Shown in pieces: positions 1 through 64,000 of a stretch of 64,000 nucleotides of DNA (positions are counted from its first letter, which is position 1; the number at the start of each line of letters is the position of its first letter). Below the pieces are notes generated by a model that did no database searches, had not been told where the DNA came from, and saw nothing but the letters and a program-made list of their open reading frames with translations. Source of the DNA: Spirosoma oryzae (GTDB taxonomy: Bacteria; Bacteroidota; Bacteroidia; Cytophagales; Spirosomataceae); assembly GCF_003002825.1 (NCBI RefSeq), contig NZ_PVTE01000006.1, forward strand, positions 186,001-250,000, read 5' to 3'. The translations under genes and the position numbers were made by a program.

Positions 1-503
1 TCACGCTGGCGAAGGAAGTCCGAATGGCCAATCGCGATGTGCCCATTATTTTCCTGACCGCCAAATCGATGCAGGAAGATACGATTCAGGGGTTCCGCGC
101 CGGTGCCGACGATTACATTACCAAGCCGTTCAGCATGGAGGAACTGCTGCTCCGCATTCAGGCTATTCTTCGGCGTTACCAGCGATCAGGCGATGCCATC
201 GGCGACCCCTCGATTTATCAGATCGGTAGTTTATCGTTCGACTATCCCCGCCAGTTGCTGACTCACAATGGGGTGGCTCAGAAACTAACCAGCAAGGAAT
301 CGGAGTTACTAAAATTACTGGCGCAGAACCTCAATCAACCCGTTAGCCGTAGTTTTGCGCTGAAAATGGTCTGGGGCGACGATTCGTATTTCAACGCCCG
401 GAGCATGGACGTGTACATTACCAAACTCCGCAAGTACCTCAAAGAGGACCCATCGGTTCAATTGGTCAACGTACACGGCGAAGGATTCAAACTTATCGTT
501 TAG
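1..503 (+). CDS. Response regulator, OmpR/PhoB family (5' end outside window)
   Basis: The reading frame is open from the first complete codon at position 3, so this is the C-terminal part of a longer gene. The visible receiver half holds the conserved Thr of IIFLTAK and the Lys of YITKPF, followed by a linker and a trans_reg_C winged helix (roughly the last 95 residues, ending VNVHGEGFKLIV). The phosphoacceptor Asp lies upstream of the window. Family knowledge: DNA-binding response regulator of a two-component system; the partner kinase is not visible. An internal ATG at 24 is not the real start because the receiver domain begins before it. Confidence 0.9.
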   Translation, partial: TLAKEVRMANRDVPIIFLTAKSMQEDTIQGFRAGADDYITKPFSMEELLLRIQAILRRYQRSGDAIGDPSIYQIGSLSFDYPRQLLTHNGVAQKLTSKESELLKLLAQNLNQPVSRSFALKMVWGDDSYFNARSMDVYITKLRKYLKEDPSVQLVNVHGEGFKLIV

Positions 504-504
504 A

Positions 505-642
505 CGTGATTGAGTTGTTGAATGATTGAGTGATAGAATGAATAGTCCGTGCCTGGTGGCCGTCGGCGCAGTGAATTAGCTGGCGCAACTGACTTTTCAA
601 TTGCTGACTCATTCAATCACTCCATCACTCAATCAGTCAACT
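505..642. repeat. Imperfect inverted repeat of simple words in the hemB leader
   Basis: The first arm (about 505-542) is built from variants of gattgagtga/gaatga, and the second arm (about 601-642) is its reverse complement, with an unrelated segment of about 55 bases between them. The best core (tgattgagtgat in both senses) pairs almost perfectly. It ends directly at the hemB ATG at 643. The same architecture precedes mraY, rpsB, tsf and hldA in this window. Confidence 0.6.
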
Positions 643-1614
643 ATGAACATCATCCGTCGTCCGCGCCGGAGCCGTCAGTCGGCGGTGTTGCGCGATATGG
701 TGCAGGAGACACGCTTGTCGGTCACTGATTTTATTCTGCCCCTGTTCGTTACCGAAGGGCAAAACGTGCGCACCGAAGTTGCATCGATGCCGGGTATTTA
801 CCGTCACTCGCTCGACCTGATTCTCGATGAGGTACAGGAGTGCATGGATCTCGGCGTCAAAACGTTCGATCTGTTTCCCAATATCGCCGAAGCGAAAAAG
901 GATAAATACGCGACCGAAAGTTATAACCCGGATGGGTTGTACCTGCGGACGATTCGGGCCATTAAAGATCGCTTCCCCGATTGCGTGGTCATGACCGATG
1001 CCGCGATGGACCCCTACAGTTCGGACGGGCACGATGGGGTGGTAGAAAATGGCAAAATCCTGAACGATCCCACGCTCGAAGTGCTGGGTCGAATGGCAGT
1101 CGCGCAGGCTCAGGCCGGTGCTGATATGATTGGTCCGTCGGATATGATGGACGGCCGTGTCGGCTACATTCGGTCGGCGCTCGATCAGGCTGGGTACGAT
1201 CAGGTAGCGATCATGTCGTACTGTGCTAAGTACGCTAGTGCGTTCTACGGTCCGTTCCGCGATGCGCTGGATTCTGCTCCCAAGTTTGGCGATAAGAAAA
1301 CGTATCAGATGAACCCTGCCAATAGCCGGGAAGCCCTTATCGAAGCCCAACTCGACATCGAAGAAGGAGCTGATTTTCTAATGGTTAAACCCGCCCTGGC
1401 GTATCTGGACATTATTAAACTCCTGCGCGACAACTTCGATTTGCCCGTGGCGGCCTACAACGTCAGCGGTGAATACGCCATGATTAAAGCCGCTGCCCAG
1501 AAAGGCTGGCTCGATGGGGAGCGGGCCATGCTGGAGTCGCTGATGGCGATCAAACGTGCCGGTGCCAGCGTTATCCTGACTTATTTCGCCAAAGAAGCTG
1601 CCCGTCTGCTATGA
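643..1614 (+). CDS. hemB: Delta-aminolevulinic acid dehydratase (porphobilinogen synthase)
   Basis: Cytosolic enzyme joining two 5-aminolevulinate molecules into porphobilinogen in heme synthesis. The protein has 323 residues from the ATG at 643; an upstream TTG at 601 lies in repeat sequence and is rejected. The Schiff-base Lys is K249 in FLMVKPALAYLD, with the second active-site Lys K196 in MSYCAKYASAFYGP. The metal-site segment around 119-132 reads TDAAMDPYSSDGHDG, with Ala/Asp where zinc enzymes have Cys, so a Mg-type rather than Zn-type enzyme is expected. It overlaps the next gene by ATGA. hemE, another step of the pathway, is at 30.6 kb. Confidence 0.96.
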   Translation: MNIIRRPRRSRQSAVLRDMVQETRLSVTDFILPLFVTEGQNVRTEVASMPGIYRHSLDLILDEVQECMDLGVKTFDLFPNIAEAKKDKYATESYNPDGLYLRTIRAIKDRFPDCVVMTDAAMDPYSSDGHDGVVENGKILNDPTLEVLGRMAVAQAQAGADMIGPSDMMDGRVGYIRSALDQAGYDQVAIMSYCAKYASAFYGPFRDALDSAPKFGDKKTYQMNPANSREALIEAQLDIEEGADFLMVKPALAYLDIIKLLRDNFDLPVAAYNVSGEYAMIKAAAQKGWLDGERAMLESLMAIKRAGASVILTYFAKEAARLL

Positions 1615-2948
1615 GTAAAACACTAATTCGTAATGCCCGGCTGGTCAACGAAGGAAAGACAGTCGAAACCGACCTGTTGATTGACGGCGGTTTTATCGCC
1701 CGGATTGGGCAAGGCTTGTCGGACGGTTCCGCGCAACAGGTTATCGACGCAAACGGTAGCTACCTGCTTCCCGGCGTCATCGACGATCAGGTGCATTTCC
1801 GCGAGCCCGGCCTGACCCACAAAGCAACCATTCATACGGAGTCGCGGGCGGCTGTTGCCGGGGGCGTTACGTCGTTCATGGAGATGCCGAATACGGTGCC
1901 CAACGCACTGACGCAGGCATTGCTCGCCGACAAGTACGCTATTGCAGCGCAGACCTCGCTGGCGAACTACTCGTTTTTCATGGGTGCGTCGAACGACAAT
2001 CTGGACGAGGTGCTGCGGACCGACCCGAAAACGGTGTGCGGAATCAAGGTCTTCATGGGGTCGTCGACGGGCAATATGCTGGTCGATAATGAGCGCGTAC
2101 TGGAAGGCTTGTTCCGGGAAAGTCCGATGCTGATTGCAACTCACTGCGAAGACGAGGCCACAGTCCGCGCCAACACGGAACGTTACAAGCAGGAGTACGG
2201 CGACCGGGGCACGGCTTCCCTCCACCCACTGATTCGGAACGAAGAAGCCTGCCTGAAATCGTCGTCGCTGGCGGTAAATCTGGCCCGGCAGCACAACGCC
2301 CGGCTGCACGTCCTGCACATTTCCACCGCCGATGAACTGGCGTTGTTCGACAACAGTATCCCCCTGCGCGACAAACGGATTACGGCGGAAGTCTGTGTAC
2401 ACCACCTCTGGTTCGACAGCCGCGATTACGAGACGCTCGGTAACCAGATCAAATGTAACCCGGCGATCAAAGCTCCGCATCACAAGGAAGCGCTGTTGGC
2501 GGCCCTGCTGGATGACCGGCTCGACATTATTGCCACCGACCACGCCCCGCACACCTGGGATGAGAAGCAACAACCCTATTGGTCGGCGCCGTCGGGTCTG
2601 CCGCTGGTGCAACACCCATTGCTGCTGATGCTCGATTTCGTTGCGCAGGGTAAGCTTGACATCGAAACGGTTGTCCGCAAGATGTGCCACGCCCCCGCCG
2701 ACTGCTTTCAGATCGACGGACGCGGCTACGTTCGCGAAGGCTACTGGGCCGATCTGGTACTGGTCGACCCGAATAAGCCTACGATTGTATCGCCCGAAAA
2801 CATACTGTACAAATGTGGCTGGTCGCCACTGATGGGGCATCGCTTCGCGTCAAGTGTGACCCATACCTTCGTGTCGGGAAATCTGGTTTACGCTAACGAT
2901 CAGTTTGTTACGGATCAGGCTGGGCAGCGAATGGCGTTTGATCGGTAA
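1611..2948 (+). CDS. pyrC: Dihydroorotase
   Basis: 445 residues; amidohydrolase-superfamily enzyme of pyrimidine synthesis that cyclises carbamoyl aspartate to dihydroorotate. Seen: the entry motif at 56-67 reads GVIDDQVHFREPG, the carbamylatable Lys is K146 in GIKVFMGSSTG, further metal histidines are H178 (THCED) and H236 (LHISTA), and the catalytic Asp is D310 in ATDHAPHTWDEK. The first His of the usual HxH motif is Gln (Q60), which I recall as common in Bacteroidota members. The start overlaps the hemB stop (ATGA), implying translational coupling. It could be a non-catalytic PyrC-like paralog, but every other key residue is present. Confidence 0.92.
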   Translation: MSKTLIRNARLVNEGKTVETDLLIDGGFIARIGQGLSDGSAQQVIDANGSYLLPGVIDDQVHFREPGLTHKATIHTESRAAVAGGVTSFMEMPNTVPNALTQALLADKYAIAAQTSLANYSFFMGASNDNLDEVLRTDPKTVCGIKVFMGSSTGNMLVDNERVLEGLFRESPMLIATHCEDEATVRANTERYKQEYGDRGTASLHPLIRNEEACLKSSSLAVNLARQHNARLHVLHISTADELALFDNSIPLRDKRITAEVCVHHLWFDSRDYETLGNQIKCNPAIKAPHHKEALLAALLDDRLDIIATDHAPHTWDEKQQPYWSAPSGLPLVQHPLLLMLDFVAQGKLDIETVVRKMCHAPADCFQIDGRGYVREGYWADLVLVDPNKPTIVSPENILYKCGWSPLMGHRFASSVTHTFVSGNLVYANDQFVTDQAGQRMAFDR

Positions 2949-2975
2949 AAAGTCGAAAAATTTTGCCCTGATTGC

Positions 2976-3007
2976 TTGCATAAGCTGTTTTTGTGTGCGT
3001 ACATTTG
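2976..3007 (+). promoter_or_regulatory. Bacteroidota-type promoter of tRNA-Leu
   Basis: TTG at 2976-2978, a 21-base spacer, then TACATTTG at 3000-3007, matching TTG-N19/21-TAnnTTTG. The tRNA begins 27 bases after the element. The bases following the -7 element (gcactccc) are the same as at the rplM promoter. Confidence 0.7.
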
Positions 3008-3034
3008 CACTCCCAACACAGGGGAAACAGTGCT

Positions 3035-3121
3035 GCCGAAGTGGTGAAATTGGTAGACACGCACGTTTCAGGGGCGTGTGTCTTTACGGACATGCGAGTT
3101 CGAGTCTCGCCTTCGGCACCA
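3035..3121 (+). tRNA. tRNA-Leu (anticodon CAG)
   Basis: 87-nt class II tRNA. The acceptor stem gccgaag pairs with cttcggc, followed by discriminator A and an encoded CCA (3119-3121). The anticodon loop ttcaggg places CAG at 3069-3071, reading CUG. The long variable arm (tgtctttacggaca) and the T arm gagttcgagtctc are clear. Confidence 0.96.
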
Positions 3122-3124
3122 AGT

Positions 3125-3163
3125 AAAGCCGTGATTGTAACAGCAGTCACGGCTTTTTCTTTT
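3125..3163 (+). terminator. Intrinsic terminator after tRNA-Leu
   Basis: Stem aaagccgtga (3125-3134) pairs with tcacggcttt (3147-3156), and the T-rich run continues to 3163. It begins three bases after the tRNA CCA. Confidence 0.85.
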
Positions 3164-3327
3164 ACTTCGATTCAGGCTATTTTTAGCCTTGTCAACGGTT
3201 CCTGATACAGCCTGTGTCTGACCGGTAGTCGGTAAGAAATGAGGGATGTGCTTGCCTCAGATTAGGTAGTCAGCGGCTCAGGTCGTTTTTTTGCGGGTAA
3301 AGCGGCCCAGTTTAGCCGTAACCGCCT

Positions 3328-4818
3328 ATGCTACTCAAAGACCTCCTTTACAAAATTCCATTGCTGGCTACGGCTGGCAGCATGGATACTGACATCAGCA
3401 GCCTGACGATGGACTCGCGCCGGGTCGGGCCGGGTAGCCTGTTCATCGCCGTGCGTGGGACCGTTACAGATGGACACTCCTTCATAGATACCGCTATCGC
3501 GCAGGGAGCAACGGCAATTGTCTGCGAAGAAATGCCGGATATTGCTAATTCTGCCAATACCGTCACGTTTGTGCAGGTACAGGATTCGGCCCGGACGATG
3601 GGTTTGCTGGCGGCCACGTTCTATGGTCAGCCTTCGAAGCGGGTCAAACTGGTTGGCGTGACGGGGACCAATGGCAAGACATCGGTGGCAACGCTGCTGT
3701 TCCGGCTGTTCCGTGATCTGGGCTATCGCTGCGGACTACTGTCGACGGTTCAGAATCAGATCGATGAGCAGGTGATTCCAGCGACGCACACCACGCCCGA
3801 TGTCATCACGATCAATCAGCTGTTGACGCAGATGCTGGAACACGGTTGCACGCACGTATTCATGGAAGTCAGCTCGCATGCCGTCGTGCAGGAACGGATC
3901 GCCGGGCTAACGTTTGCCGGGGGCATTTTTACCAACATCACTCACGATCACCTCGACTTTCACGGTACGTTCGATAACTACATTCGCGCGAAGAAAGGCT
4001 TCTTCGACCAATTGCCGGCGTCGGCATTTGCGCTGACAAACGTGGACGATAAGCGGGGGCTGGTAATGTTACAAAATACAGCCGCCCGGAAAGAATCGTA
4101 CTCGCTGCAAACACTGGCGACATTCAAAGGAAAAGTGCTGGCCGATAGTTTGTTTGGCTTAAATATGCTGGTCGATGATCGGGAGGTCTGGTTTAAGTTG
4201 ATCGGTCGGTTCAACGCATACAACCTGCTGAGTGTATACGGGGCTGCCGTGCTGCTGGGCGAAGACCCGGCTGACGTACTGACTCTTTTGTCGGGTGTAA
4301 CGCCCCCACCGGGCCGGTTCGAACAGGTGGTGTCGGATAATCGCATCGTCGGTATTGTCGACTTTGCGCATACCCCCGATGCGTTACTGAACGTATTGGA
4401 AACAATTCAGGATATTCGCCATGCCGACGAACAGGACCGGCTACCGCAGATCATTACGGTAGTTGGCTGTGGCGGAAATCGCGATGCGGCCAAGCGTCCA
4501 ATCATGGCCGAGATTGCCTGTCGCTTCAGCGATTGGGTAATCTTGACGTCCGACAATCCACGCTTTGAGGAGCCAACGGCTATCCTGGAGCAGATGCAGG
4601 CTGGCGTGTCGCCCGTCGACGCGAAAAAAACGACGACCATTGTCGACCGGCGCGAAGCCATCAACCGGGCCGTTTCGCTGGCAGGTCCGCACGACATTAT
4701 ATTGGTAGCGGGGAAGGGGCATGAAACGTACCAGGATGTGCAAGGCGTAAAAAGCGACTTCGACGACCGGGCTGTGCTACGCGATGCGTTTTTAAAGAGC
4801 GAGAGCGCGAAAGAGTGA
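3328..4818 (+). CDS. murE: UDP-MurNAc-L-Ala-D-Glu:meso-diaminopimelate ligase
   Basis: 496 residues; adds the third stem-peptide residue to the cytoplasmic peptidoglycan precursor. Seen: N-terminal Mur ligase domain (1-105), ATP loop TGTNGKT at 112-118, central domain with the carbamylated-Lys segment RAKKGFF near 221-226, and C-terminal domain with DNPR at 409-412, which selects meso-diaminopimelate over lysine. It is the first wall gene in this window: tRNA-Leu and pyrC sit upstream where mraZ-mraW-ftsL-ftsI are usual in dcw clusters. A word-like inverted repeat separates it from mraY. Confidence 0.96.
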
Positions 4819-4909
4819 AAGAGCGAATATTTTTGCAAACTCGCTGTCATTACTGAATTCCTCTTTCACTCCGGTCCGGCGCTCCGGTTCATTCTTTCGC
4901 TCTTTATCG
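4798..4909. repeat. Imperfect inverted repeat in the mraY leader
   Basis: The first arm at about 4798-4828 is built from gagcgaaagagtgaaagagcgaa words, and the second arm at about 4862-4906 contains their complement (tctttcgctcttt, ctctttcactcc). The murE stop lies inside the first arm and mraY starts right after the second. The same words recur at 29510-29567 before hldA. Confidence 0.6.
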
Positions 4910-6118
4910 ATGCTCTATTATCTATTTCAATTTCTCGACGAACGCTACAATTTACCCGGCGCAGGCGTCTTTCAGTACATCTCGTTTCGGGCATTAGGAG
5001 CGGTTATCACGTCGCTGCTGATAGCTGCCATCTTCGGGCGGAAGATTATCGATACGCTACGTAATCTGCAAATCGGTGAATCGATTCGCGATCTGGGACT
5101 CGAAGGGCAGATGCAGAAGCGTGGTACGCCAACGATGGGCGGCTTCATCATTCTGGCATCGTTGCTGATCCCGGCGCTGTTGTTTGCCAAGCTCTCCAAC
5201 GTCTATATCGTACTGGCGCTGGTCTCTACCATCTGGACGGGTCTGATTGGTTTTCTGGACGATTACATCAAAGTCTTCAAGAAGAATAAGGAAGGGCTCG
5301 AAGGCCGTTTCAAAGTCGTCGGACAAATTGGCCTGGGTATGATCGTTGGTCTGACATTGTATTTCAACGACTATGTCAAGATCCGTAAATACGCCCCCCG
5401 ACTGCTGAGCACATCCAACGTTCCCGACGTGTACGTCGACATCAAGTCAACGCTGACGACAGTACCGTTTTTGAAGAATAACGAGTTCGACTACAGCTCT
5501 CTGTTGTTCGGCCTGCTCCCTGACAGCTACACCTGGATTGTGTACGTTGTCATCTGCATTTTTATCATCACGGCCGTCTCGAACGGAGCCAATATCACAG
5601 ACGGTATCGACGGCCTCGCAGCGGGAACATCAACAATCATTGCGCTGACGGTCGGTGTACTGGCTTATCTGTCGGGGAACAAAGTATTTTCGCAGTATCT
5701 CAACATCATGTACATCCCCAATTCGGGTGAGCTGGTAATTTTCTGCGCGGCCTTCGTGGGGGCCTGTGTTGGCTTTCTCTGGTACAACTCGTATCCGGCA
5801 CAGGTATTCATGGGCGATACGGGTAGCCTGATGCTGGGGGGCGTTATCGCCGTTTTGTTTCTGGCCATCCGGAAAGAGCTGTTGATCCCAATCGTCTGCG
5901 GTATTTTCCTGGTGGAGAATATCTCCGTGATCATGCAGGTCAGCTATTTCAAGTACACCAAAAAGAAGTACGGCGAAGGACGGCGTATTCTGCTGATGTC
6001 GCCCCTGCACCATCATTTTCAGAAAAAAGGCTACCACGAAGCCAAAATTGTTACGCGCTTCTGGATCGTCGGAATCATCCTGGCTGTACTGGCACTGGCT
6101 ACGCTCAAGCTACGGTAG
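4910..6118 (+). CDS. mraY: Phospho-N-acetylmuramoyl-pentapeptide transferase
   Basis: 402 residues and about ten membrane segments; transfers phospho-MurNAc-pentapeptide to undecaprenyl phosphate, giving lipid I. Seen: the Asp pair D117-D118 in [27 protein letters not shown] in the middle, and the histidine cluster [11 protein letters not shown] near the C terminus. The protein is about 40 residues longer than the E. coli enzyme, with the extra sequence in a polar loop (about 150-200) between membrane segments; similar loops are usual in Bacteroidota MraY. It should be followed by murD, but here ribosomal genes intervene. Confidence 0.96.
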
Positions 6119-6140
6119 CCGCGATATTGTTTGCATCACC

Positions 6141-6171
6141 TTGTTTTTCAGCACACTATCGTCTATATTTG
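6141..6171 (+). promoter_or_regulatory. Promoter of the rplM-rpsI operon
   Basis: TTG at 6141-6143, a 20-base spacer, then TATATTTG at 6164-6171: a full match to the Bacteroidota consensus. Transcription should start within or just before the hairpin at 6171-6196. Confidence 0.72.
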
Positions 6172-6202
6172 CACTCCCGTTTCCGAGCGGGAGTGCTTTT
6201 TT
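6171..6202 (+). terminator. Terminator-shaped hairpin in the rplM leader (possible attenuator)
   Basis: gcactcccg (6171-6179) pairs with cgggagtgc (6188-6196), with an 8-base loop and six T. It lies downstream of a good promoter and 43 bases before rplM. It could end mraY transcription, or attenuate the rplM operon; L13 leaders are known in other phyla but no homology is claimed. Confidence 0.6.
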
Positions 6203-6244
6203 GCGTATAATTCGGTAGAAATCAATTAATTAGTCTCCATAACA

Positions 6245-6688
6245 GTGAATACGCTCAGTTACAAAACCATCTCTGCCAACAAAGAAACGGCGCAGAAAGA
6301 GTGGGTTGTGGTTGACGCACAGGGCGAAGTACTTGGCCGGCTCGCCAGCCAGGTTGCTAGTCTGATCCGCGGAAAACACAAGACCAACTTTACGCCCCAC
6401 GTCGATTGCGGGGACAATGTAATCGTCATCAACGCCGATAAGGTTCGCCTGACGGGTGCCAAGATGACCGACAAAGTATACACGCGCCACACGGGATATC
6501 CCGGCGGTCAGCGGTTTACGTCGCCCCGGCTGCTCATGGAAAAGCATCCAGAGCGGATCATCGAGCATGCCGTGAAGGGTATGCTGCCTAAAAACCGGCT
6601 GGGTCGTCGGCTGTACACCAACCTGTACGTTTACGCCGGTGATCAACATCCTCACGAGGCTCAGCAACCGACAGCCGTTAAATTCTAA
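6245..6688 (+). CDS. rplM: 50S ribosomal protein L13
   Basis: 147 residues; large-subunit protein. Characteristic segments are WVVVDAQGEVLGRLAS near the N terminus, IRGKHKTNFTPHVDCGD in the middle, and VKGMLPKNRLGRRLYTNLYVY toward the C terminus. No ATG fits upstream of the conserved N terminus, so the start is the GTG at 6245. rpsI follows after 9 bases, the standard L13-S9 operon. Confidence 0.97.
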   Translation: MNTLSYKTISANKETAQKEWVVVDAQGEVLGRLASQVASLIRGKHKTNFTPHVDCGDNVIVINADKVRLTGAKMTDKVYTRHTGYPGGQRFTSPRLLMEKHPERIIEHAVKGMLPKNRLGRRLYTNLYVYAGDQHPHEAQQPTAVKF

Positions 6689-6697
6689 GATAGACGA

Positions 6698-7084
6698 ATG
6701 GATCGCATTAACACTATCGGTCGTCGGAAAACGGCCATCAGCCGCATCTACATGTCGGCTGGCACCGGAGCCATCACGGTAAACGGAAAAGACTACAAAC
6801 AGTATTTTCCGACGGAAGTACTGCAAATCATCCTGAATCAGCCCTTCGCAACCATCAATGGTGTTGACGGTTACGACGTGAAAGTAAACGTCCGCGGTGG
6901 CGGTGTTGCTGGTCAGGCTGAAGCGACCCGCATGGCTATTGCCCGTGCGCTGGTTGAAATGAACTCGGAATTCCGTCCGGCCCTCAAAAAAGAAGGCTTC
7001 CTGACACGGGATTCGCGCATGGTAGAACGGAAGAAGTACGGTCGTCGGAAAGCCCGTCGTCGGTTCCAGTTCTCGAAGCGTTAA
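6698..7084 (+). CDS. rpsI: 30S ribosomal protein S9
   Basis: 128 residues; small-subunit protein whose C-terminal tail reaches the P-site tRNA. Seen: GRRKTAISRIYM at the start, the NVRGGGVAGQAEATR segment in the middle, and the basic tail ending FQFSKR. It is co-transcribed with rplM. Confidence 0.97.
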   Translation: MDRINTIGRRKTAISRIYMSAGTGAITVNGKDYKQYFPTEVLQIILNQPFATINGVDGYDVKVNVRGGGVAGQAEATRMAIARALVEMNSEFRPALKKEGFLTRDSRMVERKKYGRRKARRRFQFSKR

Positions 7085-7100
7085 TTTTCTGGGTTTATTG

Positions 7101-7170
7101 TTCAACGTCCAATGTTTAAGGTTGAGAATAACATTAAACATGAGACTTTAAACACTAAACCAATCAAGTC
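7101..7170. repeat. Word-like inverted repeat in the rpsB leader
   Basis: atgtttaa (7112-7119) pairs with ttaaacat (7134-7141), and related words (actttaaacac, gttcaacgtccaatg) surround it. It is weaker than the other leader repeats in the window but has the same style and place, between rpsI and rpsB. Confidence 0.4.
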
Positions 7171-7242
7171 CAGGCTGCCCTTAGATGATGCCGACGGGCT
7201 GCGCTGCGTACTTTTTTACCACATTCTTTTGTTATCAAGACA

Positions 7243-8076
7243 ATGGCACAAATCGAATATAAAGAACTCCTCGACGCTGGTGTGCACTTTGGCCACCTGA
7301 CGCGTAAGTGGGACCCCCGGATGGCTCCGTACATCTTCATGGAGAAGAACGGCATCCACATCATCGACCTCAACAAAACGCAGGCTGCCCTTGAGGAAGC
7401 GTCGAATGCCCTGAAAGGTATCGTACGTTCGGGCCGTAAAGTGTTGTTTGTGGCGACTAAGAAGCAGGCGCAGGAGATCGTTTCGGAAGAAGCGCGTCGT
7501 CTGAAAATGCCGTACGTTACGGACCGCTGGCAGGGCGGGATGCTGACGAACTTCGCCACGATCCGCAAGTCGCTGAAGAAAATGCAGACGCTGGAAAAAA
7601 TGCTGAAAGACGAGGAGACCGTCAAGAGCATTGCCAAGCGCGAGCGTTTGACCAAGAGCCGCGATAAAGAAAAGCTGGAGCGCGTACTGGGCGGTATTGC
7701 CGACCTGACCCGCCTGCCGGCTGCCCTGTTCGTTGTTGACGTAAAGCGCGAGCACATTGCCGTTGCTGAAGCACACCGTCTGGGTATCCCCGTCTTCGCG
7801 ATGTGTGATACGAACTCGAACCCGGAAGAGGTTGATTTCGCTATCCCCGCAAACGACGACGCGTACAAATCAATCTCGTTGATCACGCTTGCTATCGGTA
7901 AGGCCATCGAAGAAGGGCTGACCGAGCGGAAGCAGGACAAAGACGATCAGCGCGTTCAGGAAGAAGAAGAAGCCAAGCGTCAGAGCGATATGGCCCAGGC
8001 CAAATCGGAAGGTGAAGATCAGCCTGTAGCTGTTTCATCGCCCGCTGCTGTTGCTGAAGGCGAACAGGAAGCATAA
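7243..8076 (+). CDS. rpsB: 30S ribosomal protein S2
   Basis: 277 residues. Seen: the N-terminal segment ELLDAGVHFGHLTRKWDP, IIDLNKTQAALEEA, and TDRWQGGMLTNFATIRKS in the middle. The last 45 residues are a Glu/Lys/Gln/Ala-rich low-complexity tail beyond the globular domain, making it longer than the E. coli protein (241). tsf follows, the standard rpsB-tsf pair, but 209 bases of leader separate them. Confidence 0.97.
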   Translation: MAQIEYKELLDAGVHFGHLTRKWDPRMAPYIFMEKNGIHIIDLNKTQAALEEASNALKGIVRSGRKVLFVATKKQAQEIVSEEARRLKMPYVTDRWQGGMLTNFATIRKSLKKMQTLEKMLKDEETVKSIAKRERLTKSRDKEKLERVLGGIADLTRLPAALFVVDVKREHIAVAEAHRLGIPVFAMCDTNSNPEEVDFAIPANDDAYKSISLITLAIGKAIEEGLTERKQDKDDQRVQEEEEAKRQSDMAQAKSEGEDQPVAVSSPAAVAEGEQEA

Positions 8077-8081
8077 TAGAC

Positions 8082-8180
8082 GTTGTAAAGTTATAGAGTT
8101 GACTAGTTGTAAAGTTGCTTGACGCAGAATGGTACCGGCGACGCCAACTTTATAAGCCTGAAACTCTGAAACTTTACAAC
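8082..8180. repeat. Word-like inverted repeat between rpsB and tsf
   Basis: gttgtaaagttatagagtt (8082-8100) pairs with aaactctgaaactttacaac (8161-8180) with about two mismatches. A second pair of related words (agttgtaaagttgc near 8105; caactttataag near 8145) lies inside, so the structure is nested. Confidence 0.65.
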
Positions 8181-8184
8181 TTCA

Positions 8185-8216
8185 GAATAGCCCGTAGCGA
8201 CTGCTATGGGCTATTC
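8185..8216 (+). terminator. Hairpin between rpsB and tsf
   Basis: gaatagcccgtag (8185-8197) pairs with ctatgggctattc (8204-8216): 13 bp with one G-T pair and a 6-base loop. The T-run after it is poor (cgttt), so it is a weak or partial terminator that could set the rpsB:tsf ratio. Confidence 0.5.
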
Positions 8217-8285
8217 CGTTTAAGTAGATAACTTGCTGATTACCAAACATTTTTTGGCAATTTAAATTTAAAACAACCTATTCTC

Positions 8286-9119
8286 ATGGCAATTACCGCT
8301 GCTGACGTAAACAAACTTCGGCAAGAGACCGGAGCCGGTATGATGGACTGCAAAAAAGCCCTCACCGAAGCCGACGGCGATTTTGACAAAGCAAAAGAAG
8401 TTCTGCGGAAGCAGGGCCAGAAAATAGCCGACAAACGGGCTGATAATGCAACCGCTGAAGGTATCGTGCTGGCTCATGTCAGCGAAGATGGCAAAAGTGG
8501 TAAAGTGATTGCCCTGGCTTGCGAAACGGAACCCGTTTCGAAAGTGGCCGATTTCCAGAATCTGGCCATGGCCGTAATGAGCACAGCAGTGGCTACCGGC
8601 GCAACGGATAAAGCAACGTTGCTAGCGTCGACACAAGCTGATGGCCGTAGCCTACAGGATCACATCACTGATCTGATGGGTAAAATCGGGGAGAAAATCG
8701 ATGTTGCCTCGTTCGAAACCGTATCGGCTGATCAGGTTGTATCGTACATTCACTCGAACGGTAAACTGGGCGTACTGGTAGGCCTGGTGAATACGAACGG
8801 AACCGACGTTACGGAAGTAGGTAAAGACGTAGCGATGCAGATTGCTGCCATGAAACCTGTTGCCCTTGACAAAGACGGTGTCGACGCTACGATTGTTGAG
8901 CGTGAAATCGAAATCGGTAAAGAACAGGCTCGTCAGGAAGGCAAGCCCGAAGCAATGCTGGAAAAAATTGCTATGGGTAAACTGAATAAGTTCTACAAAG
9001 AGAATACGCTGCTGAATCAGGAGTTCGTAAAAGATGGCTCGTTGACGATCGCGCAGTTGCTCGACAAAACGAGCAAGGGCCTGACGGTGTCAGCATTCAA
9101 GCGCGTAGCTATCGGCTAG
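8286..9119 (+). CDS. tsf: Elongation factor Ts
   Basis: 277 residues; guanine-nucleotide exchange factor for EF-Tu. Seen: the N-terminal UBA-like segment DVNKLRQETGAGMMDCKKAL, then LRKQGQKIADKRADNATAEG, and the dimerisation core with GVLVGLVNTNG. The C terminus ends at a strong terminator 21 bases after the stop. Confidence 0.97.
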   Translation: MAITAADVNKLRQETGAGMMDCKKALTEADGDFDKAKEVLRKQGQKIADKRADNATAEGIVLAHVSEDGKSGKVIALACETEPVSKVADFQNLAMAVMSTAVATGATDKATLLASTQADGRSLQDHITDLMGKIGEKIDVASFETVSADQVVSYIHSNGKLGVLVGLVNTNGTDVTEVGKDVAMQIAAMKPVALDKDGVDATIVEREIEIGKEQARQEGKPEAMLEKIAMGKLNKFYKENTLLNQEFVKDGSLTIAQLLDKTSKGLTVSAFKRVAIG

Positions 9120-9140
9120 GTAGCTAATACAGCTAAAAAA

Positions 9141-9179
9141 GCAGGGACCTCGCTAAAAACGAGGTCCCTGCTTTTTTTT
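9141..9179 (+). terminator. Intrinsic terminator of tsf
   Basis: gcagggacctcg (9141-9152) pairs perfectly with cgaggtccctgc (9160-9171), with loop ctaaaaa and eight T. Confidence 0.93.
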
Positions 9180-9316
9180 AAATCCAAAAAACAACTATAG
9201 ACGTATATACGATCGCTTTGATCTATTGAGCTAATCATAAATGAGTTAATATACATCCAACTAGTTGTAGCAGCTGAGAAGTTGTACTATAAAAGAAGCC
9301 TGATAAGCAGGTTTCG

Positions 9317-9356
9317 ACAAAAAAGAGTCTGGCTCTGCGGTCAGACTCTTTTTTGT
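9317..9356. terminator. Orphan bidirectional terminator hairpin
   Basis: A 15-bp perfect stem (9317-9331 with 9342-9356; core aagagtctg/cagactctt), a 10-base loop, and an A-run and T-run on opposite sides. No recognised gene ends here. Confidence 0.75.
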
Positions 9357-9417
9357 GGCATACCGTCTGCAACGATTCTCCGGCGATAAGCAATAACGCC
9401 AGTACCCATAAATTCAC

Positions 9418-9441
9418 ACGGGTAAGCGTTACTTTACCCGT
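9418..9441. promoter_or_regulatory. Gapped palindrome upstream of the sigma factor gene (possible operator)
   Basis: acgggtaa (9418-9425), 8 bases, ttacccgt (9434-9441). The arms are identical in opposite sense and sit 20 bases before the ATG at 9462. Confidence 0.45.
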
Positions 9442-9461
9442 TTTCGTTGTCCCAACAACCG

Positions 9462-10061
9462 ATGAAGGAGTTTTCAGATGAAAAGCTGGTTCGTTTATTC
9501 ATAGAAACACAGCAGAACGTTTACTTCGAACGACTTTATGGGCGGTACTGTGACAAAGTTTATCGCAAATGCCTCTCATTCACAAAAGATGCCCCCAAGG
9601 CTGAGGATCTTACGCATGATATTTTCCTGAAGCTGGTCGTAAAACTGGGGAGCTTCAAAGAGCAGGCCAAGTTTTCGACCTGGCTCTATTCGATTACATA
9701 TAATCATTGCACAGACCACGTTCGATCAGCGAGTCATCGAAATGAAGTGTATCGAGATGAAGGTTGGGAGCGGATCGAAGCGGCTGATGATAATCTCGCT
9801 GAGCTTGCGGAGATGGAAGCCCAGCGCCTGAAAATAGCGCTGGAGCACATGCCGCCCGACGAACGCAGTATGCTCCTGCTAAAGTACCAGGACGACGTTA
9901 GTATCCGGGAAATTGCCAACATGAATGGCCTGACAGAAAGCGCCGTCAAAATGCGCCTGAAACGATCCCGGGACAGGCTCCGCAAGTATTATCTGGAAAA
10001 TACCATACTGTGTCTCTTGCTGGCTATCGGTGTGATTATGGCGGCACGCTGGCTCTATTAA
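9462..10061 (+). CDS. ECF-type sigma-70 factor with a C-terminal membrane segment
   Basis: 199 residues from the ATG (a TTG at 9447 would add five). Region 2 spans roughly 10-80 (FERLYGRYCDKVYRKCLSF, AEDLTHDIFLKL, FSTWLYSITYNHCTDHVR). Region 4 spans roughly 125-175 (MPPDERSMLLLKYQDD, SIREIANMNGLTESAVKMRL). The last 20 residues (NTILCLLLAIGVIMAARWLY) are a hydrophobic helix absent from ordinary ECF factors, so the factor may be tethered to the membrane. No anti-sigma with a membrane helix follows; instead comes a 63-residue soluble protein, then channel genes. The role in osmotic or envelope stress is an inference from the neighbours. Confidence 0.88.
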   Translation: MKEFSDEKLVRLFIETQQNVYFERLYGRYCDKVYRKCLSFTKDAPKAEDLTHDIFLKLVVKLGSFKEQAKFSTWLYSITYNHCTDHVRSASHRNEVYRDEGWERIEAADDNLAELAEMEAQRLKIALEHMPPDERSMLLLKYQDDVSIREIANMNGLTESAVKMRLKRSRDRLRKYYLENTILCLLLAIGVIMAARWLY

Positions 10062-10068
10062 CAACTAT

Positions 10069-10260
10069 ATGGACGAAAAGAACAACCCATTTCATGCGTT
10101 AGAGTCGGACGCTGATTGTCCACCTGATTTAAGGGACGATCTCATCGCCGAAATCGATTTGATGCGTAACGTGCTCATGGCCGCCGATACGTGTATACAT
10201 AACATTGTTGGTGTGGTGACAACCTTTATGAGTGGGTTGTCATCAACCGATCAGAAGTAA
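10069..10260 (+). CDS. Small acidic protein downstream of the sigma factor
   Basis: 63 residues, starting 7 bases after the sigma stop, so probably co-translated. It is acidic at the N terminus (ALESDADCPPDLRDD), then an amphipathic helix around DLIAEIDLMRNVLMAAD and a more hydrophobic end. It has no signal peptide and no clear membrane span. I do not recognise a named family; the position suggests a partner or regulator of the sigma factor, but that is inference. Confidence 0.65.
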   Translation: MDEKNNPFHALESDADCPPDLRDDLIAEIDLMRNVLMAADTCIHNIVGVVTTFMSGLSSTDQK

Positions 10261-10293
10261 CCGTACTTTATCTAGCTCCTAATTTGTTAATCC

Positions 10294-11139
10294 ATGAATT
10301 CCATACCAAATCTTCAGGAAATCTTAGTCAACATTGTTACCGACCTAATCGGTCAGCTGGTCAGTTTCGTGCCCCGGTTGGTCAGTGCTGTCATCATTCT
10401 ACTCATAGGCGTCCTGGTCGCCAAGCTGGTCAAAAAGATTGTACAGACTGTACTGGCAAAGGTTGGCCTTGATCGAATTGGTGAGAAGCTGAACGAAATC
10501 GATCTAGTAAAAAGTCTGAACAGACCCGTCAAAATCAGTGCTGTCATTGCCCAAGTACTATTCTTCTTCATTGTTCTGATCTTCGCGACGGCGGCCACCG
10601 AGCTAGTGCGTATAGCTGCACTGACAGATCTGATCGTCGGGGTAACCCGGTTGATTCCCAAGTTGATTGTCGCCGGCATCATAATCGTTGTTGGCCTGCT
10701 GATCGCTGACTCACTGAAAAAGCTGGTTATCAGTTTGTGTCAGTCGTTCAACATAAAAGGGGGGCGTATGCTGGGATCACTTGTTTTCTTCTTTCTGTTC
10801 GTGATTACGCTGATCAACGCGCTCGGGCAGACAGGTCTTAACACCCAACTGCTGGAGTCCAGCTTTATGCTTCTCGTAGGTGGTACTATCTTCGCCTTCG
10901 CCATTGGCTACGGTATTGCATCCCGCGACGTACTAGCGAACATACTGTCGTCATTCTACTCGAAAAATAGGTACCGGACCGGGCAGGTAATTCAGGTCGA
11001 TGGGGTGAAAGGAGTGATTATGCAACTGGATACGACGTCACTTACACTGCGTACTGAGGATACAATCACCGTATTGCCACTACAAACGCTGCAAACCCAA
11101 ACTGTAATTATCTATGAACCGGCAGCAGAAGCGGTCTAG
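10294..11139 (+). CDS. MscS-type mechanosensitive ion channel family protein
   Basis: 281 residues with about five hydrophobic segments (roughly 20-45, 80-105, 120-143, 158-178, 190-210), followed by a short beta-rich MscS-like domain (TGQVIQVDGVKGVIMQLD, TTSLTLRTEDTITVLPLQTL). The GIASRDVLANILSSFYSKNRYR segment corresponds to the pore-to-beta-domain junction. Family knowledge: inner-membrane tension-gated channel of the conserved TM-helix plus MscS type. It follows the sigma factor pair after 33 bases and is close to the DUF3078 gene and mscL. Confidence 0.85.
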   Translation: MNSIPNLQEILVNIVTDLIGQLVSFVPRLVSAVIILLIGVLVAKLVKKIVQTVLAKVGLDRIGEKLNEIDLVKSLNRPVKISAVIAQVLFFFIVLIFATAATELVRIAALTDLIVGVTRLIPKLIVAGIIIVVGLLIADSLKKLVISLCQSFNIKGGRMLGSLVFFFLFVITLINALGQTGLNTQLLESSFMLLVGGTIFAFAIGYGIASRDVLANILSSFYSKNRYRTGQVIQVDGVKGVIMQLDTTSLTLRTEDTITVLPLQTLQTQTVIIYEPAAEAV

Positions 11140-11152
11140 CTGCGAAACATAT

Positions 11153-12199
11153 ATGACGAATCAATACGCAGTTATTGTGGCCTTCTGCTGGCTGTGGGCA
11201 AGCGTTGCCTTCGGGCAAAAGAAAGCAGAGCCCGTTACTACGAAGCTGGTCGACACGCTGGTCGTTGGTAGTGATACAGTGCTAATCCGGGAAACGGTAA
11301 TCGTCAAGCGGGATACGGTGCGGCTAACCCAGGGCGTACCGCAGGACACCAGTTACTGGCAGCGGTCGTTTAATGGCAACATTACCCTCAATCAGGCCAC
11401 CTTCAGCAACTGGATAGGTGGCGGGGTAAATTCTGTCTCGATTGGAGGGATCATCAACACCCGCGCCTTGTATCAGCGAGACCGGTGGTCGTGGGATAGT
11501 AACGCAGATTTGCAGTTAGGTTTTGTTCGACAGGCCGGCCTGTTTCAGAAAGCGTCTGATCAGATACTGCTCAATTCCGTGGCGGGTTTTCATATTGCAC
11601 CTAAAGTCGACCTGTTCGGTTCCGGGACGTTCACGACTTACTTTGCACCGGGGTACGAGTACAAACGAATCGGTAGTGGCCAATCGCCAGTTAAGACCGC
11701 TAGTTTTTTGTCGCCAGCCCAGTTGACCACTGCTTTCGGGCTGGCGTATAAGCCGAGTGATCGGTTTGCCATTCGATTTAGTCCACTGGCCACACGATTT
11801 ACGTTTCTCGCCAATCAGTCGGTTCGCTACCGGGGGGATGCCGACAGCATTTTTGTGCAGGACCCAACGGCTACTGTATATGGAGTAACGCCGGGGAGAA
11901 GTATACGACGCGAGTGGGCTGCGATGCAGCTACAGATGGTATTTAGCACGGCTGTCAGCCGTGTCTTCACGTTCAGTGCGAAGTATCTGCTCTTCGCAAA
12001 CTACGGATCACTTGCCAGTGCCGACCACCGTATCGACATACTGGTTGCGGCCAACGTGACCAAATACCTGGGTGTAACGGTCAACGTAACGGCATTGTAT
12101 AATCGCGATTACTCACCCTTCTGGCAGTTACAGCAGACAGCTGGTATCGGGCTGACGTATACCAAGAGTACCTTTAAAAAAGGTAAGAAGGACAAGTAG
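11153..12199 (+). CDS. DUF3078-type secreted or outer-membrane protein
   Basis: 348 residues from the ATG at 11153, which gives a clean signal peptide (AVIVAFCWLWASVAFGQ); an upstream ATG at 11114 overlaps the channel gene and adds a polar stretch. After a Val/Thr-rich linker the SYWQRSFNGNITLNQATFSNWIGGGVNS region is characteristic of DUF3078. The rest alternates polar and aromatic residues like an outer-membrane beta-barrel and ends KKGKKDK. Function unknown. It lies between the MscS-type and MscL channels in the same orientation. Confidence 0.8.
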   Translation: MTNQYAVIVAFCWLWASVAFGQKKAEPVTTKLVDTLVVGSDTVLIRETVIVKRDTVRLTQGVPQDTSYWQRSFNGNITLNQATFSNWIGGGVNSVSIGGIINTRALYQRDRWSWDSNADLQLGFVRQAGLFQKASDQILLNSVAGFHIAPKVDLFGSGTFTTYFAPGYEYKRIGSGQSPVKTASFLSPAQLTTAFGLAYKPSDRFAIRFSPLATRFTFLANQSVRYRGDADSIFVQDPTATVYGVTPGRSIRREWAAMQLQMVFSTAVSRVFTFSAKYLLFANYGSLASADHRIDILVAANVTKYLGVTVNVTALYNRDYSPFWQLQQTAGIGLTYTKSTFKKGKKDK

Positions 12200-12294
12200 C
12201 AGGCCGGGTATGCAGAAAGTGCTGACTATGTGGTAATTTACACCGGTCACCTTCTAGGACAGAGTACGTTTCACCACTAACCATCTGATAACAC

Positions 12295-12627
12295 ATGCTG
12301 AACGAATTCAAAACATTCATCGCGCAGGGTAACGTTCTCGACCTTGCTGTTGGTATTATCATTGGTGCCGCTTTCGGTAAAATCACAACTTCACTGGTTG
12401 AGGATATTGTCAACCCCATACTCGGTTTAGTCATTGGCGGAATCGATTTTAGCCAGCTGAAGATCGTGTTGAAAGAAGCGGTTGGCACTACTCCGGAAGT
12501 CGCCATTCGCTACGGAAACTTCCTCAACGTGGTCATTCAATTCCTGACTATAGCGTTCGTTGTCTTTCTACTCGTGAAGGCGGCTAACCGGGCGCGGTTA
12601 TCGAGTTCGATGTCCCAAAAAGCCTAG
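12295..12627 (+). CDS. mscL: Large-conductance mechanosensitive channel MscL, short C terminus
   Basis: 110 residues. Seen: amphipathic N-terminal helix (MLNEFKTFIAQGNVLDLAVG), TM1 with IIIGAAFGKITTSLVEDIVNPILGL, a periplasmic loop, and TM2 around NVVIQFLTIAFVVFLLVKAAN. The protein stops 12 residues after TM2, so the cytoplasmic helical bundle found in typical homologs (about 136 residues in E. coli) is missing. No coding continuation is visible in another frame before the terminator. Releases solutes on hypo-osmotic shock. Confidence 0.93.
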   Translation: MLNEFKTFIAQGNVLDLAVGIIIGAAFGKITTSLVEDIVNPILGLVIGGIDFSQLKIVLKEAVGTTPEVAIRYGNFLNVVIQFLTIAFVVFLLVKAANRARLSSSMSQKA

Positions 12628-12634
12628 ATTGAGC

Positions 12635-12684
12635 CAAAAGAAACAAAAGCCCCCCGTTGTAACGGGGGGCTTTTGTTTCTTTTG
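12635..12684 (+). terminator. Long-stem terminator after mscL
   Basis: A 24-bp perfect stem (12635-12658 with 12661-12684; core agccccccgtt/aacggggggct) with a 2-base gap and a T-rich 3' flank. It ends 31 bases before murD, so murD needs its own promoter or read-through. Confidence 0.88.
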
Positions 12685-12714
12685 CGTTATTTTGTGTCAA
12701 GACTGCCGGTTCGT

Positions 12715-14079
12715 ATGGGTACAAAAAAGATAGTAGTGTTGGGTGGGGGCGAAAGTGGCGTCGGTGCTGCATTGCTGGCTCAAGCCAAAGGATTCGACGT
12801 TTTTCTGTCAGATAAAGGTAAACTAGGCGATTCGTACCGGGCTACGCTACAGCAGGCGGGTATCCCGTTTGAGGAAGGGCAGCATACCGACAGCCAGATT
12901 CTGACTGCCATCGAAGTCATCAAAAGCCCCGGTATTCCGGCTACCGTTCCACTGGTAAAAGCACTACGGGAGCAGGGTACGCCCGTCATTTCAGAGATTG
13001 AATTTGCCGCCCGCTACACCAACGCCCGGCTGATTGGTATCACAGGTAGCAATGGGAAAACCACCACGTCGTTACTGACCTATCACCTCCTGAAAACGGC
13101 AGGCTTCAATGTCGGTCTGGCCGGCAACATCGGTGATAGCTTTGCCGAGCAGGTGCTCAATCAGTCCTATGATTACTACGTGTTGGAGTTGAGTAGCTTT
13201 CAGCTCGACGATATGTACGACACTCATCTCGACGTGCGGGTACTGCTCAACATCACGCCCGATCACCTCGATCGGTACAACTACGATTTTCAACAGTACG
13301 TCGATTCGAAATTCCGGATTCTGCAAAACGCCCGACCCAGTGATACCTTCATTTATTTTGACGGTAGTCAACCCGTAACGGACCAACTGGCAAAGCAGGC
13401 ATATGCAATTCAGAAACGCCCCATTCGACTCGACAGTGCTCTGACGGGAGAAGGCGGTTACGCGCTGAACGGTCAGTTGACAGCGCAGACAGGAACGCAG
13501 ACGTTTACGATAGCGCAGGCCGACACACCCCTGCGCGGACCGCACAACGCGATCAACATGCTGGCCGCCGTGTTGGTGGCGCAGGCTGTCGGGGCTACCG
13601 ATGATGCTATCACCGACGGATTGCGCACGTTCGAAAATGCCGCGCACCGGCTCGAACCTGTGGGGACGATCAATGGCGTACAGTTCATCAACGACTCGAA
13701 AGCTACTAATGTCGATTCCGTATTCTACGCGCTGTCGAGCATGGATACACCGACGGTCTGGATTGCGGGTGGGCAGGACAAAGGCAATGACTACGGCCAG
13801 CTTGATGAATTGGTCGATAAACATGTAAAGGCGCTGATCTGCCTGGGTGTCGACAACAAAAAACTGGTCGATCATTTCGGCGGGCGCGTACCGGTGATTT
13901 ACGAAACGCAGCAGATCACGGACGCTGTTGCAAAAGGATTATCATTGGCTGGCCCCGGCGAGACTGTACTGCTGTCGCCCGCCTGCGCCAGCTTCGACTT
14001 GTTCCGCAACTACATCGACCGGGGCGATCAGTTCCGCACGGCCGTTGCGCAGCTCGCTGACTCTGTAATCATTCCCTGA
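12715..14079 (+). CDS. murD: UDP-MurNAc-L-alanine:D-glutamate ligase
   Basis: 454 residues from the ATG at 12715 (an upstream in-frame start at 12673 lies in the terminator). N-terminal Rossmann-like motif VVLGGGESGVG, ATP loop GITGSNGKTTTS near 105, INDSKATNVDS in the central part, and the C-terminal SPACASFDLFRNYIDRGDQFR signature. Second amino-acid addition in peptidoglycan precursor synthesis. It resumes the dcw cluster after the inserted block. Confidence 0.95.
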   Translation: MGTKKIVVLGGGESGVGAALLAQAKGFDVFLSDKGKLGDSYRATLQQAGIPFEEGQHTDSQILTAIEVIKSPGIPATVPLVKALREQGTPVISEIEFAARYTNARLIGITGSNGKTTTSLLTYHLLKTAGFNVGLAGNIGDSFAEQVLNQSYDYYVLELSSFQLDDMYDTHLDVRVLLNITPDHLDRYNYDFQQYVDSKFRILQNARPSDTFIYFDGSQPVTDQLAKQAYAIQKRPIRLDSALTGEGGYALNGQLTAQTGTQTFTIAQADTPLRGPHNAINMLAAVLVAQAVGATDDAITDGLRTFENAAHRLEPVGTINGVQFINDSKATNVDSVFYALSSMDTPTVWIAGGQDKGNDYGQLDELVDKHVKALICLGVDNKKLVDHFGGRVPVIYETQQITDAVAKGLSLAGPGETVLLSPACASFDLFRNYIDRGDQFRTAVAQLADSVIIP

Positions 14080-14103
14080 CTCAATCGTTATCCAGTATAG
14101 CAT

Positions 14104-15240
14104 ATGTTTCCGATTACGAACCTGTTCCGCACGTACCTGAAAGGCGACCGGCAAATCTGGTGGATCGTCTTTTACCTGTCGGTGATGAGCATCCTGGTCG
14201 TTTACAGCGCGACTAGCACGCGGGCGTTTCGCGAAGCAAACGGCGACACGGAATCGTTTCTGTTTCAGCACGGTATCCTGCTGATGCTTGGGCTCGGCTG
14301 CATGTACTGGGCGCACAAAGCCAACTACCTGGTATACGCTCAACTGTCGCGCTACGGGCTATGGCTGTCGGTGGTGTTGCTGCTTTGGGCGTTCTTCAAA
14401 GGAACCAGTGTCAATGACGCATCACGTTGGGTAACCATACCCATCATTAACCGGACGGTACAACCATCCGACTTAGCGAAGCTAGCCCTTATTTCAAACC
14501 TGGCTGCGATGCTGGCGAAACGGCAGAAGTACGTGGACGACCCCAGCGTATTGGTCAACATGATTCTGTGGATCGGCGCGATCTGCTTCCTCGTTATCCT
14601 GACCAGTACGTCTACTGCACTGATGCTGGGCGCGACCTGCTTCCTGCTCATGTACATTGGCCGGGTTCCGGTTAAATACCTCGTAATCATGGTCTGCGTC
14701 TGCGTCTTTTTTGGCGGCATCGGGCTGTTCTTCGGGCAGCGGTTCGGAACGGCCAGTAATCGGATCAAGAATTTTACCAGTTCGGAAACAGTCGGGTTTC
14801 AGGTCAAACAGTCGTACATCGCGCTGGCCAATGGCGGCCTGATGGGGAAAGGCCCCGGTAACAGTCACCAGCGGAATATCCTGCCGTTTCCGTTTTCCGA
14901 TTTCATTTTTGCCATCATCGTGGAAGAATACGGCCTATTGTTCGGCGGTATTCCCGTGGTGCTGGCGTATTTATGGTTTCTCTGGCGAGGTATAAAGACC
15001 ATCGACCAGACAACCCGGCCGTTTGGAGGGCTGCTGGCAGCCGGGCTTACGTTCAGTCTCGTAATTCAGGCACTAGCCAGTATCTGCGTTGCCATCGGAC
15101 TGGCCCCGGTAACCGGACAACCACTACCACTGCTAAGTATGGGAGGGACGTCGCTGGTATTCACCGGACTGGCCTTTGGTATTGTGCTAAGCGTCAGCCG
15201 GGAGCAGGTCGACGAACGGTTGATCGCGGAAAAAAAATAA
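14104..15240 (+). CDS. ftsW: Lipid II-polymerising SEDS protein FtsW
   Basis: 378 residues and about ten membrane spans; septal peptidoglycan glycosyltransferase. Seen: VYSATSTRAFREANG after TM1, the SDLAKLALI segment, the family signature region GNSHQRNILPFPFSDFIFAIIVEEYG, and PLLSMGGTSLVFTGLAFGI near the end. Its position between murD and murG is the conserved dcw order and favours FtsW over RodA. Confidence 0.94.
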   Translation: MFPITNLFRTYLKGDRQIWWIVFYLSVMSILVVYSATSTRAFREANGDTESFLFQHGILLMLGLGCMYWAHKANYLVYAQLSRYGLWLSVVLLLWAFFKGTSVNDASRWVTIPIINRTVQPSDLAKLALISNLAAMLAKRQKYVDDPSVLVNMILWIGAICFLVILTSTSTALMLGATCFLLMYIGRVPVKYLVIMVCVCVFFGGIGLFFGQRFGTASNRIKNFTSSETVGFQVKQSYIALANGGLMGKGPGNSHQRNILPFPFSDFIFAIIVEEYGLLFGGIPVVLAYLWFLWRGIKTIDQTTRPFGGLLAAGLTFSLVIQALASICVAIGLAPVTGQPLPLLSMGGTSLVFTGLAFGIVLSVSREQVDERLIAEKK

Positions 15241-15276
15241 AGAACCGGTACGGTCTGTCTGTAACCCAGTGGGTGT

Positions 15277-16368
15277 ATGAACGTCATTATTAGTGGAGGT
15301 GGAACGGGTGGCCACATCTATCCGGCTATTGCCATCGCCAATGAATTAAAAACAATCGATCCAACAACCCGGCTATTATTTGTTGGGGCGGAAGGAAAGA
15401 TGGAAATGGAGAAAGTACCTCGTGCGGGCTACGAGATTATCGGCTTGCCGGTGGTCGGTATTCGACGTGAACTGACGCTGGCAAACCTGCTCTTCCCAAT
15501 TAAGCTGGGCCGGAGTCTGTTGCGAGCGCAGGAAATCGTACGTGACTTCCGACCCGACGTTGCCGTTGGCGTAGGTGGTTATGCCAGCGGACCGTTGTTG
15601 CTGGCGGCTTCGCTGAAAGGTGTGCCGACCCTGATTCAGGAACAGAATTCGTACGCCGGACTAACTAACAAAGTGCTGGCGCGCTGGGCAAAACGTATCT
15701 GCGTCGCTTATCCGGGCATGGACGCGTTTTTTCCGGTCGATAAAATTCGGCTGACGGGAAACCCGGTTCGCAGCGATATTCAGCTGGCGGACGCGCAGGT
15801 TGAGGCCGGCCGGCAATTTTTCGGTCTGGATACCAACCGTCCGACACTGTTGGTGATTGGCGGCAGTCAGGGCGCGCGAACCATTAACGAAAGTATGGAA
15901 GCGGGGCTCAGTCGGTTTGTCGATGCAGGTGTGCAGGTTGTCTGGCAGACCGGTGCGGGCTTTATTGAGCGCGCCCGGCAGGCCATCACAGCACTTGGTT
16001 CACCGTTGGTACGTGCTTACGACTTCATCTACGAAATGGACAAAGCGTACGCCGTTGCCGATGCCGTTGTGTCGCGGGCGGGCGCATTGTCTGTGTCGGA
16101 ACTGGCGCTGGTAGGCCGGCCGGCTATACTGGTACCATTTCCGCAGGCATCAGAAGATCATCAGACTAAGAATGCCATGAGTCTGGTTGACCGGAATGCC
16201 GCGCTGCTGGTTCGCGATCAGGATGCCCGGCAACAACTTATCGGCGCTGCGCTGGCGCTGCTGGCGAACCAACGTCAGCGGGAACAGTTGAGTGTCGAAC
16301 TGAAAAAATTAGGAAAACCCACGGCCGCCCGCGACATCGCGGAGGAAGTACGCAAACTGGTGCAATGA
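15277..16368 (+). CDS. murG: Lipid II synthase (UDP-GlcNAc transferase) MurG
   Basis: 363 residues; peripheral membrane glycosyltransferase converting lipid I to lipid II. Seen: the N-terminal SGGGTGGHIYPAIAIANEL motif, PTLIQEQNSYAG, GGSQGARTINE in the middle, and the donor-binding SRAGALSVSELALVGRPAILVPFPQA region. Its stop overlaps the murC start (ATGA). Confidence 0.96.
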   Translation: MNVIISGGGTGGHIYPAIAIANELKTIDPTTRLLFVGAEGKMEMEKVPRAGYEIIGLPVVGIRRELTLANLLFPIKLGRSLLRAQEIVRDFRPDVAVGVGGYASGPLLLAASLKGVPTLIQEQNSYAGLTNKVLARWAKRICVAYPGMDAFFPVDKIRLTGNPVRSDIQLADAQVEAGRQFFGLDTNRPTLLVIGGSQGARTINESMEAGLSRFVDAGVQVVWQTGAGFIERARQAITALGSPLVRAYDFIYEMDKAYAVADAVVSRAGALSVSELALVGRPAILVPFPQASEDHQTKNAMSLVDRNAALLVRDQDARQQLIGAALALLANQRQREQLSVELKKLGKPTAARDIAEEVRKLVQ

Positions 16369-17777
16369 CTTTAGATCGCTTTCAGTACGTTTATTTTTTG
16401 GGAATCGGCGGTATCGGAATGAGTGCGCTGGCCCGCTGGTTTGTTATCAACGGCTACGAGGTCGCTGGTTACGACCGTACGTCGACGGCCCTGACCGACG
16501 CTTTACAGGCCGAGGGCATGGCCATTCACTTCGAGGAGGCTGTCGAGCAGATTCCGGCCACGTTCCGGCAACAGCCTGACAAGACGCTCATCATTTATAC
16601 CCCCGCCGTTCCGAAAACGCACAAAGAGTACGTTTACTTGACCGAAAACGGCTTTACGCTGCAAAAACGGTCACAGGTGCTGGGGCTGATCGCCGGTCAG
16701 ATGAATACGGTCGGCGTGGCAGGTACGCATGGGAAAACGACGACCTCGTCGATGGTGGCGCACATCCTGCGCGACGCGGGTGTCAACTGTGCTGCGTTTC
16801 TGGGAGGGATAACGAATAACTACGGTACCAACTTTCTGCTCAACGAACCCGCCGACGACTTGCGTTCGGTGGTGTGTGTGGTCGAAGCGGATGAGTTCGA
16901 TCGTTCGTTCCTGACGCTACATCCCCATCTGGCCATTGTCACTTCGACGGATGCCGATCACCTCGACATCTACGGGGCTCATGAGGCCGTACTTGACTCG
17001 TTTAGTGCCTACGTTAGTCAGATCGAACCACTTCAGGTAGGGAGTAGCCCCGCGCAGCCGGGGGTTCTGTTTATGAAAAAAGGCTTGTCGCTGGCTGACA
17101 AAACACAGGCTGACGTACAAACATATTCCCTGAACGAAGGCGATTACCACGCGGAGAAGCTGCGCATCGAAAACGCGACGTTCAGCTTCGATCTGGTTTA
17201 TCCCGGCGGTACGATTCCTGATATCGCCCTCCTGATTCCCGGCTTTCATAATGTAGAAAATGCCATTGCAGCCGCAGCTGTTGCGCTGGAGTTGGGCGTT
17301 TCGCCAGCCGCCGTTCGGAATGCCCTGGGCAGTTACCGGGGAGTTAAGCGTCGGTTCGAGTATATTCTGAAAACCGACAAAGCCATTCTGATCGATGATT
17401 ACGCGCATCATCCGGCCGAAGTAGAAGCGTTTTTACAGTCGGTTAAAGCGCTTTATCCTGACCGTACACTGACGGCTATTTTCCAGCCGCATCTGTTCAG
17501 CCGCACCCGCGATTTTGCCGAAGGTTTTGCCAATAGCCTGTCGCTGGCTGACGAGGTATTGTTGCTGGATATTTACCCGGCTCGCGAGTCGCCCATCGAA
17601 GGCGTAACATCGGAACTTATTTTTCGCGACATTCGGGCGAAAAATAAACGGCAGTGTACAAAAGATGAAATATTGGCCATTATTTCATCAGAAAAGCCGG
17701 AATTACTGGTTACGGTCGGCGCTGGTGATATCGATCAGTTGTTAACTGAATTAAAAAACCGTTTAACGGACCAATAA
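16365..17777 (+). CDS. murC: UDP-MurNAc:L-alanine ligase
   Basis: 470 residues. N-terminal YFLGIGGIGMSALARW nucleotide-binding motif, ATP loop GVAGTHGKTTTSSM, central EADEFDRSFL and DADHLDIYG, and the C-terminal DDYAHHPAEVEAFL motif. First amino-acid addition to UDP-MurNAc in the cytoplasm. Confidence 0.96.
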   Translation: MTLDRFQYVYFLGIGGIGMSALARWFVINGYEVAGYDRTSTALTDALQAEGMAIHFEEAVEQIPATFRQQPDKTLIIYTPAVPKTHKEYVYLTENGFTLQKRSQVLGLIAGQMNTVGVAGTHGKTTTSSMVAHILRDAGVNCAAFLGGITNNYGTNFLLNEPADDLRSVVCVVEADEFDRSFLTLHPHLAIVTSTDADHLDIYGAHEAVLDSFSAYVSQIEPLQVGSSPAQPGVLFMKKGLSLADKTQADVQTYSLNEGDYHAEKLRIENATFSFDLVYPGGTIPDIALLIPGFHNVENAIAAAAVALELGVSPAAVRNALGSYRGVKRRFEYILKTDKAILIDDYAHHPAEVEAFLQSVKALYPDRTLTAIFQPHLFSRTRDFAEGFANSLSLADEVLLLDIYPARESPIEGVTSELIFRDIRAKNKRQCTKDEILAIISSEKPELLVTVGAGDIDQLLTELKNRLTDQ

Positions 17778-17813
17778 ATAAAAAAAGCAGTTTGTTGACC
17801 TAGCAGTAAGGAG

Positions 17814-18590
17814 ATGTTTTCTACCTTTAAATCAATCCGAACGTGGTTATTCACGGCTGGCGGGCTTCTTAGTCTGTTATGCCTGATTGCGTTTACGGAA
17901 ATCCGTCATGGTCAAAAACACGTCCGTGATGTGATTGTCCGACTGGATCAGGTAGATGGACAGCACTTCATAACCAATCGGGACGTAATGGCCTATCTGA
18001 CGCGGGACGGTAACGATCCTATCCTGGGTAAAGCCTACACAGACGTTAACTTCCGGCAGCTCGAAACGCGGCTCCGGCAGCACGGTCTTGTGAAAACCTG
18101 TCAGGTATCGCGCGATCTCAATGGTGATTTGCTTGTTCGTGTGGAGCCGCCCCGGCCGCTGGCGCGCCTTGTCAACATGCCCGACGATGAAACCCGGCGG
18201 GTAGGGGGGCAATATGTCAGTGAAGAAGGGCGCTTCTTCCCTGTGTCGATGAATTATACGGCTCGGGTGCCACTGCTAAGCGGGGCATATTTTGCCAGTA
18301 ACCGCTCATTGGCCAGTGAACGCAACCGACCGCTGCTGGATTTGCTAAAGCGAATTCAGCAAGACTCGTTTTGGCGGGCACAAATCGTTGAGCTGTCCGT
18401 TAACCGGTCGGGCGAAGTGACGATGTGGCCACAACTCGGACAGCATCAGCTTGAACTGGGTGAACCGGTGAATCTGGATGCGAAGTTTCAAAAGCTGAAA
18501 TTGTTTTATACGAACATTTTGCCTGCCAAAGGTTGGGATGCCTACCACCGGGTAAACGTTCAGTACCGAAATCAAATAGTGTGCGAATGA
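17814..18590 (+). CDS. ftsQ: Cell division protein FtsQ (DivIB family, divergent)
   Basis: 258 residues: a short cytoplasmic N terminus, one membrane span (about 10-28), then a periplasmic POTRA-like part (about 40-110; RDVIVRLDQVDGQHFITNRDV) and a beta domain. Sequence conservation is low, as usual for FtsQ in this phylum; assignment rests on topology and on the murC-ftsQ-ftsA order. Its stop overlaps the ftsA start. Confidence 0.85.
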   Translation: MFSTFKSIRTWLFTAGGLLSLLCLIAFTEIRHGQKHVRDVIVRLDQVDGQHFITNRDVMAYLTRDGNDPILGKAYTDVNFRQLETRLRQHGLVKTCQVSRDLNGDLLVRVEPPRPLARLVNMPDDETRRVGGQYVSEEGRFFPVSMNYTARVPLLSGAYFASNRSLASERNRPLLDLLKRIQQDSFWRAQIVELSVNRSGEVTMWPQLGQHQLELGEPVNLDAKFQKLKLFYTNILPAKGWDAYHRVNVQYRNQIVCE

Positions 18591-19981
18591 TGGCGACGAG
18601 CGTTGGAGAGAATATTGTAGTTGGCCTGGACATTGGTAGCACGAAAGTTTGTGCCGTAGCTGGCCGGTTAGTACGCAATAACAAGAATCAGGAAACACTG
18701 GAAATTTTGGGCGTTGGCCGTACCCGCATGAACGACGGTGTCGCGAAGGGGTCAGTTGTCAACGTCAACAATGCCGTTAGTGCCATCCGGCAGGTAATCG
18801 ATGAGGTTGCCAGTCAAATCAATATGCCGATTGAGCGGGTCAATGTAAGCTTCAATGGCTCGCATGTCGTCTCGGTAAAATCAACCGGGAATATTACTCG
18901 CTCGTCGGCTGGCGACGAAATTCAAAAGGAGGATATCGATCATTTGCTGAACGATATGTACCGCACGGCGATACCGGCCGATAAAGAAATCGTGCACGTA
19001 CTGCCGATGGATTTCGTGGTCGATAGTGAAATGAATATCGATCAGCCGGTGGGGCGGAATGGTGTCAAGCTGGGCGCTGACTTCCAGATTATTACGGCGC
19101 AGGCCAATGCGGCCCGGAACGTGCGGAAATGCGTAGCCCGTAATGAATTGGTACTCGATACCATGATGCTCTCCGTACTGGCGTCGGGTCTGTCGGTATT
19201 GACTGACGAAGAGAAATACGCTGGTGTAGCCCTGATCGATGTCGGCGGTGGAACAACCCAACTCGCCATTTATTACCGCAATGTGCTGCGCCACGTGGCG
19301 GTGTTCCCCTGGGCTGGTAACAGTCTGACGTCGGATATTCAGTTGGGTTGCAAGATTATGCCCGAGCAGGCCGAACTCCTGAAAAAGAAGTTCGGTAGCG
19401 CTACGCCCTCCGAGTTCAACCTGAATCAGGTCGTGGCTGTACCAGGGTTGAGCAACAAGAAACCGAAGGACGTGCTGATTAAGAACGTCGCCATTATCAT
19501 CGAAGACCGACTGCGCGAGATTGCCGCCATGGTACAGGCCGAAATCCTGCGGTCGGGTTACGAAGGTAAATTACTGGGTGGACTGGTACTGACCGGTGGT
19601 ACGGCTATGATTTCGGGTGTCGAATCAATCTTCAACCGCGTCACTGGCGCGGAAGAAGTGCGGGTCGGCTATCCTGAACACCTGGAGCCGAACGGACGGG
19701 CTGATCTGGTGGGCGATCCGGCCTACGCAACGGCAGTGGGACTGGTCTGGGCGGGGTACAAAACGCTCGATCGGCGTATCTCGTTTATCAGTGATCCGGT
19801 TCGGGCCAAGTACAACGAACGCGTCGAGTCGAAGCCGAAAGCAGCGCCGGAGCCCGTAGTAGAGAAGGCCGAACCCGCGTTGCCACCCGAGCCGGAACGC
19901 GTACAGGGTGAGAGTTTTCTGGATCGTATTCTGCGTACCCTGTTTCCGCAGAAAGGCAGTCCGACAGATACGTATGAGTAA
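18587..19981 (+). CDS. ftsA: Cell division actin-like protein FtsA
   Basis: 464 residues starting at the ATGA overlap with ftsQ (two adjacent ATG codons, 18587 and 18590). Actin-fold motifs: VVGLDIGSTKVCAVAG, LIDVGGGTTQLAIY and LVLTGGTAMISGV. A Pro/Glu-rich linker (KPKAAPEPVVEKAEPALPP) leads to a C-terminal helix ESFLDRILRTLFPQK, which should be the amphipathic membrane anchor that ties FtsZ to the membrane. Confidence 0.95.
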   Translation: MMATSVGENIVVGLDIGSTKVCAVAGRLVRNNKNQETLEILGVGRTRMNDGVAKGSVVNVNNAVSAIRQVIDEVASQINMPIERVNVSFNGSHVVSVKSTGNITRSSAGDEIQKEDIDHLLNDMYRTAIPADKEIVHVLPMDFVVDSEMNIDQPVGRNGVKLGADFQIITAQANAARNVRKCVARNELVLDTMMLSVLASGLSVLTDEEKYAGVALIDVGGGTTQLAIYYRNVLRHVAVFPWAGNSLTSDIQLGCKIMPEQAELLKKKFGSATPSEFNLNQVVAVPGLSNKKPKDVLIKNVAIIIEDRLREIAAMVQAEILRSGYEGKLLGGLVLTGGTAMISGVESIFNRVTGAEEVRVGYPEHLEPNGRADLVGDPAYATAVGLVWAGYKTLDRRISFISDPVRAKYNERVESKPKAAPEPVVEKAEPALPPEPERVQGESFLDRILRTLFPQKGSPTDTYE

Positions 19982-20053
19982 GCTGCGATGCCAAACAAGC
20001 GTCGAATTGCATAGTTTTTGTCCAACATACCTAAGACAATATAGAACCGCCAC

Positions 20054-21514
20054 ATGGTGACACAAGGCTATAGATTTGCAACGGAAGAAAAGAGCCAGCA
20101 CATCATCAAAGTGATTGGCGTCGGGGGCATGGGAGGCAATGCCGTCAAGCACATGTACGAAATGGGCATGAAAGATGTCGATTTTGCCGTGTGTAATACG
20201 GACCGCCAGGCTCTGATGACTAACCCCGTGGAGTACCGGTTGCAACTTGGCGATGGGTTAGGGGCCGGTACTGAAGCGAAAGCGGGGGAGGAAGCGGCCC
20301 GCGCCAACATCGACGAGATTCGGAAGATGCTGGAAACACCAACCCGGATGGTATTTATCACGGCCGGTATGGGTGGTGGTACGGGCACCGGCGCGGCTCC
20401 GGTCGTTGCAGAAATAGCCAAGGAAATGGGCCTGCTGACAGTGGCTGTCGTGACGGCACCCTACTGGTACGAAGGCGTTGAGAAGAAAGAGCAGGCACTC
20501 GACGGTATCGAGAAACTCAAGAAGAGTTGCGATACGGTACTGGTCGTGCTGAACGATAAACTGTCGGAACTGTACAGCAACCTGACCTGGCGTCAGGCGT
20601 ATGCGCACGCTGATGACGTATTGGCCAATGCGGTAAAAAGTATTGCCGAAATCATCACGACGCAGGGGGATATCAACTCCGACTTTGCCGACGTAAAGAA
20701 AGTTCTGGAGCGGGCCGGACAGTCGGTGATGGGGTCGGCGGAAGCAAGCGGAGAAGACCGGGCGGTGAAAGCAATCGAAGCGGCCCTGAACTCGCCCCTG
20801 CTCAACGACCACGACATTCGCGGTGCACAGCGACTGCTGCTGACGATTTCATCCAGCGAAGAGCATTCGATGTTCGTCTGGGAGCAAACGGCTATCAACC
20901 AGCTTGTTTCAGATCGGATTCAGGCGCAGGCGCGTATGATGAAAGTCGGCGCAATTACCGACAACTCACTGGGTGACAAACTACGGGTAACGATTATTGC
21001 CGCTGGTTTTGGTCCTACTACCGACCTGGGCGAAATTCTGAAGGGTACCCCCGGCGACCTGAAAGAACCTGAAGATATCATCGAAGAGGTAGAGGAACCC
21101 GTTGAGGAAGTATCGGCTGAAACGGAGATACAGCCCGTTGACGAGGTTACCAACGATACAGAGCCGCCCGCTAACACTACTGTTGAGAACGAGCCTGAAC
21201 CCGGCCCGCGCCGTGTTATGCGTGATCTGGTACCTACCGATCGGACCGGCGACCTGCGTGGTCTGGGGGAAGATCCGGAGGGCAGGCATTTGTTTCCCTA
21301 CGACGACGGCCGCTACACGCTCACGGAAGAACCGGTCGACGAAGCAGGGGATGCTGAATTGATCCGTAAAACGATCGATATGTTCGTTCGTGGTAGTGTC
21401 GGCGATCTTGAACGGCCAACGTTCGAACGAAATCGACACATTTTGTACGAAAAACCCGCCCTGCCTGATCATGAATTCGTTCGGTCGAATCTGAATAGTA
21501 TGCGGCATGAGTAA
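20054..21514 (+). CDS. ftsZ: Cell division tubulin-like GTPase FtsZ
   Basis: 486 residues. GTP-binding: KVIGVGGMGGNAV at the N terminus, the tubulin signature GGGTGTG at 107-113, and NSDFADVKKVLE with the T7-loop Asp. From about residue 345 a long acidic linker (PEDIIEEVEEPVEEVSAET) is followed by conserved-looking C-terminal stretches, longer than E. coli FtsZ (383) as is usual in Bacteroidota. Forms the Z ring. Confidence 0.97.
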   Translation: MVTQGYRFATEEKSQHIIKVIGVGGMGGNAVKHMYEMGMKDVDFAVCNTDRQALMTNPVEYRLQLGDGLGAGTEAKAGEEAARANIDEIRKMLETPTRMVFITAGMGGGTGTGAAPVVAEIAKEMGLLTVAVVTAPYWYEGVEKKEQALDGIEKLKKSCDTVLVVLNDKLSELYSNLTWRQAYAHADDVLANAVKSIAEIITTQGDINSDFADVKKVLERAGQSVMGSAEASGEDRAVKAIEAALNSPLLNDHDIRGAQRLLLTISSSEEHSMFVWEQTAINQLVSDRIQAQARMMKVGAITDNSLGDKLRVTIIAAGFGPTTDLGEILKGTPGDLKEPEDIIEEVEEPVEEVSAETEIQPVDEVTNDTEPPANTTVENEPEPGPRRVMRDLVPTDRTGDLRGLGEDPEGRHLFPYDDGRYTLTEEPVDEAGDAELIRKTIDMFVRGSVGDLERPTFERNRHILYEKPALPDHEFVRSNLNSMRHE

Positions 21515-21580
21515 CAGATAACAAACTCAACAAAAAAGGACTTCTGGAGAGAAGTCCTTTTTTGTTGAGTTTGTTATCTG
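21515..21580 (+). terminator. Terminator of the dcw operon with 30-bp perfect stem
   Basis: Arms 21515-21544 and 21551-21580 are exact reverse complements (core aaaaaaggacttc/gaagtcctttttt) with loop tggaga. It starts directly at the ftsZ stop codon and is nearly symmetric in its A/T runs. Confidence 0.92.
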
Positions 21581-21639
21581 TGCTAATCAATGTAATTACC
21601 TGACAAAGTAAGTAGTGATAAACGGGTCAGGTTTCTTCG

Positions 21640-21647
21640 TACCTTTG
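21640..21647 (+). promoter_or_regulatory. Possible -7 element for accD
   Basis: TACCTTTG matches TAnnTTTG, 53 bases before the accD ATG, but no TTG is found at the expected -33 distance. Confidence 0.35.
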
Positions 21648-21700
21648 GGGCTTATTTATACCGGGTGGTGGTAACTGCCTGTCAACTGTCGTTAGTCGAT

Positions 21701-22543
21701 ATGTCTTGGTTCGTCCGAAAAGATAAAGGAATTCAAACCCCCACCGAACTAAAACGGGAAGCTCCCGATGGGTTATGGTATCAGTGCCCGAATTGTAAAA
21801 AAGCGATGCAGACGCGTGAGCACAAACTCAACGCGTATACCTGCATCCATTGTAACTACCACGAGAAGGTTGGATCGGAAGCGTATTTCTCGATCCTGTT
21901 CGACGATAATGAATTCGTTGAACTCGACGCAGCAATGACGTCCGGTGACCCCCTCAAGTTTGTCGATACGAAAGCATACCCCGACCGGATTCGGGCAACG
22001 ATGGCTAAAACCGGACTGCGCGATGCCGTCCGAACGGCTTACGGGCCGGTAAACGGCGAAATGGTCACCATGGCTGTGATGGATTTTGCGTTTATCGGTG
22101 GTTCGATGGGCTCGGTTGTGGGTGAAAAAATCGCCCGCGCTGTCGATCACGCCATTCAGAATCGGACCCCTTTTCTAATGGTGTCGCGGTCTGGTGGCGC
22201 GCGCATGATGGAAGCCGGTTTTTCGCTGATGCAGATGGCAAAAACGTCGGCCAAACTGGCACTATTGTCCAACGAGAAATTACCGTACGTATCGCTGCTC
22301 ACCGATCCGACGACTGGTGGCGTTACGGCTTCTTATGCTATGCTGGGTGATTTCAACATTGCCGAGCCTGAAGCGCTGATCGGGTTTGCCGGTCCACGGG
22401 TTATCCGCGAAACGATCGGTAAAGATCTACCCAAAGGCTTCCAGAGTGCCGAATTCGTACTGGAACATGGGTTCCTGGATTTTATCGTCGACCGTAAAGA
22501 TCTGAAAGCACGGCTTTCGACCTTGTTTGCCATGCTGAAGTAG
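21701..22543 (+). CDS. accD: Acetyl-CoA carboxylase carboxyltransferase subunit beta
   Basis: 280 residues from the ATG at 21701 ([11 protein letters not shown]), which is the usual AccD N terminus; an upstream in-frame GTG/ATG is unneeded. A four-Cys zinc ribbon (CPNC ... CIHC, residues about 29-51) precedes the crotonase-fold carboxyltransferase with [27 protein letters not shown] and [18 protein letters not shown]. Transfers CO2 from carboxybiotin to acetyl-CoA, the first step of fatty acid synthesis. Confidence 0.96.
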
Positions 22544-22573
22544 GGTTCAGCTAGCTATATCAATGCAACACAC

Positions 22574-22606
22574 AGAGACGCAGTCAACCTGCGTCTCTAT
22601 TTTTTT
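22574..22606. terminator. Terminator between convergent accD and the T9SS protein gene
   Basis: agagacgcag (22574-22583) pairs with ctgcgtctct (22589-22598), with loop tcaac and seven T after it on the + strand. It overlaps the stop codon of the minus-strand gene. Confidence 0.85.
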
Positions 22607-23703
22607 ACCACCTTTTCCGTAAGAATACGACCGCCAATGTCGGCGCGGATCAGGTAAGTGTCCGCAGACAGGCTTCCCATCCCGATCACCTGCTCATGTC
22701 GGCGTACGGGGGTACGCGTACCCAGCTGATGTAGTTGTCGCCCGTTCGCGTCAAGCAACTGTACCGTTACAACCGCCGGTGTATTGGTCAGTACAACCAC
22801 CTGTAAGTTTTCTTCGACCGGATTGGGAAACGCGCTGAGTTGCATCGACGCATCGACGGGTGGCGATACGGCCGTTACAATACCCGTCGACATGGCCGGT
22901 TCGTACGGGGGAATAGCGACAGGAGTAACCGCCTGATCGATAACCAGCAGCGGAATTTCTTCTAGCGTCTGACTGATATTAATACCGTTTCGGTACTCGC
23001 TAATCAGAACAGCCACGCTATACGTGCCCTGTCTGACGGGGGCTGTCCAGACTAACTCGCCGGTTTGGCTATTGAGGGTAAACGTGCCCTGCTTGGCTAC
23101 GTCGTTCGGAAATGTGTACTGCGTCAACTCACTGGCCTGGCAGGTATTGTTACTGGTGGTAGTAACTGGCCGCGCCAGCGTGTAACGGATACTGTCGTTT
23201 TCCGAATCGGTAGCGCGCAGAGCCAACACCGCCCGCTGATTGACGGCCAGCCGAAAACCGGCGGTTGGGATAGCGGCTATAGGCGTCTGGTTAGTCAGGG
23301 TAGTACCGATAACAAATGTGGTCGTCAGGGTCAGGAAGCTAGCTTCGGCAGAAGGGATATTGAGTTGCCCTGACCGGTTCGCTATGGCGACGGAAGCCGT
23401 ATAGGTACCGGCACCGGGATACGTGTAGGTTGTCTCAAAAACCGTCGCAACGATGGTTCCATCGGTCGTGATAGCGGTCTGACTTTTTCTGGATATAAGT
23501 TGGGTTGTGCCATCGCCCAGGCAAAACGAAACAGATACTAACTCAGTCGTAGCGGGCGATTTGTACGCGTAGAGCGTGGTGGTCAATGTATACGTGAGTG
23601 CCTGACCAGCAACGGGAGTCGCCCGCACGTAACCACCTAGTAAATGAGACGCTTTGCCTGACAGGCTGATTACCAAGAAAACGACTAAAAGTAAAGGTTT
23701 CAT
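22597..23703 (-). CDS. Secreted surface protein with type IX secretion C-terminal domain
   Basis: 368 residues. Signal peptide MKPLLLVVFLVISLSGKA, then SHLLGGYVRATP, an opening common in large Cytophagales surface proteins. Two Ig-like or cadherin-like beta regions follow (TYTYPGAGTYTASVAIANRSG; GTFTLNSQTGELVWTAPVRQG). The last 80 residues (SAFPNPVEENLQVVV ... GSLSADTYLIRADIGGRILTEKVVKK) are a T9SS type A sorting domain, so the protein should cross the outer membrane and be attached or released. The ligand or role is unknown. Confidence 0.85.
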   Translation of the reverse strand: MKPLLLVVFLVISLSGKASHLLGGYVRATPVAGQALTYTLTTTLYAYKSPATTELVSVSFCLGDGTTQLISRKSQTAITTDGTIVATVFETTYTYPGAGTYTASVAIANRSGQLNIPSAEASFLTLTTTFVIGTTLTNQTPIAAIPTAGFRLAVNQRAVLALRATDSENDSIRYTLARPVTTTSNNTCQASELTQYTFPNDVAKQGTFTLNSQTGELVWTAPVRQGTYSVAVLISEYRNGINISQTLEEIPLLVIDQAVTPVAIPPYEPAMSTGIVTAVSPPVDASMQLSAFPNPVEENLQVVVLTNTPAVVTVQLLDANGRQLHQLGTRTPVRRHEQVIGMGSLSADTYLIRADIGGRILTEKVVKK

Positions 23704-23813
23704 AGGATCGGGCGTTGATATAGGTGCAGCTGTCAGAAGAACTGATGGATAAACTATCTTCGTGTGTTACGTCGAAAATAGTTCGTAAGCGGTAATTTAT
23801 TGTACTTTAGGCT

Positions 23814-24632
23814 ATGCTTTACACCGCTCAACAAACGACTTCGTTACCCACGAACGGCTTCCAATACTTGCTTTTGTCGGTTGACGACCACGTCCTGACG
23901 ATCACGTTGAACCGCCCCCAGAAGAAGAACGCGCTTCATCCGCCTATGCTGGCTGAGCTGGCGTTTGCACTGGCTCATGCGCAGCATAATCCCGCTGTGT
24001 GGCTGGTTGTGCTGGCAGCTGCGGGCGATACGTTCTGTGCTGGAATGGATTTGAAAAGCCTGACAAATGGGTCCGATGAACGACCGGCTGTCCCTGAGCC
24101 GACTGGCCCTGTACGACTGGGTGAATTGCTCCAGCAATTGGATAAACCGACAATTGCCCAGGTGCAGGGCGGGGTGCATGCGGGCGGATTTCTGTTGGTA
24201 GCAGGCTGTACGTATGCTGTCGCTGTTGAGACGGCGACGTTTAGCCTGCCGGAAGTGAAGCGGGGTCTGTTTCCATTTCAGGTACTGGCGCTGCTCTTCG
24301 ATCTGATGCCCGCCCGCAAAGCGCTCGATCTGTGTCTACGTGCACAGACCCTTACGGCCGACGAAGCACTGGAGATCGGGCTGATAACCGATAAAGTGTC
24401 TGCCGACCAATTACTGACTACTGTTGGTCAGTTGGCTGACGAGTTGAAACAGGTTTCCCCGACGGCGATACAGTTCGGGTTACGTGCCCGGCGCGCCTTG
24501 AAAAGCCTGCCACCCGATCAGCAACAGGCTTATTTGTACGAGCAGTTCGTACAGCTACAGCAAACGCCCGATGCACGGGAAGGAATGACGGCCTTTCTGG
24601 AAAAAAGGCCACCGAAATGGTCTGGCGACTGA
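23814..24632 (+). CDS. Enoyl-CoA hydratase/isomerase (crotonase) family protein
   Basis: 272 residues. Crotonase-fold signatures: LTITLNRPQKKNALHPPMLAEL, the oxyanion-hole region DTFCAGMDLKSL, VQGGVHAGGFLLVAGCTYAVA, and ATFSLPEVKRGLFPF with the Glu typical of hydratases. Could act in fatty acid, leucine or phenylacetate degradation; substrate cannot be read from sequence. No pathway partner is adjacent. Its TGA abuts the TGA of the opposite gene in the palindrome TGATCA. Confidence 0.87.
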   Translation: MLYTAQQTTSLPTNGFQYLLLSVDDHVLTITLNRPQKKNALHPPMLAELAFALAHAQHNPAVWLVVLAAAGDTFCAGMDLKSLTNGSDERPAVPEPTGPVRLGELLQQLDKPTIAQVQGGVHAGGFLLVAGCTYAVAVETATFSLPEVKRGLFPFQVLALLFDLMPARKALDLCLRAQTLTADEALEIGLITDKVSADQLLTTVGQLADELKQVSPTAIQFGLRARRALKSLPPDQQQAYLYEQFVQLQQTPDAREGMTAFLEKRPPKWSGD

Positions 24633-25097
24633 TCAGGGCTTTGGGAGGTCAGGGCAGTTGTCTTTCCGACGGGTGTCGATTATACCCTGAATCTGCCACG
24701 TGCCGTTTAGTTTGACCAGCGTAAAGGCGTTGACACCACAGTGGTTTTTCTGCCCCTGTAAATAGAAAACATAGGGTGTCCAGACGGTTGCGAGCTCACC
24801 GTCGATCTTGACATCCATACTCGCCAGTCGTTCGTCAAGTACACCAGGTTTCGCTTTCCCGACCGAACTAATAAACGACGCAATCGGTGAATCGCCGACA
24901 CTAACTACGCCCTGTTTGTTGACCACGGTTTGCAGTCGGGCAGTAGGCGTAAACACTGTTTTCAAACTTGCCGAATCGGCTTTTCGCATCCCATCAAATA
25001 GTCGGTCGATTGTTGCCTTAACGGCCGATTTTTCGCCCGATTGGGCAACCGCCTGCGTAGCGACAAACAGGCTGAGTAGGAGTACAGGAATTTTCAT
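24633..25097 (-). CDS. Secreted NTF2-like (SnoaL/DUF4440-type) protein
   Basis: 154 residues with a signal peptide (MKIPVLLLSLFVATQAVAQS). The mature part has the cone-shaped NTF2 pattern: helices AVKATIDRLFDGMRKADSASLKTVF, the strand region RLQTVVNKQG, then SMDVKIDGELATVWTPYVFYLQG and FTLVKLNGTWQIQGIIDTRR. Role unknown: such proteins bind small ligands or act as isomerases. Ends flush with the convergent hydratase gene. Confidence 0.8.
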   Translation of the reverse strand: MKIPVLLLSLFVATQAVAQSGEKSAVKATIDRLFDGMRKADSASLKTVFTPTARLQTVVNKQGVVSVGDSPIASFISSVGKAKPGVLDERLASMDVKIDGELATVWTPYVFYLQGQKNHCGVNAFTLVKLNGTWQIQGIIDTRRKDNCPDLPKP

Positions 25098-25260
25098 AGT
25101 TCAGAATTGGTGGATTGACGGTCCCGGTCATGGAAGGCGCGGATGACTAGCCGTAACACGGTAATAACCGGCAGCGCGATCGGGCTGATAGCGAATAGAA
25201 AAGCAGGTGTCCATTAGCGCTTGTGCCTGTATGACCAGTTACGAAAGGTCAGGATAAACG

Positions 25261-25294
25261 AACAGGGCCGATCGAATGAACAACCGGCCCTGTT
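25261..25294 (-). terminator. Hairpin downstream of xylA
   Basis: aacagggccg (25261-25270) pairs with cggccctgtt (25285-25294). It lies 22 bases beyond the xylA stop on the minus strand; the T-run is weak. Confidence 0.55.
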
Positions 25295-25315
25295 TGCGGA
25301 ATGATTTATCGGGTA

Positions 25316-26662
25316 CTAGATGTACTGATTCACAATCATTTCGTACAGTTCCTGCTTACCGCTGACCTGCTTCGGCTCGCCGTTATTCATCGCGTAGGTA
25401 CGCAGATCTTCCAGCGTCAGTTCGCCTTTTTCGAAGCGAGCACCTTCCGCCGAATCGTAGCTGGCGTAACGTTCGGCGCGCAGTTTTTTGTACGACGACT
25501 TTTCTAGGATAGCTTCGGCAGCAATAGCGGCCCGCGCGAAGGTATCCATACCACCGATGTGGGCGATGAAGATGTCCTCCAGATCGGTCGAGTTACGACG
25601 GGTTTTGGCGTCGAAATTTACACCACCCGATTTGAAGCCGCCTGCTTCCAAGATAACCAGCATGGCTTCCGTCAGCTCGTACACATCGACGGGGAACTGG
25701 TCGGTATCCCAGCCGTTCTGGTAATCACCCCGGTTAGCGTCGATGCTACCCAGCATGTTGTTGTCGACCGCTACCTGTAGCTCGTGCGCAAACGTATGGT
25801 TGGCCAGCGTAGCGTGGTTGGTCTCCAGATTCAGTTCGAAATCGTCCTGCAGGCCAAACTTGTTGAGGAAGCCAACAACCGTTGCTGCGTCGAAATCGTA
25901 CTGGTGCTTGGTCGGCTCCATCGGCTTTGGCTCGATGTAGAACGCTCCTTTGAAACCCTGCTTGCGGGCGTAATCACGGCTGATTTGCAGGAAGCGGCCC
26001 AGGTGTTCCTGCTCCCGCTTCATGTTGGTGTTCAGCAGCGACATATAGCCTTCGCGACCTCCCCAGAACGTGTAGCCTGAGCCACCCAGCTCAATCGTAG
26101 CGTCGATGGCATTCTTCACCTGCCAGCCGCCGTGGGCCAGTACGTGGAAATCGGGGTTGGTGCTGGCACCGTTCATGTACCGCTCGTGCGAGAACAGGTT
26201 GGCCGTTCCCCACAGCAGCTTCACGCCACTGGCTGCCTGCTTCTGTTTGGCGTAATCGACAATGGCGCGGAAGTTTTTCTCGAAGTCGCTGTTCGAGTTA
26301 CCTTCGGGCGCTACGTCGACGTCGTGGAAGCAGTAGAACTCCATGCCCATTTTGGTGATGAACTCGAAGGCGGCATCCATTTTTTGGTGCGCTGCGCCCA
26401 GCGGGTCCGTGCCGGCAGCGGCATCCCACGGAAAATGCTTCACGCCAGGGCCGAAGGGATCACCACCAGTGCCGCAGAAGGTATGCCAGTACGCTACCGC
26501 AAAGCGGAACAGGTCCTTCATTGGCTTGCCCAGAATCGTGCGGCTGGGATCGTAAAACTTGAATGCCAGCGGGTTATCCGACTCGCGACCCTCGTAGGCA
26601 ATAGGCTTCTCAACGAAAGGGAAGTACGCCTTGTCGCCCAAGGTCAGGGTTAGTTGTGACAT
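25316..26662 (-). CDS. xylA: Xylose isomerase
   Basis: 448 residues starting at the ATG at 26662 ([15 protein letters not shown]); a 22-residue extension upstream is not family-like. Converts D-xylose to D-xylulose. Seen: [18 protein letters not shown], the catalytic His-Asp in [11 protein letters not shown], Lys in [17 protein letters not shown], and metal ligands in [19 protein letters not shown] and [19 protein letters not shown]. Group II isomerase by length. Works with xylB 2.6 kb away; the two are separated by a lipoprotein gene on the same strand. Confidence 0.97.
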
Positions 26663-26697
26663 GTTATTTCTAAAATTGAGACAATTAAATAAGCACT

Positions 26698-26728
26698 CAA
26701 AGGTCAACAGCCTTCGAGAGTTTGTCAA
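26698..26728 (-). promoter_or_regulatory. Probable xylA promoter
   Basis: Read on the minus strand: TTG (26726-26728), 20-base spacer, GACCTTTG (26698-26705), one mismatch to TAnnTTTG. It lies 36 bases before the xylA ATG. Confidence 0.45.
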
Positions 26729-26761
26729 CTACAATAAGAGCAGAAACCGGCTTTTTTTTAC

Positions 26762-27520
26762 CTATTGTATCGGAAGCCGGATGTAGAAGCCATCGGGTTT
26801 CTTAAAAGGCAGTGATTCAAAGTAGCTGCCACCTTCGTATTCGTGAATGGCCACGCCCGTCAGCTGGTTGGCTGGCATTACGCGGATATCCGACGCCCAA
26901 AACTTCGTATCGATGATAAATTCCGTCTTGAAGTCTTTATCTGTTGAGAGGGTCAGGTAGTTACGAAACCGCAGGGGCGACTGATCGGGCTGGTACGTGT
27001 AGATATCGACGGCAACGGGTTTTCGACGGTTGCCACTTTTCGACGCTTCTTCGACGACTTCGGGCTGACCGGGTAGTCGAATGGTGCCGTTGGGATACAC
27101 TACGAATTGCTTCTTCGCCAGTTGCGTACCAGGTGGAATGAAGCCAACCGGATCGTCTTTCGAAATAACTCCATTGATTGACCCTATCGAATAACGACTG
27201 TACCAACTGCCCAATGTCGAGGTACTGAGATTAACGTCAGCCACATCGTACCAGTAGTCCAGTTTTTCTTTGCCAACGATGAAAGCCGAACGCTTCCAGT
27301 CGACATACAGTGGCCGGTTGAGTTTGTTAACTAGCAAGATCTGCATTTGTCCCCGTTCGTGCGAAAAGCTGTAGCGCAGGGTCATGGTATCATTGTCCAT
27401 CACCAGCCCCTGATCGGGGACGGCTTTAAGGTTGTCGCCCCGGATGGTAACGAGCTGCGCTTTGGGTGTACAGGACGCGATGAACAGCGCACTGATCAGC
27501 AGGAGTAAGCAGGTTTTCAT
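26762..27520 (-). CDS. Lipoprotein of unknown function between xylB and xylA
   Basis: 252 residues. Lipoprotein signal with lipobox LFIASC, Cys at residue 16, followed by a beta-rich body (VDWKRSAFIVGKEKLDYWYD, FVVYPNGTIRLPGQPEVV, KDFKTEFIIDTKFWASDIRV). I recognise no named domain. The N-terminal TMTLRYSFSHERGQMQILLVNKLNRPLYVDW stretch looks like an immunoglobulin-type fold for a membrane-associated protein, by inference only. It lies in the xyl region but nothing in its sequence points to sugars. Confidence 0.7.
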   Translation of the reverse strand: MKTCLLLLISALFIASCTPKAQLVTIRGDNLKAVPDQGLVMDNDTMTLRYSFSHERGQMQILLVNKLNRPLYVDWKRSAFIVGKEKLDYWYDVADVNLSTSTLGSWYSRYSIGSINGVISKDDPVGFIPPGTQLAKKQFVVYPNGTIRLPGQPEVVEEASKSGNRRKPVAVDIYTYQPDQSPLRFRNYLTLSTDKDFKTEFIIDTKFWASDIRVMPANQLTGVAIHEYEGGSYFESLPFKKPDGFYIRLPIQ

Positions 27521-27709
27521 AGGTATGAACTGGTTGGTTGATAGCGTGACACGCGACTACCAGGTGGTGTTGATTCTGGTAGCAGGACAACGAAAAACAG
27601 GTAGCTGTTTCGATACTAAACGACGTAACCGACCAAAAGAAGCACGCTTTGCCAAGTAAATCAAGAGACAGAAAGGGATATATCGGCCTGTTTGCTAACT
27701 ATTTGCTAT

Positions 27710-27746
27710 ACAAAAGCGCTCAGCCGGGTCGACTGAGCGCTTTTGT
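27710..27746. terminator. Bidirectional terminator downstream of xylB
   Basis: acaaaagcgctcag (27710-27723) pairs with ctgagcgcttttgt (27733-27746), a 14-bp perfect stem with A/T tracts on both sides. Confidence 0.8.
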
Positions 27747-27790
27747 GTGTAGATTCGGATTGGCTTAGGCCACTTAGATAGGTTTCAGGT

Positions 27791-27831
27791 TCCCCACCAG
27801 TCGGTTGACAGGTGGGGACTTTTTCTTTTTT
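27791..27831 (+). terminator. Orphan + strand terminator
   Basis: tccccacc (27791-27798) pairs with ggtgggga (27811-27818), followed by a T-rich run to 27831. The nearest genes on both sides are on the minus strand. Confidence 0.55.
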
Positions 27832-27858
27832 GGGGCACTAAGGTACGAAATGTGCTGC

Positions 27859-29343
27859 TTACAGCGCAGCCTCCAGTACCTCCAGCCAGCGGCCGTACGC
27901 GTCGCGGTAAGCCTGTTGCGCCCGCATGTCGGGTTCGATGGTTTTGGTAACGGTCAATCCCCGGAATGCTTCGGCGGCATTCTTGTAATAGCCCAGTCCT
28001 AATCCGGCACCACGGGCCGCTCCCTGTGCGCCGTCGGTGTTGTATAGCTCAATGACAGCGCCAGTCAGGTTAGCAAGTGTATCGCGGAAGAGGGGACTCA
28101 GGAACATATTGGCTTCGCCCGCCCGGATCGTTTGAATACCGACACCAACCGATTCCATGACCCGAATGCCGTAGTACAGCGCGAAGACGATGCCTTCCTG
28201 CGCCGACCGGATCATGTGCGGTAACCCATGTCGGTTGAACTGTAGCCCCTGGAACGACGCGCCCGGATCAGCGTTGCCCAGTACCCGTTCAGCCCCATTC
28301 CCGAAGGGGAGACAAACGAGACCGTCGGCCCCGACCGGTGCTTCGTGCGCCAGTTCGTTCATCTCGTTGTAGCTGATCGACCGGCGGAGTACCTGATTGC
28401 GTAGCCAGCTGTTCAGACTACCGGTACCATTGACGCACAGCAATACGCCGTACCGGGGGGCCTCGGGCGTGTGGCTTACGTGCAGAAAGGTATTCACCCG
28501 CGACTGTGGATCGTAGCTCACTTGGTCGCTGACACCGTACACCACCCCCGACGTACCGGCCGTTGCAGCAATCTGCCCCGGTTCCAGCACGTTCAGCGAG
28601 AGGGCATTGTTCGGCTGATCGCCCGCGCGGTAGGTGACGGGTGTTCCCGCTGACAGGCCCAGTTCGGCAGCGGCCGACGCGGACAGCTCGCCCTGTGGGG
28701 CAAATGTCGGGCGAATGGTTGGCGTCAGTGCGGTGTCGAAGCCGAAATGATCGAACAGAAACTGAGCCGGCTGATCGGCCTGAAAATCCCAGAGTGTCCC
28801 TTCCGACAGACCCGACGCGGTAGTAACGACATCGCCGGTCATGCGGGCGGCCAGGTAGTCGCCGGGTAACATGAAATGAACGATTTTGGCGTAGGTGTCT
28901 GGCTCATTGGCTTTTACCCAGGCCAGCTTGGCGGCTGTGAAGTTGCCGGGAGAGTTCAGCAACTGCTTGAGTACACGGTCGTGGCCCAGGGTATCGAATG
29001 CTTTACTGCCGTAGGGGACCGCCCGGCTGTCGCACCAGATAATCGACGGGCGTAATACCGCCAGATTCTGATCGACGACAACCAGCCCGTGCATCTGGTA
29101 CGAAATACCGATAGCCTTGATGTCGCCGGGGTTGACGTTGGCTTTTGCCAGCACCGCTTTACTGGCCTGACAGGCATTCTGCCACCAGTTGTCGGGGTGT
29201 TGTTCGGCAAAACCGGGTTGTGGTGAATCGATAGCCATTTCCGTTTCCGGAAAAAAGGCCGAGGCTACTGCTTTACCGCTGTCGGCCTCAACCAGACAAG
29301 CCTTTATAGACGAACTTCCTAAATCAAAGCCAAGAAAATACAT
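27859..29343 (-). CDS. xylB: Xylulokinase
   Basis: 494 residues; FGGY kinase phosphorylating D-xylulose to feed the pentose phosphate pathway. Seen: N-terminal FDLGSSSIKACLVEADSG, the substrate region IGISYQMHGLVVVDQ, IIWCDSRA, GLSEGTLWDF, and the C-terminal ATP-binding part with AGTSGVVYGV, IRAGEANMFLSPLFRDTLANL and NTDGAQGAARGAGLG. With xylA it makes a complete xylose entry route; no transporter or XylR lies in the window. Confidence 0.95.
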   Translation of the reverse strand: MYFLGFDLGSSSIKACLVEADSGKAVASAFFPETEMAIDSPQPGFAEQHPDNWWQNACQASKAVLAKANVNPGDIKAIGISYQMHGLVVVDQNLAVLRPSIIWCDSRAVPYGSKAFDTLGHDRVLKQLLNSPGNFTAAKLAWVKANEPDTYAKIVHFMLPGDYLAARMTGDVVTTASGLSEGTLWDFQADQPAQFLFDHFGFDTALTPTIRPTFAPQGELSASAAAELGLSAGTPVTYRAGDQPNNALSLNVLEPGQIAATAGTSGVVYGVSDQVSYDPQSRVNTFLHVSHTPEAPRYGVLLCVNGTGSLNSWLRNQVLRRSISYNEMNELAHEAPVGADGLVCLPFGNGAERVLGNADPGASFQGLQFNRHGLPHMIRSAQEGIVFALYYGIRVMESVGVGIQTIRAGEANMFLSPLFRDTLANLTGAVIELYNTDGAQGAARGAGLGLGYYKNAAEAFRGLTVTKTIEPDMRAQQAYRDAYGRWLEVLEAAL

Positions 29344-29418
29344 GTAGAACGCGAAATGATAGACGGTAGTAGGATTGGTAATGGACGTATCGTAAGCCGC
29401 CGTGGCTATAAACTATAG

Positions 29419-29449
29419 CAAAGAAACCCCCGGCGAGCCATATACTCAA
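29419..29449 (-). promoter_or_regulatory. Possible xylB promoter
   Basis: Minus strand: TTG (29447-29449), 20-base spacer, TTTCTTTG (29419-29426), one mismatch to TAnnTTTG, about 75 bases before xylB. Confidence 0.35.
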
Positions 29450-29509
29450 GCCTGTGGCCGGATTTCGGAAATAGACCTCGCTTTTCGTTTCTTTGCACGA
29501 AACTTCAAC

Positions 29510-29568
29510 GAGTGAAAGAGCGAAAGGGCGATTGTGCTGGTCGCTCTTTCACTCTTTCGCTCTTTTGG
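29510..29568. repeat. Inverted repeat in the hldA leader
   Basis: gagtgaaagagcga near 29511-29524 pairs exactly with tcgctctttcactc at about 29541-29554, and further complementary words (tttcgctcttt) follow up to the hldA ATG. It uses the same words as the mraY leader repeat. Confidence 0.65.
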
Positions 29569-29569
29569 T

Positions 29570-30580
29570 ATGTCTCCAGTACTGGACCTTTCGATTGACG
29601 AGCTGTTTACGCAGTTCGATTCCCTGCGGGTATTAATTATCGGCGACGTCATGCTGGATTCGTACGTGTGGGGACGGGTCGAGCGGATCTCCCCCGAAGC
29701 GCCCGTACCGGTCGTCAACGTTGATCGGCGTGAACGGCGGCTGGGTGGCGCGGGTAACGTACTGCTCAATGTACAGGCGCTGGGAGCGGAAGCTATTATC
29801 TGCTCGGTCATCGGCACCGACGCGCCGGGCGATCTGCTCGAACAGGAACTTTGCGATCGTGGGCTAAACTGCGATGGTCTGATTCGTAGTCACGACCGGA
29901 TTACAACCATCAAGGAGCGGATTATTGCCAGCTCACAACAGGTCGTGCGGGTAGATACAGAAACCGATCGGTACATAACGGATGCCGAACGAACGCAGCT
30001 TGTTGCCAAGGCGAAAGAGCTGATTCCGAGTTGTCACGTCATTATTTTTGAAGATTATGACAAAGGCGTACTAAGCAAGGAAGCGATTGCCGAGATTACC
30101 AATTTCGCCAACGAACAACGCGTTCCTACGGTAGTCGATCCGAAGAAGCGAAACTTCCTGTCGTACCAGAACACGACCTTGTTCAAACCGAATCTGAAAG
30201 AACTGCGTGAAGGGCTGAAGCTCGATTTTGACGTTGATGACGCCAGTGAATTTCAGGCAGCTGTCGATCAGTTGAAGCAGGCGCTTCATATTTCGGGTGC
30301 GCTGATTACGCTGTCGGAGCGGGGCGTGTTTATCGATTTCAACGACCAAAAGCTGAAACTACCTGCTCACGTCCGGCAGATCGCAGACGTATCGGGAGCC
30401 GGCGATACGGTGATCAGCATAGCCGCCTGCTGCGTGGCCCTGCGTCAGTCGCCCGCCATTATCGCTGGCCTGTCGAACCTCGGTGGCGGACTGGTCTGCG
30501 AATCGGTAGGCGTTGTGCCCATCGACAAAGCACAGTTGAAACAGGAAGCTATCGAAGCTGGCCTGATTCAAAATTCGTAA
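29570..30580 (+). CDS. hldA: D-glycero-beta-D-manno-heptose-7-phosphate kinase
   Basis: 336 residues from the ATG at 29570. PfkB/ribokinase fold matching the kinase half of HldE/RfaE: VLIIGDVMLDSYVWGRVERISPEAPVPVV at the N terminus, RRLGGAGNVLLNVQALGA, VVDPKKRNFLSYQNTTLFKPN in the middle, and the anion-hole motif DVSGAGDTVIS. The adenylyltransferase half is absent, so this is the stand-alone kinase; the nucleotidyltransferase must be elsewhere. Makes ADP-heptose precursors for LPS core. Convergent with hemE. Confidence 0.92.
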   Translation: MSPVLDLSIDELFTQFDSLRVLIIGDVMLDSYVWGRVERISPEAPVPVVNVDRRERRLGGAGNVLLNVQALGAEAIICSVIGTDAPGDLLEQELCDRGLNCDGLIRSHDRITTIKERIIASSQQVVRVDTETDRYITDAERTQLVAKAKELIPSCHVIIFEDYDKGVLSKEAIAEITNFANEQRVPTVVDPKKRNFLSYQNTTLFKPNLKELREGLKLDFDVDDASEFQAAVDQLKQALHISGALITLSERGVFIDFNDQKLKLPAHVRQIADVSGAGDTVISIAACCVALRQSPAIIAGLSNLGGGLVCESVGVVPIDKAQLKQEAIEAGLIQNS

Positions 30581-30625
30581 ATTGATTGTGGCGACGCAAC
30601 CCGTTGCGTCGCCACAATCAATTTA
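30578..30625. terminator. Stop-to-stop palindromic terminator shared by hldA and hemE
   Basis: A 23-bp perfect stem (30578-30600 with 30603-30625; core gtggcgacgcaac/gttgcgtcgccac) with two unpaired C. The outermost three bases of each arm are the TAA of hldA and the TAA of hemE. Confidence 0.88.
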
Positions 30626-31651
30626 CCGGGTCGACAACTCTTTTACGGCGTCAACGAAGCAGCGGGCCTTGTCGGGATCGGTATCGGGATAAATGCCGTG
30701 ACCCAGATTGGCGATATAGTGCTGATGACCAAACGCGTCGAGCATGTGTTTCACTTCCCGCTTGATCTGGGCAAAGTCAGCGTATAAAACGCAGGGGTCC
30801 AGATTGCCCTGAAGCACTTTATTGGGAACCAACTCCCGCGACTCCGCCGGGTCCATATTCCAGTCGAGACCAACCACCTGACAATCGAGTTGACCGATTT
30901 CGTGCCGGGCGAAGAATGCACCCTTCGCAAACACCGTGACTGGTACGTCCGTGATCGCGTCGCAGATTTGCTTGATGTACGGTAGCGAGAATTGCCGGTA
31001 CTGCTCCGGCGACAGGATGCCCGCCCACGAATCGAACAGTTGAATCAGGTCGGCACCGGCCAGCACCTGCGCTTTCAGGTAAGAAATCGTGCTGTCAGTG
31101 ATTTTTTGCAGCAGCGTATGCGCGAAGGCAGCGTCGGTATACAGCAGTTTTTTCGCTACGGAGAAGGTCTTCGACCCTTTGCCTTCGGTCATGTAGCAGA
31201 AGATCGTAAACGGTGCCCCCGCAAAACCGATCAGTGGTACCCGCCCGTTCAATTCCTTTTTGGTAAGTCGGATGGCGTCGAGTACGTAGCCAAGGTCCGT
31301 TTCGGCATCGGCCACGCGCAACTGTCCCAGATCGATGGTCGACCGTACGGTTTTCGGGAATACCGGTCCCCGGCTTTCGATCATTTCGTAGGGAAGTCCC
31401 ATGGCTTCGGGCACCACCAGAATATCGGAGAAGATGATAGCCGCGTCGACATCGAATGCGTCGATGGGCTGAATCGTAACCTCAGCCGCCAGTTCCGGCG
31501 TTTTAGCCAGTGTAATAAAACTGCCTGCCTTTTCCCGGACGGACCGGTACTGCGCCAGCACCCGACCTGCCTGCCGCATCATCCAGACGGGCACTCGTTC
31601 ATTCAGTTCACCCCGCGCCGTGCGGAGCAACAAATCGTTCTGTAACGTCAT
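30623..31651 (-). CDS. hemE: Uroporphyrinogen decarboxylase
   Basis: 342 residues; decarboxylates uroporphyrinogen III to coproporphyrinogen III. Seen: the conserved N-terminal [39 protein letters not shown] with the catalytic Asp, [20 protein letters not shown], and the C-terminal [22 protein letters not shown]. The start at 31651 is only four bases after a TATCTTTG element, so the message may be leaderless. Functionally linked to hemB at the window's left end, though 29 kb away. Confidence 0.97.
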
Positions 31652-31655
31652 AGTG

Positions 31656-31663
31656 CAAAGATA
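31656..31663 (-). promoter_or_regulatory. -7 promoter element directly before hemE
   Basis: TATCTTTG on the minus strand matches TAnnTTTG, followed by CACT and the ATG. No TTG is found at -33. Confidence 0.45.
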
Positions 31664-31734
31664 AGCTCGATAAGCCGTCTGCCTGCTCTTTTCTGGCGGA
31701 TGTTGTCATTCTGAAAGTGCATCGCTTATTTTCT

Positions 31735-31770
31735 AGTATTTTCTAATTTTGGATATATTAGAAAATACTA
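31735..31770. promoter_or_regulatory. Inverted repeat at the start of the Fic gene (possible operator)
   Basis: tagtatttctaa (from 31735) and ttagaaaatacta (31758-31770) form a near-perfect inverted repeat with one bulged base; another ttttcta copy lies just upstream. The right arm touches the ATG. The gene encodes a C-terminal winged helix that could bind it. Confidence 0.5.
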
Positions 31771-33110
31771 TGAAAAAGATAGAGCCGCCACCAGCTTCTC
31801 AGAATATGCGAGAGTGGTACGATAATCTTGACGACGCGGAGCGGCAGTTTATCTTATTGTGGGCTGGTATGACAGGAATACTACGCGATATTGATGATGA
31901 GTATCTCTACTGGGATAAGGTTAAGTATAAAAAGATCGCAGAAATAGAGGGAATACTAGACCACAGAGACCTATGGATGTTGGTGAAGAATAGCCGGCGA
32001 AAGGAATACAAGAAGATTTCTATCGGCAGAGAGACTTTCTATTTTTTACATACAGAACGGCTTCATGAAAATCTTCACCAGTTTGACCTGAATCTGGGCG
32101 GTACGTTGGGCGGGCAGCAACCGATCGGGGAGGCCGATCGGCATCAATATCTACTAGGCTCTATCATGGAAGAGTCGATTGCGTCGAGCCAGATTGAAGG
32201 GGCCATTACATCGCGGGTAGTAGCGAAAGAAATGCTACGAAAGGAGCGTCCGCCACGTACTGTATCCGAGCGTATGATCGTCAACAACTATCAGGCAATT
32301 CAATACATCGATGCCCATAAAAGCGACCGGCTCACGGTAGAAGGCCTTCTGACAGTCCACCGCTTGATGACGGAGCAAACGCTGGACAATGCGGAGGAAG
32401 CCGGACAGTTTCGTCAGCACGATAACATCCACGTTGTCGACGCTATCGATGGAGAAGTCATTCATACGCCCCCGGCATCCAGCAGCATTTCGGTCTTCGC
32501 CACTGAACTATGTCAGTTTTTTAACGACGAATCACCGGACTACTTCCTGCATCCAGTTGTCAAATCAAGCATTATTCACTTCCTCATCGGCTATTTTCAT
32601 CCCTTCACGGACGGGAATGGACGCACAGCCCGTGCATTGTTCTACTGGTATATGCTTCGAAAAGGGTACTGGCTAACGGAGTATCTGTCGATTTCCCGCG
32701 TGATAAAGGACTCGCGGATGCAGTATTATCGTGCTTTCCAGTATGCAGAACTGGACGAGAACGACCTGACTTATTTTGTGCTCTATCAGGTAAAGACGCT
32801 CAGTAAAGCATACGACGAGTTGAAGAACTACCTGGCTCGTAAACAGAAAGAAAAACAGGCTGTGCTGGCTCTGCAACGCACAGAACACTTATCGCCCCGA
32901 CAGGCACAGATTGTCGAGTGGGTTCGGCAGGAGCCAACCACGGTCTTATCCGCAAAGGAAGTAGAGAATCGACTGGGCGTATCGAACCAGACGGCGCGTA
33001 CTGATATTCAGGCGTTGATCAAGGCTGGTTATCTGGAGGAACTAGCCATTAATCGCAAGGAACGAAACTATATACGCGGTCCCAGACTAAGTAATCCAGA
33101 CCACGTCTAG
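31770..33110 (+). CDS. Fic-domain AMP-transferase with C-terminal winged helix
   Basis: 446 residues from the ATG at 31770. N-terminal helical region, then a class II inhibitory motif SSQIEG at about 139-144, then the Fic core with HPFTDGNGR at about 277-285 (catalytic His, Asp, Arg), and a DNA-binding winged helix in the last 65 residues (STVLSAKEVENRLGVSNQTARTDIQALIKAGYLEE-type region; here VLSAKEVENRLGVSNQTART). Family knowledge: transfers AMP to a target Tyr/Thr and is self-inhibited through the Glu. Target unknown. The message may be autoregulated through the palindrome at its start. Neighbours give no toxin-antitoxin partner. Confidence 0.9.
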   Translation: MKKIEPPPASQNMREWYDNLDDAERQFILLWAGMTGILRDIDDEYLYWDKVKYKKIAEIEGILDHRDLWMLVKNSRRKEYKKISIGRETFYFLHTERLHENLHQFDLNLGGTLGGQQPIGEADRHQYLLGSIMEESIASSQIEGAITSRVVAKEMLRKERPPRTVSERMIVNNYQAIQYIDAHKSDRLTVEGLLTVHRLMTEQTLDNAEEAGQFRQHDNIHVVDAIDGEVIHTPPASSSISVFATELCQFFNDESPDYFLHPVVKSSIIHFLIGYFHPFTDGNGRTARALFYWYMLRKGYWLTEYLSISRVIKDSRMQYYRAFQYAELDENDLTYFVLYQVKTLSKAYDELKNYLARKQKEKQAVLALQRTEHLSPRQAQIVEWVRQEPTTVLSAKEVENRLGVSNQTARTDIQALIKAGYLEELAINRKERNYIRGPRLSNPDHV

Positions 33111-33137
33111 GTGAATACCAAGTGTGGTCTGGCTTTT
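33096..33137 (+). terminator. Terminator overlapping the Fic stop codon
   Basis: ccagaccac (33096-33104) pairs with gtggtctgg (33124-33132), followed by cttttac. The TAG stop at 33108-33110 is in the loop. Confidence 0.7.
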
Positions 33138-33142
33138 ACTCA

Positions 33143-33619
33143 TTACCCGCCAAACAACTGGCTCCATACGCCCTTGGCCTTCTCCTTGGCTTCTTCGATT
33201 TTGAGTGCCGCTTCTGCTCTGAGTTCGTCAATTCTGACCTGCGCGGCTTCGAGTTGCACGGTGGCTTCGGCGCGCAGTTCCTCGAATTTGTCTTCGGCAG
33301 CATCGGAGAAGGTATCGGCTTTGGCCGCTGCGGCTGAGAACGCCGTTTCGGCCTGTGCCTGCAACTGCGTCAGCGTTTCGGCGGTGGTGGCTTTCGCCTG
33401 CTCAAATTGCTGCGAAGCCTGCGCTTTCAAGCCCTCAATGTCAATGTCTTTGCCGATCTCCTGCGCTTTGGCAACCAATTGATCGCGGAGTTCGTCAAGA
33501 TGCGCGGCTGCGGTGTCGAGGTGCTGGGCCGCTTCGGCTTTGAAGGCGTCGACTTTCTGGGCAGCCGTTGCTTTGGCCGCCAGCATCTGCTTTTCGGCAG
33601 TCTGTTTGGGCGTTTCCAT
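33143..33619 (-). CDS. Alanine-rich amphipathic coiled-coil protein
   Basis: 158 residues, nearly all Ala, Glu, Lys, Gln, Leu and Asp in an 11-/7-residue periodic pattern (for example EAAQHLDTAAAHLDELRDQL, EDKFEELRAEATVQLEAAQV), ending with a small GVWSQLFGG tail. No signal peptide or membrane span. Looks like apolipoprotein- or LEA-like helical proteins that coat membranes or protect proteins under desiccation or stress, by analogy only. Convergent with the Fic gene across a 32-base gap. Confidence 0.8.
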   Translation of the reverse strand: METPKQTAEKQMLAAKATAAQKVDAFKAEAAQHLDTAAAHLDELRDQLVAKAQEIGKDIDIEGLKAQASQQFEQAKATTAETLTQLQAQAETAFSAAAAKADTFSDAAEDKFEELRAEATVQLEAAQVRIDELRAEAALKIEEAKEKAKGVWSQLFGG

Positions 33620-33705
33620 GGTTCGGATCGTGGGAGTTTGTGTACGGCTGAAAAATGATAAGAAACCGATAAAAAACGAAAACCGGCAGTATGACCGGTT
33701 CGGGA

Positions 33706-34275
33706 TTAAGTTAGTCGGCGAATAATCAGGCTGTTGACCAGATCGAACAGACCGGCCGGCTTAAGGGTGCGCCAGTTGTCGAGTTCGTCCAGGGTACCGC
33801 CGTAGTTAACGTAATAGTCGAGGTGATACTTTTTCCATTCGCGCTCGACGAAATCGGGGATACGAATGGCCGCAATCCAACCGTCTTCGACTTCGTCAAA
33901 CCACTCTTCGTAGTAGCTGTCGTCGGAGCCGTGGAAGTTGAGGAGGTTTTCACCGATCAGAATAAAGTACTTAATACCTTCGGCAATCAGCGGGTCGATG
34001 ACCTGCCGTTTCAGGTACATCACGTCGTTGTGGAGCGTATCATTCCATTCGCCGAATAGTTCGATAACGACAAACTGCCGGTCGTAGTTGGTGAAAAGAA
34101 GCTTGCAGTAGAGCGTTTCCGAGCCAATTTCATCCCAGAGCGGGTGAATGTAGTAGCCGTAAATATCGTGTTCATACTGCTGCATGTTATACTCCCGTTC
34201 GTGAAACGGCGACCGTTCGTCGTCGGCTGCTGAGTAGTACTTTTCCCAACCGTAAAAGGGTTCGATATCCTGCAT
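33706..34275 (-). CDS. Conserved protein of unknown function (FYGWEKYY N terminus)
   Basis: 189 residues from the ATG at 34275 (MQDIEPFYGWEKYYSAADDE). The frame stays open to a TTG at 34377 but that would overlap the divergent SDR start by one base and leave no promoter. The body is rich in Tyr, Trp, Asp and Glu (NMQQYEHDIYGYYIHPLWDEIG, GSDDSYYEEWFDEVEDGWIAAI), with a beta-alpha core VIELFGEWNDTLHND ... KYFILIGENLLNFHG. No signal peptide. I believe similar proteins are widespread in Cytophagales, with no known function. Confidence 0.8.
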   Translation of the reverse strand: MQDIEPFYGWEKYYSAADDERSPFHEREYNMQQYEHDIYGYYIHPLWDEIGSETLYCKLLFTNYDRQFVVIELFGEWNDTLHNDVMYLKRQVIDPLIAEGIKYFILIGENLLNFHGSDDSYYEEWFDEVEDGWIAAIRIPDFVEREWKKYHLDYYVNYGGTLDELDNWRTLKPAGLFDLVNSLIIRRLT

Positions 34276-34376
34276 AGAAAAAGGGGCTGACCGGTAAAGA
34301 ATGCGTTTGCCAGCTTCACTGGAATAACGTACGGCTTTGGCTGTTTGTTGATACAGATTGGTCGTATGTTTACCCA

Positions 34377-35231
34377 ATGAAAACGGCTCCTAGAACAATA
34401 CTGATTACTGGTGCATCGACAGGGATCGGCTACGGGGCCGCCCGGCAATTTGCCCAGCGGGGGTACACTGTCTTTGCGGGCGTTCGTAACCCCACTGATG
34501 CTGACCGACTCTCGGCAGAACTGGGACCGAATGTGGTTCCCGTACTGCTCGACGTAACAGACGACGTATCTGTACACGCTGTAGCCCAGCAACTAACCGA
34601 GCGACTAGCTGGTATGGGTTTGGGTGGACTAATCAACAATGCGGGCATTGCTATCGGCGGACCGCTACAGGAACAGCCATTAGACGTCGTTCAGCAGCAT
34701 TTCGACGTCAACGTGTTGGGGGTACTGCGTGTCACGCAGGCTTTTTTGCCGCTGCTCGGGGCGCGTGCCAATCATCCGGTTGCGCCGGGCCGGATTCAGA
34801 TGATCAGTTCGGTAAACGGTCAGGTAGCCATTCCGTTCATGGGCGCTTACGTCGGATCGAAACACGCGCTGGAAGGCTTATCGCATAGCCTGCGTCGGGA
34901 ATTACGGCTGTTTGGCGTATCGGTCGTGATTGTGGGGCCGGGGGCGGTTAAGACACCCATCTGGGGAAAAGGAACCAACATTGAGCGGTACCGAAACAGT
35001 CTGTATTTTCCGGCTATGCAATGGTTTGCCAAACAGGTGAAGCAGTCCGAAGAAAACGGCCTGTCAATCGATTATCTAGGCGAACGGCTCGTGCAGATCC
35101 ACTAAACACGCCGGCCACGTATCCGCTACGCGATCGTCCCGAAACCGGTAGCCGGCTGGCTGATTTCGCGGTTGCCCCACCGACTGTTCGACCAACTCAT
35201 CGGCCGGTTGAGTGGATTACGTAGCAGCTAG
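34377..35231 (+). pseudogene. SDR-family oxidoreductase interrupted by an in-frame stop (TAA at 35103-35105)
   Basis: The first 242 residues hold a classical SDR: TILITGASTGIGYGAA (NAD(P) site), INNAGIAIGG, the catalytic Ser in QMISSVNG and YVGSK (Tyr-x3-Lys), and VGPGAVKTPIWG. TAA occurs at 35103. The same frame then continues for 41 sense codons to TAG at 35229-35231, encoding TRRPRIRYAIVPKPVAG and LISRLPHRLFDQLIGR, which is the normal SDR C-terminal segment. One base (for example CAA to TAA) explains it. The 242-residue product keeps all catalytic residues and may still fold. A sequencing error is possible. Read in full the protein would be about 285 residues, the usual size. Confidence 0.85.
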
Positions 35232-35252
35232 ATTGACCTCTGAAAAGTGAAA

Positions 35253-35285
35253 GGGGCGGGAGAATCAGTCGTGTTCTCCCGCCCC
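35253..35285 (+). terminator. Hairpin after the SDR gene
   Basis: ggggcgggagaa (35253-35264) pairs with ttctcccgcccc (35274-35285); it lies 21 bases beyond the second SDR stop (35229), not the first, and 20 bases before the convergent gene's stop. Confidence 0.75.
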
Positions 35286-35304
35286 CTCTTGTAACCTGTT
35301 TTCG

Positions 35305-35661
35305 TTACGCCTGCGCTGCGTGTAACTTACCCGCCAGGTCCTGCAAGGAAGCAGCCAGTGCCTGCAAGCGAGTCACCATATCGCCTTCGGAGCCAACGTT
35401 CGCGCTGAGTTCGGTAACCTGATGCGCGAGGTCCTGTAGGACTGGTTCGAGGTCGGCCGGCGTTGTACCAGGTTCACTAATCATAGCCCGCAACGTTTCC
35501 AGCGATTGCGCCAGATCCGTGGTATTGATACCCTCGCGCAGAATGTCGATCCATTTCGTCAGGACATCGGTTCCGGCTGCGGCATCGGCAGGAATCGCTT
35601 CAGGATTCAGTACCGCCATCGTCTCATCGAGCAGCTCGGCAAATTCTTCCGGCGTAGTCAT
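35305..35661 (-). CDS. Small helical protein, third member of the tandem paralog family
   Basis: 118 residues, no signal or membrane span, predicted all-alpha, acidic. Shares spacing and motifs with the two upstream genes: a Trp followed by ILREGINTTDLAQSLETLRAMISEP (compare GWLNAL...IATLRDLLKEP and GWLLAL...LSQLRDELQNP), then LEPVLQDLAHQVTELS and a final Leu-rich helix. The most divergent of the three. Starts 12 bases after the stop of the preceding gene. Function unknown. Confidence 0.75.
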   Translation of the reverse strand: MTTPEEFAELLDETMAVLNPEAIPADAAAGTDVLTKWIDILREGINTTDLAQSLETLRAMISEPGTTPADLEPVLQDLAHQVTELSANVGSEGDMVTRLQALAASLQDLAGKLHAAQA

Positions 35662-35673
35662 AAAAAGAGTCGG

Positions 35674-36021
35674 TTAGAGTTGGCTGCTGACATTACGTAG
35701 CACCGTAACCAGTTGCTTGAGCTGACTTTCGACAGCGGGTTCGATCGTCGGCTCGTGCGACAGGGCGGCCGTATGGCTTGCCATGCTCAGCAGCAAATGA
35801 CGAATTTGATCGCCGTCGGGTTTGGGTTCTTTCAGCAGGTCGCGCAGGGTAGCAATCTCCGCCAGAATCCGTTCGGCACCGACGTCGCCCCGCAACGCGT
35901 TCAACCAGCCTTCCAACAGTAGCGTGCCCCGCTCGGCGGTAAGGGTTGTTACATTGCCTTTGCCAAATGCACCCAGCGTGTCGTTCAGCATACGCTGCTC
36001 CAGTGTTGCTTGTCCTTCCAT
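35674..36021 (-). CDS. Small helical protein, second member of the tandem paralog family
   Basis: 115 residues, all-alpha by composition. It aligns end to end with its upstream neighbour: LEQRMLNDTL / LEERMLEDTL, GWLNAL / GWLLAL, LRDLLKEPKPD / LRDELQNPQPD, and a closing LKQLVTVLRN / LESLSKILRQ. The matched positions are mostly Leu and Asp/Glu on a heptad-like pattern, pointing to helix packing or self-association. No catalytic-looking residues. Part of a three-gene minus-strand operon. Confidence 0.78.
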   Translation of the reverse strand: MEGQATLEQRMLNDTLGAFGKGNVTTLTAERGTLLLEGWLNALRGDVGAERILAEIATLRDLLKEPKPDGDQIRHLLLSMASHTAALSHEPTIEPAVESQLKQLVTVLRNVSSQL

Positions 36022-36100
36022 AGTGTAGTGATTTTAAAAAGTAACGCATTGGCCGACTAGGTGATGGGAGAACCACCCGATCGTGTCGGCCAAATTAGAA

Positions 36101-36439
36101 TTAACTGCCGAATTGACGAAGTATTTTCGACAGGCTTTCGAGCTTGCCCGTCCAGGTGCCTTCGGCGTTTGGTCCTTCGGCTGCGGCCTGCGTTTCGTCA
36201 GCCAGGCTGCGTAACAGCCCTTTAACGGTGGCTTCGTCAGGTTGCGGATTTTGCAATTCGTCGCGTAGCTGACTGAGTTGTTCCTCGACCTGCCCAACGT
36301 TTATGTCGGTCTGTAGGGCCAGCAGCCAGCCGTCAATCAGGTTGACGCCCTGAGCGGCTGTCATGTCGGTTGCCTTGCCACCCTGAAACAAGAGGAGCGT
36401 GTCTTCGAGCATGCGCTCTTCCAATATATTCGATCCCAT
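36101..36439 (-). CDS. Small helical protein, first member of the tandem paralog family
   Basis: 112 residues, first gene of the three-gene operon, 79 bases ahead of the second. Motifs: LEERMLEDTLLLFQGGKATDM, the central GWLLALQTDINVGQVEEQL, and LRDELQNPQPDEATVKGLLR. A hairpin at 36449-36493 lies just upstream, shared with the divergent arfB promoter region. I do not recognise a named family; cytoplasmic location is likely because there is no signal. Confidence 0.78.
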   Translation of the reverse strand: MGSNILEERMLEDTLLLFQGGKATDMTAAQGVNLIDGWLLALQTDINVGQVEEQLSQLRDELQNPQPDEATVKGLLRSLADETQAAAEGPNAEGTWTGKLESLSKILRQFGS

Positions 36440-36448
36440 ACCAATATG

Positions 36449-36493
36449 CAGTAAACAGGTGGTTTTGTCTGTTACTAAACCGCCTGTTTACTG
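36449..36493. promoter_or_regulatory. Large hairpin/palindrome between the helical operon and arfB
   Basis: cagtaaacaggtggttt (36449-36465) and aaaccgcctgtttactg (36477-36493) match in 16 of 17 positions with an 11-base loop. It starts 10 bases before the first paralog's ATG on the minus strand. It could be an operator or a leader structure. Confidence 0.5.
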
Positions 36494-36581
36494 GTTTGTT
36501 TTATCAGCCCGGTACATTCAGAAAACGGAGTCTATTGGCCAAACCCGTATGTTTACGGACTAATTGCTGCATCAACGACAC

Positions 36582-36986
36582 ATGAAACTACCTGATCTCA
36601 GCCCGGAAATTCGCTATCAGTTTGCCCGTAGCGGTGGCGCGGGTGGACAGAACGTCAACAAGGTGGCCACGAAGGCCGAACTCCGCTTCGACCTGCAAAA
36701 CTCAACGCTACTAACCGATGAGCAAAAAGCCGTGCTGGCGCAAAAACTGGCGACCAAGCTGACAACCGATGGTGAGTTGGTGCTGACGCATCAGACGGAG
36801 CGTACCCAACTGGCCAATCGCGAGAAAGTCACGACCAAGTTTTACCAGTTGTTGCAGAAAGCGTTTGAGCAACCCAAAGCCCGGCGCGCCACGAAGCCGT
36901 CGAAAGCGGCCGTTGCCGAACGAATCAGCGAAAAGAAGCGCAAGGGCGACGTGAAAGCAACCCGCCGACGCGTCGACCCGGACTGA
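36582..36986 (+). CDS. arfB: Peptidyl-tRNA hydrolase ArfB (ribosome rescue)
   Basis: 134 residues from the ATG at 36582. The release-factor-like motif is FARSGGAGGQNVNKVATKAEL with GGQ at 21-23, which hydrolyses peptidyl-tRNA on stalled ribosomes. The C-terminal 30 residues are strongly basic (ISEKKRKGDVKATRRR), the tail that enters the empty mRNA channel. Single-domain length agrees with ArfB/YaeJ rather than RF1/RF2. Convergent with the DUF1080 gene, two bases apart. Confidence 0.94.
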   Translation: MKLPDLSPEIRYQFARSGGAGGQNVNKVATKAELRFDLQNSTLLTDEQKAVLAQKLATKLTTDGELVLTHQTERTQLANREKVTTKFYQLLQKAFEQPKARRATKPSKAAVAERISEKKRKGDVKATRRRVDPD

Positions 36987-36988
36987 TT

Positions 36989-37687
36989 CTACAACTCCTT
37001 GATGCGAATATTGCGGAACCAGACTTTTTCGCGTGGGTTGTGGTTTTGCAGCGCGATCTTGCCTTTGGCGTGTGGTGTCGCATAGGCCCAGTCTTTGAAT
37101 TTGCTTTTGGCAACCATGGCTTTCCACTCGTCGGAACCGTACTGGTAATCCGCGACTTTCTTGCCGTTGAGGAAGTGCTCTACATGGTTGTTGTTGACAA
37201 CGATTCGGCCTTTGTTCCACTCACCCGCAGGTTTTACGGCGTTCAGGTTGGCAGGAGGAATCATGTCGTAGTTAGCACCCGACAGTTGTGTTGGCTTGAG
37301 CGGATAAATTTCGCCTTTCTCGTTGAGGTACCCCTTGTCGTCGATGATCTGAAATTCCGGGCCGGACATGTACGTTGAGCGCAGGTCCGGGTTCTCAATG
37401 ACTTTGTAGACAACGCCACTGTTGCTGCCTTTCGGGATCTTGAAGTCGAACTCCAGATCGAAGTTTTCGTACTCTTTGTTAGTAACGAGGTCGCCACCGG
37501 TGCCGTCGGGGACCAGCGAGCCATCTTCGATATTCCAGCCAACGACTTTGTCTTTCTGGTAGCTGTGCCAGCCGCTCACGTTTTTGCCGTCGAACAGGGA
37601 GATCCACTTGTCTTTTGGTGAAAGAAAGGCTGTCAGGAAGACGACGCAGAACAATTCGGCGATAAGTAATTTTGTTTTCTTGTTCAT
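36989..37687 (-). CDS. DUF1080 (3-keto-disaccharide hydrolase-like) exported protein
   Basis: 232 residues. N-terminal signal-type hydrophobic segment (LLIAELFCVVFLTAFLS). The family pattern is clear: WISLFDGKNVSGWHSY, WNIEDGSLVPDGTGGDLVTNKEYENFDLEFDFKI-type strands, SNSGVVYKVIEN, GPEFQIIDDKGY, VEHFLNGKKVADYQYGS, and the closing IALQNHNPREKVWFRNIRIKEL. Concanavalin-like fold; members act on 3-keto-glycosides in the periplasm, but the substrate here is unknown. No GMC-type dehydrogenase partner is adjacent. Confidence 0.9.
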   Translation of the reverse strand: MNKKTKLLIAELFCVVFLTAFLSPKDKWISLFDGKNVSGWHSYQKDKVVGWNIEDGSLVPDGTGGDLVTNKEYENFDLEFDFKIPKGSNSGVVYKVIENPDLRSTYMSGPEFQIIDDKGYLNEKGEIYPLKPTQLSGANYDMIPPANLNAVKPAGEWNKGRIVVNNNHVEHFLNGKKVADYQYGSDEWKAMVAKSKFKDWAYATPHAKGKIALQNHNPREKVWFRNIRIKEL

Positions 37688-37722
37688 GGGGTTCAGTTAA
37701 TTGTGACCGCTTAAATGTACAG

Positions 37723-37763
37723 AAAAAGCACGAGGTGGTGTCGGCTTACCCAACACCACCTCG
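37723..37763 (-). terminator. Terminator of the acidic disordered protein gene
   Basis: cgaggtggtgt (37731-37741) pairs with acaccacctcg (37753-37763); on the minus strand the stem is followed by gctttttct. Confidence 0.75.
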
Positions 37764-37795
37764 CGCGACTTGTCACAAATCGATTGGGCGATCAA

Positions 37796-38734
37796 CTAAC
37801 TGGCCATCTCGCGAGCAGCCTGCGGATCATTGTATGGACGATCCAGCCCATCCGTCGATTTCTGGTCCGAGCGGTCGCTGCCGTCGATCATGTCCTGCGC
37901 CTGCACGGAACTTTCGTCCATCATCTCGCGGGGCATCTTACGCGACTCGCGCCCTTCCTCGGGTCGTTCGCCGGGCTGGTATTCCTCGTTGTCTTTCGCG
38001 TTTACGTCATACGGATGGGCCGAATCGCCGGTGTCAGGCTGTTCGTCGCCGGGGCCGGTGCCCATACCTTCGCGCTGGGTGTCAGGTGCAGCGTTGCCAG
38101 CCGTGTAAGTCCGGTTACGCTGCTGAAACCCGATCTGGTGCGACCGGTCAGGCTGTTCGGGTTCCTGAATTTCGGGCGTCTCGGGCTTCGGCGTACCCGG
38201 CAGGTCCGGAATTTCCGGACCGGGCGATGGGGGCGTCGGCGGTACGGGCTGACTTGGATCGGGGGGCGTCACCGGACCTGGTGTACCCGGCGTTGGCGGC
38301 ACCATATCGCCCCGAACGACAAACGTGCTGGTTGGCGTACGCTTGTCATCATCTTCTGATGGCAGGCCCGTGTTTACCGTGGCACCAGCGTCAGGATTAC
38401 CCGTAATTTCCGCTTCGGCTTCCGGATTCTCAGGTACGTCGTCTGCGATGATGCCTTCACCCGCGTCTTCGGCGCGCAGGCTGGCATCGGCGTTTTCGTA
38501 GGTCAGCCCCTTGGATTGATCGCCGTTGAAGCCACGCTCGTCGTCGTCGCTGTATCGGTTGCTGAGTTGATCGTCGGCTACGTCGTCTTCGGTATCGCCG
38601 AACGGGGTCAGCTTACCATCAACGAGTTTCACCATATTTGTTTCCCCCTGGTCGGCTCCGAATTTGGTGGCTGCGTTTTCATTCGACACCATATCGGCCT
38701 GTTGTGCGCCGTCGCTGAGTGATGAATTTTCCAT
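37796..38734 (-). CDS. Highly acidic, proline-rich, probably disordered protein
   Basis: 312 residues from the ATG at 38734 (MENSSLSDGAQQADMV). There are three blocks: an Asp/Glu/Asn-rich part (1-130; TEDDVADDQLSNRYSDDDER), a Pro-rich centre (PPTPGTPGPVTPPDPSQPVP), and an Asp/Glu/Gln/Arg-rich end (MDESSVQAQDMIDGSDRSDQ). Few hydrophobic residues, no signal peptide, no Cys. I recognise no domain. Codon use keeps a clean reading frame over more than 900 bases with its own terminator, which supports a real gene. Confidence 0.7.
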   Translation of the reverse strand: MENSSLSDGAQQADMVSNENAATKFGADQGETNMVKLVDGKLTPFGDTEDDVADDQLSNRYSDDDERGFNGDQSKGLTYENADASLRAEDAGEGIIADDVPENPEAEAEITGNPDAGATVNTGLPSEDDDKRTPTSTFVVRGDMVPPTPGTPGPVTPPDPSQPVPPTPPSPGPEIPDLPGTPKPETPEIQEPEQPDRSHQIGFQQRNRTYTAGNAAPDTQREGMGTGPGDEQPDTGDSAHPYDVNAKDNEEYQPGERPEEGRESRKMPREMMDESSVQAQDMIDGSDRSDQKSTDGLDRPYNDPQAAREMAS

Positions 38735-38797
38735 GACTACTGGGTTTAATGTTGTCCCTAAAAAACCCACTGATACGGAAAAGGTTTTGCCGGTAAC

Positions 38798-41779
38798 TCA
38801 GCGCAGGGCGTCGAACAGGATTTCGGCCGGATGCTGCGCGTGGCGGTGCGTACCATCCTTGATCTGATGGCGACAACTGGTACCGGCCGCCGAGATGAGG
38901 ACGTCGTCGGTCAGCTGACGAACGGCGGGAAAGAGCACCAACTCGCCGATCTGCATCGACAGCGCATAGTGTTCGGTTTCGTAGCCGAACGACCCCGCCA
39001 TACCGCAGCAGCCCGACGGAATCAGCTGCACTGTATAATTCGCTGGTAATGAGAGCGCCTTTTTCACCGGTACCATGCTCGACAAAGCTTTCTGGTGGCA
39101 GTGGCCGTGTACCCGTACCTGTCGCGCATCGGTTGTGAAGGCGTCGGGCCGAATGCGTTTGGCGTCGGCCTCGCGGGCAACCCATTCCTCCAGCAGAAAG
39201 GTGTTTTTCGCAATATGCTGCGCAGTTGCTTTCAGATCGGTAGGTACCAGATCGGGGTATTCGTCGCGGAAGGTCAGAATCGCCGATGGTTCCAGCCCAA
39301 TCAGGGGGGTATCGTCGGAGACGAGGTCTTTCAACAGCGTTACGTTACGAATGGCGAGTTGCTGCGCGTCAGCGACCAGTCCTTTCGACAGATACGTCCG
39401 GCCACTTTCGGCATGCTCGGGAATGGTAACCGTGTAGCCCAGTCGTTCGAGCAACTGAACCGCTTTCTGGCCGACTTCAACGTCGTTGAAATTGGTGAAC
39501 TCATCAGCGAACAGCAGGACGGACGTCTGTTTACGGGTTACGGTATTGGGTATACGACTTTCAGTGGGGCGACTTCGAAACCACTGCCGGAGCGTTGTTT
39601 TGGCCAGGGCAGGCATGGTACGGTCCGGGTGAAAACCGACGGTGCGATTGGCCAGTCGGCGCAGGGCAGGGGTATCGTAAATGGCGTTGTAAGCCCAGGG
39701 TACTTTGCTCGCCAGCGACATCAGTCGCGTGAAGTTGCCGACCAGCCGCGCCCGCATCGGAACGCCCGACTCGCGGTACTGCTGCTGGGTAAATTCCGCT
39801 TTCATGCGGGTCATGTCGACACTGCTCGGGCATTCGGCTTTACACGCTTTGCAGGACAAACACAGATCGAGCACATCTTTAACGGCTGCATAGTCGGCTG
39901 TCGATGGTGTTTCCTGACTGGTGTAAAAGTGCCGCAGCATGTTGGCGCGGGCGCGGGTGGTGTCGTGCTCGCGTCGGGTGGCCATGTAACTGGGGCACAT
40001 GGTACCGCCCGAAATTTCGGTCTTGCGACAGTCGCCGGAGCCGGAGCATTTTTCGGCCAGTTCCAGCAGGCCACCGTCTTTCGCGAAGTCGAATACCGTA
40101 TTCGGTTGCGGAATCTCGACGTCGGCTTCGGACCGTAAAAATTCATTCATCGGCGGTGTGTCGACTACTTTGCCGGGATTGAACGTATTGTGGGGGTCCC
40201 ACAGCGCTTTCACTGCCTTACAGCGTTCGTAGTTTTCGGCCCCGAGCATGAAGGCGATGCACTCGCCCCGCAGCCGTCCGTCGCCGTGTTCACCCGATAG
40301 CGAGCCACCGTATTTCTTTACCAGTTGCGCCGTATCCATCAGTAAGGCACGGAAAGTCGTGCGCCCCGCCGACGATTTCAGGTCGATGAGGGGTAAGACG
40401 TGAATTTCACCCGCGCCGGCATGGGCCGAATATTCCAGCTTCAGGCCGTGTTGCTCCCAGGCCATTTTGTCCAGTTCGTCGATGTAGTCGGGCAGATCGT
40501 GTACGTCGACGGCGGTGTCTTCGATGACGTTGGCAGGCTTGGCTTTGCCGGGGATGTTGTACATGATGCTCAACCCCGCTTTCCGCAGCGCCCACGGCTT
40601 TTTCGTGTCGTCGTCGAACAGCACCGGATAGGCATAGCCCAGGTTCTTTGCCTGTAGCGCCTGCACAAAGGCGGCACTTTTCCGGCGAACGCCATCGGCC
40701 GTCGTGTCGAAAAATTCGACCATCAGAATCGCTTTTGGATCACCCTCTACGAAGGCGCGATTCTTAGCCTGCTCGATATTTGTTTTGGTCAGTTGCAGGA
40801 TGTAGTCGTCGACTAGTTCGGAGGCTGCACACTGATGATCGAGCGCTACCAGATTGGCTTCCAGCGATTCCCGGATCGTGACGAAGTGGGCGCAGACCAG
40901 CGCCGTCTCAGCGGGTGGCAGCGGCAGCAGATTCAGCTTTGCTTCCGTGATAAAGCAGAGCGTACCTTCTGATCCGGCAATCAGCCGGGCAAAGTTGAAC
41001 GTTGCCGACGCATCCGGCTGATCGTTCCAAAAGGACAGAAATTCGTCCAGTGCGTAGCCCGTGTTGCGTCGCGTAACCGTTGGTTTGGGGTAGCCGTCGC
41101 GGATGGATTGCCGGGCGACGGGGTCCGACAGCCAGTCGCGGAACTGGGCGTACAACCGCTGTTCAAGGGGACTGACAATGGTTTCACCCCGGCATTTGGC
41201 ATCGAACTGCGCGCGCGACAACGCGCCGAACGTAACCTCCGCGCCATCACTCAGCACAACCTTTACTTCCAGCAAGTGGTCGCGGGTGGTACCCCAGATA
41301 ATCGAGTGCAGGCCACAGGAGTTGTTGCCGATCATACCCCCGATCATTGCGCGGCTGGCGGTACTGGTTTCGGGACCGAACAGCAGGCCGTGGGGCTTGA
41401 GAAAGGCATTCAGATCGTCGCGGATGACGCCCGGCTGCACACGGACCCATCGGTTGCCTGCGTCGACTTCGACAATCTGTCCGAAGTGGGTCGAGATGTC
41501 GACAACGATACCGCTGCCCACAACCTGTCCGGCCAATGACGTACCCGCTGCCCGTGGAATCAAACCGAGCCGATGCTGTTGCGCAAAGCGCAGCAACCGT
41601 TTGATGTCAGCAACCGATTTTGGCAGCGCCACGGCGATGGGGATCTCCTGATACACCGAGGCATCGGTTGCGTAGAGCAATCGTTGCGCTGTATGGGCAG
41701 GGGACTCATCGAAGTACAACTCCCCGTCGAACGACGGCAGCAGGCTGGCAAACGGAACAGGGTTGGGCAAACGAAACAT
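38798..41779 (-). CDS. FAD- and Fe-S-containing 2-hydroxyacid oxidoreductase (YdiJ-like fusion)
   Basis: 993 residues from the ATG at 41779 (MFRLPNPVPFASLLPSFDG); the 69-residue extension to 41986 overlaps a terminator and is rejected. N-terminal FAD-binding PCMH domain (RAAGTSLAGQVVGSGIVVD, MIGNNSCGLHSIIWGTTRDH), FAD-linked oxidase C-terminal domain (SGEHGDGRLRGE), then two 4Fe-4S cysteine clusters (CSGSGDCRK...CPSY; CLSCKACKAECPSSVDM) and a C-terminal CCG domain (SGCCGMAGSFGYE). It is the glcD plus glcF type of enzyme in one chain, oxidising D-lactate or D-2-hydroxyglutarate and passing electrons to quinones or Fe-S carriers. Confidence 0.92.
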   Translation of the reverse strand: MFRLPNPVPFASLLPSFDGELYFDESPAHTAQRLLYATDASVYQEIPIAVALPKSVADIKRLLRFAQQHRLGLIPRAAGTSLAGQVVGSGIVVDISTHFGQIVEVDAGNRWVRVQPGVIRDDLNAFLKPHGLLFGPETSTASRAMIGGMIGNNSCGLHSIIWGTTRDHLLEVKVVLSDGAEVTFGALSRAQFDAKCRGETIVSPLEQRLYAQFRDWLSDPVARQSIRDGYPKPTVTRRNTGYALDEFLSFWNDQPDASATFNFARLIAGSEGTLCFITEAKLNLLPLPPAETALVCAHFVTIRESLEANLVALDHQCAASELVDDYILQLTKTNIEQAKNRAFVEGDPKAILMVEFFDTTADGVRRKSAAFVQALQAKNLGYAYPVLFDDDTKKPWALRKAGLSIMYNIPGKAKPANVIEDTAVDVHDLPDYIDELDKMAWEQHGLKLEYSAHAGAGEIHVLPLIDLKSSAGRTTFRALLMDTAQLVKKYGGSLSGEHGDGRLRGECIAFMLGAENYERCKAVKALWDPHNTFNPGKVVDTPPMNEFLRSEADVEIPQPNTVFDFAKDGGLLELAEKCSGSGDCRKTEISGGTMCPSYMATRREHDTTRARANMLRHFYTSQETPSTADYAAVKDVLDLCLSCKACKAECPSSVDMTRMKAEFTQQQYRESGVPMRARLVGNFTRLMSLASKVPWAYNAIYDTPALRRLANRTVGFHPDRTMPALAKTTLRQWFRSRPTESRIPNTVTRKQTSVLLFADEFTNFNDVEVGQKAVQLLERLGYTVTIPEHAESGRTYLSKGLVADAQQLAIRNVTLLKDLVSDDTPLIGLEPSAILTFRDEYPDLVPTDLKATAQHIAKNTFLLEEWVAREADAKRIRPDAFTTDARQVRVHGHCHQKALSSMVPVKKALSLPANYTVQLIPSGCCGMAGSFGYETEHYALSMQIGELVLFPAVRQLTDDVLISAAGTSCRHQIKDGTHRHAQHPAEILFDALR

Positions 41780-41811
41780 GACAACGGGATCGATCAGTCT
41801 GTAAAGATACG

Positions 41812-41851
41812 AAAACCCCGCCCCGGCAATAGTGTGCCGAAGCGGGGTTTT
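41812..41851 (-). terminator. Terminator of the DUF4097 gene
   Basis: aaaaccccgc (41812-41821) pairs with gcggggtttt (41842-41851), with an inner ccggca/tgccga stem. On the minus strand it ends in a T-run (ttttcg). Confidence 0.8.
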
Positions 41852-41882
41852 GCGATGAAGGAAGACTGTGGATTGACCAGCC

Positions 41883-41913
41883 AGTGGTGTCAGGGTCGTA
41901 ACCTGACACCACT
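41883..41913. repeat. Perfect inverted repeat downstream of the DUF4097 gene
   Basis: agtggtgtcagg (41883-41894) pairs with cctgacaccact (41902-41913), with loop gtcgtaa. It has no T-run, and a conventional terminator follows 32 bases further down the minus strand. Confidence 0.7.
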
Positions 41914-41933
41914 GTTGCGTTGCCAGGGTCCGC

Positions 41934-43007
41934 TTAGTTGATCGATACCGAGCCCACACTGGCCGAGATGTCGACAGGAATGCCACCGCCGTTCAGCCGA
42001 CCCCGTACGCGGTCTTTCTGGATGTCGCCGTCGAAGTTCCGCAGGTTGGGCAGGTTGACCCGGTTGCCACTCAGGTTAAGCGTCAGTCCCTTGTTGAGCG
42101 GCATCTGGACGTGTACGCTACCCACGCTGGTGTTCAGTTTGACGTGTTTGCCAAGTTCGGCCAGGCTTACGTCGATGGAACCGGCGCTGGTGCTGGCGTC
42201 GATACTACCGGCAATGTCCGACAGCCGAACCGACCCCCCCGAAGTGCTGGCAATAATGTCACCGTCGATGTGATTGCCCCGCACGCTGCCACCGCTGGTC
42301 TGCGCGTCGATGTCGCCTTTCAAGTCGTCCAGGTTGATGCTGCCCCCCGATGTGTGCAGCCGCATTTTACCCGATGAAGCGCGGGCTTCGATCGAACCGC
42401 CTGACGTTTGCAGGTCAAGACCACCGTCGCGTTCGGTCTGGTTGCAGCGGTTCATGTGAATGCTGCCGCCGGATGTCTGCCCGTTCAGGCTCCCCTGAAT
42501 ATCGTCGATGTGCAGACTACCCCCGCTGGTGCGGAACCGCTGATTCCCCGTCAGCGCCGACAGGTGAATGCTGCCCCCCGAGGTACGCATGTCCGACGAT
42601 ACCCGCCGTGGGGTGTAGAATACAAAGCTGATGCTCACCGAGCGCTTCCAATCGTTGTTGTTGTTGCTGCGTCGTTTAGCGGTGGCCACGAGGGTACTAC
42701 CTTCCTGCGCAATGGTGATGTCGTAGTCTTTCAGGCGCTCTTCGATCTCCGCTTTGTCGAGTTCGTTGCGCCCATTCCAGTTGTTGGGTCGAACAAACAT
42801 CTCAACTTTTGCGCCCTGACCCGAGCCGCCTTCGATGGTCAGACTACCACCCGACGTTTCGGCCTTTACGGCGTTGACAGTGCCCGAGAAATTTTTCGTC
42901 AGATAAGGGGTATCCCGTCCGTCGCGGATGCGGGTAGTGGGCGTAAAGGCAGACAGCGACAGGGCGCCGGCCGTGAGTAGGGATAGTAGGAAGTAATTGC
43001 GGGTCAT
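41934..43007 (-). CDS. Exported DUF4097-type beta-helix repeat protein
   Basis: 357 residues. Signal peptide (MTRNYFLLSLLTAGALSLSA). The body is a run of about ten repeats of 17-23 residues each opening with TSGGS or a close variant (for example RTSGGSIHLSALTGNQRF, RTSGGSLHIDDIQGSLNGQ, TSGGSINLDDLKGDIDAQ), with later copies changing to TSAGS and TSVGS. A repeating beta strand and turn, consistent with a beta-helix or beta-sheet stack. Family knowledge: DUF4097/DUF4098 adhesin-like proteins; function unknown, often envelope-stress associated. Has its own terminator. Confidence 0.87.
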   Translation of the reverse strand: MTRNYFLLSLLTAGALSLSAFTPTTRIRDGRDTPYLTKNFSGTVNAVKAETSGGSLTIEGGSGQGAKVEMFVRPNNWNGRNELDKAEIEERLKDYDITIAQEGSTLVATAKRRSNNNNDWKRSVSISFVFYTPRRVSSDMRTSGGSIHLSALTGNQRFRTSGGSLHIDDIQGSLNGQTSGGSIHMNRCNQTERDGGLDLQTSGGSIEARASSGKMRLHTSGGSINLDDLKGDIDAQTSGGSVRGNHIDGDIIASTSGGSVRLSDIAGSIDASTSAGSIDVSLAELGKHVKLNTSVGSVHVQMPLNKGLTLNLSGNRVNLPNLRNFDGDIQKDRVRGRLNGGGIPVDISASVGSVSIN

Positions 43008-43371
43008 GGCGTTGTAGGTTTGATGCGTTATGGATGCAAGTCCGGCTCAAAACGTTGCGTGTCGTCGTAGAAATTTTGTCTTGAGCAGTTTAATACTACG
43101 TGCCAATGGTCGTGCCAAAGAGGTAACGAGTTGATGGTTAGGTGGTTGGCTGTGTTGGTCTGTGTCCGTTTTTGAACAGGCTGGACAGGCTGCGTCCAAT
43201 CGCGAACGGACTGCCCAAAGCGTGGTAGCGAGCAATGCCGTACCAGCTAGTGCATAGATTATCGCGCTGGTGTAACCTTACCGGGAAATGATAGTCACAA
43301 TGAGTATGTAGCGAAAGCATCGGTATGTTGGGTTGAACCAACCGGACTAGCGAGCGCATTGGCGAAAACCT
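43008..43371. other. Gene-free interval upstream of the DUF4097 gene
   Basis: About 360 bases with no ORF I would defend (a 73-codon minus-strand frame at 43138-43359 has no recognisable product). No TAnnTTTG element was found for the DUF4097 gene. I see no strong repeat. Confidence 0.5.
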
Positions 43372-43731
43372 ATGACGATAAAAACAACCATACTTATCAA
43401 CGAATTACGACAGGGGGCCGAGCTGCAACCACAGCATGTTCTGACGAACTGGGCCGAATCGATAGAACGATTGCACCTTGAGTTTGATCGACTCAATGCC
43501 TGCGCAATGAAGCTCATCACGGAAAGACCTGCGAAGGCGTACACGGGATTATGTCCTGTTTCCCAGATTTTCCAGTTGCTGAAAGACATGAACTGGCAAC
43601 TGACCCAACTGCTGGAGCGTGCGGACGACCTGCCAAACCTGACGGATCTGTCAGCGCATACAGTATTGATCAATGCCCTGACAACGCGGGCTGCAATTGT
43701 GATTCAACTCGTCAACTGGCCTGCGTCGTAA
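43372..43731 (+). CDS. Orphan hypothetical protein
   Basis: 119 residues, ATG start, no signal peptide. Leu-rich and helical: TTILINELRQGAELQPQH, NWAESIERLHLEFDRLNAC, VSQIFQLLKDMNWQLTQLLE. It is the only + strand gene between 36.9 and 47.3 kb, flanked by a minus-strand gene on each side. No family recognised. The opposite strand of the same interval is also open, so coding status rests on its helical, protein-like composition. Confidence 0.5.
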   Translation: MTIKTTILINELRQGAELQPQHVLTNWAESIERLHLEFDRLNACAMKLITERPAKAYTGLCPVSQIFQLLKDMNWQLTQLLERADDLPNLTDLSAHTVLINALTTRAAIVIQLVNWPAS

Positions 43732-43846
43732 AACGTCTCAAGCAAGCCTGTGATTAGCTGCGCACCCCGGTGCATCAGACCCGCCCATGCTGTTTGTCCA
43801 TCAGCGGAGTGGGGCCTTGGTACGGTGGCGGGCCCGTGCCAGTAGA

Positions 43847-46800
43847 TCAGGGTTTGGTCAAGAGTGTTTCCAGCGAATAGACCGTACCATTCTTGATAAC
43901 CATTTCCACGTTCCAGGCGTCGCGGATGTGGGTAAGTGGATCACCGTCGACAATGACCAGATCAGCCAGTTTGCCTGCTTCGAGCGAACCCAGATCCCGA
44001 CTGACGCCGACTGCTTCGGCGGCCCAGAGGGTGGCCGAGCGCAGGGCTTCGTAAGGCGTCAGTCCGGCGTCGACAAAGGTCTGTAACTCCGTATGCAGAC
44101 TCATCCCGTACGGTACAAACGGGCTATCGGTACCCGTCGTGACATGCGCCCCCGCACCAATCAGCGTTTTAACGGTCTTTTGCAGGTTACCGAAATTGCT
44201 CAGGTAACCCGGATTGATTTTGGTGACCTGCGCGGCCCCGGCCTGTAGCGCGTTGGTGAAACTTTCGGAATAGAATGCCTTATATTGTTTGTTCTCGAAA
44301 AAATTAGGGTCGCGCCCAGCCACTACGTAGAAGCCTCCCTGTAGTGAAGCTGTGGGCGTGATATTCATGCCTGATTTGGCAATGAGTTGAATGACGTCCT
44401 GATAAGTGCGGTTCATGGCCGAAATTTTGGGTGAATACCCCCGTCGACTCGTACCGCCGATGTGCTCAACGGCGTCGACTTCGTAGCGCATGGCCGGGTA
44501 AATTTCGTGCGATGAAACGGGCATGCCGTGGGCGTGGGCAAAGCTCGTGATGCGCTGTTGCAGGGCATCGGGCATGCGGACGTAGGTTTTTATCAGGTCG
44601 AAGTCCAACCGCACGGATCGGTTCAGTTCACGGTCGAGCTGTTCGGGCGACGAGATACTGGTGGCCAGTCCGTAATAGATGCGGGTGCCGTCGGTCAGGC
44701 CACCGGTAAAGAACTGACGCGGCCCCGCCCGGCGATTGCTGGCCCACGACTCCTTTCGTTCGAGGGCGTCGTACGGATCGGCACCGGGTTCGCGCACGGA
44801 GGTAATGCCGTACGACAGCCACAACCGCCCCTGCTGTTCGCCCGACATCGCGCTTTGGTGCGAATGCATTTCAAACAGACCGGGAATGATTGTCTTGGTT
44901 GATGCGTCGATGACCCGGCCCGCCCGGCTGGCCCGGTGCGGTTCGATCGCGCGAATCCGGTTACCATCGATCAGAATGTCGACGTTGGTGCGGTATGTCG
45001 CCGAACGGCCGTCGAACACGCGCCCGGCATGAACGACCAATGAGCTGGTGGGGTTGGCGGGCTGCCATGTAAACTGCATCGGTACGGTTTCGGTCCGGTT
45101 ATCGGCCAGGTACACCTGCCGTAGCGTGTCGGTGGCCAGATACAGCAACCGTTGCGAGTCGCCCGACCAGGTAGGTGAGTCGGCCAGTTCGGTCGTTAAC
45201 TGCCGGGGCTTGCCGGTGATCGTACCGGTTTTGTCGGTGGGCGAAAGCCAAAGCAGCCCATCCTGGATGTACGCCATCCAGCGACCGTCGGGCGACCAGA
45301 CCGGGCCGTTTTTGCCCCGCGTGCCGAGCGAATGTTCGGGGGTGGGCGTTACGTGCCGGTCGGCGGACCCATCGGCCGCTCCGTCGACACTGACGAGCGT
45401 GATTTCGTTGACCCCTTCGCGGTAGCGCGATGAATACACGTCCAGCGCTGACATGGCAATGGTCCGGCCGTCGGGTGACCAGCTTGGCTGACTCGGCACA
45501 AACATCGACTCGTGCTGCTTATCGATCTTACCCGTCGATACATCGACGGTGTGCAGCGTACCCCGCCCCCACATGTTGCGGGCGTCGCCCTGATAGAAGG
45601 CGATGCGTTTGCCGTCGGGCGACCAGCTCGGGAAGTTGATGTCGTCGGGCAGATCGACCAGCCGCTGATCCTGTCCTTTTTTTAGGTCGCGCACCCACAA
45701 ATCCATATTGCCCTGTCGGTCAGACGTAAACGCCAGTTGTGACCCGTCGGGCGACCAGATGGGGTCGGCTTCGAGGTAGGCGTCGTTGGTGAGGGGTTGC
45801 GGTTTGGGGGTACCGATCGTCAACAGCCACAGGTCGCCGAGGGCTGCAAACACAATCCGCTTTCCATCGGGCGATAGGGTGGGGCCTTTGATGCCGCGCA
45901 CCGGCCGGGCGGCTGTCGAGCTGAAGTCGTAGGTTTTGCGTTTGTAGGGTGTTCGACCCAACACGACCGTGGCCTGAAACGGAATGACTGTTGCGCCGGA
46001 TTGCCCCAGTTTCTGCCGTTTCAGTTGCCCATCGGCGGTGTATAGGTATTCGGTGGGTGAAAACCAGGTGGCCCGAAACGGAAACACGTCTTCGGCGGAT
46101 GTGGATACGGTAACCGGCTTGGCTCCGTCGACCGCTACACTGAACAGGCCACTCTGCTCTTTCGTCAGTGCGTTGTACAGGAGTTGTTTGCCATCGGGTG
46201 AAAAGGCCGGAGCGGCCAGCTTTGCCGTCGTGCCGTAGACCAGCTGTTCCTTCCCGTCGGCCGTCAGGCGGTACAGGCCGGGTGCGTCGGGGCGTTCCGA
46301 GACGAACGCGATCTGCGTACCGTCAGACGAAAAGGCCGGATTGTAATCGTTGGCTCCGTTGTTTGTTAGCTGGGTCAGCTTTCCATCCGCAAGGGTCAGC
46401 CGCCAGATGTCGTAGTTGCCGCTGCGGTCCGACGAAAACACGATCGACTTTCCATCGGGCGACCAGTGCGGTTCGCGGTCGTCGTACACACCCGTCGTCA
46501 GTTGCTTTCGCGTTCGGCCGGTTTTATCAACCATCCAGAGGTGATAACGACCATCCCAGAACGCATGAAAGACGACCCGGCTGCCATCGGGCGACCAGGC
46601 TGGTTGTCGACAGTCGCCGAGGGCGTCGGTGATGGGGCGGGCCGTACCACCCCGGCTCGGTACAAGCCAGATCGTGCCCTGCAAATCGGTAGCGATGGTG
46701 CTGCCGTCGGGCGACAGGGCTGCGGCCATGTTGGTGCCTTCCGTAACCGTAACCCGTAGCGAGTCGGCGCCCACAGCCTGACAAGCCGAGCCTGCCATCA

Positions 46801-46864
46801 GTGATAATGTCAACCAGCACAGTAGCATACTGGGTTGGCGGGTGAAAGCAGCCAGTTGATTCAT
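43847..46864 (-). CDS. Exported amidohydrolase fused to a WD40-like/TolB-type beta-propeller
   Basis: 1005 residues with a signal peptide (about 1-33). Residues about 40-600 carry repeated WSPDG motifs (for example PAWSPDGSRVVFHAFWDG, HWSPDGKSIVFSSDRSG, PIWSPDGSQLAFTSDRQG), the PD40 propeller. Residues about 640-1005 are an amidohydrolase: IIPGLFEMHSHQSAMSG with the HxH metal pair, LIKTYVR with the Lys, HAHGMPVSSHEIYP, and TTGTDSPFVPYG with the catalytic Asp. Predicted periplasmic or secreted hydrolase of an amide or cyclic substrate; the exact substrate is unknown. Divergent from susC across 426 bases. Confidence 0.9.
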   Translation of the reverse strand: MNQLAAFTRQPSMLLCWLTLSLMAGSACQAVGADSLRVTVTEGTNMAAALSPDGSTIATDLQGTIWLVPSRGGTARPITDALGDCRQPAWSPDGSRVVFHAFWDGRYHLWMVDKTGRTRKQLTTGVYDDREPHWSPDGKSIVFSSDRSGNYDIWRLTLADGKLTQLTNNGANDYNPAFSSDGTQIAFVSERPDAPGLYRLTADGKEQLVYGTTAKLAAPAFSPDGKQLLYNALTKEQSGLFSVAVDGAKPVTVSTSAEDVFPFRATWFSPTEYLYTADGQLKRQKLGQSGATVIPFQATVVLGRTPYKRKTYDFSSTAARPVRGIKGPTLSPDGKRIVFAALGDLWLLTIGTPKPQPLTNDAYLEADPIWSPDGSQLAFTSDRQGNMDLWVRDLKKGQDQRLVDLPDDINFPSWSPDGKRIAFYQGDARNMWGRGTLHTVDVSTGKIDKQHESMFVPSQPSWSPDGRTIAMSALDVYSSRYREGVNEITLVSVDGAADGSADRHVTPTPEHSLGTRGKNGPVWSPDGRWMAYIQDGLLWLSPTDKTGTITGKPRQLTTELADSPTWSGDSQRLLYLATDTLRQVYLADNRTETVPMQFTWQPANPTSSLVVHAGRVFDGRSATYRTNVDILIDGNRIRAIEPHRASRAGRVIDASTKTIIPGLFEMHSHQSAMSGEQQGRLWLSYGITSVREPGADPYDALERKESWASNRRAGPRQFFTGGLTDGTRIYYGLATSISSPEQLDRELNRSVRLDFDLIKTYVRMPDALQQRITSFAHAHGMPVSSHEIYPAMRYEVDAVEHIGGTSRRGYSPKISAMNRTYQDVIQLIAKSGMNITPTASLQGGFYVVAGRDPNFFENKQYKAFYSESFTNALQAGAAQVTKINPGYLSNFGNLQKTVKTLIGAGAHVTTGTDSPFVPYGMSLHTELQTFVDAGLTPYEALRSATLWAAEAVGVSRDLGSLEAGKLADLVIVDGDPLTHIRDAWNVEMVIKNGTVYSLETLLTKP

Positions 46865-46917
46865 TGTGGAGGGCGGTTAGTCGTTACGGGATTGAGTTGG
46901 CACACAAAGTGACTGGT

Positions 46918-46947
46918 CAAAAGTAAAAACCGGGCCCGTCGATGCAA
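46918..46947 (-). promoter_or_regulatory. Promoter of the amidohydrolase gene
   Basis: Minus strand: TTG (46945-46947), 19-base spacer, TACTTTTG (46918-46925), a full TTG-N19-TAnnTTTG match about 54 bases before the ATG. Confidence 0.7.
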
Positions 46948-47082
46948 TGAAAATTGCGAAGTTTTTAATGATTATATTCTGGTATTAGCTGTTTAAAGAC
47001 AATTATATTTTGATGTATGCCTTTAAAGTTATAACAAAATTCTAAAATAATATGAAAGATAGAATATTGTATGGTTTGCATA

Positions 47083-47113
47083 TTGACAGGAGGTTGGTCG
47101 ACTATTAAGTTTG
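47083..47113 (+). promoter_or_regulatory. Promoter of susC
   Basis: TTG (47083-47085), 20-base spacer, TAAGTTTG (47106-47113), matching the Bacteroidota consensus. The start codon is 178 bases further, so the mRNA has a long leader. Confidence 0.65.
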
Positions 47114-47290
47114 GATTAAACCGATAGGGCGCACTGTCGACGCCCGCTGCCCGCTGCTTTCCGGATAACCACTGCGACTTGCGTTTTCGAGTCGCCGGGT
47201 ACCACCTTGTCTTTTCAACCGGCTGGCCGTTGCTGATCGCTTACCGCTTCACCTATCAATTTTAGTGTGTTTCTAACCTGAATTCAATCT

Positions 47291-50200
47291 ATGAAGAATC
47301 GTTTACTACTTGCTATGCTGGTCTTTGCGTTGGCCGTCCCGGTGCGGGGGTGGGCGCAGGGCCGAACGATCAAAGGCGTGGTCACGTCCGGCGAAGACAA
47401 TGCTGCCCTGCCGGGGGTAAACGTGGTTATTAAAGGGACCACGACCGGTGCTTCGACCAATGCAGAAGGGGCCTACACGATCACGGTACCGGCCAATCAG
47501 CTTCGTAATGGGGCGCTGGTGTTTTCGTTTATCGGCATGAAAACGCTGGAGGTGCCAATGGGTAACCAAAGCACGATCAACGTCAAGCTGCAACGCGACG
47601 AAACCTCACTCGATGAAGTAATCGTCAGCGCCCTGGGATTCAAGGAAAACGCGGATAAACTGGGGGCGACGGCGTCCAAGATTGACGCTAAAGACATCGT
47701 GCGGTCGGGCGAAACGGGCGTCATCAACGGTATGGCTGGGAAAGCCGCCGGGGTACTCATCACGCGGTCGGCGGGTGATCCCGGCGCGGGGTCGTACATT
47801 CAGATTCGCGGACAGAACACCATCACCGGCTCGACACAGCCGCTGGTTATTGTCGACGGTATTCCAATCAGTAATTCGACGCTGGGCGATGGGTCGTCGG
47901 GCGTAACGCAGCAGTCGCGCCTGAACGATATCAACCCCGACGATATCGCGTCGATGCAGATTCTGAAGGGCGCATCGGCTGCGGCTTTGTGGGGGTCGCG
48001 GGCGGCCAACGGCGTAATCGTGATTACGACCAAAAAAGGGAGTAACGCCGACAAGGTCAATATTTCCTACAGTTCGACGGTGTCGTTCGACAAAGCGAAC
48101 CGGCTGCATCCGCTGCAAACGGCCTATGGGCAAGGGTCGGGGGGCGTCTACAGCCCAACGAGTGCCTTTTCGTGGGGTGACAAGATTGCCGCCCGCGCCG
48201 GTGGAGAGGACGTAGTTAATACCACCGGACAGCGGTTTGAAGCCTACAACGGGCAGACAATTTACCCGATCATCACCAAAAATTCGCGCGAAACCTACAA
48301 CGACGCGCGACTTGCCGAAGCCTTTCGCACCGGCACGTACATCGACAATAACCTGGCCATCAGCGGTGGGGGTGAAAAAGGTACGTTCTACCTGAGCATC
48401 GGCGATCTGCGGCAGAAAGGCATCATCAATGGGCAAAGCGATTACAAGCGCAGCACGGTCCGGTTCAACTCCGAACGACGTTTCAACAACATCTTTAAAG
48501 CGACGACCAACGCGACGTACGCACGGGTAACGTCGAACCGGATTCAGCGCAGCAATAGCATCAACGGGTTATACATCGGTATGCTGCGCAGCCCCGCTGA
48601 CTTCGATAGTCGCCCTTATATCGGCAACTACTACGCGTCGCCGACGGCGAGTGCCATCCCCAACCGGCAGCGGTCGTACCGGAATTACCTCGGTGCGTCG
48701 TCGAATCCGGTGTACAACGACCCCCTGTGGGCCATCAACCAGCTGACTAACTATTCGGAGGTCGACCGGTTTATTCTGAGTTCAGAACTGCTGATTACGC
48801 CCGGCTCGTGGTTCGATGTTACGGCGCGGGCTGGTATCGACGCCAACACCGATCACCGCATCACGAACTATCCGGTCAACTCGGCCATCAACAGCGGGCT
48901 GGGTTCGTTCGAAGAAGCCATCTACAAAGAGTCGGAGATGAACGCCGACCTGATTGGGCGGGCCTTCCGGGACTTTGGCAAGAATATTACCAGTACGCTG
49001 ATTGTCGGGTTCAACATCAACGACCGAAAATACCTGAACCTGGGTGGCACGATGAACACGTTTATCATCGCCGACGCACCGCCCAATTTCGGCAATTCGC
49101 TGTCAGCCAACGATCAGCCGTACCGTACGACGACCCACCGGCGGATGGCCCGGCTATATTCGACGCTGAACGTAGGCTTCTACAACCAATTGTTCATCAA
49201 CGCATCGCTGGCGGGGGAGTCCGGCTCGACCTTTGGTAGTCAGACTCAGTCGACGTTCTACTATCCGTCGGCCGACGTAGCCTGGCAGTTTACGCAACTG
49301 CCCCTGTTTCGTGACAATTCGATTCTGTCGTTTGGTAAGCTGCGGGCCTCGTACGGCGTGGTGGGTGTACAGCCTGATGCGTACCGTAACACGACGACTT
49401 ACGTCAATGCGTCGTACAGTAGCTGGGCCAGTACGCTCAGCGGGGCCGGTTATGGCAACGGCGCTTACGTGCGCAGTAGTCGGCAGGGCGACCCGTACCT
49501 GCGCCCCGAACGCAAGACCGAGTACGAACTCGGGGCTGACCTGCGCTTCCTCAACAACAAGCTGACGGCGGGTTTCACTTACTACCGCAACGAAATCAAC
49601 GACCTGCTGCTCGATGTCGCCACCGCTGGTTCGACGGGCTATACGTCGAAATACACCAACGCCGGCTCGATGATGAACAAGGGCTGGGAGCTGGATCTGA
49701 GCTACAACCTGCTGCAAACCAAAAATTTCAACTGGACTGTGTCAGGCAACCTGAGCCGCAACGTCAACACGGTAACCAACCTGGCCGGTACCGACATCAT
49801 CACGCTCGGTGGATTTAGTAGTACAGCGTCGACGGTCGCGCGGGTGGGCTACGCCATGTCATCGCTCTACGGTGGCACGTACATGCGCAACGACGACGGG
49901 TCGCTGACGCTCAACGCCAATGGCTTTCCGCAGGTAGCCTCATCGTTCGGCGTCATCGGTAACCCAAATCCCAACTACCGGGGTGGGTTCGGTACGAATC
50001 TGTCGTACAAAAAACTGTCGCTCAACGTGCTGTTCGAGACGTTTCAGGGGGGCGACTTCTATACCGGTACACAGGGTGTGTTAACGTATTTCGGCACCCA
50101 CGCCGACGTTGGTAACGAGGTTACGCTGACCCAGCCGCTGAAAAACTACGCGGGGCAGACCGTCGCGGCCGGAACGACGGTGCGCGGGGCAATCCAGGAC

Positions 50201-50536
50201 TTCGGTGCCGGTCCGGTCCTGCTCGACCAATCGTACTACACGTCCATCGGGGGCGGATTCAGCACGCTGGTGGAGCAGTTTATTAAAGACGGCAGTTGGA
50301 CCCGTCTGCGCGAACTGTCGCTGGGCTACAGCTTCTCATCGCCCGGTTTTCGCCGGAAGACCAAACTCCAGTCGATTGATTTCACCGTAACGGGCCGCAA
50401 TCCGATACTATGGACGAAGATCGCGGGTATCGACCCGGAAACGGCGCTGAACGGCGCAAGCAACTCGCGGGGACAGGATTATTTCAACAGTCCCAATACA
50501 AAGTCGCTGCTGTTTAGTCTGAAAATCAACTACTAA
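47291..50536 (+). CDS. SusC/RagA-type TonB-dependent outer-membrane transporter
   Basis: 1081 residues. Signal peptide (MKNRLLLAMLVFALAVPVRGWAQG), carboxypeptidase-like regulatory domain (GRTIKGVVTSGEDNAALPGVNVVIKG), plug domain (GKAAGVLITRSAGDPGAGSYIQIRG, DGIPISN, LKGASAAALWGSRAANGVI, a variant of the SusC signature), then about 850 residues of beta-barrel. Imports oligosaccharides or peptides together with SusD, powered by TonB. No glycoside hydrolase or sensor is adjacent, so the substrate is unknown. Followed after 15 bases by its SusD partner. Confidence 0.95.
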   Translation: MKNRLLLAMLVFALAVPVRGWAQGRTIKGVVTSGEDNAALPGVNVVIKGTTTGASTNAEGAYTITVPANQLRNGALVFSFIGMKTLEVPMGNQSTINVKLQRDETSLDEVIVSALGFKENADKLGATASKIDAKDIVRSGETGVINGMAGKAAGVLITRSAGDPGAGSYIQIRGQNTITGSTQPLVIVDGIPISNSTLGDGSSGVTQQSRLNDINPDDIASMQILKGASAAALWGSRAANGVIVITTKKGSNADKVNISYSSTVSFDKANRLHPLQTAYGQGSGGVYSPTSAFSWGDKIAARAGGEDVVNTTGQRFEAYNGQTIYPIITKNSRETYNDARLAEAFRTGTYIDNNLAISGGGEKGTFYLSIGDLRQKGIINGQSDYKRSTVRFNSERRFNNIFKATTNATYARVTSNRIQRSNSINGLYIGMLRSPADFDSRPYIGNYYASPTASAIPNRQRSYRNYLGASSNPVYNDPLWAINQLTNYSEVDRFILSSELLITPGSWFDVTARAGIDANTDHRITNYPVNSAINSGLGSFEEAIYKESEMNADLIGRAFRDFGKNITSTLIVGFNINDRKYLNLGGTMNTFIIADAPPNFGNSLSANDQPYRTTTHRRMARLYSTLNVGFYNQLFINASLAGESGSTFGSQTQSTFYYPSADVAWQFTQLPLFRDNSILSFGKLRASYGVVGVQPDAYRNTTTYVNASYSSWASTLSGAGYGNGAYVRSSRQGDPYLRPERKTEYELGADLRFLNNKLTAGFTYYRNEINDLLLDVATAGSTGYTSKYTNAGSMMNKGWELDLSYNLLQTKNFNWTVSGNLSRNVNTVTNLAGTDIITLGGFSSTASTVARVGYAMSSLYGGTYMRNDDGSLTLNANGFPQVASSFGVIGNPNPNYRGGFGTNLSYKKLSLNVLFETFQGGDFYTGTQGVLTYFGTHADVGNEVTLTQPLKNYAGQTVAAGTTVRGAIQDFGAGPVLLDQSYYTSIGGGFSTLVEQFIKDGSWTRLRELSLGYSFSSPGFRRKTKLQSIDFTVTGRNPILWTKIAGIDPETALNGASNSRGQDYFNSPNTKSLLFSLKINY

Positions 50537-50551
50537 CCCACCCACCCACGT

Positions 50552-51997
50552 ATGAAACGCCTGTATATGACCGGAGTTAGCCTGCTGCTCAGCCTGTGGG
50601 TATCGTCCTGTTCTTCCATTGTCGACAACCTGAACGTCGACCCGAATAACCCGACAAGTTCGACGGCCAGTCTGCTGCTGACGGGTACCGAAATTGCCAA
50701 CATGGCCCTGCAGGAAGGTATGGCCAGCCGCCTGACGACCATCTGGGACGGCTACCTGACCGGAGCCGACCGGCAGTGGCTCGATTACTACAATTACAAC
50801 GTATCGGCCGGAATTTACGACACCGACTGGAACCTGGCGTTTGCGGGTGTCAACGCCAATGCGCTGCTGACCATCGAACAGGCCAATGCGCTGGGTAACC
50901 GGAAAATGGCGGCTATCGCCAAGATTCTGCGGGCCAATGCGCTGGCGACCGCCACCGAACTCTGGGGAGATATTCCCTTCGATCAGGCGAGTAACAACGC
51001 GCTGTACCCTAACCCGGCGTTCGAGCCGCAGGCCACCGTGTACACGAAACTCATCGCCCTACTCGACGACGCCATTGCCGACCTGAATTCGGGGCTGGGT
51101 ACCGTTTCGACGGAGGATATTCACTTCGGGGGCGACGCGACGAAGTGGAAGCAGGTCGCCTACACGCTCAAAGCCCGGCTGCTGACCGATACGAAGCAGT
51201 ACGACGCGGCTTACACGGCGGCAATGAGCGGAGTCAGTGCCTACGCCAACTCGCTCTACGCGCCCCACGGCACAACGGCCAACGTCAATCAGAACCAGTT
51301 TTACACCTTTTTGACGATCCAGCGAACGGGCGATATCTACGCGGTGGGGGCTTACAACGTGGGGCTGCTCAACCCCGCCGGTAAGCGCTACCGGGGCAAT
51401 AGCAAGACCGTTGAAACGGCCCGCTACCGGTTCTATTACCTGGAAAATGGCGTCAATACGCCGGGTAAGATCGAACCCAACACGTCGAGTTCAGCGACCG
51501 CGAGCGGCTTCTTCGCGCAGGCTGCCAGTTTCCCGCTCGTGACGTATCAGGAAAATAGCCTGACGCTGGCGGAGATGGCGCTGCGGAGTGGTAAAGGGTT
51601 TGCTACGGCACTCGGCCATTTAAACGCATACCGGGCCTTTCTGAACGGGGGCGGCTATATCAGTTTGACCTACCTGACAACGGGAACTTACAAATACGAT
51701 GCCTACGTCGCGGCCGATTTTGCCAGCGGAGGTATCGAAAACGCTGACGGGCTTACGGACGACAATGCACTGCTGCGTGAGATCCTGCAGGAACGGTACG
51801 TGTCGTTCTACGGGCAGCACATTGGCTGGAACGACGAACGCCGGACGCGCAACGAAGCCGTCGGGATTAAACTAACGCCCAATACCGGGTCGCAGTTGCC
51901 GTGGCGGTTTATCTATTCGCAGAACGAACTAAACTCGAACGCCAGCGCGCCAAAGCCGTTCCCCGTTACGTTCGACACCCCGGCGATTTATAAGTAA
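50552..51997 (+). CDS. SusD/RagB-like nutrient-binding lipoprotein
   Basis: 481 residues. Lipobox LLSLWVSSC with Cys at residue 20, then NLNVDPNNPTSSTASLLL, the TELWGDIPFDQAS motif and NPAFEPQATVYTKLIALLDDAI typical of SusD-like 2 proteins, and the C-terminal ILQERYVSFYGQHIGWNDERRTR. The protein caps the SusC barrel from outside and supplies the ligand. Co-transcribed with susC. It is followed by a 39-bp imperfect palindrome. Confidence 0.94.
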   Translation: MKRLYMTGVSLLLSLWVSSCSSIVDNLNVDPNNPTSSTASLLLTGTEIANMALQEGMASRLTTIWDGYLTGADRQWLDYYNYNVSAGIYDTDWNLAFAGVNANALLTIEQANALGNRKMAAIAKILRANALATATELWGDIPFDQASNNALYPNPAFEPQATVYTKLIALLDDAIADLNSGLGTVSTEDIHFGGDATKWKQVAYTLKARLLTDTKQYDAAYTAAMSGVSAYANSLYAPHGTTANVNQNQFYTFLTIQRTGDIYAVGAYNVGLLNPAGKRYRGNSKTVETARYRFYYLENGVNTPGKIEPNTSSSATASGFFAQAASFPLVTYQENSLTLAEMALRSGKGFATALGHLNAYRAFLNGGGYISLTYLTTGTYKYDAYVAADFASGGIENADGLTDDNALLREILQERYVSFYGQHIGWNDERRTRNEAVGIKLTPNTGSQLPWRFIYSQNELNSNASAPKPFPVTFDTPAIYK

Positions 51998-52009
51998 AGA
52001 AGGGTTTCT

Positions 52010-52093
52010 AAACACAGAGACACGGAGGTTACACAGAGAAGACAGAGTATAAAAACTCCGTTTACTCCGTGTAACCTCCGTGTCTCTGTGTTT
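52010..52093. repeat. 39-bp imperfect palindrome of acacagag-type words after susD
   Basis: The left arm 52010-52048 and right arm 52055-52093 match in 35 of 39 positions with loop ataaaa; the outer 25 bp are perfect (core agacacggaggttac). Each arm is itself a string of acacagag / cacggag words. It lies between convergent genes, so it may also end transcription both ways. Confidence 0.8.
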
Positions 52094-52101
52094 AAACCTG
52101 G

Positions 52102-53478
52102 CTACCGACCGCCCCGGCCACCGCCGTGAAAGCCACCCCCTCCACCGAAGGAACGCATACCACCAAAACTGCCGCCCCCAAACGACCGACCGCCGAAGCC
52201 ACCGCTGTAGGTACGGGCACCACCAAAATTACCCATTGGAGCCGACACGCGTCCGCCAGCATTAGTCAGGCCTCCCGATGAGTAGGTCCGACCACTACCG
52301 AGCCAGTTGGGGCGCCCGCCGATCATACCGACCGTAGGCGTAAAGGCCCGATGGGCAGCATACATAAACCCGGAGTTGCTCGGCGACCAATAGCGGTGAT
52401 AACCGATATTACGCGTATAGTAGGTATTGAACCGGTTGTACAGATGCGGGTAGTACCCGTAGCCCCGGTTGAAAAACCAGTTCGAAAAGCCCATCGAAGG
52501 CATACCGAACACGACCATGTTGCCCCCCGCCCCGTAATAGAAACCGGTGCCGTACCACCAGGCTGATGGATACCACATCGGCGAACCATACCAGGATGGG
52601 TAACCAAACCAGAATGAATACGGATTCTGGTAATAGTACGACGTGTTGACCCAAGCCGGGTTCGGGTTGATGCCAGTGGTGCTGTACCCATTCGCCTGCG
52701 CATACGCCTGACCAGCCTGCTGCAATTCCTGCTGTGCCTGCGGGTCCTGATTTAGTTCGCGCTGGTACTCGGCCAGTTCCTGCTGGTTTTGCGCCTGTTG
52801 CTTATCATGCAAGGTTGCCAGTTGTTGAGTGATACCATCCGGATCGGCCTGATACGACTGGCCCAGTTGTGCGGTCTGGTCGGGTTGGCTTGTCAGGAGC
52901 GATAGTACGTCGGGCGTGTTCAGCAACTGGCGAAAGGCCGTTTGCGTAGGCTCGTCCAGCGGAGCCAGCAGCTTGTCGAATGCCTGATCGGCCTGCTGAT
53001 TGAGCTGGTCGGCCTGCACCAGATCGGCGTTGTGGTGGCGGTACAGCTTCCAGGCCGTTTCCTGTAGGTCGGTGGGCAGCGTTTTCGTCATGGCCTGCAC
53101 CGTGGCTTTATCAGTACCGGCGGGCAGTGTCGCCAGGGCGTGGAGTACGTCGGGGAAGCGGGCCATGTCGTAAAACCAGCCCTGCTTGGTCTGGCCGAAG
53201 GGCTGAATCAGATCGGCGAACGCCCGCTGTGTCTGTGCCTGTTGCTGCGCCAGTTGGGTCAATACCTGTGGTTGCTGACTAGCCAGTAGAACCGACTGCC
53301 GGACATCGTCGCGGTACGACGCAACAGTTGCCAGCAGGTCGTGCTGTTTCGGAGCGGTAACAACGGGGGCCGGCTGGGTATCGGTTGTGAACTGTGCCAG
53401 AATCGACTCTGGGTGTGCGAACAGTAATCCCAGACCCAGTAGCAGGGTTGTCGTCGGGAAGTTTTTGAACGCGTTCAT
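52102..53478 (-). CDS. Secreted Gln-rich helical and Gly/Tyr/Trp-rich protein (DUF3300-like layout)
   Basis: 458 residues. Signal peptide (about 1-28), a Gln/Leu/Ala-rich helical domain (30-255; many TQLAQQQAQTQRAF-type runs), then an aromatic segment (YYQNPYSFWFGYPSWYGSPM), and a Gly-rich, low-complexity C terminus (GGFGGRSFGGGSFGG). The layout resembles DUF3300 proteins, but I would not claim membership. Possibly a surface or extracellular structural protein. Convergent with susD across the palindrome. Confidence 0.75.
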   Translation of the reverse strand: MNAFKNFPTTTLLLGLGLLFAHPESILAQFTTDTQPAPVVTAPKQHDLLATVASYRDDVRQSVLLASQQPQVLTQLAQQQAQTQRAFADLIQPFGQTKQGWFYDMARFPDVLHALATLPAGTDKATVQAMTKTLPTDLQETAWKLYRHHNADLVQADQLNQQADQAFDKLLAPLDEPTQTAFRQLLNTPDVLSLLTSQPDQTAQLGQSYQADPDGITQQLATLHDKQQAQNQQELAEYQRELNQDPQAQQELQQAGQAYAQANGYSTTGINPNPAWVNTSYYYQNPYSFWFGYPSWYGSPMWYPSAWWYGTGFYYGAGGNMVVFGMPSMGFSNWFFNRGYGYYPHLYNRFNTYYTRNIGYHRYWSPSNSGFMYAAHRAFTPTVGMIGGRPNWLGSGRTYSSGGLTNAGGRVSAPMGNFGGARTYSGGFGGRSFGGGSFGGMRSFGGGGGFHGGGRGGR

Positions 53479-53818
53479 GGTTTCGTTACGCTAAAAATGA
53501 ATGAATCAATAGGTCGACTCAGGCTGCGTAGAAAGGCTCGGTAGAGCGGATCGGCGGAGGAAAAGGCGATCAGTAATACAACAGCTACAGGCCGTAAAAC
53601 GGTGTTTGCTGCGGGTTAATCGTTCGTTAAAAAAACGGAGATAGAACCCGTTGACTGGTGTTTTGCCAACCCCGTGCGGTGGGCGTCAACCGGCTAGTCA
53701 ATGGAGCTGTTTTGTCAACGAAACCGAGAAATAACAAAATAATAATCGACGAAAGCGGTTCGGATCTCCGTAGAAATGAGAATATTGTCATTCTCTTTTC
53801 TATTTCAAAAACAACGCA
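53479..53818. other. Gene-free interval between divergent secreted-protein genes
   Basis: 340 bases with no defensible ORF. A short hairpin (gagaat/attctc, about 53778-53795) with a following tttt precedes the + gene. No consensus promoter was found in either direction. Confidence 0.45.
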
Positions 53819-55426
53819 ATGATGCAACGAATGCCTGTGAAAAAATGGGGACTGATTGGCCTGTCTGTAACGGCGCTGCTGGTCGGTTGCCACTCGTTCA
53901 ACGACCTGACGCCCGGCGTCGATCAACCGCTGACAGTCGGTGCCGCCCGCACAGCCGCCGTGTCGCTGTCGGAAGGATTCGAAGTCGGCTCGACCAGCCC
54001 AAAAACCGCTTACGACGTATCTCCGACCGGCTCGGCCAGTGGCGACAACGTGACGCTGAATTCTGGCTCCTGGAATATGTACGATGCGCTGGTCGGTAAC
54101 CTCAGTGGTGATCTGAAAGCGGGCTCGTGGTCGGGCCGAATTCGCAACACGGGAAAGATTACGATGCTGTTCGACGTAACGTCGGGTATCAGTACCGTAA
54201 CCGTTAAACATGGTACCTATAGTGGGGATGCCGCCAGCCAGTGGGGGTTGTGGTACTCGACCAACGGCGGTAGTAGCTGGACTCAGTCGGGTTCGGCCGT
54301 GACGACCGGATCGTCGCTTCAGACGCAGACGTTCACGCTGAACCTGTCGGGTTCGGTGCGGCTCGAAATCCGCAAGCTGTCGGGTGGTTCGTCGCGCATC
54401 AACATCGATGATATTGCCATCAACGACAACAGCGGTGGCGGTACAACCAACCCGCCAGCGACGACGGGCAAGAAGTTCCTCTTCGATGCCAGCCATTACG
54501 AAAACGCGGGCAGTGCCGACTGGCAGATCGACGCCGACGGTACCGAAAGCGTGCCGAGCTATACGGGCGGGACAACGACAGAGCTAAAAGCACAACGTAC
54601 GCCGACACCCTCGTACACGGGTATCACGTCGAGCACGTCCGAGACGTATTGGAAAGGCGGTATTTCGGCCTGGGCCGTTGAACTGGTGAAACGTGGGCAA
54701 CTGGTGGAAACGCTGCCCGTCGGTGCGTCGATTACATATGGTAATTCAGCGAACCCGCAGGACCTGAGCAACTACAATGTGTACGTCGTCGTGGAGCCGA
54801 ACCGACTGTTTTCGGCGGCTGAGAAAACGGCCATTATGAACTTCGTGAACAATGGTGGTGGGCTGATGATGGTTGCCGACCACACGGCTGCGACGACAGG
54901 TGGCGCAGACGCTAACGGCTACAACCCGTCGGACCGGGATGGCGATGGTTATGACTCGCCCCGCGTCTGGAACGACCTGATGAGCAACAACGGCATCAAC
55001 AATAACAAGCCATTCGGGTTCGTCGTCGACTATGTCGATATCAGCGAGAAGCCCACGACGAAGGTGTACACCGGTAGTAATGCCAACGCCCAGCTCGTGC
55101 TGAATGGAGCGGCTGGTACGGCCTCGAAGCTGGCCTTTTACAACGGCACCACGGCTACACTGTACCCGTCGACCAACGCCAATGTGCAGGGTCTGTTCTG
55201 GCGGAGTAGCAGCACCTTGAACGGCTCGACCGGGGTGATGGCCTTACTCTCGACCTACGGCAGTGGCCGGGTCGTGTTCGTTGGCGACAGTTCACCTGCC
55301 GACGATGGTACGGGCGATCCGAACGACAACCTGTTCAATGGCTGGTCGGGCGATCAGCCATCGGGCTACACCTCGCACCCCGCCCTGCACCTGAATGCGT
55401 CGCTCTGGCTGGCAAAAGCACAGTAA
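53819..55426 (+). CDS. Lipoprotein with beta-sandwich and glutamine-amidotransferase-like domains
   Basis: 535 residues. Lipobox ALLVGC (Cys at 22). A carbohydrate-binding-like beta-sandwich follows (about 50-205: LSEGFEVGSTSP, KITMLFDVTSG, LWYSTNGGSSWTQSG). A Thr/Pro/Gly linker (DNSGGGTTNPPATTGKKFL) leads to a flavodoxin/GATase1-like part (about 220-535): FLFDASHYENAGSADWQID, NYNVYVVVEPNRLFSAAEKT, FVNNGGGLMMVADHT, RDGDGYDSPRVWNDLM, and VVFVGDSSPADDGTGDPND. Some resemblance to exported hydrolases of Flavobacteriia that carry the same AETYW and VEPN motifs. Activity unknown. Ends at a clear terminator. Confidence 0.75.
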   Translation: MMQRMPVKKWGLIGLSVTALLVGCHSFNDLTPGVDQPLTVGAARTAAVSLSEGFEVGSTSPKTAYDVSPTGSASGDNVTLNSGSWNMYDALVGNLSGDLKAGSWSGRIRNTGKITMLFDVTSGISTVTVKHGTYSGDAASQWGLWYSTNGGSSWTQSGSAVTTGSSLQTQTFTLNLSGSVRLEIRKLSGGSSRINIDDIAINDNSGGGTTNPPATTGKKFLFDASHYENAGSADWQIDADGTESVPSYTGGTTTELKAQRTPTPSYTGITSSTSETYWKGGISAWAVELVKRGQLVETLPVGASITYGNSANPQDLSNYNVYVVVEPNRLFSAAEKTAIMNFVNNGGGLMMVADHTAATTGGADANGYNPSDRDGDGYDSPRVWNDLMSNNGINNNKPFGFVVDYVDISEKPTTKVYTGSNANAQLVLNGAAGTASKLAFYNGTTATLYPSTNANVQGLFWRSSSTLNGSTGVMALLSTYGSGRVVFVGDSSPADDGTGDPNDNLFNGWSGDQPSGYTSHPALHLNASLWLAKAQ

Positions 55427-55445
55427 AGAAGTGCGTATTCGTAAA

Positions 55446-55490
55446 CAAAAAGTCCGCTAGTTGATTGTCTGTCAGCTAGCGGACTTTTTG
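55446..55490 (+). terminator. Intrinsic terminator after the 535-residue lipoprotein gene
   Basis: caaaaagtccgctag (55446-55460) pairs with ctagcggactttttg (55476-55490), a 15-bp perfect stem. Confidence 0.9.
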
Positions 55491-55530
55491 TTGGTAGTCA
55501 GTGGTTTATCTTCTTTGGGTTTGTCGTTAA

Positions 55531-55579
55531 ACCGGACGGACGATGAGCGCGTTCGCTAAGAATGAGCATCGTCTCCGGT
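55531..55579 (+). other. Bulged hairpin structure upstream of the CHRD gene
   Basis: accgga + gacgatg (55531-55545, with a two-base bulge) pairs with catcgtc + tccggt (55567-55579). A 4-bp hairpin agcg/cgct (55546-55557) stacks inside, leaving nine unpaired bases. It lies 65 bases before the CHRD ATG. Confidence 0.45.
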
Positions 55580-55643
55580 AATGTTTGGGCGAATACGTGT
55601 TGACAGGTGAGTTCACTGGTGACAACCATAACCACTACGACAC

Positions 55644-56111
55644 ATGATCAACACGAAAATGATGGCGGCTGCGCTCATGCTGATTGGCGCTCCGCTGCTG
55701 ATGACTTCCTGTAGTATGACGGGTAGCAGCTCCACTCCCGACGACCCAAACGATACATTCGGTGCTAGCATGAGTGGCGCGAACGAAGTGCCACCAGTTA
55801 GCACGAGTGCTACGGGTAACTATACCGCCAACTACAACCGGGTAACCAGGGTACTCAGCTATACTGTCACGTACCAGGGATTGACGCCAACAATGGGTCA
55901 TATTCACTCGGTAACGGCGACTACCGCTGCGGGGAACAATGGGGGTGTTTCTACCAACTTCGGTAGTACGCTAACCAGTCCGATTGTTGGCCAGACGACG
56001 TTAACGCAGGATCAGCAGGATGCTATGTATGCCAAACGGACATATGCGAACCTGCACACGACGGCCAATCCCAATGGTGAAATTCGGGGCAACATCGTAC
56101 AAACCGACTAG
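55644..56111 (+). CDS. CHRD-domain lipoprotein
   Basis: 155 residues. Lipobox LLMTSC (Cys at 23). The body has the CHRD pattern: FGASMSGANEVPPVSTSATGNYTA, LSYTVTYQGLTPTMGHIHS, and a closing YANLHTTANPNGEIRGNI (typical HIH and NP.GEIRG motifs). Found in many Bacteroidota surface proteins; function unknown. Single gene with its own terminator. Confidence 0.9.
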   Translation: MINTKMMAAALMLIGAPLLMTSCSMTGSSSTPDDPNDTFGASMSGANEVPPVSTSATGNYTANYNRVTRVLSYTVTYQGLTPTMGHIHSVTATTAAGNNGGVSTNFGSTLTSPIVGQTTLTQDQQDAMYAKRTYANLHTTANPNGEIRGNIVQTD

Positions 56112-56135
56112 ACTAGTCGTATACGAATCATACTA

Positions 56136-56170
56136 AAAAAAGCCACCGGTATCCGACCGGTGGCTTTTTT
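56136..56170. terminator. Terminator between the convergent CHRD and thioredoxin genes
   Basis: aaaaaagccaccggt (56136-56150) pairs with accggtggctttttt (56156-56170), with loop atccg; symmetric, so it can serve both strands. Confidence 0.9.
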
Positions 56171-56190
56171 CAATGCTAGGTAGTGGTAAT

Positions 56191-58134
56191 TTACTCGCCC
56201 GTTTTGCTGGTCGTAGCGCCCTGCGTAGGTAGCTCGCGCAGAATATCGATCATCTGACTGATTTCGGCAGCTGTGCGGTCGGCGTCGCCATTGTAGCCAA
56301 CACTTCGGAAGCGGACATTGCCGTTTTTGTCGATAATGAATTTGGTTGGAATTCCCGACACTTTGAAGTTCGTCACGACATCGTCGTTTTCATCGAGCAG
56401 AACCTGGAAAGGGTATTTTTTCTTCGCGATGAAGTCGGCCGCATTTTTCTTTTTGTCGGCTTCGCTTTGCCAGGTGTTCACAAACAGAAACTTCACGTCG
56501 GGCGACTGCGCGTAGTTGGTTACGGCTTTCTGCATGCCGGGGAACGAAGCAACGCAGGGACCGCACCAGGTTGCCCAAAAGTCGACGACGACAACACTGC
56601 CCTTCAGCGATTCCAGACTTACCGATTTTCCGTCGAGGTCCATCAGGGTGAAGGCTGGTGCCGGTTTGTTAATCAGCTTTTCCATCAGCTCGGCCTTCGC
56701 GTCAACCGCAGCCGCTTTCTTCAGTTCCGCCAGTGCGGCATCGTAACCGGCGGCTCCGTTCTGTTTCGTGTACGCTGTTTTAAAGAACGCTTCCAGCGTG
56801 TCGTTGCTGTTGCCTGCTTTGATTGTTTTCTGACCAAGGGCCACCAGGTCGGCATCGGCGTTTGTCTGCGCCAGTGCCTGCGCATACCGCTCATTTATAC
56901 CCGGATCGCTGTAATCGATGGATACCGCAGCGTCTTTCAGATAGGGCAATGCTTCCGCTGCTTTACCTTGCTTCAGCAAAACGAAACCGTAAGTGTCCGC
57001 AAAATGCGCATAGGCGTTTTTGCGCTGCTTGTCGAGCTGCACGTCAGTCTGACTTTTGGCATCACTGGCACTACGGGGCTTACCAATCTGTGCTTTGCCC
57101 CAGTCCGCTGCCTGTTTCGACAGTTTCGCCGACATGACCAGATTCGTATCCTTTTCGGCATTATTCCAGGCAATCCCGTTATAAGCCTGCATGATCGATA
57201 CCGTGCGGGCGGGGGTGTCGGCTAGTTTGTCGGCCTTGTCCAGATCCCCGGCGTCGATGTACGCTCGGGCCAGATTTCCGGTAAGCATAGCATCGAAACT
57301 GGGCAGTTGCTTTGAGTCGGCGAAGCGTGTCCGTATGCTGTCGAGAATCAGCTTTTTGGTTGCTGCATCTTTAGCCGCGCCGAACCGCCGGTAAGCCATA
57401 TACAGTGCATCGCCCGCATTGGGGTCTTTCTGCCGACGTAGGTTACTGTATTTCTCCGACTCCTCTTTTTTGCCGATGGTCTCGTATGTACCCGCCAGTG
57501 TGCCAAGTTCATCCGTCGTCAGGTTAGGCTGCTTGGCCAGTTCTGCGGCTTCCGCTTCCATCACTACTTTATCGGCCGGAACCCGGCGGCTAAACGTCCA
57601 GAGGTAAGGCCGGATAAATTTGCGTTTCATAGCCGGGTTCGCTTTGAACTCGTCCTGGAAGAACGCTCTGGCCCGGTCTCTGTCGGAATCCAGTCCGGCC
57701 AGATACACCTGCCCGCCGTACCAGTCGCCCAGTGTGGCCCGGCTACCGGGTAGAATCGTTCCGTTTTTGTACAGATACGATGCATAGCCTTTCTCCTCGT
57801 TGGTGTCAGATCGTTTGTGGCCATTGGTAAACGTGAAGGCAAGTGCCAGCGCTTTGGCTGGAACCGTCAGCGAGCCTTTCCAGCTTCCACCCTCTCTGGT
57901 GAGCGGAATCATAATGGCGGTTACGCCGTCTTCATCGCCGGTGAGCGCATAGGCGGTAGCGTCGACGGTCGACTCCGTGGCTAGTTTGGTGCCTTTGGGG
58001 TCGTAGGTGACGGTTATCGATTGGCCGGCTTCGGGCTGGGCCGGTGTCAGTTTCAGGGCGCGGGGATCGAGCTGGGCGATAGCGGGCGACAGTACGAGCA
58101 GGACCAGCGCCAGCACATGGATAAGGGTTCGCAT
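56191..58134 (-). CDS. Exported TPR protein with C-terminal TlpA-like thioredoxin domain
   Basis: 647 residues. Signal peptide (MRTLIHVLALVLLVLSPAIA). A beta-sandwich (about 25-105) is followed by TPR-type helical repeats (about 150-480; for example AYIDAGDLDKADKLAD, YGFVLLKQGKAAEALPYL). A thioredoxin domain (about 488-640) has WCGPC at 523-527 and the cis-Pro segment SGIPTKFIID. Acts in the periplasm as a disulfide reductase, possibly on a partner held by the helical repeats. Family knowledge: TlpA/ResA-like redox proteins; partner unknown. Confidence 0.9.
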   Translation of the reverse strand: MRTLIHVLALVLLVLSPAIAQLDPRALKLTPAQPEAGQSITVTYDPKGTKLATESTVDATAYALTGDEDGVTAIMIPLTREGGSWKGSLTVPAKALALAFTFTNGHKRSDTNEEKGYASYLYKNGTILPGSRATLGDWYGGQVYLAGLDSDRDRARAFFQDEFKANPAMKRKFIRPYLWTFSRRVPADKVVMEAEAAELAKQPNLTTDELGTLAGTYETIGKKEESEKYSNLRRQKDPNAGDALYMAYRRFGAAKDAATKKLILDSIRTRFADSKQLPSFDAMLTGNLARAYIDAGDLDKADKLADTPARTVSIMQAYNGIAWNNAEKDTNLVMSAKLSKQAADWGKAQIGKPRSASDAKSQTDVQLDKQRKNAYAHFADTYGFVLLKQGKAAEALPYLKDAAVSIDYSDPGINERYAQALAQTNADADLVALGQKTIKAGNSNDTLEAFFKTAYTKQNGAAGYDAALAELKKAAAVDAKAELMEKLINKPAPAFTLMDLDGKSVSLESLKGSVVVVDFWATWCGPCVASFPGMQKAVTNYAQSPDVKFLFVNTWQSEADKKKNAADFIAKKKYPFQVLLDENDDVVTNFKVSGIPTKFIIDKNGNVRFRSVGYNGDADRTAAEISQMIDILRELPTQGATTSKTGE

Positions 58135-58348
58135 ACAGGAAAGGGGTTGGTTGAATATTGACGGCTAATTAGTTACAAAATAGCTTGTTAACAACGAATT
58201 GTCACTGTAGCTATACATAAATTGTACAAGTGGTTGTGCGTATCGACATGGATTGCTTTTGATACCATAGTCTGCCGGCTTGTACAGTGGCATACGTCGT
58301 GATTCCCGATACGTGTCTGATGCGCGACGTGACGATTTTTCACAACTG

Positions 58349-60754
58349 CTACTCGCTTTTGAGCGACTTGACGGGGTTGACCAGCGCGGCCCGGACGGCC
58401 TGCGAGCCGGTAAGGACCATGGCGCTCGCCATCAGCATCAGCAGGGGCAGTACAAACGCCCAGAGCGAAACATCGATGCGGTACGCGTATTGGTCGAGCC
58501 ATTGCTGCATCAGCCCATACGCCAGCGCTGCCGACACGACACCCGCGATGCCCATGATCGGTATGAACTCCCGCACGAATAAGCCAACGATGTCGCCGAT
58601 CGACGCGCCCAGCACACGGCGGATACCGATGGCTTTGGTCTGCCGCTGGACGGCAATCGACACCAGCCCCAGAATACCCAGCAGGGCGATGAGTGCTGCC
58701 AGCGCCGTTGCCAGATAGGTCGCCCGCTGCAATTGAAATTCGGCTTCGTACAGGCTGCGCAGCGTATCGTCCATGAAGGTGTACTCGAACGAACTGCCGG
58801 GCATCAGTACGGCCCACCTGGCTTGTATGGCGTCGAGGGTTTTGCCGACAGTGCCGGGCTGTAGCCGGAACGAAAAATAGCGGTAGATGGCGACGTTGCT
58901 AACCGAGAAGAAAGCAAGGGGCTGAATGGCCTGATGCATCGAACCCGTCTGAAAATCACTTGTAATGCCCCGGATCGTAAACACCCGTGGATCGCTGGTG
59001 ACTCGTACCGGCTGTCCGAGCGCGGCCTGTGGAGTCGCATACCCCAGTGCCCGCGCGGCTTTCTCGTTGATGACCACACCCAGCGAATCACTGATACTCC
59101 CGTCGAAAAACTGACCCGACCGAAGCGGAATCCGGTACGTGTTCAGATACTGATCGTCGGTGATGAGCGCCTGCATCGGCGTCGCCCGGCTGGAGTCGAC
59201 GCCCTGCCGGTACAGCATGGGTTGGGTGCCCAAGTTACCGTTCGGAATCTCGTGCGACAGACTGACGCTGGCTACCTGCGGCAGTCGGGCAAACTGTTGA
59301 CGCAGGGCTTCCATGCGCTGCACACCCGCCGGCGACCAGTCGCGGGGAACCGGTGCCGACACGACATACGTCCGATCGTAGCCCAGTTTCTGCCCGAAAA
59401 AGAACTGCACCTGTTGCGTAACGAGTACGGCCGCAATCAGTACCAGCGCTGCGACGCAGAATTGAAAGCCGATCAGCACTTTGCGCAGGCTTGTTTTACC
59501 GGCTACCGACTGAAGCTGTCCCTTCACCGCGTCGACCATGCGCAGCGACGACAGCACGACGGCCGGGTAGAAACCCGCCAGCAGACCCACTAGTAGTACA
59601 AGCAGGAACGGTACGACGGCGAAGCCAATGGGAAGGCTCGACAGCGGCAGCAACGGTTTCCCCACGACTTCCTCAAAGTAAGATCTGGCGAATGGATAGG
59701 TCGCGAAGGCTAAACCGGTCGCGAGGCTCGTCAGCAGCAGCGACTCGGTGAGCAGTTGTCCGATGAGCTGGTTGCGCGGACTGCCCAGCACCTTCCGTAC
59801 CCCGATTTCCCGAATGCGCGTGTGTGATTGACCGATGGTCAGGTTGACGAAATTAACGACAGCCATGAGCAGAATAAACAAGCCCGTCAGGCCCAGCGTC
59901 AGCAGCATTCGGTTCACCAGCTGATTGTCTTTCTGCCGGTAGTAATCGGTCAGCAGAACCGGCTCGACCCACAGATTTTGACGGACGATCTCGCTCGTGT
60001 GCTGATTGATCAGCTGTTGAATGGGCTTCGCCAGCGCAGCCGCTGTCACGCCTGGCTGTAGTTCGAGATAGGAGGGGATGATCGCGTTTTGCCACGAATC
60101 GAAATCACCCCGGTTGAAATAGGTGGCTGCGCTGCCGGGAATGAAAAACGAATTGGCAGAAGCTGTGCTCAACTGCGTGACGGAGTTGGTCGGTAGATCA
60201 TCAAGCACGGCCGTGATCGTGAACGGCTGATTGTCGCCCGCGAAATTCTGGATGGTTACCGTCTGCCCAAGTACGTCGGTGCGGCCGAAATACTTGCGTG
60301 CTTTTTCGGCTGTCAGCGCGACGGAGAAGGGGCGCTTCAAGGCTGTCTGCGCGTCGCCGTGCAACAAGCGAAAGCCGTACATGGCTAGTAGCGTACTGTC
60401 GCCCAAGGCGATGCTTTCCCGGAAATGATTGTTGTTTCTGGACACGACCGATGTCAGTCCGTCCCAGCGGTAATAGTTGCGGACCAGTGTCGAATACTGC
60501 TGCTGCAATTGTTTCGCCAGGGGAGCCAGCGTTGTAAAACCGGGGCCCATGTTGGGATCTTTCCAGTGACTAAGCAGAATGTATTGCTGGTCAGGATGGC
60601 GCAACGTTCGGTTCACCTGCCACTCCGTTCGGATGTACAGGCCGATCAGCAGTACAAACAGGATTCCCGACCAGAGTCCGACGATATTAATCAGGCTATA
60701 TTTCTTGTTCCGGACGCTGTTCCGCCAGGCAATTTTCAGGTATTTTTTGAACAT
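58349..60754 (-). CDS. ABC transporter permease, MacB/FtsX type (first paralog)
   Basis: 801 residues. One N-terminal membrane span (about 20-42), a large periplasmic MacB_PCD domain, then three spans with the FtsX core (LTIGQSHTRIREIGVRKVLGSPR, LLTESLLLTSLATG), a second PCD-like domain, and three further spans with SIAVQRQTKAIGIRRVLGAS near the C terminus. Family knowledge: mechanotransmission permease partnered with an ATPase for lipoprotein, drug or peptide export; no ATPase is in the window. Ends VNPVKSLKSE, like its neighbour. Confidence 0.88.
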   Translation of the reverse strand: MFKKYLKIAWRNSVRNKKYSLINIVGLWSGILFVLLIGLYIRTEWQVNRTLRHPDQQYILLSHWKDPNMGPGFTTLAPLAKQLQQQYSTLVRNYYRWDGLTSVVSRNNNHFRESIALGDSTLLAMYGFRLLHGDAQTALKRPFSVALTAEKARKYFGRTDVLGQTVTIQNFAGDNQPFTITAVLDDLPTNSVTQLSTASANSFFIPGSAATYFNRGDFDSWQNAIIPSYLELQPGVTAAALAKPIQQLINQHTSEIVRQNLWVEPVLLTDYYRQKDNQLVNRMLLTLGLTGLFILLMAVVNFVNLTIGQSHTRIREIGVRKVLGSPRNQLIGQLLTESLLLTSLATGLAFATYPFARSYFEEVVGKPLLPLSSLPIGFAVVPFLLVLLVGLLAGFYPAVVLSSLRMVDAVKGQLQSVAGKTSLRKVLIGFQFCVAALVLIAAVLVTQQVQFFFGQKLGYDRTYVVSAPVPRDWSPAGVQRMEALRQQFARLPQVASVSLSHEIPNGNLGTQPMLYRQGVDSSRATPMQALITDDQYLNTYRIPLRSGQFFDGSISDSLGVVINEKAARALGYATPQAALGQPVRVTSDPRVFTIRGITSDFQTGSMHQAIQPLAFFSVSNVAIYRYFSFRLQPGTVGKTLDAIQARWAVLMPGSSFEYTFMDDTLRSLYEAEFQLQRATYLATALAALIALLGILGLVSIAVQRQTKAIGIRRVLGASIGDIVGLFVREFIPIMGIAGVVSAALAYGLMQQWLDQYAYRIDVSLWAFVLPLLMLMASAMVLTGSQAVRAALVNPVKSLKSE

Positions 60755-60836
60755 AATAAAGGAACGGTCAATACAGTGGAAAGGTAGCTAACCCGTTGAT
60801 GCATTGGCTGTTCCTTAACGTTATTTAACAGTTCTG

Positions 60837-63281
60837 CTACTCACTCCGCAACGACTTGACGGGATTAATCAGCGCGGCCCGGACACTTTGAAAGCTGACT
60901 GTCAGCAGGGCGATGCCTACGGCCAGCAGACCTGCCAGCGCGAAGACCCACCAACTGACCTCGACGCGATAAGCGAAGTCCTGCAGCCAGCGATTCATGG
61001 CGTACCAGGCCAGGGGAGAAGCCAGTAGAATAGCAATAATTACCAGTTTGAGAAAGTCTTTGGAGAGCAGGGCGACGATGCTGGTAACCGATGCGCCCAG
61101 CACCTTACGAACGCCGATCTCCTTGGTACGCTGCTGCGTCGTGAAGGTCGCCAGACCAAACAGGCCCAGACAGGCAATGAAAATGGCGAGCGACGAGCCA
61201 ACGGTGAAGACCTGACCGTACTGCTGCTCGGACTGGTACTGCCGATTGTAGTTCTCGTCGGCGAAGAAAAATTCAAACGGATTGCCCGGATAAGCAGCCT
61301 TGTACAACTGCTCCAGCTTCGCTAGTTTGTCCTGTACCCGATCGGTGGTGAGTTGAACCGTCAGGTCGCTGACCGACCGGCGCGGCAGAAAGACGACCGG
61401 TTCGATGGCGTACTTCACGCCCTGGTGATGGTAATCGGCAACGACACCGACAACCTCGAACGGTTGGCCCCAGTTGATACGTTGTCCGACTGCCTGAGCG
61501 GGTGAAGCAAAACCCAGCTGACGCGCGCCCGTTTCATTGATCATTACCCGGCCACTTTTCTCGTACCCCAGCTCCGCTTCCTGCATCGTAAAATTCCGGC
61601 CAGCCACCAGCTTGATTTCGTAGGTCGGCAGGAAACGGTCGTCGATGATACCCATTGAATACGTTTTTCTGTCGTCGCCGGGTCGTGGGTTTTGGCGGGT
61701 GATGCCGTTGGCCGTGAAATTGTAGAAGTTGCCCGGTACGACGCTCGTCTGGCAAAAGCTCTTGACGTAGGGGAGCTGACTGAGCTGGTCTTCGAGAACG
61801 GTAGTTGCCGGCTTGAACGAACCGGTTTGCGCCACTTGCGGTCCTCTGATGACTACGCGCTGTGTCAGGCTGACGCCGAGATCTTTGGTCTGCATGTACT
61901 GCAACTGCTGATAAAGTACCAGCGTCGCAATGACCAGAGCGATCGACGCGCTAAACTGGGCCACAACCAGCGCCTTGCGTAACAGGCCACTTCTGCCACC
62001 CTGATACGTGCCTTTCAGCGTTTGTATCGGCTGAAACGACGTCATGGTAAAGGCTACGTACCCGCCCGACGCCATTGCTCCGGCTACGAGCAAACCCGCC
62101 CCGGCCAGCCAGAACGTGCCGCTACTGAGATCAAGGAGCGACAAGTCTTTCTGGATAAAGTCATTGAAAGCCGGCTGTAGCAGCGCGACCAGTAGTAGTG
62201 CCAGCGCGAACCCCAATCCATTCAGGAGTAACGACTCTCCCAGAAACTGCCCGATGAGTTGCCCCGGCCCGGCGCCGATTACTTTCCGAACGCCGACCTC
62301 TTTTGCCCGTTTCAGCGCCCCGGCAGTCGACAGGTTGACGTAGTTGAACCAGGCGATCAGCAAAACTAGCCCGGCAATACCGCTGAGCAGGTACACGAAG
62401 CCCAAGCTGCCGCTGGTTGTATAAACGTCGCTCAGGGAAGCGGCCAGGTGCAGCGTCGTCGCGGGTTGCACGATAAACTGATTGTCGCTGTTGAACGCTG
62501 CCTGTTTGGCCAGGGCATTAATCTTCGCTGCCAACGCCTTATCGTTGGCTGTTTCGCCTGACTGTGTGGCATCCGTCAGTTGCAGAAAGGTGGTCAGATA
62601 CGTGCCGTAAAAACTGTCGAGACGCGCCCAGTCGTTGTTGTTCAGATTCGCGGAACTTGCCAGTGTTTGCAGCGAAAACACCGCGTCGAACGACAAGTCT
62701 GAATGTTGGGGCATGTCGGCATAGACCGCTGTTACCGTATACGGCGTTTTGCCGAACTGATTGTTGAGCGTTAGGGTCTGCCCCACCGGATTCCGGGTAC
62801 CGAAATACGTACGAGCCCGCGACTGCGACAGGGCCACCGTATTGGGTTGGGTAAGCGCCGTGCTGGCAACCCCTTTTACAAGTGGAAACGAGAATAGCGT
62901 GAAGAAGCTGGCGTCGGCATACGCCAGCTTGCTTTCCCGAAACGACTGGTTTGTTGGCGCGTCGGGAAAGCTGACGATACCGTTGGCCGAGTGTTCAGCG
63001 ATACGGCAGAACGCCCGTACTTCCGGACACTTCGCTTTGACCAGCGGCCCGATGGGTGGCGACAGATCAGACCAGACGTCGCCAGCCTTATTCTGGTTAA
63101 GCAGCCGGTACAGTGTCGGAAGGTTTGTGTGAAACTGGTTATAGCTCCGTTCGTACGCTACGTACTCCAGGATCAGTACAAATGCCGTGATGCCCAGCGC
63201 CAGCCCGGCGATGTTGACCAGCGAGAATACTCGATTTTTGCGCAGTGTACGTAGCGCAATCTTGAGGTAGTTAACAAGCAT
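60837..63281 (-). CDS. ABC transporter permease, MacB/FtsX type (second paralog)
   Basis: 814 residues, same layout as the neighbouring permease: N-terminal LVNYLKIALRTLRKNRVFSL (compare FKKYLKIAWRNSVRNKKYSL), GAGPGQLIGQFLGESLLL in the first FtsX core, TQQRTKEIGVRKVLGASVTS in the second, and the same closing INPVKSLRSE. They are on the same strand 82 bases apart, so they look like a tandem duplication. Divergent from katG. Confidence 0.88.
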   Translation of the reverse strand: MLVNYLKIALRTLRKNRVFSLVNIAGLALGITAFVLILEYVAYERSYNQFHTNLPTLYRLLNQNKAGDVWSDLSPPIGPLVKAKCPEVRAFCRIAEHSANGIVSFPDAPTNQSFRESKLAYADASFFTLFSFPLVKGVASTALTQPNTVALSQSRARTYFGTRNPVGQTLTLNNQFGKTPYTVTAVYADMPQHSDLSFDAVFSLQTLASSANLNNNDWARLDSFYGTYLTTFLQLTDATQSGETANDKALAAKINALAKQAAFNSDNQFIVQPATTLHLAASLSDVYTTSGSLGFVYLLSGIAGLVLLIAWFNYVNLSTAGALKRAKEVGVRKVIGAGPGQLIGQFLGESLLLNGLGFALALLLVALLQPAFNDFIQKDLSLLDLSSGTFWLAGAGLLVAGAMASGGYVAFTMTSFQPIQTLKGTYQGGRSGLLRKALVVAQFSASIALVIATLVLYQQLQYMQTKDLGVSLTQRVVIRGPQVAQTGSFKPATTVLEDQLSQLPYVKSFCQTSVVPGNFYNFTANGITRQNPRPGDDRKTYSMGIIDDRFLPTYEIKLVAGRNFTMQEAELGYEKSGRVMINETGARQLGFASPAQAVGQRINWGQPFEVVGVVADYHHQGVKYAIEPVVFLPRRSVSDLTVQLTTDRVQDKLAKLEQLYKAAYPGNPFEFFFADENYNRQYQSEQQYGQVFTVGSSLAIFIACLGLFGLATFTTQQRTKEIGVRKVLGASVTSIVALLSKDFLKLVIIAILLASPLAWYAMNRWLQDFAYRVEVSWWVFALAGLLAVGIALLTVSFQSVRAALINPVKSLRSE

Positions 63282-64000
<719 letters not shown>

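Follow-up and report, generated by a model that had tools for sequence, protein, structure and literature searches.

A candidate family of stress-induced helical proteins encoded by an ordered gene array in Spirosomaceae

In this study, a stretch of 64,000 nucleotides of Spirosoma oryzae DNA (the window) was analyzed, in which three small genes on the minus strand close a gene array of conserved order. Judged from gene order and sequence comparison, these genes, named B1, B2, and C1 after the orthogroups into which each of them falls, are the remnant of an array with as many as ten paralogues. The best reading is that they belong to a new family of stress-induced helical proteins: acidic proteins of about 115 residues predicted to be helical bundles, likely driven by a stress sigma factor and probably forming a hetero-oligomeric protective set. 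We give this reading as a whole a probability of roughly 40%. For its parts, control of the array by an alternative sigma factor of the general-stress type is probable, hetero-oligomer formation by the paralogues has about even odds, and protection as the activity is somewhat more tentative. The stress-regulation part builds on the conservation of an upstream motif, on shared targets, and on the pairing of a family member with the UV endonuclease UvdE, while hetero-oligomeric protection is suggested by acidity, bundle fold, ordered paralogues, a tail on one of them, and a fusion. Most simply, the family consists of cytosolic stress proteins.

B1 (36101..36439, 112 aa) is the first of the three genes and is followed by B2 (35674..36021, 115 aa) and C1 (35305..35661, 118 aa), the last gene of the array; all three open reading frames show coding-like codon use. 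In pairwise alignments, B1 and B2 share 38% identity (E 3e-24), B2 and C1 match weakly with 24% identity (E 4e-6), and B1 and C1 give no match. A profile from which all C sequences had been left out recovered C1 at 5e-19, together with all 32 C members, and corresponding profiles likewise recovered the B group (65) and the D and E groups (26). As a profile without C members finds C1, the three genes are homologous well beyond chance. Thereby, the claim of an earlier note on this DNA that three related small genes lie in tandem on one strand could be confirmed, as could its remark that the third is more divergent. The motifs RML.DTL, GWL.AL, and LRD.L..P.PD, which it had described as shared by all three, are intact in B1 and B2 only; C1 is altered at all three places, where it carries ELLDETM, KWIDIL, and LRAMISEPGTTP. 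Successive duplication at this locus, also proposed there, is unsupported, since the three genes, as remnant of an array, belong to separate old orthogroups common to other genera. For B1, 74 homologues were found, and those with a named organism come from Spirosoma or Fibrisoma except for one entry from a Hymenobacter metagenome-assembled genome.

Searches of Pfam, NCBIfam, and PHROGs gave nothing above cut-off for B1, B2, or C1, and for these libraries the earlier description as a family of unknown function holds. Identity with a known family was rejected also after including PADLOC and sequence searches of the PDB: all matches were weak and scattered, many of them to coiled-coil or designed helical proteins, and a diverse alignment of 46 members gave only such matches in Pfam and PADLOC. 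A profile search of 5.8 billion proteins returned 132 matches; among the 120 matches listed, those with a named organism belong to Spirosoma, Fibrisoma, and Larkinella, plus one soil metagenome entry. AlphaFold2 predicts five helices for B2 (model with mean pLDDT 78.8 and pTM 0.68), so the helical character suggested earlier is borne out in the predicted structure of the single protein, and fold comparison of this model revealed likeness to generic helical bundles only. The domains are strongly acidic, with median pI values of 4.1–5.1, and nearly without cysteine. Hydrophilins are defined by a Gly content >6% and a hydrophilicity index >1; with a median hydrophilicity of 0.09–0.56 the domains fall below this and were rejected as hydrophilins.

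The array itself was analyzed in genomes of the same family (Spirosomaceae), 200 of which were searched with B2, resulting in a match in 56. Together with the window, 40 fetched loci make up a set of 41 in which genes were called throughout. An iterated profile detected 206 family proteins in these loci, and a tree of the 206 domains of sufficient length was cut into 15 orthogroups, with 29 copies of B1, 22 of B2, and 28 of C1. The order of the array is fixed as E1-D1-(H1)-A2-A1-A3-B3-B1-B2-C1; in some genera, members are replaced or supplemented by F, G, I, B4, and C2. Within the 41 loci, 525 gene pairs are concordant with this order and 0 discordant; as the order was derived from the same loci, the fairer figure is that 0 of 65 orthogroup pairs were found in both orders. 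At least three members lie together in 34 of the 41 loci, and the longest array comprises ten (L055). B1-B2-C1 form the end of this order, which holds across Spirosomaceae. In several genomes the array locus is reduced to one to three genes. The window retains B1-B2-C1 only, and the D1 and A1 genes of this genome are found together on a different contig (L043). At order level, the family was found in 67 of 291 genomes and 13 of 116 genera, and at class level in 4 of 295 genomes, all four of the same order; since at most 15 candidates were scored per genome in both searches, distant members may be missed in these counts.

Upstream of the first array gene, a promoter-like motif, RAACAWT-N14-GTTY, was detected, typically ending 25–75 nt before the start codon. 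In most sites, C or G precedes GTT, giving the core RAAC-N16-SGTTY. The motif was spotted by eye in the same upstream regions that were later scored. Exact matches within 200 nt of the first gene occur in 22 of the 41 loci, compared to 0.05 expected. For scoring, a position weight matrix (PWM) was trained on 19 hand-picked sites, leaving out the matching loci L026 and L058, whose sites are far or irregular, and the duplicates L036 and L048; leave-one-out scoring restored every exact match. Thereby, p ≤ 0.01, the lowest attainable value, was reached in 24 of 41 loci and p ≤ 0.05 in 34, the seven loci missing the latter being L027, L031, L034, L037, L049, L053, and L060. Related sites, which were outside the training of the PWM, are also present before A3 within many arrays.

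In the window, the promoter-like site AAACAAACCAGTAAACAGGCGGTTT (36477..36501, minus strand; PWM score 15.5) is located 37 nt before the start codon of B1. It does not fit RAACAWT-N14-GTTY exactly and is weaker than the sites of full arrays (leave-one-out p about 0.02). For a looser pattern, no enrichment was seen in the window, with 12 matches found, 6.3 expected, and 8 of 100 shuffles reaching as many. The B1 site is overlapped by an inverted repeat of 20 nt (36449..36493; 90% complementary, 5-nt gap) between B1 and the divergent gene of an RF-1-domain protein. L044 and L045 have sequence similar to this repeat upstream of their B1 genes. A second promoter-like site, AAACCTTTTCCGTATCAGTGGGTTT (38763..38787, minus strand; PWM score 10.1), lies 28 nt before the gene of an acidic hydrophilic protein; it scores well below the array sites. 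Comparable sites precede this gene in six further loci, and the sites of all seven were outside the training.

To the genome of the window as a whole, 26 exact motif matches could be assigned, compared to 8 for the reversed pattern. Genes starting 18–55 nt after the motif include the D1-A1 array as well as genes for CsbD, a DUF2383 protein, a DNA photolyase, an HhH-GPD protein, and several small proteins that are hydrophilic or unnamed. Roughly half of the 26 matches seem fortuitous, falling within long frames or having no gene close by. A near match is also located 36 nt upstream of a Transgly_assoc protein gene close to D1-A1. Among CsbD orthologues, 11 of 25 have an exact match, while DUF2383 was rejected as a steady member of the candidate regulon, with none of the 26 main copies and a single one of the 4 second copies examined having an exact match. 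In four relatives, a stricter pattern gave 13 matches and its reversed control 6; the 13 include three genes of interest, namely two array starts and a CsbD gene, and several without a nearby gene look like chance.

Family members were also found in a second family of bacteria (f3), at a guess Hymenobacteraceae, where most of them occur singly and some loci have pairs or triplets. One f3 orthogroup directly follows the gene of UvdE in 17 of 17 genomes examined, out of 35 matching f3 genomes. The pair was first seen in two of these (L077 and L080); for the other 15 genomes, 20 regions with candidate members were chosen, of which 15, one per genome, hold UvdE. In two cases, the identity of UvdE was confirmed by Pfam. 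Both genes are on the same strand, with a gap of 16–73 nt in 16 of the 17 genomes; in the last one, the rule for start codons chose a wrong frame. The motif AACTTTT-N14-GTATA, of fixed spacing, occurs 30–47 nt upstream of another f3 orthogroup, and all 10 matches in 632 kb lie before this orthogroup, which makes the motif a candidate for recognition by a further alternative sigma factor. The loci concerned are L105–L110, L112, L120, L075, and L078. In a third f3 orthogroup, a YAACA...GGGTT motif precedes 5 genes, with 2 more matches elsewhere. The motif of the Spirosomaceae arrays was rejected as a general feature of members elsewhere, since PWM p ≤ 0.05 was reached in 5 of 59 cases, including members from g32, a genus of the same family that we guess to be Dyadobacter-like. 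Lone members of g32 (L082, L083, L085, L086, and L087) lie beside genes for transaldolase (L082, L083, and L086) or fatty-acid desaturase (L086 and L087), and some are near response regulators; these neighborhoods are suggestive of stress islands.

The UvdE pair also suggests the main rival explanation, in which the proteins would assist DNA repair as accessory factors instead of being general protectants, each member binding damaged DNA or a repair enzyme. This role would fit the one-strand adjacency of UvdE and member and the motif upstream of the photolyase and HhH-GPD genes in the genome of the window. We consider it unlikely, as only a single f3 orthogroup was seen beside UvdE and other members adjoin unrelated genes, the low median pI of the domains (4.1–5.1) is unusual for DNA binding, and this role leaves unexplained why there are as many as ten paralogues.

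Besides the domain common to the family, all 28 copies of A1 have an extra, probably disordered tail rich in Gly, Ser, Thr, and Asp (median length 117 aa, Gly content 20%); 11 of the 28 tails are hydrophilins by the definition given above. Outside Spirosomaceae, a lone member from a different family of the order (L095:6340-7050) also carries a long, hydrophilic tail at its C terminus, which seems either to have been acquired separately or to mark a very diverged A1 type. In 7 of 35 genomes, E and D form a single fusion protein of about 240 residues, always encoded away from the array; in 4 other genomes, none of which has the fusion, they are separate and adjacent. In one of these four, the gene table showed one long frame, in which stops part E from D. 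Fusion and adjacency are compatible with subunits sitting side by side and are no proof of contacts; the hetero-oligomer suggested in the earlier note would agree with the fusion. The model of the fusion protein is poor (pLDDT 61, pTM 0.42), and no subunit interface is readable from it.

These features, i.e., one tailed member, the E-D fusion, and the bundle-type fold, together with the invariant order of up to ten paralogues, would also agree with an ordered cytoplasmic polymer or shell resembling R-bodies, in which the paralogues represent distinct positions and A1 a surface-exposed or linker subunit. Such an obligate multi-position structure is distinctly improbable, since it is hard to reconcile with array loci shrunken to one to three genes in several genomes; moreover, singletons are common in other families, and the three window proteins do not match RebB. 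The variable gene number and the losses at the array locus could, on the other hand, be taken as signs of ordinary dispensable paralogues that stem from an old tandem duplication and persist by drift, their promoters being conserved without a shared complex or specific function. This is highly improbable, as the orthogroups keep distinct sequences, their order, and promoter-like motifs of fixed spacing across genera, a pattern which probably implies selection.

Several neighboring genes were considered as further components. The acidic hydrophilic protein (37796..38734, minus strand; 312 aa, pI 4.05, 9.3% Gly) has no Pfam match, is a hydrophilin by the same definition, and belongs to a family present in 13 of 41 loci; its gene is a candidate for co-regulation with the array. 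The divergent RF-1-domain gene (ArfB-like; 36582..36986, plus strand; PF00472), which has relatives in 32 of 41 loci, is a boundary marker outside the system. At 33143-33619, an Ala-rich coiled-coil protein of 158 aa is encoded, with an apolipoprotein Pfam match below cut-off and relatives in 14 of 41 loci, and at 31749-33110 a Fic protein with a C-terminal HTH. The earlier note had proposed to check the conservation of gene order with the Fic, coiled-coil, and acidic proteins: this order is partly conserved for the latter two, and it is not conserved for Fic, which was rejected as a partner of the array, being near it in 2 of 41 loci only. Genes for SDR (near the array in 18 of 41 loci) and metallo-beta-lactamase-like proteins (19 of 41) were also rejected as partners and are read as synteny. 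Tandem small genes and the Fic gene nearby might suggest an array for defense, immunity, or toxin-antitoxin function, with the small proteins as a bank of antidotes or adaptors, yet this and a mobile origin can hardly be credited in view of the order kept across genera, largely syntenic flanks, the rarity of Fic, weak and scattered PADLOC matches, and searches that found no match for B2 in plasmid records and none for B1 in phage records.

In the preferred reading, i.e., a stress-induced, hetero-oligomeric protective set, the motif would be an ECF-type promoter with an AAC-type −35 and a GTT-type −10 region, which would fire under stress conditions, e.g., UV, desiccation, or stationary phase. 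The paralogues would then assemble together, with array neighbors as neighbors in the complex, the Gly/Ser-rich tail of A1 could form a hydrated, disordered outer part, and the assembly would shield proteins or DNA. In a fuller form, the stress sigma factor would switch on an ordered cassette of at most ten homologous, non-interchangeable helical subunits, which would co-assemble position by position into a cytoplasmic protective body with disordered tails, a new kind of bacterial stress assembly, the UvdE-coupled member being an offshoot for repair; this fuller version is unlikely. The preferred reading gives a family unmatched in the libraries searched a testable place in a stress regulon of Cytophagales, a group with members reported as radiation-tolerant (PMC11354047). 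Arrays of as many as ten paralogues in an invariant order are unusual, and such an array makes it possible to test for subunit-specific assembly, and the UvdE pair offers a direct genetic test. Also, the motif suggests that Bacteroidota use a promoter logic resembling the general stress response of alphaproteobacteria; a literature search found no description of such promoter logic in Bacteroidota.

Among known systems, the Reb proteins of R-bodies are several small paralogues of about 100 aa encoded in one cluster, a feature shared by the family described here. It differs from them by its context, which suggests stress regulation, and by sequence, as the RebB model of Pfam did not match the three proteins up to E 1 and was absent among the 25 of 77 families listed for the 46 members. 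WXG100 proteins such as EsxA are similar in having about 100 aa, helices, and an invariant Trp (Trp39 in 46 of 46 members), and a weak EsxA profile match was obtained (E 0.005). In contrast to the two helices of their hairpins, the B2 model has five, and designed bundles outscore EsxA. Membership was rejected, since the W-x-G between two helices is mostly missing (Gly at Trp+2 in 2 of 46 members), and WXG100 Pfam models did not match the three proteins up to E 1. With CsbD-like stress proteins and hydrophilins, the family shares small size, hydrophilicity, and a promoter-like motif, as well as Gly-rich, hydrophilic tails in the case of A1. It differs in lacking a sequence match, with CsbD (PF05532) not matching the three proteins up to E 1 and absent among the 25 of 77 families listed for the 46 members, and in its domains, which are folded bundles in the model and fall outside the hydrophilin definition. 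The EcfG response of alphaproteobacteria, for which PMC7083833 gives the promoter GGAAC-N16-CGTT and csbD as a direct target, differs in phylum, in the outer bases of both boxes (mostly RAAC-N16-SGTT in the array sites), and in having the EcfG partner NepR, whose model (PF18557) gave no match in the genome of the window and a control match in Caulobacter. The likeness lies in the putative AAC-type −35 and GTT-type −10 regions of the array sites, in the same spacing of 16 nt (GAAC-N16-SGTT in most of these sites), and in csbD, which is part of both gene sets.
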